This document shows positions 1 through 50,006 of a stretch of 50,006 nt of DNA, one piece after another. The translations under genes and the position numbers were made by a program. Origin of the DNA: a virus. Location of the stretch: IMG/VR virus record IMGVR_UViG_3300025108_000079, positions 1 through 50,006 of that record; one strand, 5' to 3'. Below the pieces are notes generated by a model. It did no database searches, was not told where the DNA came from, and saw only the letters and a program-made list of their open reading frames with translations. Each line of letters opens with the position of its first letter. Positions within the stretch are counted from its first letter, which is position 1.

Positions 1-1
1 T

Positions 2-1663
2 GCTGGTACAACTTCTGGATTCACTGGATTCCTGAAAGGTATCGTTGTTGGTCTTACCACAGATGCAACAGGGGGAGACAGTAAGGTAGATGTCAAAATT
101 GTTTCTCGCGTAGAAACAGTCGGTGGTGGTTCAACTGAAACAAAGATCGAATATCAAGAAGGTTTTGGTGGTGCATCATTTGGAACATCTGTTGCACTGA
201 ACTTCGTTGCTAATACTGGTGTTAATAGCACGGGCCCTGGCGCTGGCGCTATGACTCCTGGAACCTCAGTTGACTGGTATGATCAACAAACTCTTAATCT
301 TACCAACGCAACGATTTCTTGGAAGTCAATTGCTCCAAGACCTACAACTAATATCTATGTTTCCGATAGAAACGGATATAATGATGGTATTCACATCGTT
401 GTAGTTGACGATAAGGGATCAATCACAGGAATCAAGGGTAACTTGATTGAGAAGCACGTCAACCTTTCTAAGGCTGGAGATGCAATCTCTAACGTCAACG
501 CTCCTCAGAGAATCTACTACAAGGATTACCTTCAAGACTTCTCTGATAACATTTATGCGGGTGCTAACCCATCTGAAGCATTTGATGCATACTACTTAAC
601 CAATCCAAGAGCAACCGGATTCTCAACTGACTTCACTGCAGTTACGACAGCAGACGGTCTGTTCGGTCTCGATGCACAGAACACAACGTATTCCGCACTT
701 GGAAATGTTTCTTACACCTTCGGTGGAGGAAAAGATTATTCCGCAACTGGTGGAATGAGTGCATCTCTCGCAAGTTTGATCACTTCCTACAACCTCTTCG
801 AGAACAAAGATGAGATCGAAGTTGATTATCTGATCATGGGTCCTGGATGTTCTACTAAGGAACAGTCTCAAGCAAAAGCAAACAAACTGATTGCACTTGC
901 TACTGGCAGAAAGGACTGCATGGCTCTCATCGGACCACACAGAGGAGATCTGGTTGGTGTTACTAACACAAACACTCAAACCGATAATCTGATTGATTAC
1001 TTTACAACCCTCACGTCTTCCTCCTACGCGGCATTTGACTCAGGTTATAAGTATCAATATGATAGATTCAACAATCAGTTCCGCTATGTCCCTGCTAACG
1101 GAGACGTTGCTGGAATGATTTGTAGAACTGGAATCACAGCATTCCCATGGTTCTCGCCCGCAGGTCAGCAACGCGGCGTTATCAATAACGCTGTTAAACT
1201 GGCATACAATCCAACCAAGGCACAAAGAGATCGTCTCTATCCACAGAGAATTAACTCTTTCGTCACAACACCCGGTGTCGGAACGATCCTCTTCGGAGAT
1301 AAGACCGCACTTGGTTACGCATCCGCCTTTGACAGAATCAACGTTCGTCGCTTGTTCCTCACTGTTGAGCAAGCCCTGGAGAGAGCAGCACAAGCACAAC
1401 TCTTTGAACTGAATGATGATATCACAAGAGCAAACTTCAGAAACATCGTCGAACCATATCTCCGCGATATCCAAGCGAAGAGAGGTCTCTACGGATTCCT
1501 GGTTGTTTGTGATACCACCAACAACACTCCAGATGTTATTGACAATAATGAATTCAGAGCAGACATCTTCCTGAAGCCTGCTAAGTCCATCAACTACGTC
1601 ACCCTCACATTTGTCGCCACTAGAACTGGCGTCAGTTTTGAGGAAGTAGTTGGTAGAGTTTGA
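2..1663 (+). CDS. 18: Tail sheath protein gp18 (5' end outside window)
   Basis: Contractile tail sheath subunit; it polymerises around the tail tube and contracts during injection. The frame is open from base 2 with no stop, so the apparent ATG at 251 is internal and the gene begins upstream of the window; 553 residues are visible. The C-terminal part carries the typical sheath ending, with LFLTVEQALERAAQ followed by a conserved FKP/FLKPAKSINYVTLTF-type segment. It is followed by the tail tube gene, the T4 order 18-19-20. Codon use favours AGA and GGA. Identification is by family resemblance and gene order; I am confident. Confidence 0.95.
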   Translation, partial: AGTTSGFTGFLKGIVVGLTTDATGGDSKVDVKIVSRVETVGGGSTETKIEYQEGFGGASFGTSVALNFVANTGVNSTGPGAGAMTPGTSVDWYDQQTLNLTNATISWKSIAPRPTTNIYVSDRNGYNDGIHIVVVDDKGSITGIKGNLIEKHVNLSKAGDAISNVNAPQRIYYKDYLQDFSDNIYAGANPSEAFDAYYLTNPRATGFSTDFTAVTTADGLFGLDAQNTTYSALGNVSYTFGGGKDYSATGGMSASLASLITSYNLFENKDEIEVDYLIMGPGCSTKEQSQAKANKLIALATGRKDCMALIGPHRGDLVGVTNTNTQTDNLIDYFTTLTSSSYAAFDSGYKYQYDRFNNQFRYVPANGDVAGMICRTGITAFPWFSPAGQQRGVINNAVKLAYNPTKAQRDRLYPQRINSFVTTPGVGTILFGDKTALGYASAFDRINVRRLFLTVEQALERAAQAQLFELNDDITRANFRNIVEPYLRDIQAKRGLYGFLVVCDTTNNTPDVIDNNEFRADIFLKPAKSINYVTLTFVATRTGVSFEEVVGRV

Positions 1664-1672
1664 TCACGATAT

Positions 1673-1679
1673 CTAAATA
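1673..1679 (+). promoter_or_regulatory. Late promoter (CTAAATA) upstream of gp19
   Basis: CTAAATA matches the T4-type late promoter (TATAAATA in T4) recognised by gp55. It lies in the gap between gp18 and gp19. A strong Shine-Dalgarno AAAGGAGG follows at 1683-1690, nine bases before the gp19 start. Inferred from motif and position. Confidence 0.65.
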
Positions 1680-1698
1680 ACAAAAGGAGGATCAAAAA

Positions 1699-2307
1699 AT
1701 GGCCCAGTACAACACAATCGCTGATATCAGGAAGTCTCTTAATGGGGGCGGCGCACGCCCCAATCTATTTGAGGTTGACATTCCTGAGAACAGTCTCTTC
1801 AAATATATTGGAAGTGACTCCCAGTTAGATTCAAGAGTTCTTGTAAAAGCAGCTCAACTTCCTGCATCGAACGTTGCTTCAATCGACGTTCCTTTCAGAG
1901 GAAGAATCATGAAGGTTGCAGGTGATCGTACATTCGACACCTGGACAGTTACAGTTATTAACGACACTGACTTCAACCTTAGAACTGCATTCCAAAACTG
2001 GATGCAGGCTATTGCACAATATGCTGACGCATCTGGTGAAGCAGATCCACAGGCATATAAGTCAACCGCAACTGTTACCCAGTTGAAGAGAAAGTCTTCT
2101 AACTTAGGTCAGACATCTGACTCTGGTCTGGAAGCAGCATACACCTATGACTTCTTCGGTATTTTCCCAACTAATATCAGTGCTATCGACCTTTCATACG
2201 ATACTGCTGATACGATTGAAGAATTCACTGTTGAATTCCAAGTCGATTATTGGGCACCTAAGGGTGTTAATGATACAATTGACGGAGCTCCTGGCGCAGG
2301 TGGTTGA
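1699..2307 (+). CDS. 19: Tail tube protein gp19
   Basis: Tail tube subunit forming the rigid inner conduit inside the sheath. The protein has 202 residues, close to T4 gp19 (163) with the insertions usual in cyanophages. It starts MAQYNTIADIRKSLNGGGAR and shows the tube signature of N-terminal AxPN-type strand, R(I)MKVAGDRTF and a C-terminal VEFQVDYW strand. The start is fixed by an excellent ribosome binding site, AAAGGAGG. It sits between sheath and portal genes under its own late promoter, consistent with a high demand for subunits. Confidence 0.95.
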   Translation: MAQYNTIADIRKSLNGGGARPNLFEVDIPENSLFKYIGSDSQLDSRVLVKAAQLPASNVASIDVPFRGRIMKVAGDRTFDTWTVTVINDTDFNLRTAFQNWMQAIAQYADASGEADPQAYKSTATVTQLKRKSSNLGQTSDSGLEAAYTYDFFGIFPTNISAIDLSYDTADTIEEFTVEFQVDYWAPKGVNDTIDGAPGAGG

Positions 2308-2318
2308 TAATTTTGTCC

Positions 2319-2325
2319 CTAAATA
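2319..2325 (+). promoter_or_regulatory. Late promoter (CTAAATA) inside a small hairpin, upstream of gp20
   Basis: CTAAATA lies in the gp19-gp20 gap. It is embedded in a perfect inverted repeat, CCCTA-AATAG-TAGGG (2317-2331), so the promoter element itself forms part of a 5-bp hairpin. The gp20 ATG follows at 2350 without a clear Shine-Dalgarno sequence. Confidence 0.6.
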
Positions 2326-2349
2326 GTAGGGCCAAATAAATTTGTAATA

Positions 2350-4017
2350 ATGTCGGGTAAGTTATTTGGGTTCTCGATAGAGGACACAGAACCACTATCT
2401 CCATCAGCGGTCAGTCCCGTTCCTCCTAATAATGAGGATGGGTCTGACCACTACATGAGTAGTGGTTTTTTTGGTTCTTATGTAGACATCGAAGGTGTAT
2501 ATCGCACTGAATTTGATCTCATCAAAAGATATCGTGAAATGGCACTTCATCCAGAGACGGATAGTGCTATTGAAGATATTGTTAACGAAGCTGTTGTTTC
2601 AGACTCCAACGATAGTCCAGTAGAGATTGAACTTTCAAATCTTAATGCTAGTGATGGTATTAAGAGCAAGATTCGTAAAGAGTTTAAGTACATTCTTGAT
2701 CTTTTAGATTTTGATAAAAAAGCGCACGAAATTTATAGAAACTGGTATATTGACGGGCGTATTTACTATCATAAAATTATCGACTTAAAGAAACCCGAAG
2801 ACGGTATTCAAGAGTTGCGTTATATTGACGCTATGAAGATGCGTTATGTAAGGCAGCAAAAGAAGAAACCAAACGATGGAAAAAATAATCAATTAGTAAA
2901 TCTTAGAAGTAATGATCCTATGGATTATGACTTTCCTGAGATCGAAGAATATTTCATCTATAATCCAAAATCTCAATATCCAACTGGCAACCCATCAGCA
3001 ACCGGTGCAAGTCAAGGAATTAAAATTGCAAGAGATGCAATCACGTATTGTACATCTGGTCTTGTAGATCGTAACAAAGGATCAACGCTTTCGTATCTTC
3101 ATAAAGCCATTAAATCCATCAATCAACTTAGAATGATTGAGGATTCACTGGTCATCTATAGATTGTCCCGTGCTCCAGAGCGTAGAATCTTTTACATCGA
3201 TGTTGGTAATCTGCCTAAGATGAAGGCAGAGCAATATCTACGTGATGTGATGATGCGTTATCGCAACAAACTAGTATACGATGCAAACACAGGAGAAATC
3301 CGTGATGACAAAAAATCCATGGCGATGCTTGAAGACTTCTGGCTTCCCAGGCGTGAGGGTGGAAGAGGAACTGAAATCACCACTCTCCCTGGCGGACAAA
3401 ACCTGGGCGAAATCACTGATATTGAGTATTTTAAAAAGAAACTCTACCGTTCACTTAACGTCCCTCCATCTAGAATGGATGGAGAAGGTGGGTTTAACTT
3501 GGGGAGATCTTCTGAGATCTTAAGAGATGAACTTAAGTTTACCAAGTTTGTTTCTCGTTTAAGAAAGAGATTCTCCAACATGTTTAATGACATGCTGAAG
3601 ACCCAATTGATCCTAAAGAATGTAATTACTCCTGAAGATTGGGAGGTTATGAGTGAGCATATTCAGTATGATTTCCTTTATGATAATCACTTCTCTGAAC
3701 TGAAAGAAGCAGAGTTGATGAATGAAAGATTGACTCTAGCTGCAACTGCAGAACCATATATTGGTAAGTATTACTCACAAGATTATGTTCGCCGTAAGAT
3801 TCTGCGTCAAACTGATGTGGAAATTATTGAACAGGATAAATTGATTGAGGATGAAATCAAAAAAGGTATCATTCCTGATCCAAGTATACCTGTAGATCCT
3901 GAAACTGGGCAACCTTTGGATGCAGCAACTATGGATTTAGGAAAACCTCAAATGGAACCTGATATTGATGGATCTTCGACTGAAGCACCAGAGATGCCCA
4001 AGGGTGGTGAAATATAA
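2350..4017 (+). CDS. 20: Portal vertex protein gp20
   Basis: Portal protein; a dodecamer at one capsid vertex through which DNA is packaged and to which the tail joins. The 555 residues match the length of T4 gp20 (524) and cyanophage homologues. Recognisable portal features include the EFDLIKRYREMALHPE segment near residue 55, the helical region with RAPERRIFYIDVGNLP (about residues 275-290), and PPSRMDGEGGFNLGRSSEI (about 375-395). The C-terminus is Pro- and Asp-rich. A perfect terminator-like hairpin lies inside the first 125 bases of the gene (see separate entry). The start at 2350 is preferred because the upstream residues are needed for the normal N-terminus. Confidence 0.95.
   Translation: MSGKLFGFSIEDTEPLSPSAVSPVPPNNEDGSDHYMSSGFFGSYVDIEGVYRTEFDLIKRYREMALHPETDSAIEDIVNEAVVSDSNDSPVEIELSNLNASDGIKSKIRKEFKYILDLLDFDKKAHEIYRNWYIDGRIYYHKIIDLKKPEDGIQELRYIDAMKMRYVRQQKKKPNDGKNNQLVNLRSNDPMDYDFPEIEEYFIYNPKSQYPTGNPSATGASQGIKIARDAITYCTSGLVDRNKGSTLSYLHKAIKSINQLRMIEDSLVIYRLSRAPERRIFYIDVGNLPKMKAEQYLRDVMMRYRNKLVYDANTGEIRDDKKSMAMLEDFWLPRREGGRGTEITTLPGGQNLGEITDIEYFKKKLYRSLNVPPSRMDGEGGFNLGRSSEILRDELKFTKFVSRLRKRFSNMFNDMLKTQLILKNVITPEDWEVMSEHIQYDFLYDNHFSELKEAELMNERLTLAATAEPYIGKYYSQDYVRRKILRQTDVEIIEQDKLIEDEIKKGIIPDPSIPVDPETGQPLDAATMDLGKPQMEPDIDGSSTEAPEMPKGGEI
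2448..2472 (+). terminator. Terminator-like hairpin inside the gp20 coding sequence
   Basis: CCACTAC-ATGA-GTAGTGG is a perfect 7-bp stem with a 4-base loop followed directly by seven T residues, the canonical shape of a rho-independent terminator. It lies about 100 bases downstream of the gp20 start codon and codes for part of the protein. It may act as an attenuator of read-through; function is inferred from shape only. Confidence 0.5.
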
Positions 4018-4020
4018 ATA
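4013..4020 (+). promoter_or_regulatory. Late promoter (TATAAATA) upstream of the gp67-like gene
   Basis: Exact match to the T4 late promoter TATAAATA. It overlaps the stop codon of gp20 and lies 26 bases before the next start codon. Confidence 0.7.
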
Positions 4021-4046
4021 TATCTAGTTGTTTACTATACAATTAA

Positions 4047-4256
4047 ATGGATGACCTTTTAGATATGATTATTGCGGATGAGTCACCATCTCAAATCAGT
4101 GATGCACTTAAAGATGTTCTTTATGCAAAATCAGCTGAGAGAGTTGATGCATTTCGCCCTATGGTAGCTAATGCTTCTTTTGGTGGAGAAGATATTGAAG
4201 TCGAAACCGAGATCGAAGTTGATGATGAATCTATTGAAACCACAGATGGTGTCTGA
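4047..4256 (+). CDS. 67: gp67-like prohead core protein
   Basis: Small acidic protein of 69 residues in the place where T4 has gene 67, directly between portal and prohead protease. T4 gp67 is also a short core protein with a helical N-terminal half and a very acidic tail; here the N-terminal half is helical (MDDLLDMIIADE...) and the last 20 residues are rich in Asp and Glu. It probably belongs to the scaffold core and is degraded by gp21. The assignment depends on synteny and composition because such short sequences diverge quickly. Confidence 0.6.
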   Translation: MDDLLDMIIADESPSQISDALKDVLYAKSAERVDAFRPMVANASFGGEDIEVETEIEVDDESIETTDGV

Positions 4257-4260
4257 TAAT

Positions 4261-4268
4261 TATAAATA
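4261..4268 (+). promoter_or_regulatory. Late promoter (TATAAATA)
   Basis: Exact T4-type late promoter in the short gap after the gp67-like gene, 25 bases before the start of the next gene. It would also serve gp21, which follows without a gap. Confidence 0.7.
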
Positions 4269-4293
4269 ACTCATATTAGGAATTTATAAGAAA

Positions 4294-4563
4294 ATGGCTA
4301 CCAGAGCATTAGTACTTGGTAATGAGATTGCAGTTCCAACTGTAGCGGGATCAGCAACTTCTTTTACACAGGCAACTGTGATCAGAGTTGTTAATGTTTC
4401 TGGGAGCAGTGGAACCATCGGAGTATGTACCGTTGTTGGTGCTGCCACTACTAACTTTATAACTGTTCCAGATGGAACTGTTGAATATGTTGAAAAAAAA
4501 TCAACCGATGTTTGTTATGGTACAGGAACTTTAAGAGCTGCAAAAGTAGGATTCACAGGTTAA
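4294..4563 (+). CDS. Conserved small protein between gp67 and gp21, probably virion-related
   Basis: I do not recognise this 89-residue protein by family. It is rich in Val, Thr, Gly and Ala, predicted to be beta-strand rich, and lacks membrane segments or a signal peptide; it has two Cys residues (GVCTV and DVCYG). It has its own late promoter and sits four bases upstream of the prohead protease gene within the head operon, where T4 has gene 68. Its composition does not resemble T4 gp68, so orthology is not supported. A minor capsid or decoration role is possible but is inferred from position only. Confidence 0.7.
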   Translation: MATRALVLGNEIAVPTVAGSATSFTQATVIRVVNVSGSSGTIGVCTVVGAATTNFITVPDGTVEYVEKKSTDVCYGTGTLRAAKVGFTG

Positions 4564-4567
4564 TCAA

Positions 4568-5218
4568 ATGAAACTTATCAGGGAAGAAATAGAATCAGTA
4601 GAGTTTCTTGTCGAACAAAAGAACGGCAAGAAATCTATGTATATTGAGGGAGTTTTCCTTCAGGGTAACATCAAGAACCGTAATGGTCGTATGTATCCTA
4701 TGGAAACTCTACGCCGTGAGGTTGGTCGTTATAATGAGTCGAATGTTCAGTCTGGTAGAGCACTCGGTGAACTTGGTCATCCTGATGGTCCTACCGTTAA
4801 TCTCGATAGAGTCTCCCATAAAATCGTATCTCTGAAAGAGAGTGGATCCAACTTTGTTGGAAAAGCAAAGATTTTAAATACACCTATGGGTAAAATTGCA
4901 TCTGCTTTGATAGAAGATGGCGTAAAACTCGGTGTTTCATCTCGTGGTATTGGTTCATTAAAGCAGACCCGTGAGGGTGTTAACATAGTCGGTGACGATT
5001 TTATGTTAGCAACTGCTGCTGATATCGTTGCTGATCCTTCTGCACCTGATGCTTTCGTTGAAGGCATTATGGAAGGTAAGGATTGGGTATGGGATGGAGG
5101 CATTCTTCGTGAGAAGTATGTAGAAAAAACTTACAGAGAAATCAACACTCTTGTAACTCAGAAACAACTTGACGAGAAAAAGTTAAATTTATTTAATGAT
5201 TTCCTTGCGAATCTTTAG
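4568..5218 (+). CDS. 21: Prohead core protease gp21
   Basis: Serine protease assembled in the prohead core; it cleaves scaffold, capsid and packaged proteins after (I/L)xE during maturation. The 216 residues match T4 gp21 (212). The His catalytic motif LGELGHPDGP is at about residues 67-74 and the Ser motif GVSSRGIGS at 122-130, the pair expected for the phage prohead protease family. It starts four bases after the preceding gene and is followed by the scaffold gene, as in T4. Confidence 0.93.
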   Translation: MKLIREEIESVEFLVEQKNGKKSMYIEGVFLQGNIKNRNGRMYPMETLRREVGRYNESNVQSGRALGELGHPDGPTVNLDRVSHKIVSLKESGSNFVGKAKILNTPMGKIASALIEDGVKLGVSSRGIGSLKQTREGVNIVGDDFMLATAADIVADPSAPDAFVEGIMEGKDWVWDGGILREKYVEKTYREINTLVTQKQLDEKKLNLFNDFLANL

Positions 5219-5221
5219 TTT

Positions 5222-5229
5222 TATAAATA
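5222..5229 (+). promoter_or_regulatory. Late promoter (TATAAATA) upstream of gp22
   Basis: Exact T4-type late promoter between gp21 and gp22. A GGAG ribosome binding site follows just before the gp22 start codon at 5267. Confidence 0.7.
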
Positions 5230-5266
5230 AATATAGTTTTAATACGGAAACAAACGGAGAGTTAAA

Positions 5267-6373
5267 ATGTCTCGTGGCAAAAAATTACAAGAAATGGAAG
5301 TAAAGACACAGCAATCCCGCACCGCTGTTAATGCTGGGGCAAAACCTGCCGATCCCATGCCTAAAATGGGAGATCCAGGTACTCAGTTAGCAGGTGTGGA
5401 GGATCTTGGTGGTCCTACCCCAGAAAACTACAAACCCGATGATGATTCAGCTAAGCTGAAGACTCCAGGAGGAACCCTTAAGCAAGTTAAGGATGTAGTA
5501 ACTAAAGGAGCAAAAGCTGCAGACCCCATGAAAGGTATGAAGGAAGAAGAAGAACTCTCCACCGAAGAGACCATCGAAGAGGAAGAAGTTTCCACTGAAG
5601 ATGTTGTCGCTGAGGAAGAATCCGTAGAAAAAACTGCAGAATACGACATCGAAGAGGACGTTAACGCTCTCCTCGGTGGCGAAGATCTCTCTGAAGAGTT
5701 CAAAAACAAAGCAAAAACCATCTTTGAAGCAGCAATTAATGCAAAGGTTGCTGAAGTCAAAGAAGGACTAGAAGCACAATACCAAGATAAGCTCGCTGAG
5801 GAAATCGAAGCAGCAAAAGAGTCACTCGCTGAACGTGTTGATTCTTATCTTGAGTATGTTGCTGACGAGTGGTTTGAAGAAAACGCACTCGCAGTAGAAG
5901 CCGGTCTCAAGACTGAGATGACCGAATCATTCCTTGAAGGAATGAAGGGTCTTTTTGAAGAACATTATGTATCAATTCCTGAAGATAAGTATGATGTGCT
6001 TGAGAGCATGGTAGAAAAATTAGATGATATGGAGACAAAACTCAACGAGCAAATTGAGAAGAATATCTCCCTCAACGGTCGTCTCTCAGAGGCAACTGCT
6101 GATGGAATCCTGGATCAAGTCTCTGAAGGTCTAGCGCAGACTCAGAAAGAGAAGCTCGCCTCACTTTCCGAAAGTGTAGAGTTTGAAAGTGAAGCACAAT
6201 ATCGTGAAAAGCTGGAAACACTCAAGGAGTCGTATTTCAACTCCAGGAAAGAGTCTTCCGCTGCTAAGACCGAAACCCTCTCTGAGGGTGTAGATCACTC
6301 TGGATCAGAGTCTCACTCTGATACCATGGCTGCATACCTGAGAACTCTCGGTTCTTTTAGCAAGAACAACTGA
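5267..6373 (+). CDS. 22: Prohead core scaffold protein gp22
   Basis: Major scaffold of the prohead core, degraded by gp21 before DNA packaging. The 368-residue protein is strongly acidic and helical, with long Glu/Lys-rich coiled-coil stretches from about residue 95 to 330 and a Pro/Gly-containing N-terminal region. It is longer than T4 gp22 (269). Composition, position between protease and capsid genes, and the C-terminal TMAAYLRTLGSF-type ending that is typical of these scaffolds support the call. Confidence 0.92.
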   Translation: MSRGKKLQEMEVKTQQSRTAVNAGAKPADPMPKMGDPGTQLAGVEDLGGPTPENYKPDDDSAKLKTPGGTLKQVKDVVTKGAKAADPMKGMKEEEELSTEETIEEEEVSTEDVVAEEESVEKTAEYDIEEDVNALLGGEDLSEEFKNKAKTIFEAAINAKVAEVKEGLEAQYQDKLAEEIEAAKESLAERVDSYLEYVADEWFEENALAVEAGLKTEMTESFLEGMKGLFEEHYVSIPEDKYDVLESMVEKLDDMETKLNEQIEKNISLNGRLSEATADGILDQVSEGLAQTQKEKLASLSESVEFESEAQYREKLETLKESYFNSRKESSAAKTETLSEGVDHSGSESHSDTMAAYLRTLGSFSKNN

Positions 6374-6415
6374 ATTTAACATTAAATCAAACGTAAACAT
6401 TACCCTTTAAAGCAA

Positions 6416-7810
6416 ATGTTCCAATCTGAACATCTGCAGGAAAAGTGGGCACCTCTCCTCAATCATGAGGGTCTTGATTCAATCAAAGACAATCACAAGA
6501 GAGCAGTGACCGCAGTCCTGTTAGAAAACCAAGAAAAATTCCTCCGTGAGCAATCCTCCTTCGAGCAAGGTGGAATGCTTACTGAGCAACCAACCAACCA
6601 AGTAGGAAACGGTGGATTCACCGGTTCCGCAACCGCAACAGGACCTGTTGCTGGTTTCGACCCCGTACTGATCTCCTTGATCAGACGCTCCATGCCTAAC
6701 TTGGTCGCATATGACCTGGCTGGCGTCCAACCTATGAGTGGACCTACTGGACTCATCTTCGCGATGCGTTCCCGCTACACCAACCAGTCTGGCACCGAAG
6801 CATTCTTCGATGAAGCAGATACCGCATTCTCTGGACAACCTAAGGGTCTTGATGATGCTAATGGTTTCAGTGGTGCTGCTGCTGGTTTAGGTACTACTTC
6901 ACAGACAGGTACTAACCCTTCAGTCCTTAACCCAACCGGTAGTGCAGATAAGACTGCATACAACGTCGGTCAGGGTATGCGTACCGACTCCGCCGAATCA
7001 CTCGACGGAACAGGTGCTAACGCATTCAACCAGATGGCATTCTCGATCGAGAAAGTCACTGTAACCGCTAAGTCCAGAGCACTCAAAGCAGAGTACTCCT
7101 TGGAACTGGCACAAGACCTTAAGGCAATCCACGGTCTGAACGCTGAAGCAGAACTTGCTAACATCCTCTCTACTGAAATCCTTGCGGAAATCAACAGAGA
7201 AGTCATCAGAACCATCTATAAGGTTGCTGAACCAGGTGCTGCTGCTAACACCGCTACTGCTGGTGAGTTTGACCTGGACATCGACTCCAACGGACGTTGG
7301 TCTGTTGAGAAGTTCAAGGGTCTTCTTTTCCAAATCGAGAGAGATGCGAACGCAATCGCACAAAGAACTCGTCGCGGGAAGGGCAACATCATCATGTGTT
7401 CTGCTGACGTAGCGTCTGCACTGACCATGGCTGGTGTGCTCGATTACACCCCTGCACTCAACGCTAACCTGAACGTTGATGACACCGGTAACACCTTCGC
7501 TGGTGTTCTCCAAGGTAAGTATCGTGTATACATCGATCCTTATTCGGCAAACGTCGCTGCTAACCAATACTACGTTGTTGGTTACAAAGGTTCTTCACCT
7601 TACGACGCAGGTATGTTCTACTGCCCATACGTTCCCCTTCAGATGGTTCGTGCCGTTGGCGAGAACAGCTTCCAACCAAAAATTGGATTCAAGACCCGCT
7701 ACGGTATCATCGCAAACCCATTTGCACAGGGTACTTCCCAGGGATCTGGTGCTCTTACGAGCAACAGCAACCGCTACTACCGTCGCGTTACTGTCAAGAA
7801 CCTTATGTGA
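6416..7810 (+). CDS. 23: Major capsid protein gp23
   Basis: Precursor of the hexameric shell subunit, HK97 fold. The 464 residues start MFQSEHLQEKW and show the gp23 core, including PNLVAYDLAGVQPMSGPTG (about residues 98-116) and the conserved C-terminal KIGFKTRYGIIANPFAQ. A prohead protease site is readable as MLTE at residues 54-57, which would remove a 57-residue N-terminal peptide, comparable with the 65 residues removed in T4. I see no clear late promoter immediately upstream, so it may depend on the gp22 promoter. A strong terminator follows. Confidence 0.96.
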   Translation: MFQSEHLQEKWAPLLNHEGLDSIKDNHKRAVTAVLLENQEKFLREQSSFEQGGMLTEQPTNQVGNGGFTGSATATGPVAGFDPVLISLIRRSMPNLVAYDLAGVQPMSGPTGLIFAMRSRYTNQSGTEAFFDEADTAFSGQPKGLDDANGFSGAAAGLGTTSQTGTNPSVLNPTGSADKTAYNVGQGMRTDSAESLDGTGANAFNQMAFSIEKVTVTAKSRALKAEYSLELAQDLKAIHGLNAEAELANILSTEILAEINREVIRTIYKVAEPGAAANTATAGEFDLDIDSNGRWSVEKFKGLLFQIERDANAIAQRTRRGKGNIIMCSADVASALTMAGVLDYTPALNANLNVDDTGNTFAGVLQGKYRVYIDPYSANVAANQYYVVGYKGSSPYDAGMFYCPYVPLQMVRAVGENSFQPKIGFKTRYGIIANPFAQGTSQGSGALTSNSNRYYRRVTVKNLM

Positions 7811-7833
7811 TCCATTTTCACAAGGTTATACTG

Positions 7834-7858
7834 GAGGGTCTTCGGACCCTCTTTTTTT
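7834..7858 (+). terminator. Rho-independent terminator after gp23
   Basis: GAGGGTC-TTCG-GACCCTC is a perfect 7-bp stem closed by the very stable UUCG tetraloop and followed by seven T residues. It ends the head gene unit. Confidence 0.92.
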
Positions 7859-7860
7859 GT

Positions 7861-7867
7861 CTAAATA
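7861..7867 (+). promoter_or_regulatory. Late promoter (CTAAATA)
   Basis: CTAAATAAG directly after the gp23 terminator, 29 bases before the next start codon. It restarts late transcription into the small gene and the gp3-like gene. Confidence 0.65.
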
Positions 7868-7889
7868 AGCATGTAGAGAACTAAGTAAG

Positions 7890-8102
7890 ATGCCTTTTCA
7901 TATTAAAACCTCAAGCGTTTTGAATCCAACTATTGGTGATGTATATTATAAGGGTGGTAATGCTTGGACCGATCTGTACGATGACAGAAAAGTCTATGTA
8001 AACGAAGCAGATGCTAATGCGGATAAAGCAACCACTGTTACCAAGAATGGTGTAACTTACACTCCGAAGCATTTTGCCAACGCCACTATTGTTAGTGAAT
8101 AA
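7890..8102 (+). CDS. Conserved small late protein of unknown function
   Basis: A 70-residue protein that I do not recognise. It is rich in Lys, Thr, Asn and Tyr with a readable modular ending (TVTKNGVTYTPKHFANATIV) and no membrane segment. It has its own late promoter and lies two bases upstream of the gp3-like tail gene, so a minor tail or head component is likely. Evidence for being real: good codon pattern, tight spacing on both sides and promoter. Confidence 0.75.
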   Translation: MPFHIKTSSVLNPTIGDVYYKGGNAWTDLYDDRKVYVNEADANADKATTVTKNGVTYTPKHFANATIVSE

Positions 8103-8104
8103 TT

Positions 8105-8689
8105 ATGGCTGCTAGAGACGGTATATCTGACACTAGATTTGGAACTCCTATTTTAAATAGGAACTTTCTATCACCCACTGGATTTAAATTTGCTCTTAAG
8201 AGAAGTCCAGGGGTTGCTTTCTTCTGTAATCAGGCAAACATACCATCTCTGGATCTTGGTATTGCAGTTCAACCATCTTACCTCAAGGACGTTGATGTCC
8301 CTGGAGATAAGATTCAGTTTGGAGATTTAACACTAAGATTCTTGGTTGATGAGGATCTTACAAACTATATGGAACTGCAAAAGTGGATCCGTGGACTTGG
8401 TTATCCAGAATCAGAAAAAGATATTAGAGATTTTCAAAGACTTGGAAGGGGTGATGTTGGTGGAGCATACACCAGAGAAGGATTAAACATCTATTCAGAT
8501 GCTACACTACAAATCCTCAGCAATAACCTTGTTCCTAAATTTCAAGTTACTTTTAAAGATGTATTTCCATATACACTATCAACTGTTACTTTTGATGCAA
8601 CTGATACAGATATCGAGTACTTTACAGCAGACGTAAGTTTCAAGTATACTATCTATGATATAATAGATATGAGTGGCAATCCTTTATGA
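8105..8689 (+). CDS. 3: gp3-like tail completion protein (tail-tube fold)
   Basis: A 194-residue protein in the place where cyanophages carry the gene annotated as gp3, the tail terminator that caps tube and sheath. T4 gp3 has 176 residues. The sequence resembles the tube family: an N-terminal NFLSPTGFKFALKR strand, QANIPSLDLG, a central PGDKIQFGDLTLRFLVDED strand and a C-terminal VSFKYTIYDI strand. It could equally be a divergent tail tube paralogue. Its last four bases overlap uvsY. Family type is fairly sure, the exact gene name less so. Confidence 0.65.
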   Translation: MAARDGISDTRFGTPILNRNFLSPTGFKFALKRSPGVAFFCNQANIPSLDLGIAVQPSYLKDVDVPGDKIQFGDLTLRFLVDEDLTNYMELQKWIRGLGYPESEKDIRDFQRLGRGDVGGAYTREGLNIYSDATLQILSNNLVPKFQVTFKDVFPYTLSTVTFDATDTDIEYFTADVSFKYTIYDIIDMSGNPL

Positions 8690-9120
8690 TCGACCTTGAT
8701 GCACTTCAAGGAATGTGGGAAAAAGATTCTAAGATTGATATGGATAACCTCCATACAGAGTCCACGAATGTTCCCACTCTCCATGCGAAGTACTTTGAAT
8801 TATATAATACCATCTTTCTTATGAGAAAGAAAGCAGAGCAACAAAGAAAGAATATCAGACACGAACGATATGAATACTTCAGTGGTAAAGCTGACCCTGA
8901 TGTGTACATAGATAATCCTTTTCCCAAAAAAATTCGTGACAAAGATACGATGCAAAAGTATCTTGACGCTGACGAAAAATTGTCTACAGTATGTTTGAAA
9001 ATAGACTACTATGATACGATGTTAGTATACATCGAAAGTATTCTAAAACAAATTACTAATCGCACATATCAAATCAAAAACGCAATAGAGTTTATGAGAT
9101 TTAATTCAGGATTGGGATGA
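8686..9120 (+). CDS. uvsY: Recombination mediator UvsY
   Basis: Loads UvsX recombinase onto gp32-covered single-stranded DNA. The protein has 144 residues (T4: 137), is helical and charged, and shows the conserved central region YFELYNTIFLMRKKAEQQRK and the C-terminal ILKQITNRTYQIKNAIEF helix used for hexamer formation. The start overlaps the gp3-like stop (ATGA) and the stop overlaps the start of the halogenase-like gene. Confidence 0.9.
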   Translation: MIDLDALQGMWEKDSKIDMDNLHTESTNVPTLHAKYFELYNTIFLMRKKAEQQRKNIRHERYEYFSGKADPDVYIDNPFPKKIRDKDTMQKYLDADEKLSTVCLKIDYYDTMLVYIESILKQITNRTYQIKNAIEFMRFNSGLG

Positions 9121-10223
9121 AAAAATTATCCATCATAGGTGCAGGATCTGCTGGTTTACTCTCCGCAGTTCAAGGATATTATGCATTTGTTAATAGACCT
9201 GATTGGGAAGTAGAACTTATTCATGATCCTAATGTACCGCCAGAGAAGGTGGGGCAAGGAACTGTTCCTGGAATAATGAATTTATTATCTACAGTCTTTG
9301 ATGTTGATTGGGCAGACAATCCATTTGAAGCCACGATAAAGCATGGAATTATGTATAAAAACTGGGGAAAGAAGAAAGACAAATTCTTTCATCCTTTTGG
9401 TATGGGTTATTCTGCAGCGCACTATGATGTAAATAAGTTTAGAGAGTTTATTCTTTCGTCAAACAAATTTAAAGTAATAGAAAAAAATATAAAAGATTAT
9501 AATGATGTAGATTCGGATTACATTATTGATTGTTCTGGTAAACCAACATCTTTCGATAACTATACCACGCTAACTAATCCGATTAACTCTGTATTGCTGG
9601 GTAGATCTGAAAAAGAAGATAACCTTCACTGGACAGATTGTGTTGCTACTCCAGATGGATGGTGTTTCAGAATTCCAAATATAGATTCTGTTTCTCATGG
9701 ATATCTCTTCAATAAAGATATAACAACAGTAGAGCAAGCAAGAGAAAACTTTAGAGATATATTTGGAATTGATTCTACTGATAATTTAAATTTTTCAAAT
9801 TACATATCCAATCAATTTATAATTGACGATAGAATTTTTTTAAATGGTAATAAATTAATGTTTATAGAACCTTTAGAAGCAAACTCAAATCCAGCATATG
9901 TACAGGCAACTAACAGATATTTGAGTTATATGTTAGGAGGAATGTCTAAGAAGCAAACGTATGATGAAATATTTTCGTACATAATTAAAATCCAAAATTA
10001 TTTACTATGGTTGTATCAGTCTGGATCTAAATATAACACCCCTTTTTGGGACTATGCAACCTCATTAGAGTTTGATGATACTTTATTTGATGCATTAGTC
10101 AACGTGTGTAGCAATAGATCTATGGAATCTGTATGGTCTTTGATAGATAATGAATCTGTTCCTGAAAAATATGGTCAGTGGGATTTATCAAGTTTCAAAA
10201 CATGGATACAAAACACTAAATAA
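9117..10223 (+). CDS. Tryptophan-halogenase-like FAD protein
   Basis: Flavin-dependent halogenase family (PrnA/RebH type), 368 residues, shorter than the roughly 510-540 residues of characterised enzymes. The FAD motif GAGSAG is at residues 8-13, the VGQGTVPGI segment at 45-53 corresponds to the family's E-G-T-P motif, and Lys75 in TIKHGIMYKNW aligns with the catalytic Lys of PrnA. The W-x-W-x-I-P motif is changed to WCFRIP (182-187). Glu254 in EPLE aligns with the second catalytic residue, but the following S-T-G chloride-binding turn reads A-N-S. The gene is clearly more AT-rich than its neighbours. Halogenase activity is therefore uncertain; a related oxidase role is possible. Confidence 0.8.
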   Translation: MKKLSIIGAGSAGLLSAVQGYYAFVNRPDWEVELIHDPNVPPEKVGQGTVPGIMNLLSTVFDVDWADNPFEATIKHGIMYKNWGKKKDKFFHPFGMGYSAAHYDVNKFREFILSSNKFKVIEKNIKDYNDVDSDYIIDCSGKPTSFDNYTTLTNPINSVLLGRSEKEDNLHWTDCVATPDGWCFRIPNIDSVSHGYLFNKDITTVEQARENFRDIFGIDSTDNLNFSNYISNQFIIDDRIFLNGNKLMFIEPLEANSNPAYVQATNRYLSYMLGGMSKKQTYDEIFSYIIKIQNYLLWLYQSGSKYNTPFWDYATSLEFDDTLFDALVNVCSNRSMESVWSLIDNESVPEKYGQWDLSSFKTWIQNTK

Positions 10224-10227
10224 TCAG

Positions 10228-10413
10228 ATGGAAAACGAAGAGCAGTATTATCAATTAGAACTGCCAATTCAAGCAGTTCGTATTATCCATACTGGGTTAT
10301 CGCAGGCCTGTCAAAAATGGTCCGGTGGTCCTCCACATGAGCAAGAAGATTTATTTGCTATGCGTGATCACTTCTATAGAATCATGCTAGAACATAGGTT
10401 TAGCAATATGTAA
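10228..10413 (+). CDS. Conserved 61-aa protein of unknown function
   Basis: Starts MENEEQYYQLELPIQAV and ends in HRFSNM; I do not recognise a family. It is amphipathic, with His, Gln and Trp residues and no membrane segment. I chose the ATG at 10228, five bases after the halogenase-like stop, because the in-frame ATG at 10150 lies deep within that gene. It precedes uvsW. Whether it works with uvsW is unknown. Confidence 0.7.
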   Translation: MENEEQYYQLELPIQAVRIIHTGLSQACQKWSGGPPHEQEDLFAMRDHFYRIMLEHRFSNM

Positions 10414-10440
10414 TAAATATTCGTAGATGAATGGATCTAC

Positions 10441-11916
10441 GTGATTGACACTAGTGTAAATCTTGTTATATCAAAATCCAACGAAGTATTTCTTAAAATT
10501 AATACTGAACCTCATATAGAATATGAACTTAGAGATCACTTTAAGTTTGAGGTTCCTAATGCAAAATTTATGCCACAGTATCGTGGTAGAAACTGGAACG
10601 GAGAGATACATCTCTTTGATATGCGTTCCAAGCAAATCTATGTCGGTCTGTTAGATAAGATTGTATCTTTCTGTGAGAACTACGGATACAGTTACAAGTT
10701 TGAAGATAATAAATTCTACGGAACTCCTTATGAGGAGAATGAATTTATTTCTTTTGAGGGAGTAAAGGATTATATAAAATCTATTTCGGTCCACGAGCCA
10801 CGACAATACCAAGTCGAGGGAGTATTCGATGCTCTAAAACACAACCGAAGACTATTGATATCTCCCACTGCGTCAGGCAAATCTCTGATGATTTATTCAT
10901 TAGCAAGATATTACGCTGAGCATGGGAAAAATATTCTGGTAGTTGTTCCCACGACCAGTCTGGTAGAGCAGATGTATAAGGACTTTGAGGAATATGGCTG
11001 GGACGTTGAGACCCACTGCCATAAAATCTATAGTGGTCGTGAGAAGAATGATACTCGTCCAATTGTCATAACAACATGGCAATCTATCTATAAGTTAGAA
11101 AGAAGTTGGTTTGAAAGATTTGAAGTTGTGATCGGTGATGAAGCACATTTATTCAAGTCTAAGTCACTAATACAGATCATGACCAAGTTGCATCATGCAA
11201 AGTATAGATTTGGATTTACTGGAACTTTAGATGGCACACAGACGCACAAGTGGGTGTTAGAGGGACTGTTTGGACCATCATATAAAGTAACAAGAACTGA
11301 TGAGTTGATGAGACAGGGACATTTATCTCAGTTAGATATTCAGTGCCTTGTTCTTAAACATGCGCCACAGACGTTTGAAACATACAACGATGAGATTGAA
11401 TATCTTATCTCTCACGAACAACGTAATAGGTTTATTAAAAATCTTGCATTAGATCTAAAAGGCAATTCACTTATCCTTTATGCAAGAGTTGAAGCTCATG
11501 GACAGGTACTCTACGATCAGATAAATAAAGACAAGCGAGATGACCGTAAGGTATTTTTTGTACATGGTGGCATAGATGCAGAAGAGAGGGAATTAGTAAG
11601 AGAGATTACAGAACGAGAAAACAACGCTATCATCGTTGCCTCCTATGGAACTTTTAGTACAGGTATCAATATTAAAAAACTCCATAATGTTATCTTTGCC
11701 TCTCCAAGTAAGTCCAGAATCCGCAATCTTCAAAGTATTGGACGAGTTCTTAGAAAAGGAAAAGATAAAGTAAAAGCAACTCTGTACGATATATCAGATG
11801 ATTGCTCTACAAAAAACAGAAGAAACTACACACTCAATCATTTTATAGAAAGAATTAAAACATATAATGAAGAAAACTTTAACTATGAAATAATCACTAT
11901 TCAATTAAAGATATGA
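10441..11916 (+). CDS. uvsW: DNA/RNA helicase UvsW
   Basis: Superfamily 2 helicase that unwinds branched DNA and R-loops and shuts down origin replication late in infection. The protein has 491 residues (T4: 503). Motif I is PTASGKS at residues 142-148, the DEAH box is at 233-236, and the C-terminal Q-x-x-G-R-x-L-R motif (LQSIGRVLRKG) is intact. The N-terminal domain RGRNWNGEIHLF is typical of UvsW. The start is GTG at 10441, since the frame has a stop at 10414 and no ATG between. Confidence 0.94.
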   Translation: MIDTSVNLVISKSNEVFLKINTEPHIEYELRDHFKFEVPNAKFMPQYRGRNWNGEIHLFDMRSKQIYVGLLDKIVSFCENYGYSYKFEDNKFYGTPYEENEFISFEGVKDYIKSISVHEPRQYQVEGVFDALKHNRRLLISPTASGKSLMIYSLARYYAEHGKNILVVVPTTSLVEQMYKDFEEYGWDVETHCHKIYSGREKNDTRPIVITTWQSIYKLERSWFERFEVVIGDEAHLFKSKSLIQIMTKLHHAKYRFGFTGTLDGTQTHKWVLEGLFGPSYKVTRTDELMRQGHLSQLDIQCLVLKHAPQTFETYNDEIEYLISHEQRNRFIKNLALDLKGNSLILYARVEAHGQVLYDQINKDKRDDRKVFFVHGGIDAEERELVREITERENNAIIVASYGTFSTGINIKKLHNVIFASPSKSRIRNLQSIGRVLRKGKDKVKATLYDISDDCSTKNRRNYTLNHFIERIKTYNEENFNYEIITIQLKI

Positions 11917-12317
11917 TAGAAGACGATTTTTACTGCACAGTTAAATTAAAATCAGGTGAAGAAATCTTTGCCAAAATAGCTGCTTCCGAAGAGGAGGATA
12001 GAACCATGCTTTTGGTTTCTCATCCTATCATCGTAAATGAAATTAAAGGAAGAATGGGAGTAGTAGGATACAAAATTGAACCATGGTTAAAGACAACCAC
12101 TGATGATATGTTTATTGTTAATCTATCTGACGTACTTACTCTATCAGAATCATCTGATATTGATATGATTATGATGTACCAAGATTACATTCGATCATCT
12201 GAATCTAATAAAAACTCAACAAATCAATCAATCATCGATCGTAAGATGGGTCGTCTAGGAAATGTAAATGATGTAAAAGAAATCCTAGAGAAGATCTATA
12301 ACAAAACTCAAGAGTAA
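11913..12317 (+). CDS. Sm-like small protein (family member A)
   Basis: A 134-residue protein that overlaps the uvsW stop by four bases. Residues 12-70 show a pattern shared with three other genes in this window (24031, 28819, 29138): KSGEEIFAKI, then a hydrophobic strand pair, an EPW motif and a final (V/I)xT(L/x) strand. This resembles the short beta-barrel of Sm/LSm proteins. The C-terminal half is helical and probably an extension. Function is unknown; RNA or nucleic-acid binding is an inference from the fold-like pattern. Confidence 0.7.
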   Translation: MIEDDFYCTVKLKSGEEIFAKIAASEEEDRTMLLVSHPIIVNEIKGRMGVVGYKIEPWLKTTTDDMFIVNLSDVLTLSESSDIDMIMMYQDYIRSSESNKNSTNQSIIDRKMGRLGNVNDVKEILEKIYNKTQE

Positions 12318-12381
12318 TATAGCCTCCTTATCAAACCCCACAAAGGTATTCTATCTGGTATTTGAAATGTGTCAAGTCCTC

Positions 12382-12410
12382 TTGTCACTTTAGCATTAAG
12401 GTGATATAAT
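12382..12410 (+). promoter_or_regulatory. Sigma70-type promoter upstream of gp55
   Basis: TTGTCA (12382-12387), a 17-base spacer and a perfect TATAAT (12405-12410). It lies in the 117-base gap before the late sigma factor and would start RNA near 12417. It implies that gp55 is first transcribed by the unmodified host sigma factor. Confidence 0.8.
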
Positions 12411-12434
12411 CTATACATATTATGAGATAAACTT

Positions 12435-12968
12435 ATGATACCAAATATGACCAAACGAAAAAGGTCTGAACACTACGTTAACAATAAGGAATTTCTCGCC
12501 GCACTGATTGAATATCGTAATGATGTTGAAAATGCATTCATTAAGAAGTATGGTAGAATTCCTGAGAAAGCTGATCGTGCTACAAGATGGGATACAAAAC
12601 CACCAATTCCACGCTATATTGGTGAGTGTTTCTTGAAGATTGCAAATCATCTATCATTCAAACCAAACTTCGTCAACTACATGTTCAAAGAGGACATGAT
12701 CTCTGACGGAATTGAGAACTGTGTTCAGTACATACATAACTTTAACCCAGAGAAATCCCAGAATCCCTTTGCGTATTTCACTCAGATTATTCATTACGCT
12801 TTTCTGCGTCGTATTCAGCGAGAGAAAAGACAGTTAGAAATCAAGAATAAGATTATTGAAAAGTCTGGGTACAGTGAGGTGTTTGATGATAACAATACCC
12901 TTGACGGATCAAACTATTCCGACTACAATCAAATCAAAGATAACGTTCATTCCAAACTGCGTGGTTAA
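12435..12968 (+). CDS. 55: Late-transcription sigma factor gp55
   Basis: Phage sigma factor that directs host RNA polymerase to TATAAATA-type late promoters, activated by sliding clamp gp45. The protein has 177 residues (T4: 185). The conserved sigma region 2-like core is readable as NFNPEKSQNPFAYFTQIIHYAFLRRIQREKR, split here at residues about 100-130. An alternative in-frame ATG at 12447 gives MTKRKRSEHY; neither start has a strong ribosome binding site. It has its own sigma70-type promoter, which fits a regulator that must be made before late genes. Confidence 0.93.
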   Translation: MIPNMTKRKRSEHYVNNKEFLAALIEYRNDVENAFIKKYGRIPEKADRATRWDTKPPIPRYIGECFLKIANHLSFKPNFVNYMFKEDMISDGIENCVQYIHNFNPEKSQNPFAYFTQIIHYAFLRRIQREKRQLEIKNKIIEKSGYSEVFDDNNTLDGSNYSDYNQIKDNVHSKLRG

Positions 12969-13510
12969 TGAAAGTAAGGTCTTACTGCGACGTTGTAGTT
13001 GGTAATTACCCTGATGCAAAAAGTTTTGCTGAAGAATTAAAACCAATACTAGAAAACGAAACAATCACAGTAGGACATACTAATGTCAAAGCTACGATTC
13101 ATACCGTTTGGAATTATCTACCAGATCACCCTGAGGTGATAAATTTTAAAAAATTTATTACTAAAGAAGTTGATAAACATTTTAATCCTCTAGGAATAGA
13201 AGGAGAGAAAGCAAATGTTGTTCAAAATGAATTTTGGGGAAATGTATACACTAAAGGTGATTATGCACAATCCCATCATCACATTCCAAATTCAATTTCT
13301 TTAGTATATTTTTTAAAGGCAAAATGGTACGATTCTCCACTCGTCTTTTCTGATTTCAACGAAAAGGTAGAACCAGAAGAAGGTAAATATGTTTTGTTTC
13401 CTTCTCACATTCATCATCATGTTCCAATACATAAGTTTGAACACAAAAGAATAACGTTGTCCTCAAACTTTGTAATTTGTATGCCTCACCTTTCTCATCT
13501 TTACGAATGA
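12968..13510 (+). CDS. 2OG-Fe(II) oxygenase-like protein 1
   Basis: A 180-residue protein resembling the small phage 2OG-Fe(II) oxygenase family 5. The N-terminal metal ligands lie in QSHHHIPNS (His103-105), the second His in FPSHIHHHV (about 147-151) and the 2-oxoglutarate Arg in KRITLSSNF (Arg161). The usual order of strands around these motifs is preserved. Substrate is unknown; protein, nucleic acid or small-molecule hydroxylation are all possible. It overlaps gp55 (TAATG) and gp47 (ATGA), so it is translated as part of this operon. It is AT-rich. Confidence 0.75.
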   Translation: MKVRSYCDVVVGNYPDAKSFAEELKPILENETITVGHTNVKATIHTVWNYLPDHPEVINFKKFITKEVDKHFNPLGIEGEKANVVQNEFWGNVYTKGDYAQSHHHIPNSISLVYFLKAKWYDSPLVFSDFNEKVEPEEGKYVLFPSHIHHHVPIHKFEHKRITLSSNFVICMPHLSHLYE

Positions 13511-14544
13511 AAATTGCAATCATCACCGATCAACACTTTGGGGCTCGTAAGAATTCAAAGTTGTTTCATGATTACTTTCTAAAGTTTTATAATGATGTCT
13601 TTTTTCCATATCTAGAAGAGAATGGCATCACTACCATCGTTGATATGGGTGATACTTTTGACAGTCGTAAAGGTATTGATTTTTCTGCTCTAGCATGGGC
13701 AAAAGATAATTATTATGATCGCCTTAAAAGTATGGGCATTAAAATCCATACTATTGTAGGTAATCATACAGCATATTACAAAAATACTAATGAAGTAAAT
13801 GCAGTTGATCTTCTGCTTCGTGAATATAGTAATGTAATTGTTTACTCTGAAACTGTTGAAGTTAAACTGGATAAACTGAAGGTATTGTTTATTCCGTGGA
13901 TCAATAAAGAAAATGAAGAAAGCACTTTTAAACTCATTAAAGGTTCAACTTGCAAGTGTGCGATGGGGCACCTTGAGCTCAACGGATTTAGAGCTCATAG
14001 AGGGTGCGTCATGGATCATGGTCATGCAAGCGAACTATATTCAGAGTTCGAGAAGGTCTTCTCCGGTCACTATCACACTCGATCGGATGATGGACGAATC
14101 TATTACTTGGGCAATCCCTATGAGATGTTCTGGAACGATGTCGATGATCGGAGAGGATTCTCCATCTTTGATACAGAAACTCTTGAACATTTTCACGTAG
14201 ATAATCCTTATCGCATCTTCTACAATATCTACTACGAAGATACTCCACATCAACTCTTTGATGCGAGTGAGTATGAAAATAAAATTGTAAAGGTTATTGT
14301 TCGCAAAAAAACTAATACAAAGAACTTTGAGAAGTTTGTTGATAAAATTACTGATGTAGCTGCAGATATTAAAATTGTAGAAAACTTTGATTTAAACGAT
14401 CCTGAAGAGTTTGAAGTTTTTGAATCTGAAGATACTATCTCTATTTTGAATAGGTACATCGAGGAGGCAGAAATTGAACTTGATAAGTCTAGAGTACAAA
14501 ATATTATGAGACAAACTTATCAAGAGGCATGTGAGTTGATTTGA
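13507..14544 (+). CDS. 47: Recombination nuclease subunit gp47
   Basis: Mre11-like subunit of the gp46/gp47 nuclease, which resects DNA ends for recombination-dependent replication and helps degrade host DNA. The 345 residues match T4 gp47 (339). The phosphoesterase motifs are present: TDQHFGAR (residues 7-14), DMGDTFDSRKG, IVGNH and FSGHYHTR. I chose the ATG at 13507, which overlaps the preceding stop, and not the upstream in-frame ATG at 13477 that lies inside the oxygenase gene. Confidence 0.94.
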   Translation: MKIAIITDQHFGARKNSKLFHDYFLKFYNDVFFPYLEENGITTIVDMGDTFDSRKGIDFSALAWAKDNYYDRLKSMGIKIHTIVGNHTAYYKNTNEVNAVDLLLREYSNVIVYSETVEVKLDKLKVLFIPWINKENEESTFKLIKGSTCKCAMGHLELNGFRAHRGCVMDHGHASELYSEFEKVFSGHYHTRSDDGRIYYLGNPYEMFWNDVDDRRGFSIFDTETLEHFHVDNPYRIFYNIYYEDTPHQLFDASEYENKIVKVIVRKKTNTKNFEKFVDKITDVAADIKIVENFDLNDPEEFEVFESEDTISILNRYIEEAEIELDKSRVQNIMRQTYQEACELI

Positions 14545-14545
14545 G

Positions 14546-14818
14546 ATGTATATTTTAACAATTTATGGAAAAGAAACGGATGGCGCATATTCGGTAACTG
14601 ATGAGGAAGGTGATCAAATTTTATATTTGTTCAAAGGCGAAGACGATGCGATGAGGTATGCTATGATGTTGGAGGACGGTGGAAGTCCAGAAATGCATGT
14701 CATAGAAATTGAAGATGATATAATGATTAAAACTTGCGAGTTGCATGACTATAAGTATGCAATCATAACTGAAAACGATCTTGTAATTCCTCCCGAAACT
14801 ACACATGATTTTATTTGA
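14546..14818 (+). CDS. DUF3110-like protein between gp47 and gp46
   Basis: A 90-residue acidic protein. The pattern LYLFKGEDDAMRYAMMLED resembles the cyanobacterial family DUF3110, where a phenylalanine-x-x-x-x-D-A-x-R-Y-A-x-x-L-E-D core is typical. The family has no assigned role. The gene starts one base after gp47 and its 3' end overlaps gp46 by 14 bases, so translational coupling of the three is likely. Assignment from recalled family pattern, moderately sure. Confidence 0.7.
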   Translation: MYILTIYGKETDGAYSVTDEEGDQILYLFKGEDDAMRYAMMLEDGGSPEMHVIEIEDDIMIKTCELHDYKYAIITENDLVIPPETTHDFI

Positions 14819-16514
14819 GAAAATTCGTTGGAAAAATTTTCTATCCACTGGTAATCAGTATACTGAGATAGGATTTACACAACACCCAACAAATCTGATT
14901 ATTGGAACTAATGGAGCTGGCAAGAGCACTTTACTTGATGCTCTCACCTTTTCTCTGTTTGGGAAACCATTTCGTAAAATCAACAAACCTCAACTAGTCA
15001 ATTCAGTCAACGAGAAGGACTGTATTGTTGAGGTAGAGTTTTCTATTGGGAATACTGATTGGAAAGTTGTTCGTGGTATCAAACCAAATGTTTTTGAGGT
15101 GCATCGTGATGGCACTCTTCTAGATCAGTCTGCAGCTGCACTTGATCAGCAGAAGTGGTTTGAGCAAAACGTCATCAAGATGAACTATAAATCTTTTACT
15201 CAAATTGTAATTCTTGGTAGTAGCACGTTTGTTCCTTTTATGCAACTGACTGCTACAAATCGTAGAGATGTGATTGAGGATCTTCTTGATATTCGTATCT
15301 TCTCCTCTATGAATAATCTGATGAAGGATAAGATTCGTCAGGTCAAAGAGGATATTAAAGTTTTAGATCTTAAGAAAGAATCTTTGAGCGATAAAGTTAA
15401 GATGCAAACTAACTTTATTGAAGAGATTGAGAATAAGAGTCAGGAAGATATTGCCATCAAAGAAAAGAATATTGGTTATATCTTGAATGAAGAGAACAAT
15501 TTGATGAATCATGGCGAGAGACTGAATGAGGAACTCATTTCTCTTGAAAAGAAACTTGAAAAGTATTCTGGAGCTACAGAGAAACTCCGTACACTGGGTA
15601 ATCTGAAAGGTAAGATCTCTAATAAGGTAGCGACGATTACGAAGGAGCATAAATTCTTCACACAAAATACGGTTTGTCCTACCTGTGATCAAGCGATTGA
15701 AGAGACCTTCAGAATAAATAGAATTACCGACGCTCAAAATAAAGCAAAAGAGTTGCAATCCGGTTATAAAGAACTGGAACAGGCGATTAATAAGGAAGAA
15801 GAGCGAGAGCGTCAATTCACCACTCTATCGAAGGAGATTACTACCCTAACACATGGCATTTCTCAAAACAATATTAAGATCGCTGGATGTCAACGACAGG
15901 TCAGAGATCTGGAATCGGAAATTCAAAGAGTTACCGATAACCTTGCAAATAGAACTACTGAGAATGACAAGTTAGCAACCTTCAAGGATAATCTAAAAAC
16001 TACATACGACGAACTCGTTCAACGTAAGGACACGATCAACTATTACGATTTTTCGTATAGTTTACTTAAAGACGGTGGAGTCAAATCTAAAATCATCAAG
16101 AAGTATTTGCCGCTGATAAATCAGCAAGTCAATAAGTACTTGCAACTTATGGACTTCTATATTAACTTCTCTCTTGATGAGGAATTTAACGAAACCGTCC
16201 AGTCCCCAATTCACGACAATTTTTCTTATTCTTCTTTCAGCGAGGGAGAGAAGATGAGAATCGACCTGGCCCTACTCTTCACTTGGCGTGAAGTGGCACG
16301 GATGAAGAATTCTGTAAATACAAATCTACTTATTATGGATGAAGTGTTTGACAGTTCTCTTGACGGATTTGGAACAGAAGAATTTTTAAAGATCATTCGG
16401 TTCGTTATCAAGGATGCGAATATCTTTGTTATCTCTCATAAGGAATCTTTGCACGATAAGTTTGCAGATGTGATTCGATTTGATAAGGTGAAAGGATTTA
16501 GTAGGATGGTTTGA
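14805..16514 (+). CDS. 46: Recombination nuclease subunit gp46
   Basis: Rad50/SbcC-like ATPase partner of gp47. The protein has 569 residues (T4: 560). Walker A is GTNGAGKS at residues 34-41, a Q-loop region follows, a CxxC zinc hook (CPTCDQ) lies at 291-296 between two coiled coils, the ABC signature is FSEGEKMRIDLALLF and Walker B is LLIMDEVFD near the C-terminus. It overlaps the DUF3110-like gene at the start and the sulfotransferase gene at its stop. Confidence 0.95.
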   Translation: MILFEKIRWKNFLSTGNQYTEIGFTQHPTNLIIGTNGAGKSTLLDALTFSLFGKPFRKINKPQLVNSVNEKDCIVEVEFSIGNTDWKVVRGIKPNVFEVHRDGTLLDQSAAALDQQKWFEQNVIKMNYKSFTQIVILGSSTFVPFMQLTATNRRDVIEDLLDIRIFSSMNNLMKDKIRQVKEDIKVLDLKKESLSDKVKMQTNFIEEIENKSQEDIAIKEKNIGYILNEENNLMNHGERLNEELISLEKKLEKYSGATEKLRTLGNLKGKISNKVATITKEHKFFTQNTVCPTCDQAIEETFRINRITDAQNKAKELQSGYKELEQAINKEEERERQFTTLSKEITTLTHGISQNNIKIAGCQRQVRDLESEIQRVTDNLANRTTENDKLATFKDNLKTTYDELVQRKDTINYYDFSYSLLKDGGVKSKIIKKYLPLINQQVNKYLQLMDFYINFSLDEEFNETVQSPIHDNFSYSSFSEGEKMRIDLALLFTWREVARMKNSVNTNLLIMDEVFDSSLDGFGTEEFLKIIRFVIKDANIFVISHKESLHDKFADVIRFDKVKGFSRMV

Positions 16515-17140
16515 TGCCGACATTTGTACATAAGGAAACGGGAAAGAAAATATTCTTCGCGCATATTCCTAGAACAGCAGGAAGATTTGTAGAAGCTAAT
16601 CTGTTAGAAAATGGGTTTGATTGGGGTGATAGTCACCTTGATACTGGGTTAGGCGTGATGTCTGTTGTGAATAATATTGAGATAGCACACTATCATCGCA
16701 AGTATTATCAAAAGTATTTGAATGTAGAAGAAGATACCCCTCAGTTCTCTATTGTTAGAAATCCTCTCACTCGATTTATTTCTGGCTCAATTTATCTAAA
16801 GAGAACATACGGTAACGATATACAATCGCAGATGGAAGATCCTATGTTGTTTGGGTCGATGATACAAAATCTTCCTTTTGAAGGATCATGGAATTGGTAT
16901 CGACCACAAGTAGATTTCTTGAGCAATCAAACTCACATTTGGAAATTTGAAAATAAGATTGGAGATGAGTTTGCTGTTTGGTTAAGTGATATCATCGGCA
17001 TTAATTTAAAGTTTGATGATAAGGTAGAGTATCCAAAATCTCATGATGAAGGAAATAAATTAAAGATGTCTCCTGCTTTGGAGGTAAATATTAGAGGTGC
17101 CTATAATAAAGACTTTGAAGTATTGTATCAAAATAGATAA
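16514..17140 (+). CDS. Sulfotransferase-like protein
   Basis: A 208-residue protein with the two cofactor motifs of the carbohydrate sulfotransferase family: FFAHIPRTAGRFVEANL at residues 14-30 for the 5'-phosphosulfate loop and FSIVRNPLTRFISG at about 78-92 for the 3'-phosphate loop. The acceptor is unknown; host surface polysaccharide or another phage product is possible. It starts at the ATG overlapping the gp46 stop. It is shorter than typical enzymes of 250-300 residues but holds both motifs. Such genes occur in other marine phages. Confidence 0.75.
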   Translation: MPTFVHKETGKKIFFAHIPRTAGRFVEANLLENGFDWGDSHLDTGLGVMSVVNNIEIAHYHRKYYQKYLNVEEDTPQFSIVRNPLTRFISGSIYLKRTYGNDIQSQMEDPMLFGSMIQNLPFEGSWNWYRPQVDFLSNQTHIWKFENKIGDEFAVWLSDIIGINLKFDDKVEYPKSHDEGNKLKMSPALEVNIRGAYNKDFEVLYQNR

Positions 17141-17157
17141 AACATATTAAATATAAC

Positions 17158-17195
17158 GCTAACTTCATTAAGTTAGCATACGCTGACTATATAAT
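17158..17195 (+). promoter_or_regulatory. Promoter with an overlapping palindrome, upstream of the 60-aa gene
   Basis: A perfect TATAAT lies at 17190-17195. The -35 region has no good TTGACA; instead a perfect inverted repeat GCTAACTT-CATT-AAGTTAGC (17158-17177) covers it. This could be an operator or activator site, or a hairpin ending the upstream transcript, although it lacks a T tract. RNA would begin near 17201. Confidence 0.5.
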
Positions 17196-17199
17196 ATAG

Positions 17200-17249
17200 A
17201 ATTGAGAGAGAATCTTATGTAACGAAAGTCTCGTTGTTATTTCTCGATT
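17200..17249 (+). promoter_or_regulatory. Structured 5' leader of the 60-aa gene
   Basis: AATTGAGAGA (17200-17209) can pair with TTTCTCGATT (17240-17249), ten pairs including two wobbles, enclosing an inner hairpin AACGA-AAGTC-TCGTT (17221-17235). The predicted transcript starts at the foot of the outer stem, and the ribosome binding site AGGAGA (17258-17263) lies just outside. A stabilising or regulatory leader is inferred. Confidence 0.5.
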
Positions 17250-17267
17250 GTATTATTAGGAGACATT

Positions 17268-17450
17268 ATGCACAATCTCATTTCACACAATCAATTAGCG
17301 GGTTGGAAACTAAGCGTTGAACGGTTGAATCATACATTAGACAAAGCGATGGATGAATCAGATGTTTTAAACGATTACTATAACTGTTTAATTGAGTGTG
17401 ATGATGATCAGTCTACCTGTAAACGAGTTTGTAGGAGCATTCTTTCATAA
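17268..17450 (+). CDS. 60-aa Cys-containing small protein, single-gene unit
   Basis: Starts MHNLISHNQLAGWKLSVERL and is helical, with four Cys residues in the C-terminal half (CLIEC, then C-x3-C in STCKRVC). I do not recognise a family. The gene stands alone with its own -10 element, structured leader, good AGGAGA ribosome binding site and a terminator-like hairpin 36 bases after the stop. This arrangement suggests strong, separately controlled expression, perhaps early. Paired cysteines could bind a metal or form a disulfide. Confidence 0.8.
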   Translation: MHNLISHNQLAGWKLSVERLNHTLDKAMDESDVLNDYYNCLIECDDDQSTCKRVCRSILS

Positions 17451-17485
17451 CCAACCATAGACACTTAAGAAACTGTCACTGAGGG

Positions 17486-17508
17486 CCCTCACCGAAAGGT
17501 GGGGGTTT
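17486..17508 (+). terminator. Hairpin terminator after the 60-aa gene
   Basis: CCCTCACC-GAAA-GGTGGGGG forms an 8-bp stem with one wobble and a GAAA tetraloop. Only three T residues follow, so termination may be weak or the hairpin may mark a processing site. Confidence 0.55.
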
Positions 17509-17539
17509 AGTATTATGGGTACATACAAGAGAAACCACC

Positions 17540-19675
17540 ATGGCAGTCAAGCACGAAATCAAATCCCAACTTGCTAAACTGCTTGCTACTGAAGACTTGA
17601 TCGTGGAGCACAAGCAAGTGCAGACCGCTTGCTTCAACGTCCACACCCGTGTCCTGACCCTTCCTATGTGGGAGAAGGCAAGCAACACCGTCTATGACCT
17701 GCTGGTGGGACATGAGGTTGGCCATGCACTCTTTACTCCTGATGAGAACTGGTTAGAGAAGGTTGCAGTTCCTCCCCAGTTTGTGAACGTGGTTGAGGAT
17801 GCGCGAATTGAGAAACTGATGAAGCGCAAATATGCCGGACTAGCAAAAACTTTCTACCATGGGTACAAGGAATTACAAGCAGAAGACTTTTTCTCTATAT
17901 CTGACAGCAGTATTGCTGATCTTAATCTTGCTGATCGTGCAAATCTATACTTTAAGGTCGGTAATTTTGTAGATATTTCTTTTGATTCTGAAGAGAAAGT
18001 ATTGATTCAGAAAATCGCAGATGTAGAAACATTTGATGATGCGTTAAGAGTTGCTGAAGAATTATATCTTTATTGTAAGAAAGAAAAAGAAGAGAAAGTA
18101 ACTGATATGCCTATGCCACCTAATGAGATGGGTGGTGAATCTGAACAACCTGCAAATGAACCAGTACAGGAGCAGCAGGAATCTGCTGGAGAGGGTGCTG
18201 GTGACTTTATGACTCATGAGGAGATGCTTGAGGAAGCAGCACGTAGAGAGACTGGTGCTCCTCTTAAAGATGAACCAGAGGTGCAGACTGCTGATGCTCT
18301 AGAATCAAATCTGCAAGATCTTGTAGACACTGATAGTCGTGAGAATGTATACGTGGAGATCCCTAAAGTTGATCTGAAGTATATTATTGCCAAGAACGAT
18401 GATATCCATAAAGATATTGATGCTTGGTTTAATCATCAGAAGAATAACTGTTCTCTAGGTATTTTTGAGATAGCTGATGAAGAGTTTGTTAAGTTCAAAC
18501 GTAATGCACAGAAAGAAGTTAACTATCTGGTGAAAGAGTTTGAGTGTCGCAAGGCAGCAGATTCCTATGCCCGTGCTACCACTGCTCGTACAGGCATTCT
18601 TGATACTTCTAAACTGCATACCTACAAGTACAACGAAGATCTATTCAGGAAAGTCTCTGTGATTCCTGATGGTAAGAACCATGGACTGATCTTTGTTCTT
18701 GACTGGAGTGGTTCTATGAGCCGTGTGATGCTTGACACAATCAAGCAACTCTATAATCTGATCTGGTTCTGTAAGAAAGTCTCCATTCCTTTTGAGGTGT
18801 ATGCTTTCACGAATGAGTGGAAGAAACCTGAAATCAATTATGAAACTAATGAACTTGTGAAATCTGCAGACTGGACTTCTTCTTATGTGAAGAAAGAAAA
18901 TCTCCTTGCTGTTCATGAGCAGTTCTCTATGATGAATCTTCTGACCAGCAAAACAAATGGTAAGCAACTAGAACATCAGTTGATTAACATCTGGCGTATT
19001 GCAAAATCCTTCAGTAATTTCTACGGATCTCCTTATTCTGTTCCTACTCGTTTGGGTCTGTCTGGCACTCCTCTAAATGAAGCATTTGTGTGTCTTCACC
19101 AGATCCTTCCTCAGTTCCAGAAGCAGAACAAACTGCAGAAGGTTCAGTGTATTGCCTTGACCGATGGTGAAGCAAATCATCTTTGTCGCCATGTTGAAGT
19201 ACAGCGTCGTTGGGAAGATGAACCTTACATGGGAACTCGTCAGTTGTCTGGTGGTGTTACTTTCCTTCGGGATCGTAAGACTGGCAATACCTACCAGGTT
19301 CCCTATGGTTATCACGGATTCTCTGACTTGATGCTACAGAATCTACGTGATAACTTTCCGTCTGTAAATTTTGTGGGTATTCGTGTTCTTGAGGGTCGCG
19401 ATGCAAACCATTTCATGAAATTGTATTATGATCAGAATTCTAATGAGTTCCGTAAGATTCAAAGTGAATGGAAAAAGCAGAGGAGTTGTATTATTAAGAC
19501 CTCTGGTTATCATGCATACTTTGCGATATCTGCTGCTTCTCTATCTCAAGATGCAGACTTTGAAGTTGATGATGGTGCAACCAAAGCAAAGATTAAGTCT
19601 GCATTCATCAAGTCTCTTAAGACTAAGAAACTAAATAAGAAGGTTCTTGGTGAATTTATTTCTCTAGTAGCATGA
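17540..19675 (+). CDS. VWA-domain protein with HEXXH motif, partner of the CobS-like ATPase
   Basis: A 711-residue protein with two recognisable parts. The N-terminal region has a zinc-metallopeptidase-like HEVGH at residues 58-62 and a downstream Glu in VVEDARIE (84-91), a possible third ligand. A Glu/Gln-rich linker runs from about 195 to 265. The C-terminal von Willebrand A domain keeps a complete metal site: DWSGS at 388-392, a Thr in SGTPLNE near 510 and Asp in ALTDGEAN near 541. The layout recalls CobT and other VWA partners of MoxR-type AAA+ ATPases, and the CobS-like gene is next but one downstream. A chaperone or metal-insertion role is inferred. Confidence 0.8.
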   Translation: MAVKHEIKSQLAKLLATEDLIVEHKQVQTACFNVHTRVLTLPMWEKASNTVYDLLVGHEVGHALFTPDENWLEKVAVPPQFVNVVEDARIEKLMKRKYAGLAKTFYHGYKELQAEDFFSISDSSIADLNLADRANLYFKVGNFVDISFDSEEKVLIQKIADVETFDDALRVAEELYLYCKKEKEEKVTDMPMPPNEMGGESEQPANEPVQEQQESAGEGAGDFMTHEEMLEEAARRETGAPLKDEPEVQTADALESNLQDLVDTDSRENVYVEIPKVDLKYIIAKNDDIHKDIDAWFNHQKNNCSLGIFEIADEEFVKFKRNAQKEVNYLVKEFECRKAADSYARATTARTGILDTSKLHTYKYNEDLFRKVSVIPDGKNHGLIFVLDWSGSMSRVMLDTIKQLYNLIWFCKKVSIPFEVYAFTNEWKKPEINYETNELVKSADWTSSYVKKENLLAVHEQFSMMNLLTSKTNGKQLEHQLINIWRIAKSFSNFYGSPYSVPTRLGLSGTPLNEAFVCLHQILPQFQKQNKLQKVQCIALTDGEANHLCRHVEVQRRWEDEPYMGTRQLSGGVTFLRDRKTGNTYQVPYGYHGFSDLMLQNLRDNFPSVNFVGIRVLEGRDANHFMKLYYDQNSNEFRKIQSEWKKQRSCIIKTSGYHAYFAISAASLSQDADFEVDDGATKAKIKSAFIKSLKTKKLNKKVLGEFISLVA

Positions 19676-19818
19676 CAAAAGAAAATTGGAGAGAAATTGC
19701 AAAGGCATCTGAAAAGGACCCTAAGGTGATTAAAATCCTTGAGGATGGTCCTAGATCTCTTGGTCAGGCATATCTACTCCAAGCCATGCGATACAAGTAT
19801 GGACAGTCTGGAAAGTGA
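19672..19818 (+). CDS. 48-aa protein between the VWA and CobS-like genes
   Basis: Short helical protein starting MTKENWREIAKASEKDPKVI and ending QSGK. Its ATG overlaps the stop of the VWA gene (ATGA), and a terminator follows five bases after its stop. I do not recognise a family. The pattern of charged and hydrophobic residues and the coupled start make it a believable gene. Confidence 0.65.
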   Translation: MTKENWREIAKASEKDPKVIKILEDGPRSLGQAYLLQAMRYKYGQSGK

Positions 19819-19823
19819 CACGC

Positions 19824-19847
19824 GGGGGGTTTGAGACCTCCCTTTTT
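19824..19847 (+). terminator. Rho-independent terminator before cobS
   Basis: GGGGGGT-TTGAG-ACCTCCC, a 7-bp stem with one G-T wobble, followed by five T residues. It separates the VWA unit from the CobS-like gene. Confidence 0.85.
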
Positions 19848-19857
19848 CGTTTATAAT
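19831..19857 (+). promoter_or_regulatory. Possible sigma70-type promoter for the CobS-like gene
   Basis: TTGAGA (19831-19836), a short 15-base spacer and a perfect TATAAT (19852-19857). The -35 lies in the terminator loop. RNA would start about 16 bases before the ATG at 19880. The spacer is short, so this is tentative. Confidence 0.35.
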
Positions 19858-19879
19858 AACTTCAGTTCAAACAAACCAC

Positions 19880-20944
19880 ATGTCCCTCTCACCTGAGTTC
19901 ATTCGCACTTCCCTTCAGGGATTGTATGGTGAGTCTGTTGCTGCTGCTGATATTCGTGCCTGGTGTGCTATGAATGGTGCGAACTATCAAACTGTCACCA
20001 ACAAACTTACTGATTACAAAACTAGTCGTGGAAAGTGGAACTTGACCGTACAAGAAAAACTAGAGCAAACCTATCAGGCACCAACTGCTATGCCTGCCGT
20101 TGAACAAAACCTTATTCCTGCAAAAGATGATACCTTCGTCAGCTTTGGTAACTTCGCTGATGTTAAAAAGATTATTAAGTCCAATCTATTTTATCCTACG
20201 TTCATTACGGGTCTTTCAGGTAATGGTAAGACGTTCTCTGTGGAGCAAGCATGTGCTCAATTGGGTAGAGAACTTATCCGAGTCAACATTACAGTAGAAA
20301 CCGATGAAGATGATCTTATTGGCGGTTTCCGTCTTGTTGGTGGAGAAACCGTTTGGCACAACGGACCAGTTATCGAAGCACTGCAACGGGGTGCTGTGCT
20401 GCTCCTTGATGAGATCGACCTTGCCTCAAACAAAATTCTCTGTCTTCAATCTATTCTCGAAGGAAAAGGAGTTTTCCTCAAGAAGATTGGCAAATGGGTT
20501 ACTCCCGCAGAAGGTTTCCAAGTATTCGCAACCGCAAATACCAAAGGTAAAGGTTCCGACGATGGAAGATTCATCGGAACTAACGTGCTCAACGAAGCAT
20601 TCCTTGAGCGATTCCCTGTGACCTTTGAGCAAGAGTATCCTGCTGCTGTCACAGAACAGAAGATCCTTGGTAAGATTTGTGAGGATGCAGATTTCTGTAA
20701 GCGTCTCTCTGACTGGGCTGACATCATCCGCAAGACCTTCTATGATGGTGGTATTGAGGAGATCATCAGCACCCGTCGTTTGGTCCATATCGTGAAGGCA
20801 TACAGTATTTTTGGAGACAAGGCAAAGGCAATTCAAGTTTGTGTAAATCGTTTTGATGATGAGACAAAACAAGCATTCCTTGAATTGTATGATAAAGTTG
20901 ACGCAGACTTCGTGATGCCCGTTGACGAAACCCCTACAATTTGA
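19880..20944 (+). CDS. cobS: CobS-like AAA+ ATPase
   Basis: MoxR-family AAA+ ATPase, 354 residues, annotated in cyanophages as the CobS subunit of aerobic cobaltochelatase. Walker A is GLSGNGKT at about residues 110-117 and Walker B is LLLDEID at about 174-180; the sensor region FATANTKGKG and the arginine-finger segment LNEAFLERFPV are intact. In bacteria CobS works with CobT (VWA) and CobN; no CobN is present here, but a VWA protein is encoded just upstream. The N-terminal domain starts MSLSPEFIRTSLQGLYGE. Its 3' end carries the promoter for the next gene. Confidence 0.88.
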   Translation: MSLSPEFIRTSLQGLYGESVAAADIRAWCAMNGANYQTVTNKLTDYKTSRGKWNLTVQEKLEQTYQAPTAMPAVEQNLIPAKDDTFVSFGNFADVKKIIKSNLFYPTFITGLSGNGKTFSVEQACAQLGRELIRVNITVETDEDDLIGGFRLVGGETVWHNGPVIEALQRGAVLLLDEIDLASNKILCLQSILEGKGVFLKKIGKWVTPAEGFQVFATANTKGKGSDDGRFIGTNVLNEAFLERFPVTFEQEYPAAVTEQKILGKICEDADFCKRLSDWADIIRKTFYDGGIEEIISTRRLVHIVKAYSIFGDKAKAIQVCVNRFDDETKQAFLELYDKVDADFVMPVDETPTI

Positions 20945-20950
20945 TATAAT
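20922..20950 (+). promoter_or_regulatory. Sigma70-type promoter at the end of cobS
   Basis: TTGACG (20922-20927), 17-base spacer, TATAAT (20945-20950). RNA should begin near 20957, downstream of the first possible start codon of the next gene. It therefore favours translation of that gene from the ATG at 20985 on this transcript. Confidence 0.75.
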
Positions 20951-20951
20951 T

Positions 20952-21542
20952 ATGACGAACTCTTGGAGTCTACTTTACGATACGATGACTGAACATTCAA
21001 AGTATTATTATGATTATGATCGTAATGATCCAAACAGAGAAAACCCATTTGTAGAAGATCAAAGTTTTTGGGAAGAGGATGGATTTAGTTTGACTGGTAA
21101 TCCGATGGCAGCTCAAGATACCATTTGTATGGGATCAGGATCTGATACGATTACCTTTGGTGCTGCTCAATCAGTTCCTATGGATTATCTCTCCCTTGGT
21201 GGCGAAGACCACATTACCTTTGATCTAACTATGGATAAAAAATCCGAATCTAATAATAGACAGAAGTATAGTGAAGATGTAATTATTAAAGAACTGAAAG
21301 ACTATATCACTAGAACATATGACCAGCACTATTCTGCTGGAGATGATAAGATTCAAACCTTGGATCTTATTGAAGCTTGTGGTGATGGTGAGGCATTCTG
21401 TCGCAGCAACATCCTCAAGTATGCCTCTCGTTACGATAAGAAAGGCACTGCACGTCGTGACATTATGAAGATTCTGCATTATGCTGTGCTTCTGATGCAT
21501 TTCAACGATAAGAATGCACAACGTGAAACCTACCCCCAGTGA
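20952..21542 (+). CDS. DUF3310 family protein
   Basis: 196 residues from the ATG at 20952, or 185 from the in-frame ATG at 20985, which fits the predicted RNA start better. The C-terminal third matches the DUF3310 pattern: a DKIQTLDLIEACG segment, then FCRSNILKYASRYDKKG and a final DIMKILHYAVLLMH helix. DUF3310 proteins are common in phages and are sometimes described as nucleotide-kinase-like, without firm function. The N-terminal region is acidic and unusual, with DTICMGSGSDTITFG-type short repeats. It precedes the sliding clamp gene. Confidence 0.75.
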   Translation: MTNSWSLLYDTMTEHSKYYYDYDRNDPNRENPFVEDQSFWEEDGFSLTGNPMAAQDTICMGSGSDTITFGAAQSVPMDYLSLGGEDHITFDLTMDKKSESNNRQKYSEDVIIKELKDYITRTYDQHYSAGDDKIQTLDLIEACGDGEAFCRSNILKYASRYDKKGTARRDIMKILHYAVLLMHFNDKNAQRETYPQ

Positions 21543-21562
21543 AACTGAGACCTTCTAATACT

Positions 21563-22228
21563 ATGAAACTGTCCGATAAAACTATCTCTGTCCTGAAGAA
21601 CTTTTCTTCGATCAACCAATCGATTCTCTTTAAGGAGGGTAGTAAACTTCGCACTATTAGTGTGATGAAAAACATCCTTGCAGAGGCAACTGTTACTGAA
21701 GAGTTCATGAAGGATTTTGGTATCTATGATCTTAACCAATTCCTTAATGGTTTGAGTCTGCACTCTAGTCCTGAACTTGACTTCCAAAATGATGGATATG
21801 TGATGATCCGTGAAGGTAAATCACGTTCTAAGTATTTCTTTGCAGATCCTAACGTGATTGTTACTCCTCCTGAGAAAGACATTACTCTCCCTTCTGAAGA
21901 TGTTTGCTTTGAAGTGAGCACCGATCAATTGGAGAAATTGCTTAAGGCATCGGCTGTGTACCAATTGCCAGATCTTTCTGCTGTTGGTGATAATGGTGTT
22001 GTTAAACTTGTTGTTCGCGACAAGAAGAATGATACCTCTAATGACTATGCTGTAGTCGTTGGTGAGACTGAAGCAACATTCTCTTTCAACTTCAAAGTTG
22101 AGAACATCAAAGTCCTTCCTGGAACTTATGAAGTGGTCGTGTCACAAAAACTTTTGTCACGATTTACCTCTAAGAACCATGATCTGACTTATTATATTGC
22201 TCTAGAGCCTGATTCTACTTTCGGATGA
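21563..22228 (+). CDS. 45: DNA polymerase sliding clamp gp45
   Basis: Trimeric clamp that tethers polymerase gp43 and also activates gp55-dependent late transcription. 221 residues (T4: 228). The start MKLSDKTISVLKNF matches the T4 gp45 beginning, so I reject the in-frame GTG at 21539. The C-terminal half carries the clamp pattern LPGTYEVVVSQKLLSRF. The stop overlaps the start of the DenV-like gene. Confidence 0.94.
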   Translation: MKLSDKTISVLKNFSSINQSILFKEGSKLRTISVMKNILAEATVTEEFMKDFGIYDLNQFLNGLSLHSSPELDFQNDGYVMIREGKSRSKYFFADPNVIVTPPEKDITLPSEDVCFEVSTDQLEKLLKASAVYQLPDLSAVGDNGVVKLVVRDKKNDTSNDYAVVVGETEATFSFNFKVENIKVLPGTYEVVVSQKLLSRFTSKNHDLTYYIALEPDSTFG

Positions 22229-22752
22229 ACATCTTTGTGACCTCTCCCAGTCCTTGGGAGTCTGCCAGGGTTCTCCCTGACAAGCACATCGTCAAGATGC
22301 CCCTAGAGACCTGTCAGATGCTTGCTATTGTATGCTCTGACAAGTGGGGTCATAACTTCGGCACTCTTCCTAGAGCAGATGGTACTCCCTATGCTACTGA
22401 GAAGGGTGCTTTTCGTAATCACCCTTGCACTATCTGGGCAAATGAGTTTGTGATTAACTGGCAGTGGCTTCTTGCTCATGGACTTGCTATGTGTGATGAG
22501 TATACTGCTCGTTATGGTAAGGTTCACACTTGCCAGAAGACGCTTCTAGCAGCAAAGGAGATACTTCCTACCGCAGACCCTCAAGGTCGCAGTGGAAAGG
22601 ATACAACACCCTTTGTCTTTGCAGGACCTGATGAGTTCAAGTTAGATACTTCAATATCCATCTTTGAAAAATATAAGATGTATATTGCATCTAAACCATG
22701 GGTATGTGATAATTATCTTCGTATCCCAGATCGTAAACCTGAGTGGGTGTAA
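22225..22752 (+). CDS. Pyrimidine-dimer DNA glycosylase-like protein
   Basis: A 175-residue protein of the pyrimidine-dimer glycosylase family (the family of T4 DenV). The N-terminal segment MNIFVTSPSPWESARVLPDK and the helix HIVKMPLETCQMLA fit the family's usual start, where a few residues form the active site. HPCTIWA lies near residues 72-78. Repair of UV damage would suit a phage of sunlit surface water. It overlaps gp45 and speD (TAATG). DNA-repair activity is inferred from family resemblance. Confidence 0.75.
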   Translation: MNIFVTSPSPWESARVLPDKHIVKMPLETCQMLAIVCSDKWGHNFGTLPRADGTPYATEKGAFRNHPCTIWANEFVINWQWLLAHGLAMCDEYTARYGKVHTCQKTLLAAKEILPTADPQGRSGKDTTPFVFAGPDEFKLDTSISIFEKYKMYIASKPWVCDNYLRIPDRKPEWV

Positions 22753-23087
22753 TGAAACATATTCTTTTTACCTTGAAAGGATGTCCATTTGATTTACTTG
22801 ATGATAAAGAGTTTATACGAATGGTTTTGTTCAGAGCATCAAAAGAATGCAAATCAACACTGCTTGATTTGACAGTACATAAGTTTGAACCACAAGGTGT
22901 AACTGGAATTGCTATGCTTGCTGAGAGTCATCTCAGCATCCATACTTGGCCAGAGAATGGCATGGCAGTTTGTGATGTCTTTACTTGTGGGGATACTGCT
23001 ATACCTGAAAATGGTGTAGAATATATGAAAGAACAATTGAAGGCAACTGATATTGTGTCTCATGAATTTGTTCGACCTTTGGAATGA
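22752..23087 (+). CDS. speD: S-adenosylmethionine decarboxylase SpeD
   Basis: Makes decarboxylated S-adenosylmethionine for spermidine synthesis. The 111-residue proenzyme has the self-cleavage site LAESHLSIHTWPE; cleavage between Glu58 and Ser59 would create the pyruvoyl cofactor. GDTAIPENG lies near residues 80-88. The length fits the small bacterial class. Polyamines could help DNA compaction. I chose the ATG at 22752, which overlaps the preceding stop. A known cyanophage auxiliary gene. Confidence 0.92.
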   Translation: MKHILFTLKGCPFDLLDDKEFIRMVLFRASKECKSTLLDLTVHKFEPQGVTGIAMLAESHLSIHTWPENGMAVCDVFTCGDTAIPENGVEYMKEQLKATDIVSHEFVRPLE

Positions 23088-24034
23088 TTATGCGTAATGA
23101 ATTTTTGTGGGTAGAAAAATATCGCCCCAAAACTATTGAAGATTGTATTTTACCAACAAATATTAAGAAGACTTTCCTAGACTTCCTAGATAAAGGTGAG
23201 ATACCTAACATGCTGCTCGCAGGTCCTGCAGGGTGTGGTAAAACAACTGTCGCTAAAGCACTCTGTAACCAACTAGGGGTAGATGTATATGTCATCAACG
23301 GATCCGATGAGGGACGCTTTCTTGATACGGTCAGAAATACTGCAAAGAATTTCGCTTCGACCGTCTCACTTCAAGCAACTGGCAAACACAAAGTCATCAT
23401 CATCGATGAGGCTGATAACACAACAAACGACGTACAACTCTTACTTAGGGCGTTTACAGAGGAGTTTTCTGGAAACTGCAGATTCATCTTTACCTGCAAT
23501 TTCAAAAACAAAATTATCGAACCTCTCCACAGCAGATGCGCCTGTATTGATTTTTCAACCAACTCCAAAAGCAAACCTCAACTTGCCGCCCTCTTCTTCA
23601 AAAGACTCCAAGAAATCTTGGCTACAGAATCTATTGAATATGATAACAAGGTCCTGGTAGAATTAATCAACAAACACTTCCCTGATTGGCGACGTGTTCT
23701 GAATGAATGCCAACGCTACTCTGTCAGTGGTAAAATTGACTCTGGTATTCTTGCAACCTTTAGTGATGTAAAAGTAAATGACCTGGTTAAGAAACTTAAG
23801 GAGAAAGATTTTCCCGAAGTACGTAAATGGGTTGTCAATAACCTGGACAACGATACTTCTGTCCTACTGCGTCGTATTTACGATGCTTGTTATGATTCCA
23901 TGGTTCCGAATAGTATTCCTGCTGCTGTGCTTACTCTTGCTAAGTATCAGTATCAAATGGCGTTTGTGGCGGATCAAGAAATAAATATGCTTGCTTGTCT
24001 AACTGAAATTATGGTGGAGTGTGAATTCAAATGA
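23084..24034 (+). CDS. 44: Clamp-loader ATPase gp44
   Basis: Large subunit of the clamp loader that opens gp45 and places it on primed DNA. 316 residues (T4: 319). Walker A GPAGCGKT lies at residues 47-54, DEAD at 108-111 and the sensor/SRC region is readable as EPLHSRCACIDF. It starts with the RFC-type FLWVEKYRPKTIEDC. The start overlaps the speD stop; a second ATG at 23090 is possible. The stop overlaps the following Sm-like gene. Confidence 0.95.
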   Translation: MIMRNEFLWVEKYRPKTIEDCILPTNIKKTFLDFLDKGEIPNMLLAGPAGCGKTTVAKALCNQLGVDVYVINGSDEGRFLDTVRNTAKNFASTVSLQATGKHKVIIIDEADNTTNDVQLLLRAFTEEFSGNCRFIFTCNFKNKIIEPLHSRCACIDFSTNSKSKPQLAALFFKRLQEILATESIEYDNKVLVELINKHFPDWRRVLNECQRYSVSGKIDSGILATFSDVKVNDLVKKLKEKDFPEVRKWVVNNLDNDTSVLLRRIYDACYDSMVPNSIPAAVLTLAKYQYQMAFVADQEINMLACLTEIMVECEFK

Positions 24035-24324
24035 TTAATGTAAAACTGTTTCGTATTACTACTGGTGAAGAAGTGGTTGCAGAACTTGTTTCTGAAACTG
24101 ATGATACTATAACCGTTCAGAATGGTTTAGTTGTTCTTCCTACAAATACTGGTGTGGGATTTGCACCATGGGCCACTGTGATTGATCAGGAAAATCCAGA
24201 GATTACAGTGTCTAAACACCATGTCGTTTATATTGCTCCTGTGCAAGAAGATGTGGCCAAACGCTATAATGAAATGTTTGGTAGCAAGTTAATTACACCT
24301 GATAAGAAAAAACTGATTGTCTGA
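24031..24324 (+). CDS. Sm-like small protein (family member B)
   Basis: A 97-residue protein placed between gp44 and the membrane protein gene, overlapping gp44 by four bases. It shares the pattern TTGEEVVAELV, a hydrophobic strand pair, APW (corresponding to EPW in the other members) and a closing strand followed by a Y-containing helix. This resembles a short Sm/LSm beta-barrel. Role unknown; the clamp-loader neighbourhood suggests a link to replication or to RNA handling. Confidence 0.7.
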   Translation: MINVKLFRITTGEEVVAELVSETDDTITVQNGLVVLPTNTGVGFAPWATVIDQENPEITVSKHHVVYIAPVQEDVAKRYNEMFGSKLITPDKKKLIV

Positions 24325-24326
24325 TT

Positions 24327-24530
24327 ATGAAAAACCAAAAAGTAAAAGCACAAGTTAAATCTAAGTGGTACTACATTTTCTGGGGTACTGCCACTGTGTC
24401 AGTTGTTTTAGGTCAACTATATGTTGGCACTGGATATCGTTACATGTATAGTGGTATGCAAGAACTACTTAATAAAGTTGATGGAGTTCTTCTTCATACA
24501 ACCCCTGATAATGAATCTAAATTTTATTGA
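24327..24530 (+). CDS. Small single-pass membrane protein
   Basis: 67 residues with a basic N-terminus (MKNQKVKAQVKSK) and one transmembrane helix at about residues 14-33 (YYIFWGTATVSVVLGQLYVG), followed by a short polar tail. The positive-inside rule places the N-terminus in the cytoplasm. Location in the clamp-loader operon is odd for a membrane protein. I do not recognise a family. Function unknown. Confidence 0.75.
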   Translation: MKNQKVKAQVKSKWYYIFWGTATVSVVLGQLYVGTGYRYMYSGMQELLNKVDGVLLHTTPDNESKFY

Positions 24531-25654
24531 TGATCATATCTAATGATGATGCCGTTTGGGCCGCAGATGAATTCATCAAGTATTTCTCTCAGATGGGAAA
24601 TATTGAGGACTATCTGCGTTTTGTGAAAAAAGAAGTAATCAAGTCTACAAGTTCTCTTGCACCACTTCATGATGAGTTCTTTAACGAGGACATTCATCCG
24701 CAAGAGATGGAGTTTGATATCAAGTTTGTTGGTGCCCGCTTTCAACACTCTCTGCCACAAGAACACTATGGCAATCTTTTGAGAGCAGTATCTTCTCATA
24801 ATAATGAGAGCAACATTCCTGGCAGAGAACTGCGTTGGATGGTCTTTGAGAAGAAAACTCAAACTTGTCTTGGGTTTATTCGTTTTGGATCTCCTACTAT
24901 CAACTCCAAACCAAGAAATATCTGGTTGGGTCAAGCACCTAACCTTTCAATCTTTAATCGCCATGCAGCCATGGGATTTGTGATCGTGCCATCTCAACCC
25001 TTTGGATACAATTACCTTGGAGGTAAACTCCTTGCGTTATTGTGCTGCTCACACTATGCCCGTGAGACGCTGAACCAGGTCTTTGAGAAGGACATCGCCC
25101 TGTTTGAAACCACGTCTCTCTACGGGTCTACCACCGATGCCTCACAGTATGATGGCCTTAAACCATTCATGAGGTATAAGGGACTGACTGAGAGTAAGTT
25201 CCTGCCTTTGCTCCATGATGAGGCATTCCATCGTCTTCATGATCGGTTTACTGTGTGGAATAACAACCAACCTTTGACTGACAAGAAAGCATCATCCAAG
25301 AAGATGAAGCGTCAAACAAAGATGATCTCTATCACTCGTAATTCTCTAAAGGAATATGGGATGGATGAGAAACTGGAGCAGTTCAATTCAGTGATAGAAA
25401 CCGCACTGTCTCTCACTCAGAAGAAGAGAACTTACTTTTGCGAATATGGATATTCAAATGTCAAAGAAGTAATTCTTGGTAATCAAGATGAATTGGTTCG
25501 TGGTCCTAATTGGGACAAGTTCTACCTTGAGAATATTATTGTCTGGTGGAAGAAGAAAGCGACCAAGAGATATGAAAAACTTAAGGCAGAAGAAAGATTC
25601 AGAACAAAGGTCGAACTCTGGACTGACGATGATGAAATTCAAATTATTAGATAA
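24530..25654 (+). CDS. Conserved protein between gp44 and gp62, weakly DruA/DUF4338-like
   Basis: A 374-residue protein that I do not firmly recognise. Residues about 110-210 hold a region reminiscent of DUF4338 (the DruA subunit of the Druantia defence system): LGFIRFGSP, NIWLGQAPN, GFVIVPSQPFG, LGGKLLALLCCS, then FETTSLYGS and QYDGLKPF. The C-terminal third is charged and helical. The ATG at 24530 overlaps the upstream stop; a TTG one codon earlier is not needed. Its fixed place between two clamp-loader genes suggests a replication role. The DruA relation is an inference from motif order. Confidence 0.6.
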   Translation: MIISNDDAVWAADEFIKYFSQMGNIEDYLRFVKKEVIKSTSSLAPLHDEFFNEDIHPQEMEFDIKFVGARFQHSLPQEHYGNLLRAVSSHNNESNIPGRELRWMVFEKKTQTCLGFIRFGSPTINSKPRNIWLGQAPNLSIFNRHAAMGFVIVPSQPFGYNYLGGKLLALLCCSHYARETLNQVFEKDIALFETTSLYGSTTDASQYDGLKPFMRYKGLTESKFLPLLHDEAFHRLHDRFTVWNNNQPLTDKKASSKKMKRQTKMISITRNSLKEYGMDEKLEQFNSVIETALSLTQKKRTYFCEYGYSNVKEVILGNQDELVRGPNWDKFYLENIIVWWKKKATKRYEKLKAEERFRTKVELWTDDDEIQIIR

Positions 25655-26034
25655 TGGAACTCAAAGACTGGTTAAATTCAATAAACTTTAATAAGGAAAA
25701 TCTTATTAAAGACGACCCAGATATCGTTAAACAATATCCTCCATATATTATCAATCGTTGTTTATCTGGTCACATGGACTGTGTGATGTATGCAAATGAA
25801 ATGAATAAGTATAACTTTCTTGATAAAGATATGCAATATTCGTTTTATCTAAATAGTCTGAGGAAACGAAAGAGGTTCTCTCCTTGGCTCCGAAAGGATA
25901 AAGTCCAGGATTTAGAATGTGTCAAACAATACTATGGTTATAGTAATGAGAAGGCATCTCAGGCTCTGAAAATTCTTACACAAGAACAGATTACTTTTAT
26001 TAAACAACGACTTGATACTGGAGGAATGAAATGA
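25654..26034 (+). CDS. 62: Clamp-loader small subunit gp62
   Basis: Partner of gp44; one gp62 with four gp44 forms the loader. 126 residues, shorter than T4 gp62 (187) but normal for cyanophages. The recognisable core is IVKQYPPYIINRCLSGHMDC at about residues 24-43 and the helical C-terminus. It overlaps the upstream stop (TAATG) and regA (ATGA). Confidence 0.85.
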   Translation: MELKDWLNSINFNKENLIKDDPDIVKQYPPYIINRCLSGHMDCVMYANEMNKYNFLDKDMQYSFYLNSLRKRKRFSPWLRKDKVQDLECVKQYYGYSNEKASQALKILTQEQITFIKQRLDTGGMK

Positions 26035-26468
26035 GTACTATGGTTGAACCAACGGTACAGTGGTCACAAGATCAAATGGTGCAGGTGCTTCTAAGTGAAC
26101 CTGATGACTTCCTAAAAGTTCGTGAGACACTGACACGCATCGGAGTTGCATCACGTAAGGAAAAGAAACTCTATCAGTCTTGTCATATCTTGCATAAGCA
26201 AGGTTTATACTACATCGTCCACTTCAAAGAGCTCTTTGCACTGGATGGAAAACATGCTAACCTTACTGTTAACGATGTACAGAGACGCAATCGTATTGCA
26301 CGTCTTCTTGCTGACTGGGGATTAATCTCCATCGTAAAAGAAGAATCAGTTCTCGACATCGCTCCACTAAATCAAATCAAAGTTCTGGCTTATAAGGATA
26401 AGTCGGATTGGATTCTGGAGCAAAAGTATAATATAGGAAAAAAAGGTAAGCAACAAGAAAGTGAATGA
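26031..26468 (+). CDS. regA: Translational repressor RegA
   Basis: Binds start regions of early phage messages and blocks their translation. The 145 residues exceed T4 RegA (122) by a short N-terminal extension and a Lys/Gln-rich tail. The family signature is clear: FLKVRETLTRIGVAS, YYIVHFKELFALDG and RRNRIARLLADWGLI. It follows gp62 as in T4. It may control the replication genes encoded around it, including its own message. Confidence 0.92.
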   Translation: MSTMVEPTVQWSQDQMVQVLLSEPDDFLKVRETLTRIGVASRKEKKLYQSCHILHKQGLYYIVHFKELFALDGKHANLTVNDVQRRNRIARLLADWGLISIVKEESVLDIAPLNQIKVLAYKDKSDWILEQKYNIGKKGKQQESE

Positions 26469-26950
26469 AAACTATTGAACGTCATCGTTATAAAGACAAA
26501 GAGATATTTCAGACCAGAACATTAACTTATAATCCATATCCCATGACTGAGATCGAATCGGTCATGGGACTTATTGTTAGCAACCTAAAACCAGAAATGG
26601 TTAGTAAGAAATACCGTGAGGAGAATTTGACCAACCCCATGTTTGGCCACTGCTACCATTCCTCACAAGCCCTGTTTTATCTGATGGATACGAATGTCCT
26701 TGAGCAGAGAACTGCAATTGATTATCATGATGAAGCACACTGGTGGTTAGTTGATACTACTAATGAAAAAATTTATGATATCACCGATGATCAATACTAT
26801 CATGTTGGTCAGACTCCACCATATGATGATGGGAAGAAAAAACCTTGGTATGGTTGGAAACAAAGACCCCATCAGAGGACGTTGGATCTGATGGTTCTGG
26901 TTCTTGGAGACAGATTGGCCCTTGACAAGATTACTGATCAACCTGTATAA
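26465..26950 (+). CDS. Conserved protein with a Cys-His-Asp arrangement
   Basis: A 161-residue protein overlapping the regA stop by four bases. Cys63 in GHCYHSSQALFYLM, His92 in AHWWLVD and Asp105 in YDITDDQY occur in the order and spacing of papain- or transglutaminase-like folds, and resemble the YunG-type pattern GQC...HYWN...DLTxDQF. No substrate can be guessed. Its last codons contain the promoter for the next gene. Enzymatic activity is an inference from motif order. Confidence 0.65.
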   Translation: MKTIERHRYKDKEIFQTRTLTYNPYPMTEIESVMGLIVSNLKPEMVSKKYREENLTNPMFGHCYHSSQALFYLMDTNVLEQRTAIDYHDEAHWWLVDTTNEKIYDITDDQYYHVGQTPPYDDGKKKPWYGWKQRPHQRTLDLMVLVLGDRLALDKITDQPV

Positions 26951-26951
26951 T
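26922..26951 (+). promoter_or_regulatory. Consensus sigma70 promoter before the ParB-like gene
   Basis: TTGACA (26922-26927), 18-base spacer, TATAAT (26946-26951); both hexamers are perfect. It overlaps the end of the upstream gene. RNA would begin near 26958, giving a 70-base leader with a GGAG ribosome binding site before 27029. Confidence 0.88.
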
Positions 26952-27028
26952 ATCCAAGTACATAGGTGAAGCACTCGCTTGCAGCGGACAAGACTTCACT
27001 ATTAATTGCTACCCAGCAGGAGACGCAC

Positions 27029-28123
27029 ATGGCTGTTAAAGTCAGAAAGGGATTTGGTCCCCAAAAACAAGACATCGATCTGAACAAGTATGAAAATCGA
27101 TGGTCTAAAGAAGAAATTCAGAGTCACTCCAAACGAGGAACGTTTATTCGGTTCGCTTTCCTTGATCTTAATAAGTTTGGCGGTGATCTCTTTCACGAAG
27201 AGTTGATCAACCTTGCTATTCGTGAAGATGGTAATCGTAGCAATACTGATAGAGGTATTGCATATTCTTTCAACACAAAGGGATGGAGCTATGATCCATT
27301 CCCTCCTATTGTTGATACTACATTTAAGGTAAAAGATGGTCGCACTCGCATCCGTGCTGCGATGCTTGCAGGATGCACTTTCATCGTGGTCGCAGTCTTT
27401 GCCTATCCTGATGAACAAGATCCTAAAACTGCTTTTGTTCAGTCTCTTTCTGAAGCTATTGTTGGTAACGATGACCTCATCAGTCGCCCCACTAAAACCG
27501 GTGACCTGTTTGAAGCTAGCGTTGCTGCCGTTACTGATGGTGGTGTTGAGCATGATAAAACTGCAATTGCAGATTTGCTCTTTAATGAATTTGAAGCACT
27601 GCGTTTTATCAAACAAGATGAAGTTGCTAACTTAGTAGAAGCAGTCTATGATGCTGTTCTGGGCGGACAACGTGCGGTTTGGATTCCTGATCGTGCCGAT
27701 GTTCTTGCATATTTGAAAAAGTCTCCAGACATGCCTCAAGATGCTGCACTGGAAGATGAAGTTAGACTTGGAAAGAAACGAGTCTTCGTGTATGCTGCCC
27801 CTAGCAATACCAATCAGGGTCGTCTTTGGGGTATGATTGCAAAAGAAGTCCCCGAAGATTGTTATGTGGTGCTTTATACCACAAAGAAAGTCCCCTCTAA
27901 AATCAAAATGGGGTACAAAGATTTCATGGCATTTATTGAAATGCGATATCAAGAATGTTTTGAGATCGTAAATCGCACTGCATCTGCTACTGGATTCAAT
28001 ATCGATCTCAAACCTCCCACCAAACGTCCCTGGAAAGTGATAGGTGTTATTCCTCAAATGAATGACGAAACTCATGAGACTCTCCGTAGATCTCACCGTC
28101 TGATTCAGATTGAGGATTGTTGA
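27029..28123 (+). CDS. ParB-like nuclease-domain protein
   Basis: A 364-residue protein starting MAVKVRKGFGPQKQDIDL. Residues about 95-120 carry KVKDGRTRIRAAMLAGC, the ParB/Srx-type D-G-x-x-R-x-x-A motif, preceded by a plausible PFPPIVDTTF strand. The rest is not recognised. ParB-domain proteins may bind DNA, cut DNA or, in one branch, hydrolyse CTP. I chose the ATG at 27029, preceded by GGAG, instead of the GTG at 26966. A consensus host-type promoter indicates early expression. Confidence 0.7.
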   Translation: MAVKVRKGFGPQKQDIDLNKYENRWSKEEIQSHSKRGTFIRFAFLDLNKFGGDLFHEELINLAIREDGNRSNTDRGIAYSFNTKGWSYDPFPPIVDTTFKVKDGRTRIRAAMLAGCTFIVVAVFAYPDEQDPKTAFVQSLSEAIVGNDDLISRPTKTGDLFEASVAAVTDGGVEHDKTAIADLLFNEFEALRFIKQDEVANLVEAVYDAVLGGQRAVWIPDRADVLAYLKKSPDMPQDAALEDEVRLGKKRVFVYAAPSNTNQGRLWGMIAKEVPEDCYVVLYTTKKVPSKIKMGYKDFMAFIEMRYQECFEIVNRTASATGFNIDLKPPTKRPWKVIGVIPQMNDETHETLRRSHRLIQIEDC

Positions 28124-28129
28124 TAAATA
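28122..28129 (+). promoter_or_regulatory. Late promoter-like GATAAATA
   Basis: GATAAATAAG overlaps the stop of the ParB-like gene. It differs from TATAAATA by one base. RNA from here would run through a hairpin and into the terminator ending at 28210, giving a short transcript. Confidence 0.5.
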
Positions 28130-28130
28130 A

Positions 28131-28210
28131 GACTGAGACCTTTCGTGCGGTCTCTACAAAAGTCGGAAACCCTATAAAGAGGTTCGGTAAATACCGTTCC
28201 TCTTTTTTTG
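28131..28210 (+). ncRNA. Candidate short RNA between two late promoters
   Basis: Between a late promoter-like element (28122) and a terminator (28179-28210) lies a stretch without an ORF. It holds a hairpin GAGACC-N8-GGTCTC (28135-28154) with a possible outer GACT/AGTC pair (28131-28164). Together this would make a structured RNA of about 75-80 bases. It could also be only an untranslated 3' end. Inferred from structure alone. Confidence 0.35.
28179..28210 (+). terminator. Rho-independent terminator upstream of hsp20
   Basis: GAGG-TT-CGGT-AAAT-ACCG-TT-CCTC, with a small symmetric TT/TT internal loop, followed by seven T residues. (One extra A-T pair may close the loop region.). Confidence 0.8.
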
Positions 28211-28219
28211 TTTTTATGT

Positions 28220-28227
28220 TATAAATA
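28220..28227 (+). promoter_or_regulatory. Late promoter (TATAAATA) upstream of hsp20
   Basis: Exact TATAAATA followed by AG, ten bases after the terminator T tract and 59 bases before the hsp20 start. It restarts late transcription into hsp20. Confidence 0.7.
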
Positions 28228-28285
28228 AGTATGGATGCCTTCGGGGTCCACACAATCAAATCTCGCTTTCAAAGGAGAAGTAAAG

Positions 28286-28720
28286 ATGGGAAACCTACAG
28301 AAGTTTCATGCAGCCGATTTACCAAAGTTGCTTGAGAAGATAAATAGGAATAGTATTGGTATGGATGATTACCTTAGCAGGGTGTTTGATCTTCACGAAA
28401 CAACTGCTAGCTATCCTCCATACAACTTAGTGACAGTCAGTAATGTTGAGTCTAGACTGGAACTAGCACTAGCAGGATTTAAGAAAAAGCAAGTAAATGT
28501 CTACACGCAAGACGGAAAACTCTTTGTCGAAGGGCAAAGAGAAGATGGAGAAACTGGAACAGAATACGTCCATAGAGGAGTGGCTCAAAGATCATTCACT
28601 AGATCATGGACCCTCAGTGACGAGACGGAAGTTAGATCAGTTGAATTTGAGGATGGGTTGCTGAGTATCACACTCGGTAGAATTGTTCCCACTCATCATC
28701 AGAGGAAAGACTGGTTCTAA
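28286..28720 (+). CDS. hsp20: Small heat-shock protein Hsp20
   Basis: ATP-independent holdase chaperone with an alpha-crystallin domain; 144 residues. The domain spans about residues 40-130 with PYNLVTVSNVESRLELALAGF, a strand LFVEGQRE, and the typical RSFTRSWTLSDETEVRSVEF followed by the GLL motif (DGLLSITLGR), the hallmark A-x-x-x-n-G-v-L-like segment. The start at 28286 has a strong AAAGGAGA ribosome binding site; an earlier in-frame start at 28235 is not supported. A terminator follows. Widespread in cyanomyoviruses, probably aiding folding of virion proteins. Confidence 0.92.
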   Translation: MGNLQKFHAADLPKLLEKINRNSIGMDDYLSRVFDLHETTASYPPYNLVTVSNVESRLELALAGFKKKQVNVYTQDGKLFVEGQREDGETGTEYVHRGVAQRSFTRSWTLSDETEVRSVEFEDGLLSITLGRIVPTHHQRKDWF

Positions 28721-28742
28721 ATACTATTGAATATCGTCGCCG

Positions 28743-28786
28743 CAGAGGGGCAACTGGCACAATCCAGTTGACGCCCCTCTTTTTTC
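28743..28786 (+). terminator. Rho-independent terminator after hsp20
   Basis: AGAGGGGCAACTGG (28744-28757) pairs with CCAGTT and GCCCCTCT on the other side, leaving a short GAC bulge, and is followed by a run of T residues. The descending arm also contains the -35 box of the next promoter. Confidence 0.85.
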
Positions 28787-28796
28787 TTGGTAGAAT
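28768..28796 (+). promoter_or_regulatory. Sigma70-type promoter overlapping the hsp20 terminator
   Basis: TTGACG (28768-28773), 17-base spacer, TAGAAT (28791-28796). It starts the replication unit beginning with an Sm-like gene at 28819 and leading to DNA polymerase. Confidence 0.65.
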
Positions 28797-28818
28797 AGAA
28801 ATGAAGAAAAACTGACTT

Positions 28819-29199
28819 ATGACTATCAAATTACTGCTCTTGAAATCAGGTGAAGACATGATTGCCAGTGTGGCAGAGATGGGATATGGAGAAGGTGAAG
28901 ACCGACGAGTGGTTGGATATTATCTCAACAAACCTTGCGTGATCAAGATGCGTGATCCTAACGTTCTTGATGATGTAAGTGAGGGACGTGGGCGCAAGGC
29001 TGGGTATGAGGTATCTCTCTTCCCTTGGATGCCACTGTCTGCCGAAGAGACCATCCCTGTTCCTTCTGACTGGGTTGTGACTATGGTGGAACCAACCATC
29101 AAACTAAAAGAAATGTACATCGAGGACATCGTAGACCATGGAAAAAACGATCAAAGCACTACTACTGACGACGGGTCAGATTCTGATAACTCAGATTAA
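28819..29199 (+). CDS. Sm-like small protein (family member C)
   Basis: A 126-residue protein with the shared family pattern: KSGEDMIASV at residues 9-18, a hydrophobic strand pair, an FPW motif near 72 and VVTMVEP (about 92-98) followed by a helix with conserved Tyr. The last 20 residues are Asp/Ser/Thr-rich and probably disordered. That tail is encoded in a region that overlaps the next gene by 62 bases in another frame. It is the first gene of the polymerase unit, behind a host-type promoter. Confidence 0.7.
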   Translation: MTIKLLLLKSGEDMIASVAEMGYGEGEDRRVVGYYLNKPCVIKMRDPNVLDDVSEGRGRKAGYEVSLFPWMPLSAEETIPVPSDWVVTMVEPTIKLKEMYIEDIVDHGKNDQSTTTDDGSDSDNSD

Positions 29200-29395
29200 T
29201 GAAGTAGGGGCAGACATCGGAGAACCCGATTGTAAAATGACCAATCCTTTCTTGTTAAAGGATGACGGAACATTAGAACCCTGGTTACTAAATGTATCTC
29301 GTCAAGACGAATTTATGATTAGTTCTGATAAGATTATTACTCTTACAGAACCCATGCCCACCCTAGTTGAAAAGTACGAAGAACTCACTAAGTAA
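29138..29395 (+). CDS. Sm-like small protein (family member D)
   Basis: An 85-residue protein, the most compact member of the family: TTGQILITQI near the N-terminus, NPFLL, an EPW motif near residue 47, and IITLTEP (65-71) with a C-terminal Tyr-containing helix. The start at 29138 lies 62 bases inside the preceding gene, in a different frame; no later ATG would keep the first strand. Its stop overlaps the DNA polymerase start (TAATG), suggesting translational coupling to gp43. Confidence 0.75.
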   Translation: MEKTIKALLLTTGQILITQINEVGADIGEPDCKMTNPFLLKDDGTLEPWLLNVSRQDEFMISSDKIITLTEPMPTLVEKYEELTK

Positions 29396-31890
29396 TGCGT
29401 TTCTACACTAATGTTCAGTTGATTGGTAATCAGTTCCTCGTCCGGGGAGTTGAGAATGGTAGGAGGTATGAACATAGAGATGAATTCTTCCCTACCTTAT
29501 TTGTGAAATCTAAGAGAGATTCAAAGTATAGAACATTAAGTGGAGAACCTGTAGAAGAGATTCATCCTGGTAGTGTTCGCGACTGTCGCGACTTCTACAA
29601 GAAGTATGATGAAGTTGATGGATTTGAGATCTATGGTAATGATCGATACATCTATCAATATATTTCTGAGAAGTATCCTGAAAATGAGATCAAGTTTGAC
29701 ATCAGCCAGATCAAACTGGTAACTCTTGATATTGAGACTACTGCAGAAAAAGGATTCCCTGATGTGGAGTCTGCATCAGAAGAGATTCTTGCAATTACAA
29801 TTCAGGATTACACCACCAAACAGATTACTACTTGGGGTGTGAAACCGTTTATTAATAAACAGAAGAATGTTACTTATCATCACTGTACTTCTGAGCATCA
29901 ACTGCTGAGCCATTTCATCAATTATTGGATGCAGGACGTTCCTGATGTTGTAACTGGTTGGAACATTCAACTGTTTGATATCCCATACATCTGTAAGCGA
30001 CTTAACAGGGTGCTTGGAGAGAAGTTGATGAAGAGATTCTCCAACTGGGGTCTTGTGACCGAAGGAGAGGTTTTTATCAAGGGTAGGAAGCAGATCACCT
30101 TTGACGTTGGTGGACTCACTCAACTTGATTATCTTGATCTATACAGAAAGTTCACTTACAAAGCACAGGAATCTTATCGACTTGACTACATCGCAGAAGT
30201 AGAACTAGGACAGAAGAAACTGGATCACAGTGAGTTTGATACCTTCAAAGATTTCTATACTCACGGTTGGCAGAAGTTCATCGAGTATAACATCGTTGAC
30301 GTAGAACTTGTTGACCGTTTGGAAGACAAGATGAAACTGATTGAACTTGCGTTGACCATGGCATATGATGCTAAGGTAAACTATGCTGATGTGTTCTATC
30401 AGGTCCGCATGTGGGACAACATTATCTACAACTATCTAAAGAAACGTGGCATCGTTATTCCACCAAAGATTCGTTCAGACAAAAATGAAAAGTATGCAGG
30501 AGCATATGTCAAGGAACCGATTCCTGGAAAGTATGATTGGGTTGTGTCTTTTGACCTTAACTCTCTCTACCCTCATCTTATCATGCAGTATAATATCTCC
30601 CCAGAAACCTTACTGGAAGAACGTCACCCCACGGCTACAGTTGATCGAATACTTAATGAAGAAATAAACTTTGAGTTGTATAAGGATAATGCTGTCTGTG
30701 CGAATGGTGCCATGTATCGCAAGGATGTTCGTGGGTTTCTACCAGAACTCATGGAGAAGATGTATGGCGACCGTGTAATCTTCAAGAAGAAGATGATTCA
30801 AGCAAAGAAAGATTATGAAAAAACTCCTACTAAGACTCTGGAGAAAGAGATTGCGCGATGCAATAATATTCAGATGGCTAAGAAGATTTCACTCAACTCT
30901 GCTTATGGTGCAATCGGTAATCAGTATTTTAGGTACTACAAATTGGCCAACGCGGAAGCGATTACGCTTTCTGGTCAAGTCTCTATCCGTTGGATTGAGA
31001 GTAAGATGAATGAGTATCTAAATAAACTGTTGCAAACAACCGAAGAGGATTACGTAATTGCATCTGACACAGATTCAATTTATCTTAATCTTGGACCTCT
31101 TGTTGATAAATTTTTTGCTTCTAAGTCTAGCGACAAAGCTGCAATTGTTTCCCTACTTAACAAGATCTGCGAAGAAAAATTTGAACCGTATATCGATCAG
31201 TGCTACCAGAATCTTGCGGACTATGTTTCGGCATACGACCAAAAGATGCAAATGAAACGTGAGAATATCGCTGACCGTGGCATCTGGACTGCGAAGAAAC
31301 GATACATTCTCAACGTGTGGGATAGTGAGGGTGTTCGTTATGAAGATCCCAAACTTAAGATGATGGGTATTGAGGCAGTCAAATCATCCACTCCTGCTCC
31401 ATGTAGAAAGATGATTAAGGATGCCTTGAAGTTGATGATGAGCGGCACTGAAGAAGATGTGATTGACTTTATAGATAAGTCTCGGACAGAGTTTAAGAAG
31501 TTGCCACCAGAGCAAATTTCTTTCCCGCGATCAGTTTCTGATGTTCAGAAATATAAATCCTCATCCGACATTTACATGAAGGGAACTCCCATTCACTGTC
31601 GCGGGGCTCTTCTGTTCAATCATTATATTAAAGAGAAGAAACTTACTAATAAGTATTCTTTAATACAAAATGGTGAAAAGATTAAATTCTGTTATCTTAA
31701 AAAACCAAACATTATTCATGAGAATATCATCTCATTTATTCAAGAGTTCCCTAAAGAACTCGACCTTGACAAGTACATCGACTATGATCTACAATTTGAA
31801 AAGTCCTTTGTCGAACCACTGAAAGCAATTCTTGATGCTATCGGTTGGAATGTCGAAAAAACTGTAAACCTAGAGCTATTTTTCTCCTAA
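29395..31890 (+). CDS. 43: DNA polymerase gp43
   Basis: Family B replicative polymerase with proofreading exonuclease; 831 residues (T4: 898), uninterrupted by intron or split. Exo I is DIETT at residues 112-116. Polymerase motif A is DLNSLYPHL at 387-395, motif B is KKISLNSAYGAIGN at about 500, and motif C is SDTDS at 557-561. The C-terminus ends with a short clamp-binding-like ELFFS. It follows an Sm-like gene and is followed by a 56-residue gene and uvsX. Confidence 0.97.
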   Translation: MRFYTNVQLIGNQFLVRGVENGRRYEHRDEFFPTLFVKSKRDSKYRTLSGEPVEEIHPGSVRDCRDFYKKYDEVDGFEIYGNDRYIYQYISEKYPENEIKFDISQIKLVTLDIETTAEKGFPDVESASEEILAITIQDYTTKQITTWGVKPFINKQKNVTYHHCTSEHQLLSHFINYWMQDVPDVVTGWNIQLFDIPYICKRLNRVLGEKLMKRFSNWGLVTEGEVFIKGRKQITFDVGGLTQLDYLDLYRKFTYKAQESYRLDYIAEVELGQKKLDHSEFDTFKDFYTHGWQKFIEYNIVDVELVDRLEDKMKLIELALTMAYDAKVNYADVFYQVRMWDNIIYNYLKKRGIVIPPKIRSDKNEKYAGAYVKEPIPGKYDWVVSFDLNSLYPHLIMQYNISPETLLEERHPTATVDRILNEEINFELYKDNAVCANGAMYRKDVRGFLPELMEKMYGDRVIFKKKMIQAKKDYEKTPTKTLEKEIARCNNIQMAKKISLNSAYGAIGNQYFRYYKLANAEAITLSGQVSIRWIESKMNEYLNKLLQTTEEDYVIASDTDSIYLNLGPLVDKFFASKSSDKAAIVSLLNKICEEKFEPYIDQCYQNLADYVSAYDQKMQMKRENIADRGIWTAKKRYILNVWDSEGVRYEDPKLKMMGIEAVKSSTPAPCRKMIKDALKLMMSGTEEDVIDFIDKSRTEFKKLPPEQISFPRSVSDVQKYKSSSDIYMKGTPIHCRGALLFNHYIKEKKLTNKYSLIQNGEKIKFCYLKKPNIIHENIISFIQEFPKELDLDKYIDYDLQFEKSFVEPLKAILDAIGWNVEKTVNLELFFS

Positions 31891-32060
31891 TGGACCTGCC
31901 TATTACTGATAAAGAACTTGCAACTATTGTAAGTGCTCTTCTTCTTGGAGGAGATACTTCTTTATATCAAAAACTCAAGAAGATTAAGGATATCCGTGAT
32001 GCTAACCCAGGCGGACCTTACAAAAAAATTGCCCGTGAAGAATTTGGATTTGTATTGTAA
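31890..32060 (+). CDS. Conserved 56-aa protein between gp43 and uvsX
   Basis: Starts MDLPITDKELATIVSALLLG and ends EEFGFVL; helical, with a conserved-looking Gly-Gly-Pro-Tyr segment. I do not recognise a family. The ATG overlaps the gp43 stop and its stop overlaps the uvsX start, so it is coupled to both. The more upstream in-frame ATG at 31845 lies within gp43 and is rejected. Confidence 0.75.
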   Translation: MDLPITDKELATIVSALLLGGDTSLYQKLKKIKDIRDANPGGPYKKIAREEFGFVL

Positions 32061-33064
32061 TGGATTTTTTAAAAGAGATTGTAAAAGAGATTGGCGATGA
32101 CTTTACCAGACTGGCAAAAGACATCGACGACACAGAAACTTACGTGGACACAGGTTCGTACATCTTTAACGGACTTTGTTCAGGTAGTATATTTGGTGGT
32201 GTATCTGGGAATAAGATTACTGCCATCGCTGGGGAGTCTTCTACTGGAAAAACTTTCTTCTCGCTTGCAGTTGTCAAAAATTTCTTGGACGCTAATCCTG
32301 ATGGCTATTGTCTATATTTTGACACTGAAGCCGCTGTTAACAAGAGTCTTATCGCAAGTCGGGGTATTGATTTAGAGCGACTGGCTGTTGTAAATGTTGT
32401 TACAATTGAGGAGTTTAGAACCAAAGCACTGAAGGCAGTCGATATATACCTTAAGAAACCAGAAGACGAACGCAGACCTTGTATGTTTGTGCTAGACTCT
32501 CTGGGTATGCTTTCTACAGAGAAGGAAATTCGTGACGCACTAGACGACAAGCAAGTTCGGGACATGACTAAATCCCAACTTGTCAAGGGAGCATTTCGTA
32601 TGCTTACACTCAAACTTGGTCAAGCAAAAATTCCATTAATCGTCACCAATCATACCTATGATGTCATCGGATCATACGTTCCCACCAAAGAAATGGGCGG
32701 AGGCAGCGGTCTCAAATATGCAGCGTCTACAATCATTTATCTCAGCAAAAAGAAAGAAAAGGATGGAACAGAAGTCGTTGGCAATCTTATTAAAGCTAAG
32801 ACAGCAAAGTCGCGTTTAAGTAAGGAGAACAAAGTTGTTACAGTGCGTCTTTATTACGATGAGCGTGGTCTTGATCGATATTTTGGTCTTCTTGAACTCG
32901 GTGAGATTGGCGGACTTTGGAAAAATGTAGCAGGTCGTTATGAGATAGACGGCAAGAAAGTCTATGCCAAAGCAGTTCTTAAAGATCCAGAAACATACTT
33001 CACACCTGAGGTGATGGAGAAACTGGATGAGATTGCAAAGGAGGAGTTTAGTTACGGTTCATGA
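32060..33064 (+). CDS. uvsX: Recombinase UvsX
   Basis: RecA-like strand-exchange protein; 334 residues (T4: 391). Walker A is GESSTGKT at residues 58-65, Walker B is CMFVLDSLGML (about 139-149) and the L2-like region KEMGGGSGLKYAAS is intact. It acts with UvsY and gp46/47, all encoded in this window, in recombination-dependent replication. The stop overlaps the next gene by four bases. Confidence 0.95.
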   Translation: MDFLKEIVKEIGDDFTRLAKDIDDTETYVDTGSYIFNGLCSGSIFGGVSGNKITAIAGESSTGKTFFSLAVVKNFLDANPDGYCLYFDTEAAVNKSLIASRGIDLERLAVVNVVTIEEFRTKALKAVDIYLKKPEDERRPCMFVLDSLGMLSTEKEIRDALDDKQVRDMTKSQLVKGAFRMLTLKLGQAKIPLIVTNHTYDVIGSYVPTKEMGGGSGLKYAASTIIYLSKKKEKDGTEVVGNLIKAKTAKSRLSKENKVVTVRLYYDERGLDRYFGLLELGEIGGLWKNVAGRYEIDGKKVYAKAVLKDPETYFTPEVMEKLDEIAKEEFSYGS

Positions 33065-33603
33065 TTAAAGTTATCAAAACTGGAATCAACGTATCTAAAA
33101 TCGTCGAACAATTGAAGAAATATCCACAGGATTGGGATCACCAGAAAACTCTGGAAGGATCTCAATCCTTAGTTGATAGAGGGTTTGATGACTTGCCAGT
33201 TGGCGCACTTCAACTTATAATGGGTGGAGTCAAACACAAGGAAGACTTTGTGGGAGACTCAGAAATCAACATCAAGACTCCTGCCTATGCACATCATAGT
33301 GAGATCCGAAAGATCATACGCAAGCAATTTAAGAATGCAGATATTCACAGATGCGGCTTTCTTTCACTCCCTATTGATGGTATAGTTGGAGCACATATTG
33401 ATGAAGGAACATACTATCTGAGCAGAAACAGATATCACCTTTCAATACTCGGAAGGTATCAATATTTCTGTGGCAAAGAAACTGTCATCGTTGAACCAGG
33501 AACTCTTCTTTGGTTCAACAACAAACTACCTCATGGCACCGTTAATATCGGTGATGAAACACGTATAACCTTCGTATTTGACATTCCGCATGGACAAAGT
33601 TGA
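33061..33603 (+). CDS. 2OG-Fe(II) oxygenase-like protein 2 (aspartyl/asparaginyl hydroxylase type)
   Basis: A 180-residue protein with the metal triad readable as His112 and Asp114 in GAHIDEG, and His158 in NNKLPHGT, with Arg168 (DETRITF) as the 2-oxoglutarate anchor. The middle NRYHLSILGRYQYFCG strand fits the aspartyl/asparaginyl beta-hydroxylase family. The target is unknown. It overlaps uvsX at its start and the helicase gene at its end. A different subfamily from the other two oxygenase-like genes in this window. Confidence 0.8.
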   Translation: MIKVIKTGINVSKIVEQLKKYPQDWDHQKTLEGSQSLVDRGFDDLPVGALQLIMGGVKHKEDFVGDSEINIKTPAYAHHSEIRKIIRKQFKNADIHRCGFLSLPIDGIVGAHIDEGTYYLSRNRYHLSILGRYQYFCGKETVIVEPGTLLWFNNKLPHGTVNIGDETRITFVFDIPHGQS

Positions 33604-34966
33604 AATCCTAATTTTAAGAAATCTTCTTTATAATGAGGAATATCTCCGTAAGGTAATTCCTTTTATTAAATCGGATTACTTTGAAGATCCTCATCAGAAG
33701 ATCACATTCCAAGAGATTGAAAAATTTGTCACAGAGTATAATAAACCTGCAACCAAAGAAGTTCTTTGTATTGAGGTAGAAAAACGTCAAGACATTACTG
33801 ATACTTCTTTTACTGAGGTGACTAAACTCATTAGTTACCTTGAAGATGTTGCTACAGACTATGATTGGTTGTGTGACACGACAGAAAAATGGTGTCGTGA
33901 TCGTGCTATCTATCTGGCACTGATGGAGTCCATCGCACTCGCTGATGGGAAAGATAAAGATAAAGACCGTGATGCAATTCCTAGTATTCTATCAGAGGCT
34001 CTGGCAGTTTCTTTTGATGCTCATGTAGGACATGACTACCTGCTCGATTATGAGGAGAGATTTGAATCATACCATCGCAAAGAAGACAAGATTCCATTTG
34101 ATCTTGAGTATTTCAACAAGATTACAAAAGGTGGTCTTCCGAACAAAACGCTTAATATTGCTCTCGCTGGCACTGGTGTCGGCAAAAGTTTGTTTATGTG
34201 CCATGTTGCAGCTTCCGCACTCTTGGGAGGGAAAAACGTATTATACATCACGGCTGAAATGGCTGAAGAGAAAATTGCAGAGAGAATTGATGCTAACCTG
34301 CTCAATATACCTATCCAAGAGATAACAGAACTTCCTAAACAAATGTTTGAGGAAAAGGTAACAAAACTATCGCAGAAAACTCAAGGTTCTCTTATAATTA
34401 AAGAGTACCCAACTGCTTCTGCACATAGTGGCCACTTTAGGGCACTTCTTAATGAGCTTGCACTTAAGAAGTCATTTAGACCTGATATTATTTTCGTTGA
34501 TTACCTTAACATATGTGCTTCCGAAAGATATCGCGCAGGCAGTAATGTCAATTCATATACAGTTGTCAAGGCTATTGCTGAAGAACTTCGAGGATTGGCT
34601 TGCGAGGCGAACGTACCTATCGTTTCTGCCACCCAGACCACTCGTTCTGGTTATGGCAGCAGTGATGTTGAGCTTACTGACACTAGTGAGTCCTTTGGTC
34701 TCCCTGCTACTGCTGATCTTATGTTTGCCCTTATTTCAACTGAAGATCTTGAAGGACTCGGGCAAATTATGGTGAAGCAATTGAAGAATAGATATAATGA
34801 TCCGACCATTTCTAAGAGGTTTGTGGTAGGTATCGACCGTGCTAAGATGCGTCTGTATGATTGTGAGCAGTCAGCACAGGATGATATTCTTGACAGTGGT
34901 AAAGAAGAAGAGTATAATAACGATGAAGCAAAACCAAAAAAATCATTTGAGGGATTTAAGTTTTGA
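33590..34966 (+). CDS. 41: Replicative DNA helicase gp41
   Basis: DnaB-type hexameric helicase that unwinds DNA ahead of gp43 and recruits primase gp61. 458 residues (T4: 475). Walker A is GTGVGKS at residues 194-200, Walker B is DIIFVDYLNIC and the arginine-finger region near QLKNRYNDP is present. I chose the ATG at 33590 (MDKVEILILRNLL); the upstream TTG is unlikely. The C-terminal tail is acidic then Lys-rich. Confidence 0.95.
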   Translation: MDKVEILILRNLLYNEEYLRKVIPFIKSDYFEDPHQKITFQEIEKFVTEYNKPATKEVLCIEVEKRQDITDTSFTEVTKLISYLEDVATDYDWLCDTTEKWCRDRAIYLALMESIALADGKDKDKDRDAIPSILSEALAVSFDAHVGHDYLLDYEERFESYHRKEDKIPFDLEYFNKITKGGLPNKTLNIALAGTGVGKSLFMCHVAASALLGGKNVLYITAEMAEEKIAERIDANLLNIPIQEITELPKQMFEEKVTKLSQKTQGSLIIKEYPTASAHSGHFRALLNELALKKSFRPDIIFVDYLNICASERYRAGSNVNSYTVVKAIAEELRGLACEANVPIVSATQTTRSGYGSSDVELTDTSESFGLPATADLMFALISTEDLEGLGQIMVKQLKNRYNDPTISKRFVVGIDRAKMRLYDCEQSAQDDILDSGKEEEYNNDEAKPKKSFEGFKF

Positions 34967-35256
34967 ACGGTTACTATTCTGTGTTTAATCCTAGAGGTGA
35001 AAAGATTGCTGATTGTGGTTCTGAAAAAGATGCAGTCAATCTTCTTGGCATGAGAAACCGTAGATGGGAAGGACATTATTATTCGTTCATTCCTTTGCCT
35101 GGTGACATTATTGATGTCTCTAATGGTAAACAACTTCCTACCCGAGATATCGTTGTTAATATGGACGGTGGTGTTGGTGGTAGTTGGAAAGAAGTAGTAA
35201 TTAAAGAACTCCCTCAAAATTGTCAAGAACCATTTATCCCCGATTTTCATGACTAA
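34963..35256 (+). CDS. 97-aa protein of unknown function with TTG start
   Basis: Reads from a TTG overlapping the gp41 stop (TTGA): NGYYSVFNPRGEKIADCG at the start, then a basic middle and DIVVNMDGGVGGSWKEVV. I do not recognise a family. The N-terminal strand would be lost with any later ATG, so TTG is likely; a GTG at 34981 is the alternative. It overlaps mazG by eight bases. Confidence 0.65.
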   Translation: MNGYYSVFNPRGEKIADCGSEKDAVNLLGMRNRRWEGHYYSFIPLPGDIIDVSNGKQLPTRDIVVNMDGGVGGSWKEVVIKELPQNCQEPFIPDFHD

Positions 35257-35659
35257 AGTTGATACTGAAAAATACGTAGAATTTGTTAAGGGTGTGACTA
35301 GCGATCCGTCTTTGGATTATGCTGCATTCCTTACTCGCACCAACTCTCTTGAACTTCAGGAGGATTGTAATGTGACACAACTTCTGACTGCAGCTCTTGG
35401 CCTTGCCGCAGAGTCTGGCGAGTTCACTGAAGTTGTGAAGAAGATCATCTTCCAAGGCAAACCTTACAACGAAGAGAATGTCTTTCACATGAAACGTGAA
35501 CTGGGAGATATCTGTTGGTATCTGGCACAGGCATGTATGGCACTTGATACAACCTTTGATGAAGTGATTGAGATGAACGTTGAGAAACTCAAAGCACGAT
35601 ATCCAGGTGGAGAGTTTGATGTTCACTACTCCGAGAACAGAGAAGAAGGCGACGTTTAA
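35249..35659 (+). CDS. mazG: MazG-like nucleotide pyrophosphohydrolase
   Basis: Hydrolyses nucleoside triphosphates or possibly ppGpp-like alarmones. 136 residues with the metal-binding residues of the family: Glu55 and Glu58 in LAAESGEFTE and Glu84/Asp87 in RELGDICWYL, the E-x-x-E...E-x-x-D arrangement. A single-domain form usual in cyanophages, where a role in nucleotide supply or in altering host starvation signalling has been discussed. It overlaps the preceding gene. Confidence 0.9.
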   Translation: MTKVDTEKYVEFVKGVTSDPSLDYAAFLTRTNSLELQEDCNVTQLLTAALGLAAESGEFTEVVKKIIFQGKPYNEENVFHMKRELGDICWYLAQACMALDTTFDEVIEMNVEKLKARYPGGEFDVHYSENREEGDV

Positions 35660-35850
35660 TGCTTACTGCAATCAACTACATAACAGCATTCTGGACTGTA
35701 GTTGTGATGAATTGTATTCAACCGGTCAATTGGAAAGCATGTGCTCCAGTTCATGAATGGTTACTTCCTGAACTGGAGTATGCATGGAAACTCAAGACTG
35801 GTGAGATAGTTCCTTATCAAAATGAAAAGGATATTATTAATGGGTTATAA
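35659..35850 (+). CDS. 63-aa hypothetical protein, hydrophobic N-terminus
   Basis: Starts MLTAINYITAFWTVVVMNC, a hydrophobic stretch of about 18 residues that could be a membrane anchor or buried helix, followed by a Trp-rich soluble part. I do not recognise a family. The ATG overlaps the mazG stop. It is followed by an oxygenase-like gene after two bases. Confidence 0.65.
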   Translation: MLTAINYITAFWTVVVMNCIQPVNWKACAPVHEWLLPELEYAWKLKTGEIVPYQNEKDIINGL

Positions 35851-35852
35851 TT

Positions 35853-36365
35853 GTGAAAATTATTGAGAATGTATTAAGTGATAGTTTTTTTAATGAAACA
35901 CTAGATATTCTAAACAAACACTCCAGAGAATTCTGTTGGAAACCAAATAAGTTTTTTTGGCCAGATTATTTGATGAAGGGTTTGTATGGGACTGTAATGG
36001 TTTCTCTTGCTCCTGAAGAATATGATCGTAAGTTTGCAAAAGAATTGTATAATGTTATTCCAGAGTTTGATAAGTTGAAATGCATCTTTCAGTGTTTTGA
36101 TAGAGGTGCTGGTATCGCTGTTCATGATGATCTTGATCAATACAGATGGGCAGCAACACTTTATCTTAACTTTAAGTGGAATGTGAATGACGGTGGAATT
36201 TTTTGTTGGAAACCAATCGATACTGATCAAGACTTTCTATGGAGAAGTATCGTCCCAAAGAAAAATCTACTCGTTATAAATGATCAAAACGAAAAACACT
36301 TTGTCACTCCAGTGAGTCCTTATTCGGAAGAAGAAAGATATACTGTTCAAATATGGGCAAAGTGA
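35853..36365 (+). CDS. 2OG-Fe(II) oxygenase-like protein 3 (prolyl-hydroxylase type)
   Basis: A 170-residue protein from a GTG start. The pattern GIAVHDDLDQYRWAATLYLN gives His91 and Asp93, His149 is in EKHFVTPV and Arg162 in ERYTVQIW, matching the H-x-D...H...R order of prolyl 4-hydroxylase-like enzymes. The substrate is unknown. AT-rich. It lies just upstream of the tRNA-Ala gene, the last gene of the replication unit. Confidence 0.78.
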   Translation: MKIIENVLSDSFFNETLDILNKHSREFCWKPNKFFWPDYLMKGLYGTVMVSLAPEEYDRKFAKELYNVIPEFDKLKCIFQCFDRGAGIAVHDDLDQYRWAATLYLNFKWNVNDGGIFCWKPIDTDQDFLWRSIVPKKNLLVINDQNEKHFVTPVSPYSEEERYTVQIWAK

Positions 36366-36369
36366 TCGC

Positions 36370-36442
36370 GGGGTTATAGCTCAGTTGGTAGAGCGCCTGC
36401 TTTGCAAGCAGGATGTCAGGAGTTCGAGTCTCCTTAACTCCA
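36370..36442 (+). tRNA. tRNA-Ala (anticodon TGC)
   Basis: 73 bases forming a normal cloverleaf: acceptor GGGGTTA/TAACTCC with one G-T pair, D-arm GCTC...GAGC, anticodon stem CCTGC/GCAGG with loop TTTGCAA, and T-arm AGGAG TTCGAGT CTCCT. Discriminator A; no CCA is encoded beyond it. It reads GCA codons. Confidence 0.95.
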
Positions 36443-36444
36443 TT

Positions 36445-36451
36445 CTAAATA
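36445..36451 (+). promoter_or_regulatory. Late promoter (CTAAATA)
   Basis: CTAAATAC directly after the tRNA, 20 bases before the start of the next gene at 36472. Confidence 0.6.
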
Positions 36452-36471
36452 CTTAAAAAGTATTGTGTGTT

Positions 36472-37752
36472 ATGAGTAACACTGCCAAACAAGAAGATTG
36501 TTCTATTTTATTCTTTAAAGAGCACTGCGATAAGAAATTCAAACTTAGTGACAAGCAATACGCCGAGTTGGATAAGAAAGCATTTGGTAAGAGCGGAGTT
36601 TATCCTCAGGCAAATGCTGTTTGGAGAAGAAGTTATGATGAGCAAGTTATTGGTCTCATGAATTACATGATATCAAGGGGTATCACGACGACTGGTTGGT
36701 CTTGGTCAAGAGATCAGGCAAATGGTATGATGAACTTCTTGAATAAAATCGCACAACAGAAAGGTGGAGTCACAGGATCTCTTGACAGTTGGAATCCCAT
36801 GGATGTTGTTGCTGTAAAAAAATCAGAAGAGGCAAAGATAAAAAAAAGAATAACTGAGATGTGTGATACTGGTGATAAACTATTAAATTTAAATACTTTG
36901 AATTCCTTAATGGAAGAATATATTAGAGATAAAAAATTGATGCCAATATCTCTTAAGCAAGTGGGTAAGAACGAAAGAGGAACTTTTGAAATGAGTTCAA
37001 ATCTTAAAACTAGAGAAGCAAAACGAAGATCTCTTCATGAGTTTACTGCAGATAACTTTGCATGTGATTTGGCATGGGATGCGAATGCAAATGAATGGAA
37101 ATTTGCACAGGAAATTTCTTGGGATATGATTGATAGTGGAGGTGGAGGCAGAGAGGCTATGTCTGTCCATGTTCAAGGAAGAACTTTTCAGGCAAAACAA
37201 CCAAGAGAAAAACCTCAACATAGTGGTGCAGCTATTGGTGCTACAGGAGCTATGCTTGGTAAAGCATCTGTTGGAAAATTAGATGCTTTTGTAAAAAAAT
37301 GTGGTTTAAGTGAAGTGCCTGCCCCAGCAAAACATCCACATATTCCCAATCCTGGGGCTGTTTGGTCTGATGCCGATAAAAAGTATTGGATTAATTTGTA
37401 CAATACTCTGAAGAACGCATCTATTGATGGAAAAAGAATAGATTTTGGTAGACCAGGAAAATATGAAGAAGGAACTAATCCATCTGAAGATGGATTTGAA
37501 GCAGCACTTAATGAAGCTTGTCTTGCAGACCAAAGAGATGCGAAAACAAAAACTGGTAGATCTGCTGGAAGTAGATTAACTGCAAAGTTGTGGGGAATGG
37601 AATGGTTGCATCGTTACTATATGATGTCTAAAAAGAAAAAGTTTGATGTCTTCATGCATGTACTAGTTGATGCGATGAAGAAAGAGTCTTCAACTGCGGG
37701 ACCTTTTGTTAAAGTGTTCGGTAAACCAGGACTTACCGCAAGAAGATACTAA
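36472..37752 (+). CDS. Late protein of unknown function, probably virion-associated
   Basis: A 426-residue protein starting MSNTAKQEDCSILFFKEHC. I do not recognise a defined family. Notable segments are SWNPMDVVAVKKSEE (about 100-115), a Trp-Asn-Pro-x-Asp motif that I recall from hypothetical proteins of other phages, and HIPNPGAVWSDADKKYW further on. No membrane segment. It has its own late promoter and leads a block of basic proteins, so a virion role is likely. I chose the ATG at 36472; three extra residues from TTG at 36463 are not needed. Confidence 0.75.
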   Translation: MSNTAKQEDCSILFFKEHCDKKFKLSDKQYAELDKKAFGKSGVYPQANAVWRRSYDEQVIGLMNYMISRGITTTGWSWSRDQANGMMNFLNKIAQQKGGVTGSLDSWNPMDVVAVKKSEEAKIKKRITEMCDTGDKLLNLNTLNSLMEEYIRDKKLMPISLKQVGKNERGTFEMSSNLKTREAKRRSLHEFTADNFACDLAWDANANEWKFAQEISWDMIDSGGGGREAMSVHVQGRTFQAKQPREKPQHSGAAIGATGAMLGKASVGKLDAFVKKCGLSEVPAPAKHPHIPNPGAVWSDADKKYWINLYNTLKNASIDGKRIDFGRPGKYEEGTNPSEDGFEAALNEACLADQRDAKTKTGRSAGSRLTAKLWGMEWLHRYYMMSKKKKFDVFMHVLVDAMKKESSTAGPFVKVFGKPGLTARRY

Positions 37753-37755
37753 ATA
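37749..37755 (+). promoter_or_regulatory. Late promoter (CTAAATA)
   Basis: CTAAATAAT overlaps the stop of the preceding gene and lies 24 bases before the start at 37779. Confidence 0.6.
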
Positions 37756-37778
37756 ATGTATAAGGATTATCAATATAA

Positions 37779-39002
37779 ATGAAAAGTTTCTTTCAGTTCC
37801 TGAATGAGGCTCAGTCGCAAGCAAGTATGCAAGCGAGAAAACTGAACCTTGTAAGTGATGGCCACGGTGGTTGGTTAGATTCCCGTGGTAAATTTGTTGC
37901 GACTACTGAAGATGGTAAGTTAAAATTTGCAGATAAGAAGAAAAAGAAAGCAGAAGATGACAAACCTGCACAACAAAAAACAACACAATCAGAACCTGAA
38001 GCAAAGACTAAGAAACCTGCAACTCAAACGACTGGCGCGAAGAAAGCAGAAGCAGGTGAAGGAGATCAAACTTCTGGGGAGACTACAGAAACTCTGACTG
38101 TTACATTTGGTCGTTTCAATCCACCAACTGTTGGACACGGAAAACTCCTTGCCGCAGCCCAAAAGGCAGCACAGGGTGAAGATATGAAGATCTATCCATC
38201 ACGATCGCAGGATGCTAAGAAGAATCCACTAGATCCTGATATGAAGGTTTCATTTATGAAGAAGATGTTCCCTGATTATTCTGAGAACATTATTAATGAT
38301 GATGAGATGAAGTCAATCTTTAATGTATTGGTTGCAGCAGATGAGGCAGGATATAAGAACGTCAATATTATTGTAGGATCAGATCGTCAGGCAGAATTTG
38401 AGAACCTAGCAACCAAGTATAATGGTGAACTCTATAACTTTGACAACATTCGTGTCATCTCTGCTGGTGTAAGGGATTCTGATGCAGAAGGTGTTGAAGG
38501 AATGTCTGCATCCAAGATGAGAAAAGCAGTCATGGATGATGACTATGATTCATTCCGTAGAGGAACACCAAAAGAATTAAATGATGGTGATACCAAGGCA
38601 CTGTTTAATGCAGTTCGTCAGGGTATGGGTTCTAAGAAGAAAAAAGAAGTTGCTGAGATGTGGGAGATTGCTCCTGAAATTGATCCGAAGGGGTTACGTG
38701 ACAACTATGTATCTGGCAATATCTTTAATCTTGGTGATGTTGTAGAGAATTTAAATACTGGTCTGATTGGTAAGATTGTTCGCCGTGGAACAAACCATCT
38801 TATCTGTGTGACACAAGAGAACTATATGTTCAAGTCCTGGATTCGTGATGTTATGGAAGCAGTTGTGAATTATTCAGGTCCATCTGGGGTTCCATCAAAC
38901 CAGAGAGAGGTTGGAACTGATGCAAATCGTAACTATACGATGAGAATGACCGGCACGGCTGGTATTAAAAATTTAATAAATAAGTATAAGATTAAAAAGT
39001 AA
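37779..39002 (+). CDS. Nucleotidyltransferase-fold protein with capsid-targeting-like N-terminus
   Basis: A 407-residue protein. The N-terminal ten residues, MKSFFQFLNE followed by Ala, closely resemble the T4 capsid-targeting sequence MKTYQEFIAE-A, which directs internal proteins into the prohead and is cut off by gp21 after (I/L)xE. A Lys/Gln/Thr-rich linker follows to about residue 105. Then comes a cytidylyltransferase-like domain: FGRFNPPTVGHGKLL (T/HxGH motif) and later GMSASKMRKAV (the S/TxxxR motif). The last third contains an LGDVVENLNTG SH3-like segment. Packaging and activity are inferred. Confidence 0.75.
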   Translation: MKSFFQFLNEAQSQASMQARKLNLVSDGHGGWLDSRGKFVATTEDGKLKFADKKKKKAEDDKPAQQKTTQSEPEAKTKKPATQTTGAKKAEAGEGDQTSGETTETLTVTFGRFNPPTVGHGKLLAAAQKAAQGEDMKIYPSRSQDAKKNPLDPDMKVSFMKKMFPDYSENIINDDEMKSIFNVLVAADEAGYKNVNIIVGSDRQAEFENLATKYNGELYNFDNIRVISAGVRDSDAEGVEGMSASKMRKAVMDDDYDSFRRGTPKELNDGDTKALFNAVRQGMGSKKKKEVAEMWEIAPEIDPKGLRDNYVSGNIFNLGDVVENLNTGLIGKIVRRGTNHLICVTQENYMFKSWIRDVMEAVVNYSGPSGVPSNQREVGTDANRNYTMRMTGTAGIKNLINKYKIKK

Positions 39003-39014
39003 GATAGTATCACC

Positions 39015-41321
39015 ATGTCTAATGGAATCGGATCTAACCCTTTGAATGCTATTTCAAAGGTATACTTAGAGCAAATTGCTGAGAAAAAAGACGATTCATA
39101 TCTTGAACCTGATATGAAGAAGCGTCAGGCAAATAACGAGAAGGCACGTAAGGAAATGGAAAAGGTGAAGGGTCAGAAGAACCCTCACTTTGAGGAAAAG
39201 GATCCTTTCGGTAGACCAGATGGAAAGCATGGTGGTGTTCCTAAGAAGGGTGGTGGATATGATAAAGCATATCAAGCCAACATGAAGAAGGTTAAAGAGT
39301 TAGATAAGAAAGAAGGATGGGATGCTGTAAATGCTCTTGCTGATGCATATAAAGAAATGCATCAGGTGGATGAGAATCGTGCTGCTATGGGAAGAATCGC
39401 CAGAGAATATAAGAAGAGGAAAGAAGAGGAGGGCATGAAAAAAAGGATGGCGGATCATGCCGATAAAATGAAAAATGATCCTGAGTACGCCGCAAAAAGA
39501 AGAGCACAGGATAAAATTCATAGAGAAGAACTTGAGTTAGACGAGAATCGTCGTGCTGCCCGTGCTGCTGGTGGGTATAAGGATGATTCTAAGAAGCAAA
39601 CCGATCCTTCCAAGGCAGGTTTCACTGGCATCTCTGGTAGCATTAAAGATATCATGAGACAGAACAAAGAGATTGAAGCAAAAAATAAAGCAAAGTCAAA
39701 AACTGAAGGACTTGATCCTGTCGGTAAGGAAGATAGTGATGTCAATAATGATGGTAAGAAAGATAGTACTGATTCTTATCTGATGAAGCGCCGTAAGGCA
39801 ATTGGTAATGCCATCAAAGGCAAGATGAAGAAAGAAGAAGTTGAGAATGTAGAAGAACTCTACAAAGGTAAGCACGGACAGACTGAGAAGCAGTATCAGG
39901 ACAGCAGATCTGATGCAGGCAAGATGGTCTCTGGCGACTCTAAGATGAGTGGATCCAAGTATGCTCAGGGTAGAAGAACTGGTAGTGATGCTGGTCCTCA
40001 ACCTGCTGGTGGTTCCCAGAAACCTGCAAGTCAGGGTAAGATGGATAGTGGCAGTCGCACTGATCTTCAGTTCCGTAAGGCAGCACTGAAGAAAAAAGAG
40101 ATGAAGGAAGCATATTCTTCCTGGAGGCAAGACCTCTCCGAAATTATGACTGACGATATCGATTCAAAACCGATTAAGGAAAAAAAAAATATAAAAAATT
40201 CGATTAAGATCAATCCAAAACTTGGCGAATCTGTAGAGCAACTGGGTGGTGAAATCCTTGAGATGGTTGAGGTTGATCAGTTTGATGGTATTGTTGAAGA
40301 GGTGTTCCAAGATCTTTTAAGTGAGGGTTACAGTGAGCAACTTGTGAGAGCTGCTATTGAAGAAGCAACAGTTACCTATGGCCATGACACTAGTGGGGAT
40401 GCTGAGGGAATGAGAGACAAACTCAAGAAGAAAGCAAAAGGATTCCTTGGCAAAGTTGCTGTCAAGGCATACAATAAAGCAAGAGAAGCAAAGGCAGCAG
40501 CAACACCTGCAGTACAAAGAGCAAAGACATCAGCAAAGCGTGGCATCAGAAAGATGGCACTTAAGGTTGCTGACAAATTGAAAGAAGAAAACGTAGATGA
40601 AGCAGTCTATGGTGGTACTCCACCAGAGAAAAAGGACACCCGTATGGTTGTCACAAATGCTGACAAGAAAGCAAATACTCCTGCATATCAAAAGATGAAG
40701 GCAGGTGACAAGCGTTACAAGGCTGCTGATCACATGAACGAGGGTGATGGTGATCCTTGCTGGGACTCCCATAAGCAAGTTGGAATGAAGAAGAAAGGCA
40801 ACCGCATGGTTCCTAACTGTGTTCCTAAGAACGAAGAGGTTGAGGTCTCTGAAGAGGGATCTATGTCTGCTCAAGAAATTGCCCTTCAGAAAAGAAAGTC
40901 AACCATCGATCAGATGATTGCTAGAAAAAGAAGACAGGAACTTGACCAGGGTAAAAAAGAAAAACCCACAAAGGCGATGGGTGAAGAAACCGAAGATTCT
41001 CTAAGAGATCGTCGCATGGAACGTGGTGGTGTTGATGGCAATAACCGTTACAACAAACCAATCAGTAACACGCCAAATACATTTGGTAAGAAAAAACCAA
41101 AATATGATGGTATGTCTGCACTTGAAAAAGTGAAAGCAGATATCCGTGCCAAGCATGGTAAAGGTGCCATCAAAGAAGACGCCAAGATGGCCAAACAGTC
41201 GGATGAGAAACTAGCAGCACTCCATAAGCAAGTAAGTTCTAGTGATCAGAGTCTTCCTTCTAATCAATTTATGATGAAGAGAGTGACGAAGGAGATGAAT
41301 CGCAGAAAGAAAGCGACTTGA
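39015..41321 (+). CDS. Large basic low-complexity protein, probably packaged in the capsid
   Basis: A 768-residue protein very rich in Lys, Glu, Asp, Gly and Met, with many charged helical stretches and few hydrophobic cores. I do not recognise a domain. Prohead-protease-like (I/L)xE sites occur, for example QIAE near residue 23 and LDE near residue 183. Similar short modules recur (RMERGGVDGNNRYNK, KKKGNRMVPNCVPKNEE). It lies in the late block. A DNA-binding internal head protein is plausible. Weak late element AATAAATA at 38975 lies upstream. Confidence 0.7.
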   Translation: MSNGIGSNPLNAISKVYLEQIAEKKDDSYLEPDMKKRQANNEKARKEMEKVKGQKNPHFEEKDPFGRPDGKHGGVPKKGGGYDKAYQANMKKVKELDKKEGWDAVNALADAYKEMHQVDENRAAMGRIAREYKKRKEEEGMKKRMADHADKMKNDPEYAAKRRAQDKIHREELELDENRRAARAAGGYKDDSKKQTDPSKAGFTGISGSIKDIMRQNKEIEAKNKAKSKTEGLDPVGKEDSDVNNDGKKDSTDSYLMKRRKAIGNAIKGKMKKEEVENVEELYKGKHGQTEKQYQDSRSDAGKMVSGDSKMSGSKYAQGRRTGSDAGPQPAGGSQKPASQGKMDSGSRTDLQFRKAALKKKEMKEAYSSWRQDLSEIMTDDIDSKPIKEKKNIKNSIKINPKLGESVEQLGGEILEMVEVDQFDGIVEEVFQDLLSEGYSEQLVRAAIEEATVTYGHDTSGDAEGMRDKLKKKAKGFLGKVAVKAYNKAREAKAAATPAVQRAKTSAKRGIRKMALKVADKLKEENVDEAVYGGTPPEKKDTRMVVTNADKKANTPAYQKMKAGDKRYKAADHMNEGDGDPCWDSHKQVGMKKKGNRMVPNCVPKNEEVEVSEEGSMSAQEIALQKRKSTIDQMIARKRRQELDQGKKEKPTKAMGEETEDSLRDRRMERGGVDGNNRYNKPISNTPNTFGKKKPKYDGMSALEKVKADIRAKHGKGAIKEDAKMAKQSDEKLAALHKQVSSSDQSLPSNQFMMKRVTKEMNRRKKAT

Positions 41322-41322
41322 T

Positions 41323-41805
41323 ATGCCAGCAGTATCTAAAGCACAGCAAAGGTTTATGGGTATGGTCTATGCCACCAAGAAAGGTGACATGACCAACCCT
41401 TCACCTGAGGTTGCCCAAGCAGCAGCATCCATGAAGAAGAGTGATGCGAAAGACTTTGCATCAACTAAGCATAAGAAACTCCCTGAGAAGAAGGTTGCAA
41501 AAGAAGCAGCAGATTTTTCGCAGCGAGATAAGATTATGAAGAAAGCAAAACCTCTTCATAAACATCTTTATAAAAACCTTCATAAGAAAGATACTTCTGG
41601 TGATGTGAATGAAAAAATTGATTATGCTGATTCTAAGCAAATGAAAAAATTTGCTGATGAGAAAAAGAAGCATAAAGAACAAGACAATAGAATGAAGTTT
41701 GGTAAATTTTCCAAACGTGCCGAAGAGGCAAGAGATCGTTTACGTCCTGGTGAAGTAAAACGTTATGATAAAGCAAAAGGTAAATGGGTTTCTAATAAGG
41801 ATTGA
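41323..41805 (+). CDS. DUF3008-like basic protein
   Basis: A 160-residue, strongly basic protein. The first 65 residues match the DUF3008 pattern I recall: MPAVSKAQQRFMGMVYATKK, then SPEVAQAAASMKKSDAKDFA and STKHKKLPEKK. The remainder is Lys-rich with further short basic modules. Start is two bases after the previous stop. No function is assigned to the family; its basic character and neighbours suggest a packaged, DNA-associated protein. Confidence 0.75.
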   Translation: MPAVSKAQQRFMGMVYATKKGDMTNPSPEVAQAAASMKKSDAKDFASTKHKKLPEKKVAKEAADFSQRDKIMKKAKPLHKHLYKNLHKKDTSGDVNEKIDYADSKQMKKFADEKKKHKEQDNRMKFGKFSKRAEEARDRLRPGEVKRYDKAKGKWVSNKD

Positions 41806-41833
41806 TATATAGTATCAGTACTTGAGATTTACC

Positions 41834-42040
41834 ATGCTTGCATTTCTACTCCCTCTCGCGTCGAAGATCATCAAAGATGCCGTTTCAAACATTCCTGAGA
41901 ATGAAGAACTCGGTGAGAAGATGGTTGAGATCTGTCTTATTATTCTTGCTAAGGCAGTTAAGCTAACCAAGACCGATATGGACGATCAACTTTTAGAGGT
42001 TGTCACAAAGGCAATTAATGCAAGAGAAGAGGCAAATTGA
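41834..42040 (+). CDS. 68-aa protein with hydrophobic N-terminal helix
   Basis: Starts MLAFLLPLASKIIKDAVSNI, a hydrophobic to amphipathic helix, followed by a second helix rich in Ile and Leu (EICLIILAKAV). I do not recognise a family. It could be a small membrane-active or holin-like protein, or a helical bundle component. A strong terminator follows six bases after the stop. The ATG at 41834 is chosen over a TTG at 41822. Confidence 0.65.
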   Translation: MLAFLLPLASKIIKDAVSNIPENEELGEKMVEICLIILAKAVKLTKTDMDDQLLEVVTKAINAREEAN

Positions 42041-42045
42041 TACTT

Positions 42046-42076
42046 AGGAGACCATATTACAAGGTCTCCTTTTTTA
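42046..42076 (+). terminator. Rho-independent terminator
   Basis: AGGAGACC-N9-GGTCTCCT, a perfect 8-bp stem, followed by six T residues. It closes the basic-protein block. The next late promoter begins within its T tract. Confidence 0.92.
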
Positions 42077-42082
42077 TAAATA
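42075..42082 (+). promoter_or_regulatory. Late promoter (TATAAATA)
   Basis: Exact T4-type late promoter abutting the preceding terminator, 32 bases before the structural gene at 42115. Confidence 0.72.
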
Positions 42083-42114
42083 TCTTATAGCAAATAAATT
42101 TTCGGAAGAAAGAC

Positions 42115-42669
42115 ATGGCACTTTGGGGCAATAATGACAACCTGGGAAACGCAGGCACAATTACGTTTGATTATACTACTCTGGTTGTCACTGGAACCGG
42201 CACCACTTTTGGTGTCACTGGTGGAGGCCACACTGAAGCACAAGTCGGTGATGTTATTCACTTTGGTCACAGAGATGCCAGTGATGGCGGAATCTCTACC
42301 TACTTTGGTTCTGCTGTTATTGTTGGTGTTGCAAGTACAAGTCAATTAACGATTGGTTCGACTTCAGGTCTCACCAATTCATTCACTTCGATTGCAGCAA
42401 CTACCTACACTATCAGTCAGTGTCCTATTTCGTTCACACAGGATCCTGCATATAGTGAGAGAAATACTAACTCCGATACATTCGTCTATGGTATTTCTAC
42501 CACAGGTTCTCAGACTGCATCAGGTACTGCGTTTGAGTCCGGCGTAGGTTGGGTTGGTATCACAACGTATAACGATCAACACGGAACCTTGAGGGTTAAG
42601 AAGGAAATCTTGGTTGCGATGTCTGGTATTCAGACTGGTAACCGTCCTGCTTTCCCTGGCCAGAAATAA
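42115..42669 (+). CDS. Putative virion structural protein
   Basis: A 184-residue protein rich in Thr, Ser, Gly and Val, predicted to be all beta. Segments such as VVTGTGTTFGVTGGG and a closing GTLRVKKEILVAMSGI are of the type seen in phage decoration or tail proteins. No catalytic motif is visible. It has an exact late promoter and a clear terminator in front. I do not recognise a specific family; structural role is inferred from composition and promoter. Confidence 0.7.
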   Translation: MALWGNNDNLGNAGTITFDYTTLVVTGTGTTFGVTGGGHTEAQVGDVIHFGHRDASDGGISTYFGSAVIVGVASTSQLTIGSTSGLTNSFTSIAATTYTISQCPISFTQDPAYSERNTNSDTFVYGISTTGSQTASGTAFESGVGWVGITTYNDQHGTLRVKKEILVAMSGIQTGNRPAFPGQK

Positions 42670-42683
42670 TTTATATGTGATAT

Positions 42684-43076
42684 ATGTTTTTTAATGAATT
42701 GAATGAAGACAATTTTCTTCTATATGCAATAAAATATTATGAAAATCCTCAGGCTGTAACTAAGGAAGACTTTGATCGTGATTTGAATCATTTCAAATAC
42801 ATTAAAAGACTACTGAAACGGTATAAGAATACTGGTCAACTCAAGACACATCTTCTTCTAAATCACTTCATTATTCTGTATAATATTTTTGGTGAAGCAA
42901 CAACTCCTATGTTGTTCTTTAAGATTGAGAGCGATCTTTGGTCATCGATGAAGAGTTTCATCATTTTTCTAGGAAGATTTCCTGAGTATCCAAAGTCTCA
43001 CATTCATGATATACAAGTCGATATGAACTGTTTAGCAGAACTTTATAGAATCTACGATGAAAAAGAATCTTCTTGA
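42684..43076 (+). CDS. Conserved 130-aa helical protein
   Basis: Starts MFFNELNEDNFLLYAIKYYE and is largely helical with many aromatic residues (HLLLNHFIILYNIFGE, then FFKIESDLWSSMKSFIIFLG). I do not recognise a function. The N-terminal segment contains FNELNE, again an LxE-type end. Its 3' end overlaps the next gene by 20 bases. Confidence 0.7.
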   Translation: MFFNELNEDNFLLYAIKYYENPQAVTKEDFDRDLNHFKYIKRLLKRYKNTGQLKTHLLLNHFIILYNIFGEATTPMLFFKIESDLWSSMKSFIIFLGRFPEYPKSHIHDIQVDMNCLAELYRIYDEKESS

Positions 43077-43245
43077 TAAAATTATTCAGATGATTCGTGA
43101 GGATGCTCCCACGAATGCTATGGCACATGGGAAGATCGCAGGTTCTGCGGAGGCAGGAGATGATCCTCCTGTAAGAAACAAGAAAAGATATATTTACCAA
43201 AAGGGTATACGTAAAATGTGGAAGCCTGATGGAAGAAGAAGTTAA
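43057..43245 (+). CDS. Small basic protein with IRE-D-APTN N-terminal motif
   Basis: A 62-residue protein: MKKNLLDKIIQMIREDAPTN, then a Gly/Ala/Pro-rich middle, a basic segment KKRYIYQKG and RRS at the end. I recall the EDAPTN...IAG...PPV pattern from small proteins of other marine T4-like phages. The IRE-D junction looks like a gp21 cleavage site. It overlaps its neighbours on both sides (20 and 17 bases). Likely a minor virion or internal protein. Confidence 0.7.
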   Translation: MKKNLLDKIIQMIREDAPTNAMAHGKIAGSAEAGDDPPVRNKKRYIYQKGIRKMWKPDGRRS

Positions 43246-43630
43246 AGTCGCAGTTCTAGAGACAAGATTGGAAAATTTTGAGACATTAGTTTCAAGATTA
43301 GACTCAGCAATTGAAAAAATTGCAGAGGTAAATAATAACGTGAGTAGGATGTTGGCCGTCCATGAACAACGAATTACGAAGCAAGAAGAAATCGACGAGA
43401 TATTGTTTGATAAGATCGACAAACTCCGTGATAAAATGGACAGCGATCATGACAACGTTACTCAACGATTATCATTATTGGAACGGAAACTTTGGATTGG
43501 CATCGGAGCACTGGGAGCAATATTGATAATTTCCAACCCACAATCTATTAAAATAATCAAACCCTTGTTATCCTCCGCTGAGAGTGTTATAATACAACCA
43601 GCGGTTGCCTTTGTGGATGGATCACGTTGA
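43229..43630 (+). CDS. Coiled-coil membrane protein, XhlA-like layout
   Basis: A 133-residue protein with a coiled coil over about residues 5-90 (LETRLENFETLVSRLDSAIE and onward) and a single membrane helix at about 92-108 (LWIGIGALGAILIISNP). A coiled coil followed directly by one hydrophobic helix is the layout of the XhlA hemolysin/lysis accessory family. It could assist lysis or anchor a complex at the membrane. The last 65 bases contain the primase promoter. Confidence 0.7.
   Translation: MEEEVKVAVLETRLENFETLVSRLDSAIEKIAEVNNNVSRMLAVHEQRITKQEEIDEILFDKIDKLRDKMDSDHDNVTQRLSLLERKLWIGIGALGAILIISNPQSIKIIKPLLSSAESVIIQPAVAFVDGSR
43565..43593 (+). promoter_or_regulatory. Sigma70-type promoter before primase
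   Basis: TTGTTA (43565-43570), 17-base spacer, TATAAT (43588-43593), inside the preceding gene. RNA would start near 43600, 17 bases upstream of the primase ATG at 43617. Confidence 0.68.
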
Positions 43631-44585
43631 CTCCAAGTTTATTGGACTTGTATCTCCTAAACTTCATAAGTTTAAGAGAGTAAAATCAAACCTATACAAC
43701 TTTAGGTGTCCAATCTGCGGAGACTCAAAGAAAAACAAGAGTAAAACGCGAGGGTATCTTTACGCAGTAAAGGCAAATACTAATTTCAAGTGCCATAACT
43801 GTGGTGCTTCGATGTCTCTTAACAACTTTTTGAAGCAGGTTGATCCTGCTGTTCATAAGCAATATGTTATGGAGAAGTTCAAAGGGGGCCATACTGGTCG
43901 TAACTTTGTAATTGATCAACCAGACATTAAATTTGAAGCACCCAAGTTTAAGAAGAAATTAAAGTTACCCAAAGCATCTGATTATCCTAGACCTGCTGGA
44001 TATCTTACAGCAAGAAAACTAAACCCTGATGATTTCTACTATGCTGAACACTTTAAGAAGTTTGTAAACAGTCTTAAGCAGACCTTTGATGATACAACGC
44101 ATGATGAAGAACGCATCATCATTCCACTTTATTATGAAAAGAACTTAATTGGTCTCCAGGGAAGATCTATAAATCCAAACCCTGTTAAATATATTACCGT
44201 GATGCTTGATGATGACGCACCAAAAATCTATGGACTTGATAACATCAGAAAGGATGCTCCAGTCTATGTTACAGAAGGACCTTTCGACAGCACGTTTATT
44301 CGCAACTCGATTGCTATGTGCGGAGCTGATGCTAATGTTGATCGTTGGGGGATCAGCAATCCTGTTTGGATTTATGATAACGAACCCCGCAACAGAGAAA
44401 TTACAAACAGAATCTCTAAGACCATCGATTCTGGCCAGTCGGTAGTCATCTGGCCTGAGAGCATCGATGATAAAGACATAAATGATATGGTGATGTCTGG
44501 ACTGGATGTGCAGTCTGTGATAGAATCAAACACATATTCTGGATTAGAAGCAAAACTTAAATTTACCACCTGGAAGAAGATATGA
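43617..44585 (+). CDS. 61: DNA primase gp61
   Basis: Makes RNA primers for lagging-strand synthesis and acts with helicase gp41. 322 residues (T4: 342). The N-terminal zinc-binding domain has CPICG and CHNCG (about residues 30-34 and 60-64). A TOPRIM core is visible as VYVTEGPFDSTFI near residue 215 and VIWPESIDDKDINDM further on. I chose the ATG at 43617; a TTG four codons upstream is not needed. Confidence 0.92.
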   Translation: MDHVDSKFIGLVSPKLHKFKRVKSNLYNFRCPICGDSKKNKSKTRGYLYAVKANTNFKCHNCGASMSLNNFLKQVDPAVHKQYVMEKFKGGHTGRNFVIDQPDIKFEAPKFKKKLKLPKASDYPRPAGYLTARKLNPDDFYYAEHFKKFVNSLKQTFDDTTHDEERIIIPLYYEKNLIGLQGRSINPNPVKYITVMLDDDAPKIYGLDNIRKDAPVYVTEGPFDSTFIRNSIAMCGADANVDRWGISNPVWIYDNEPRNREITNRISKTIDSGQSVVIWPESIDDKDINDMVMSGLDVQSVIESNTYSGLEAKLKFTTWKKI

Positions 44586-46882
44586 CGAACGGCACCAAGG
44601 TTAAAAAGAGAGACGGAAGAATTGAACCTCTTGACCTAGAGAAGATGCATTTGATGGTTGATGAAGCGTGTACGGGTCTTGCAGGGGTGTCTGCGAGTCA
44701 AGTTGAGATCCAGTCTGGTATCCAGTTTTATGATGGTATCACTACTGGAGAAATTCAAGAAATTCTGATTCGTTCTGCTTCTGATCTGATCGATCTGGAT
44801 CACCCCAACTATCAGTTTGTGGCAGCACGTTTGCTTCTGTTTAGTATTCGTAAAAGTCTCTATGGAAAGATGAGAGAACTTCCTCATCTTGAAAACCATA
44901 TCATGGACTGTACTTCTAAAGAAGTATATGATAAAGATATTTTCCTTAAGTATTCAAAAGAGGAGATTGACAAAGCAAACTCCATGATTGATCATGGTCG
45001 AGATTTTGATTTTACATATGCTGGTCTGAGACAGGTTGTAGATAAATACCTAGTACAAGATAGAAGTTCTGGCGGAGTCTATGAGACTCCACAGTTCATG
45101 TATATCATGATTGCTTTGACAATCTTCGCTGAGTATCCAAAAGATACTCGCTTGTCATACGTTAAGAGGTACTATGACGCCATCTCCAAACACAAACTCA
45201 ACATTCCCACACCTATCATGGCAGGAGTGCGAACTCCACTTCGACAATTTGCTAGCTGTGTTCTTGTTGATGTTGATGACACCCTCGATTCTATCTTTAG
45301 CTCTGATATGGCAATTGGCAAATACGTTGCACAAAGGGCGGGAATCGGTATCAACGCAGGCCGAATCCGTGGCATCAACGCTAAGATCAGAGGTGGAGAA
45401 GTCCAACACACAGGTGTTGTACCATTTCTTAAAAAGTTTGAATCGACTGTCCGATGCTGTACACAGAATGGAATTCGTGGTGGCTCAGCAACTGTCCACT
45501 TCCCAATCTGGCACCAAGAGATCGAAGACATCATCGTCCTGAAGAATAACAAAGGTACAGAAGACAATCGGGTACGAAAACTTGACTACTCAATCCAAAT
45601 TTCAAAGATTTTCTACGAACGTTTCATTCAGGATGGAGAGATTAGCCTCTTCTCACCGCATGACGTACCGGGTCTGTATGATTCCTTTGGTACTGACAGG
45701 TTCGATGATTTATATGTGGGGTTTGAACGAGATGAGTCTGTTCCAAGAAAGACTATCGGGGCACAAAAACTAATCCTCGATCTCCTGAAGGAGAGAGCAG
45801 AGACTGGTCGTTTGTATATCATGAACATCGACCACTGCAACTCTCACTCTTCTTTCAAGGACAAGGTGAATATGAGTAACCTGTGTCAGGAGATTACTTT
45901 GCCAACAGATCCAATTAGTCATATTGATGACGAGTTTGGTGAGATTGCTCTATGCATTCTTTCTGCCATTAATATTGGTAAAGTCAAGACCGATGACGAA
46001 TTAGAAAATCTTTGTGATCTTTCTGTCCGTGGCCTGGAAGAATTGATTGACCATCAAGAGTATCCCGTAAAGGCAGCAGAACGTGCTACAAAGGCACGTA
46101 GATCCCTTGGAATTGGGTTTATTGGTCTAGCACATTACCTTGCTAAACTTGGATTCAAGTATGACTCTCAAGAGGCATGGGATGCAGTTCATGGATTGAC
46201 CGAAGCATTTCAATATTATCTCTTGAAGTCTTCTAATCAAATTGCCAAGGAGAAAGGATGGTGTGCAGACTTTGGTCGCACCAAGTATGCTGATGGAATT
46301 CTTCCTATCGATACATATAAGAAGGATGTTGATGAAATCTCTAGTCAGGAGTTAGAGCATGATTGGGAGAGTCTTCGCGCATCTATCTCCGAATACGGTT
46401 TACGGCACTCAACACTGTCTGCTCAGATGCCATCGGAGAGCAGTTCCGTTGTGTCAAACGCAACAAATGGAATTGAGCCACCTAGAGACTATCTGTCCAT
46501 TAAGAAATCAAAGAAAGGACCACTCAAACAGATTGTTCCTCAATATGGATCTCTTAAAAATAATTATACGCTCCTTTGGGATATGGAGTCCAATCGTGGT
46601 TATATTAATATTGTTGCTGTGATGCAAAAATTCTTTGATCAGGCAATTTCTGGCAACTGGAGTTATAATCCAGAACAGTATCCTGATAATGAAGTACCTG
46701 TGTCCACTATGGCACAAGACTTTTTGACTACATATAAGTACGGTTGGAAAACTTCCTACTATCAGAATACTCATGATATGAAAAATGATGAGGTAGTAGA
46801 GGAACCTAAATCAAATTTAGATAATCTGTTAAACGAATTAGAACAAGCCGAGGAGGGAGAGTGTGAATCCTGTGCAGTTTAA
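44582..46882 (+). CDS. nrdA: Ribonucleotide reductase large subunit NrdA
   Basis: Class I enzyme subunit that reduces ribonucleotides to deoxyribonucleotides; 766 residues (E. coli: 761). An ATP-cone starts KVKKRDGRIEPLDLEKMHLM. The first active-site Cys is in FASCVLVDVDDTLDSI, a further Cys in NLCQEITLP, and the C-terminal redox pair is CESC in the last residues. The start overlaps primase by four bases. It forms an operon with nrdB and supplies precursors for phage replication. Confidence 0.96.
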   Translation: MTNGTKVKKRDGRIEPLDLEKMHLMVDEACTGLAGVSASQVEIQSGIQFYDGITTGEIQEILIRSASDLIDLDHPNYQFVAARLLLFSIRKSLYGKMRELPHLENHIMDCTSKEVYDKDIFLKYSKEEIDKANSMIDHGRDFDFTYAGLRQVVDKYLVQDRSSGGVYETPQFMYIMIALTIFAEYPKDTRLSYVKRYYDAISKHKLNIPTPIMAGVRTPLRQFASCVLVDVDDTLDSIFSSDMAIGKYVAQRAGIGINAGRIRGINAKIRGGEVQHTGVVPFLKKFESTVRCCTQNGIRGGSATVHFPIWHQEIEDIIVLKNNKGTEDNRVRKLDYSIQISKIFYERFIQDGEISLFSPHDVPGLYDSFGTDRFDDLYVGFERDESVPRKTIGAQKLILDLLKERAETGRLYIMNIDHCNSHSSFKDKVNMSNLCQEITLPTDPISHIDDEFGEIALCILSAINIGKVKTDDELENLCDLSVRGLEELIDHQEYPVKAAERATKARRSLGIGFIGLAHYLAKLGFKYDSQEAWDAVHGLTEAFQYYLLKSSNQIAKEKGWCADFGRTKYADGILPIDTYKKDVDEISSQELEHDWESLRASISEYGLRHSTLSAQMPSESSSVVSNATNGIEPPRDYLSIKKSKKGPLKQIVPQYGSLKNNYTLLWDMESNRGYINIVAVMQKFFDQAISGNWSYNPEQYPDNEVPVSTMAQDFLTTYKYGWKTSYYQNTHDMKNDEVVEEPKSNLDNLLNELEQAEEGECESCAV

Positions 46883-46907
46883 AGTATCTTCCGTAGAGGA
46901 CAACAAC

Positions 46908-48056
46908 ATGACAAAAGTTAAGGGCATGACGGTCTTTAACACTGAACAAGTTAATACAAAGAAGCAACCGATGTTCTTTGGTAAACCTCTGGGTATCCAG
47001 AGGTATGACTCGTATAAGTATCCTATTTTTGACAAACTAACTACTCAACAATTAGGATACTTCTGGCGTCCAGAAGAAGTCTCACTGCAAAAAGATCGTG
47101 GAGATTATCAAACACTTCGTCCAGAACAAAAGCATATCTATACAAGTAACCTCAAGTATCAGATTATGCTTGACTCCATACAAGGGCGTGGTCCTGGGAT
47201 GGCTTTTATACCTTATTGCAGTCTACCCGAACTAGAGGCATGTATGGAGGTCTGGGGATTCATGGAGATGATCCATAGTCGATCCTATACGTACATCATC
47301 AAGAACATCTACAGTGACCCTTCAGAGGTCTTTGACAAGATTGTGACTGATGATCGCATTCTGGAACGTGCTAGCAGTGTTACAGCAGCATACGATGACT
47401 TCATTCAGGGTGCCCATGAGTATGATGGTGGCACTATGTGGGAACTTGCCACAGAAGGTCACTATGCAGGATCTATCGAAAGACGTGAATTGAAACGCAA
47501 ACTTTATAGAGCAGTTGCTAATGTCAATATCCTTGAAGGAATTCGGTTTTATGTTTCTTTTGCTTGCAGCTTTGCTTTTGGTGAACTTAAACTCATGGAA
47601 GGTTCAGCAAAAATTATCTCCCTTATTGCTAGAGATGAGAACCAACACCTCGCCATTACCCAAAATATTCTGAACAAGTGGAAGAAAGGTGATGATCCTG
47701 AAATGAAGCAAATCATGAAGGAAGAAGAGGAGTGGACCTATAAGGCATTTGATAATGCTGTGAATGAGGAGAAGCGTTGGGCCGATTATCTGTTTAAGGA
47801 TGGATCGATGATTGGTTTGAATGATAAACTTCTCCAGCAGTATGTTGAGTGGGTCGCTAATCGTCGTCTGAAAGGCATCGGACTGAAACCTGTTTATGAT
47901 GTAGCAGCATCTGCTAATCCACTGCCCTGGACACAGCACTGGATCTCTTCTAAGGGTCTTCAGGTAGCACCACAGGAGACTGAAGTAGAGTCTTATGTTG
48001 TTGGTGGAATCAAGCAAGATGTGAAAAAGGACACATTCAGTGGTTTCCAACTCTGA
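46908..48056 (+). CDS. nrdB: Ribonucleotide reductase small subunit NrdB
   Basis: Provides the tyrosyl radical for NrdA. 382 residues from the ATG at 46908, preceded by GAGGA; a GTG at 46863 inside nrdA is less likely. Di-iron ligands lie in EVWGFMEMIHSRSYTYI, which also holds the radical Tyr corresponding to Tyr122 of E. coli, and in RDENQHLAIT. EGIRFYVSFACSFAFGE is intact. The C-terminal tail ends FSGFQL. Confidence 0.95.
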   Translation: MTKVKGMTVFNTEQVNTKKQPMFFGKPLGIQRYDSYKYPIFDKLTTQQLGYFWRPEEVSLQKDRGDYQTLRPEQKHIYTSNLKYQIMLDSIQGRGPGMAFIPYCSLPELEACMEVWGFMEMIHSRSYTYIIKNIYSDPSEVFDKIVTDDRILERASSVTAAYDDFIQGAHEYDGGTMWELATEGHYAGSIERRELKRKLYRAVANVNILEGIRFYVSFACSFAFGELKLMEGSAKIISLIARDENQHLAITQNILNKWKKGDDPEMKQIMKEEEEWTYKAFDNAVNEEKRWADYLFKDGSMIGLNDKLLQQYVEWVANRRLKGIGLKPVYDVAASANPLPWTQHWISSKGLQVAPQETEVESYVVGGIKQDVKKDTFSGFQL

Positions 48057-48063
48057 AGCGTGC

Positions 48064-48096
48064 TTAAATAGGGGGACATGAGGTTCCCCTATGCCT
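48064..48096 (+). promoter_or_regulatory. Late-type element and start-codon hairpin
   Basis: TTAAATA (48064-48070) overlaps the base of a perfect inverted repeat ATAGGGG-N11-CCCCTAT (48068-48092). The 3' arm of the repeat covers the first two bases of the next start codon. The hairpin could limit translation or transcription. No T tract follows, so it is not a terminator. Confidence 0.4.
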
Positions 48097-48252
48097 AAGA
48101 ATGAATTGAAGAAAGAAGAGTTAAAAAATCGTGTACTTCAATTAAAAAATGATGTATACGAAGAACCTGATACCGTGTGGCAGGGAGATCGAGATATGGC
48201 ACATAAATATCTCGATAAGGTATTGAACATTATTGATGAGTATCGATATTGA
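48091..48252 (+). CDS. 53-aa charged helical protein
   Basis: Starts MPKNELKKEELKNRVLQLKN and ends IIDEYRY. Highly charged and helical; I do not recognise a family. Its end overlaps the GIY-YIG gene by 17 bases. It is supported by a clean frame and the coupling with its neighbour. Confidence 0.65.
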   Translation: MPKNELKKEELKNRVLQLKNDVYEEPDTVWQGDRDMAHKYLDKVLNIIDEYRY

Positions 48253-48676
48253 TTATGAGAATCCATGGATCTATTTGGAGAGACCTTTTACTAGTGACGA
48301 TGTTCACGACTACTATGGTTTTGTTTATAACATTACCAATCTCATCAACCAACGACAATACGTTGGGAGAAAGTATTTTTGGAGTCATCGGAAACCTCCA
48401 GGAAAAAAACGCCGAGTAAAAAAAGAATCCGACTGGAAAAATTATTATGGGTCTTGCTCAGAACTTAAAGAGGATATTGAACGACTGGGTAGACAAAACT
48501 TTAGTCGCACTATCCTCAGCTTACATAAAACAGCTGGCAAAACAAACTTCGAGGAAACAAAACAACTCTTTCTCAACGGAGTTCTCACAGAATCCCTTGA
48601 CACAGGGGGACCTGCCTACTACAATAGTAACATCCTCAGCAGGTACTTCCGAAAAGATTATTATGATGGAGACTGA
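48236..48676 (+). CDS. GIY-YIG family endonuclease
   Basis: A 146-residue protein. The GIY-YIG-type start is YGFVYNITNLINQRQYVGRK at about residues 27-46, followed by the Lys/Arg-rich segment PGKKRRVKKESDWKNYYGS, which also holds catalytic-type Arg/Tyr residues. The closing region includes LFLNGVLTESLDTGG. No interrupting intron is visible nearby, so it may be a free-standing homing nuclease or a recombination/repair nuclease. I chose the ATG at 48236. Confidence 0.8.
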   Translation: MSIDIDYENPWIYLERPFTSDDVHDYYGFVYNITNLINQRQYVGRKYFWSHRKPPGKKRRVKKESDWKNYYGSCSELKEDIERLGRQNFSRTILSLHKTAGKTNFEETKQLFLNGVLTESLDTGGPAYYNSNILSRYFRKDYYDGD

Positions 48677-48893
48677 AGAAATCGTTGCTGACGTTCGACA
48701 GTGGGCAATTGAAAAAGTAGAAGAGTACAGTGGCAAAGGTGTAGAAAGAATTTACGATCAGATGGCCATCATGGCAGAGTTTGATGAGTGGTTCGACCCT
48801 AAAGAAGATCTAGAGGTTGTATCACTTGACGAAATCTCTCAAGAGCAGTATGATGACTTTGTTGATTACTCAGACGGTATCGAAAGAGCATAA
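48663..48893 (+). CDS. 76-aa acidic protein
   Basis: Starts with two Met codons (MMETEEIVADVRQWAIEKVE) and is acidic and helical throughout, ending YSDGIERA. The start overlaps the end of the GIY-YIG gene by 14 bases; the second ATG at 48666 is equally possible. I do not recognise a family. Followed by the tRNA region. Confidence 0.65.
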   Translation: MMETEEIVADVRQWAIEKVEEYSGKGVERIYDQMAIMAEFDEWFDPKEDLEVVSLDEISQEQYDDFVDYSDGIERA

Positions 48894-48913
48894 TCAACTG
48901 CGGTGATCCCCTT

Positions 48914-48946
48914 GGTAGTTCAGGGTCAGCGGCGATAGGAACTACC
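48914..48946 (+). repeat. Inverted repeat upstream of tRNA-Arg
   Basis: GGTAGTT (48914-48920) and AACTACC (48940-48946) are perfect 7-base complements separated by 19 bases. They resemble a tRNA acceptor stem without the inner arms, so the structure may be a tRNA remnant or an RNA processing signal. Confidence 0.45.
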
Positions 48947-48950
48947 ACAT

Positions 48951-49024
48951 GACTCAGTAGCTCAGCTGGATAGAGCAGCTGCCTTCTAAGCAGTCGGTCA
49001 TAGGTTCAAATCCTATCTGAGTCG
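48951..49024 (+). tRNA. tRNA-Arg (anticodon TCT)
   Basis: 74 bases; acceptor GACTCAG/CTGAGTC, D-arm AGCTC...GAGC, anticodon stem GCTGC/GCAGT with one G-T wobble and loop CTTCTAA, T-arm ATAGG TTCAAAT CCTAT. Discriminator G, no encoded CCA. It reads AGA, a codon used often in this phage. Confidence 0.93.
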
Positions 49025-49025
49025 C

Positions 49026-49076
49026 TGGGCATCAAGAGAGACCACCACCACCACCTCCTCTCTTGTGTAAGGCCCA
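49026..49076 (+). other. Nested hairpin spacer between tRNA-Arg and tRNA-Gly
   Basis: Outer pair TGGGC (49026-49030) with GCCCA (49072-49076) encloses an 8-bp stem CAAGAGAG (49033-49040) with CTCTCTTG (49058-49065). The loop is a tract of CCA repeats. No ORF lies here. It may guide processing of the tRNA precursor. Confidence 0.45.
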
Positions 49077-49081
49077 TCTAT

Positions 49082-49153
49082 GCGGAGTTAGTTCAGCGGT
49101 AGAACGCTATCCTTCCAAGTTAGATGTCGTCGGTTCGATTCCGATACTCCGCT
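49082..49153 (+). tRNA. tRNA-Gly (anticodon TCC)
   Basis: 72 bases; acceptor GCGGAGT/ACTCCGC, D-arm GTTC...GAAC, loop CTTCCAA and T-arm TCGG TTCGATT CCGA. The anticodon stem CTATC/GTTAG contains one T-T mismatch, an oddity. Discriminator T; no CCA. It reads GGA. Confidence 0.9.
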
Positions 49154-49169
49154 TTCCTGATTTAGGAAT

Positions 49170-49325
49170 ATGAAACCAGTTGAAATTCTTCTGCTCATTT
49201 CCGAGTTAGAAGGTTCCTACACACATACCAAAAAACTTGGTTTCGATAAAGACCGAGATGTCCTTAGAGAAATGTGTGATAGGTATTACAAACTGTACTT
49301 TAAACTAAAGAAGGAACATAAATGA
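49170..49325 (+). CDS. 51-aa small protein
   Basis: Starts MKPVEILLLISELEGSYTHT and ends KLKKEHK, helical and basic. AGGA lies five bases before the ATG. Its stop overlaps the start of the zinc-ribbon ORF (ATGA). I do not recognise a family. Confidence 0.6.
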   Translation: MKPVEILLLISELEGSYTHTKKLGFDKDRDVLREMCDRYYKLYFKLKKEHK

Positions 49326-49489
49326 AAATGTGGGAAGCAAAATGTAGTGGTTGTGGTAAAATGACCCCTGCAGATAAGTGTCCTCAGTTAATGATGACAC
49401 CCCTTTGTAAACCATGTTGGCTAAAGAAACATTCCTCCGTCCCTGGTCCGAGTCCAGCTGGAGGAGTCGGGCGAATAGCTCAGCGGTAG
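49322..49489 (+). CDS. Zinc-ribbon small protein overlapping tRNA-Val
   Basis: A 55-residue ORF with metal-binding-type cysteines: CSGCG near residue 8, a single Cys at 20 and CKPC at 29-32. The last part (SSVPGPSPAGGVGRIAQR) is read through the first 21 bases of the tRNA-Val gene. The start is coupled to the upstream stop. The coding signal is good up to the CKPCW segment; the end may be an accident of missing stops. Confidence 0.55.
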   Translation: MKMWEAKCSGCGKMTPADKCPQLMMTPLCKPCWLKKHSSVPGPSPAGGVGRIAQR

Positions 49490-49540
49490 AGCATCTCCTT
49501 TACACGGAGGATGTCGGGGGTTCGATCCCCTCTTCGCCCA
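49469..49540 (+). tRNA. tRNA-Val (anticodon TAC)
   Basis: 72 bases; acceptor GGGCGAA/TTCGCCC, D-arm GCTC...GAGC, anticodon stem TCTCC/GGAGG with loop TTTACAC, T-arm GGGGG TTCGATC CCCTC. Discriminator A. It reads GTA. Confidence 0.93.
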
Positions 49541-49562
49541 TGTCGAATACAAGGTATTACTA

Positions 49563-49811
49563 ATGATTACAGTAAGATGCAAAGAATGTGGAACAGAACT
49601 GACAAGCACTAGTAAGGTTCAGTTCTGTGGTTGTCCCAATCAAGTAAGAGTTGTGGATAATAAAGTCGGTGCCGTTGACTTAGACAAAGTTGTAATGGTA
49701 TCTAATAACGTAGAAAACAAGATTGATAGTCATTTCTCTAGAACAGAACTCATCTATCAAGAAGAACGTCGCAGGCGTAAAGTACGTCGTATAGAATTTG
49801 AAGAGCGTTAG
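49563..49811 (+). CDS. 82-aa zinc-ribbon protein
   Basis: Starts MITVRCKECGTELTSTSKVQ with a CxxC at residues 6-9 and a second CGC at about 22-24, a small zinc ribbon. The C-terminal part is basic (EERRRRKVRRIEFEER), which suggests nucleic-acid binding. I do not recognise a family; it is typical in style of small cyanophage proteins near tRNA clusters. Confidence 0.72.
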   Translation: MITVRCKECGTELTSTSKVQFCGCPNQVRVVDNKVGAVDLDKVVMVSNNVENKIDSHFSRTELIYQEERRRRKVRRIEFEER

Positions 49812-49884
49812 GAATTCCTAACTCTATTGATATAGTGTAGTATATTCCTATATTAAATAGTGTTGTAGACACTTTCTTTCTACC

Positions 49885-50006
49885 ATGCATCCAGACGAAT
49901 TTTCTAATTGGGAAAAAATCAAAGAAACCTTTGAAGAAAACGGCACAACAGATAATTACTTTTATGTTCGTGCTTGTGCTATAGTGGGAGGACAACCAGA
50001 TCCAAT
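49885..50006 (+). CDS. Truncated ORF at the right edge
   Basis: Starts MHPDEFSNWEKIKETFEENG and stays open to the last base (YFYVRACAIVGGQPDPI at the edge). About 40 residues are visible; the rest lies outside. A possible TTGATA-N18-TATTAA promoter (49827-49856) and a TTAAATAG late-like element lie upstream. I do not recognise a family. Confidence 0.6.
   Translation, partial: MHPDEFSNWEKIKETFEENGTTDNYFYVRACAIVGGQPDP

Follow-up and report, generated by a model that had tools for sequence, protein, structure and literature searches.

The window analysed here, a stretch of 50,006 nucleotides from IMG/VR virus record IMGVR_UViG_3300025108_000079, has the gene content of a T4-like cyanophage and encodes, on the + strand from the ATG at 37779 to a stop codon ending at 39002, a 407-residue protein that starts MKSFFQFLNEA and continues into a nucleotidyltransferase (NTase) domain. 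This locus raises the question of whether an enzyme is loaded into the phage head through a T4-type capsid-targeting sequence (CTS) and delivered at the start of infection, as a preliminary description of the sequence had proposed. Our analysis leads to a largely affirmative answer: the NTase is probably packed inside the head of a T4-like cyanophage as an ejection enzyme, leader-loaded, cut after E10, delivered with the DNA and catalytically intact.

The protein belongs to phrog_395, "cytidyltransferase" (T4-GC190), with a profile match (E 5.7e-106) over residues 100-402, that is, the NTase and C-terminal regions. The family, widespread in Kyanoviridae, matched 528 phage records, most of them from Synechococcus and Prochlorococcus phages. 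Among the matches listed, the nearest relative is the S-SM2 protein (81%), and the S-SCSM1 virion protein is 70% identical. Domain boundaries (Table 1) were drawn from an AlphaFold2 model built on 43 homologs together with the homolog alignment. The NTase domain of the preliminary description is retained in this layout, to which we add two elements absent from it: a 37-residue module with the signature SDGHG and a small C-terminal beta-barrel. The barrel is labelled 'ribonucleotide reductase A subunit' or NrdB in many cyanophage records (for example L187:3501-3776, S-PM2p141), apparently a propagated misannotation.

Table 1. Positions of the features discussed, numbered along the window.
Feature	Position	Strand	Basis or comment
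Leader MKSFFQFLNE, T4-type CTS	37779..37808	+	Predicted cut after E10, before A11; conservation, codon test, PSSM, T4 functional positions
SDGHG module, residues 17-53 (37 residues)	37827..37937	+	Profile search, tblastn, model
Disordered K/E/Q/T-rich linker, residues 54-102	37938..38084	+	pLDDT <50; indel-rich among homologs
NTase domain, adenylyltransferase-like, residues 104-286	38088..38636	+	Catalytic motifs intact; well modelled
Small C-terminal beta-barrel module, residues 303-361	38685..38861	+	AlphaFold2 model; separate gene in S-RSM4, S-PM2, P-HM2
gp21-type prohead protease	4568..5218	+	42% to T4 gp21 over 149 columns, E 2e-32; 69% to S-SCSM1 head maturation protease
Major capsid protein gp23	6416..7810	+	MLTE|Q aligned to T4 gp23 site FLTE|A
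Neighbour, 768 aa, phrog_1418	39015..41321	+	Homolog of S-SCSM1 gp280 (annotated virion protein); BLASTP 35% over 359 columns, E 2e-34
Neighbour, DUF3008 protein	41323..41805	+	Homolog of S-SCSM1 gp279 (annotated virion protein), 89% over 57 residues; Pfam
CTAAATA, late-promoter-like motif	37749..37755	+	30 nt before the ATG at 37779

The proposed alignment of MKSFFQFLNE-A with T4 MKTYQEFIAE-A proved correct when checked against the T4 record, where ipII and ipIII begin in exactly this way and ipI with MKTFKEFTSTTTPVSTITEA. A lack of conservation in residues 1-11 had been named beforehand as evidence against the idea; instead, these residues are strongly conserved. In 52 close homologs, K2, F7, E10 and A11 never change although their codons do (TTC in 29 and TTT in 23 for F7, three codons for A11), while position 9 may be N, S, T or K. 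The leader has a pN of 0.06 against a pS of 0.73 and is under strong constraint at the protein level; the downstream linker gave a pN of 0.35, a rough value for an indel-rich stretch compared without gaps.

The same pattern extends to more distant relatives. A clade of about 40% identity (n=78) carries M[RKN]F..F[IL].EA in all but two members, which have L-T-F starts, followed by variable sequence; in this clade the leader is one residue shorter, with F3 and F6 at the targeting positions. Across 43 diverged homologs, F7 and E10 are invariant, and M1, F4, L/I8 and A11 are almost so. In the protease site (I/L)xE|, the glutamate is invariant among the homologs sampled, I/L is nearly so (F in a few), and x varies. 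Amber-suppression mapping of T4 IPIII assigned targeting to residues 4 and 7 and processing to residues 8 and 10 (PMC9026906); the conserved positions of the leader are those mapped functionally in T4. Internal (I/L)xE sites, looked for as a sign of exposure to the protease, showed no significant depletion in the NTase.

To ask how specific the leader is, we built a PSSM solely from the 18 distinct leaders of one clade of this family and ran it on other genomes. Over all start codons in 158.9 kb of T4, ipIII, ipII and ipI ranked third to fifth, behind alt.-3 and an internal methionine of uvsX; Alt was not retrieved from this sequence. The top match, alt.-3 (MKSSLRFLGQE; L097:42742-43032, - strand), scores above the known internal proteins and is possibly an unrecognised internal protein or a chance match. 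Among the 219 annotated proteins of S-CREM2, the five best were the NTase (ORF154), ORF14, ORF6, ORF136 and ORF13, with a drop from 10.5 to 4.3 bits between the fifth and the next protein, and each of these had been detected in virions by the published proteome study (Table 3 of PMC10665884; hypergeometric P = 6.5e-4). ORF14 is an APH/Ser-Thr-type kinase, ORF6 a SAM lyase (PF23780, E 2e-19), and ORF136 and ORF13 are unknowns. In S-SCSM1 the virion NMNAT ranked first, followed by gp030, which has no annotation as detected by mass spectrometry. This 106-residue protein (L099:44215-44535, phrog_1742), which starts MKTFKQFMSE and is encoded between two virion proteins, is a candidate small internal protein.

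Simple patterns discriminated less well, since a loose leader regular expression did not enrich for virion proteins in S-CREM2 (P 0.19) and a tighter one gave P 0.057; the evidence therefore lies in the PSSM, whose training set came from other sequences, and in position-specific conservation. Within the 160 homologous loci, 167 of 14,688 candidate start codons carried a leader of this kind, 158 of them inside the NTase gene (a few possibly internal methionines). One of the nine found elsewhere resembled a genuine tagged gene, namely a homolog of the window DUF3008 protein (L039:10701-11093) with the added start MKTFKEFI, like that of T4 IPI, which suggests capture of the tag by another neighbour. 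Adjacent genes with leader-like starts (MQGFKTFLSE, MINFSKYITE, MKKFSEIIE), including a DUF6267-like gene and an NTase, were also seen in Methylophilales phage Melnitz-3 (L091).

Orthologs of the window NTase have been found by mass spectrometry in purified virions of S-SM1, S-SCSM1, S-SZBM1 and S-CREM2, and all four carry a leader: MKKFSAFLNE|A, MKSFLQFLKE|A, MRFRQFIIE|A and MKNFSSFLTE|A, respectively. Together with the conservation of the leader, this supports the head-packaged enzyme of the preliminary description. The same proteomes also admit another reading, in which the NTase is an ordinary cytoplasmic auxiliary metabolic enzyme that contaminates virion preparations and its conserved N-terminus is merely an N-terminal helix. 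Peptide counts are low (3 in S-CREM2, 2 in S-SZBM1), and the authors of the proteomes allow for carry-over after CsCl. Leaderless forms of the enzyme also exist, in P-HM2, S-RSM4 and S-PM2, so head delivery is not indispensable to its role. We nevertheless consider contamination unlikely: the leader matches the T4 internal proteins at functional positions and is common to sequence-unrelated proteins detected in S-CREM2 virions, from which such abundant enzymes as NrdA, NrdB, DNA polymerase and helicase are missing.

The leaderless forms differ in their arrangement. The S-PM2 NTase has lost the leader and has an unrelated N-terminus of about 200 residues in its place; T4-GC190 is listed as encoded by this phage yet not found in its virions (PMC3037559), a single case from an older study. 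In P-HM2 the NTase is split off and leaderless, and the gene for the C-terminal module (PHM2_164, L089:3559-4875) begins MKSLSDFTKKSKVAE|A, which recalls the longer propeptide of T4 IPI.

Behind the leader, the SDGHG module forms a small fold with the signature SDGHG-x-W-x-D, according to the model and the alignment. Sequence searches located it on the kinases of S-H34 and S-CREM2, with two copies each, on HNH-like proteins of phrog_3561 from S-CREM2, S-H34 and ACG-2014f, and on a 175-residue protein of Xanthomonas phage X1; run on the window, on the S-CREM2 and S-SCSM1 genomes in full and on a nearly complete T4 sequence, the profile retrieved no further ORFs. All the module-bearing proteins found also start with a leader-like motif, a weak one in the S-H34 kinase (MRLSQFNE), and the module may aid retention, protection or ejection.

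In the S-CREM2 member of phrog_3561, ORF12, the leader motif lies slightly inside the annotated start (RFASFMAE|A; GFSSFLKE|A in the S-H34 homolog). ORF12 is annotated as 'Cas9', an identity that we rejected on the basis of its membership in phrog_3561 and the lack of a Pfam Cas9 match. Leader and module are N-terminal in the phrog_3561 proteins (L082:7704-10313, - strand, which is ORF12; L184:8950-11340; L081:7757-10690), and an HNH-like C-terminal region was recognised by eye in the ACG-2014f member. The virion-detected SAM lyase of S-CREM2 (ORF6; L082:3837-5081, - strand) starts MKDFDSFLEE; a packaged SAM-degrading enzyme could weaken SAM-dependent restriction at entry. Overall, it seems fairly probable that Kyanoviridae share a head-delivery tag that can be transferred between proteins, namely a T4-type CTS with the SDGHG module behind it in many cases. 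This tag would load a set of unrelated proteins, among them an NTase, a kinase, a SAM lyase and an HNH-like nuclease, directed against the host or its defences as the DNA enters, with new cargo acquired by fusion.

The window also contains the machinery that such a leader would need. The gp21-type protease is predicted to be the enzyme removing the leader, and the alignment of the gp23 site with that of T4 indicates that the protease preference appears to be kept. Both genes downstream of the NTase have virion homologs in S-SCSM1, and in S-SZBM1 a protein encoded beside the NTase is on the virion list as well. The upstream neighbour (36463-37752) was considered as a homolog of S-SCSM1 gp282, but its match is not clear (E 0.01), so the count of virion homologs is limited to the two downstream genes.

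A motif of the form NTAAATA (CTAAATA or ATAAATA) lies about 30 nt upstream of the NTase gene in nearly all close homologs sampled, and the late promoter of S-PM2 has been reported as NATAAATA (PMC2984593). CTAAATA is not over-represented genome-wide and is informative only through its conserved position upstream of this gene. Another copy, at 36445 (window 36445-36475), precedes the upstream gene and suggests that the latter starts at ATG 36472 (MSNTAK...) rather than at TTG 36463.

As for the enzyme itself, its motifs comprise GRFNPPTVGH (residues 111-120), GSDR (200-203) and MSASKMR, with S243 and R248. GRFxPPxxGH, GxDR and S-x-S-x-x-R are invariant in leader-bearing and leaderless forms and in jumbo phages, G119-H120, S243 and R248 being the invariant residues. 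This conservation bears on a further alternative, that the NTase helps to build the head, as a structural or core-assembly component, its fold serving as a scaffold and its activity lost or unneeded. Low sequence scores to active families and its occurrence alongside other head proteins would fit such a role, to which we give little weight: the motifs persist even in leaderless and jumbo-phage forms, which argues for retained catalysis, and S-PM2 apparently makes heads without the NTase in the virion.

The preliminary description had called the domain cytidylyltransferase-like, with T-x-G-H and S-x-x-x-R motifs. The first motif stands; the second is S-x-S-x-x-R, and the cytidylyl label is not supported, the fold being nearest to PPAT and NadD. 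Solved structures matched the NTase model best for PPAT and then NadD (12-17% identity), so that, as far as the model indicates, the domain is closer to adenylyltransferases than to cytidylyltransferases and cytidylyl specificity is doubtful. The Pfam superfamily PF01467 spans both kinds of enzyme; the window NTase scores 17 bits against a cut-off of 21, while the S-CREM2 ortholog exceeds it with 22.3 bits. In sequence-profile searches the best PDB match was UPF0348 MJ0951 (E 8e-4), and phmmer against PDB sequences returned nothing useful.

The NMNAT family models fell far below their cut-offs (TIGR00482, 14.0 against 112 bits; TIGR01526, 12.3 against 341 bits), and the NTase is therefore not classed as an NMNAT. 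Namat/NARP1 was also considered and set aside, Namat being Nampt-like and of a different fold. NMN or NaMN is the single most likely acceptor, a reaction that would rebuild NAD, without reaching an even chance. The PPAT and UPF0348 matches and the low NMNAT scores make other acceptors possible, and the reading in which the enzyme is delivered as proposed but uses an acceptor other than NMN/NaMN, for instance phosphopantetheine, the phosphate of a polyol or of a lipid head group, or a UPF0348-type acyl group, has about an even chance. Against such acceptors, GRFxPPxxGH resembles the motif of NadM/NadR, and the NMNAT models are the most consistent weak matches across the family.

From these observations we propose a mechanism. 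Its late timing, the cut at E10, the place within the head, the ejection and the action in the host are all inferred. The NTase would be made late from its own late promoter, for which the motif is present. Its ten-residue leader would dock it into the prohead scaffold core, chiefly via F4 and F7 by analogy with T4 IPIII, and the gp21-type protease would then cut after E10 to leave a mature protein starting at A11. The mature enzyme would stay with the DNA and enter the host at ejection, where the NTase domain would transfer a nucleotide to a phosphorylated metabolite, with AMP donated by ATP as the likeliest case. In related phages this tag, by itself or together with the SDGHG module, would load the kinase, the SAM lyase and the HNH-like protein into the head.

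In the virions of cyanophages, several groups have detected 'NMNAT', kinases, a SAM hydrolase and a nuclease, leaving undecided whether these are cargo or contamination. A virion NMNAT is also known from S-CBWM1, a cyanomyovirus outside the T4 type. Virion detection and the idea of early action are thus already published; what is new here is the leader, a T4-type CTS on a conserved enzyme and on several unrelated proteins. The virion 'NMNAT'/cytidylyltransferase of cyanophages (phrog_395) is the same family as the window NTase, and the literature searched, which covered few subscription papers, contained no report of a CTS on these virion proteins and no description of the packaging leader or of the SDGHG module. 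The leader offers a mechanism for loading such proteins and a rule by which injected effectors can be predicted from sequence in ocean viruses that are very abundant.

Among known enzymes, NadD, NadM-NadR and PPAT (CoaD) share the fold and the (T/H)xGH and SxSxxR motifs with the window NTase, which differs in its additional leader, module and C-terminal barrel. MuF or portal-fusion head-packaged effectors and polyvalent proteins (PMC9503650) are likewise enzymes fused to head-delivery elements, whereas delivery of the NTase would use a cleavable T4-type CTS. T4 Alt, a head-packaged and injected ADP-ribosyltransferase, offers a parallel, being an enzyme that passes from the head into the host as infection begins, as we propose for the NTase, but its fold and chemistry are unrelated. 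The closest likeness is to T4 IPI, IPII and IPIII, with an N-terminal propeptide of about ten residues bearing F/Y4, F7, I/L8, E10 and A11, a gp21-type protease in the genome and, for the NTase, relatives in virions. The T4 proteins are small, abundant and basic, whereas the cargo encoded in the window is an enzyme of several domains, kept throughout a whole phage family and apparently of low copy. If our reading is correct, distant T4-like phages have kept the CTS system of T4 but not its cargo.
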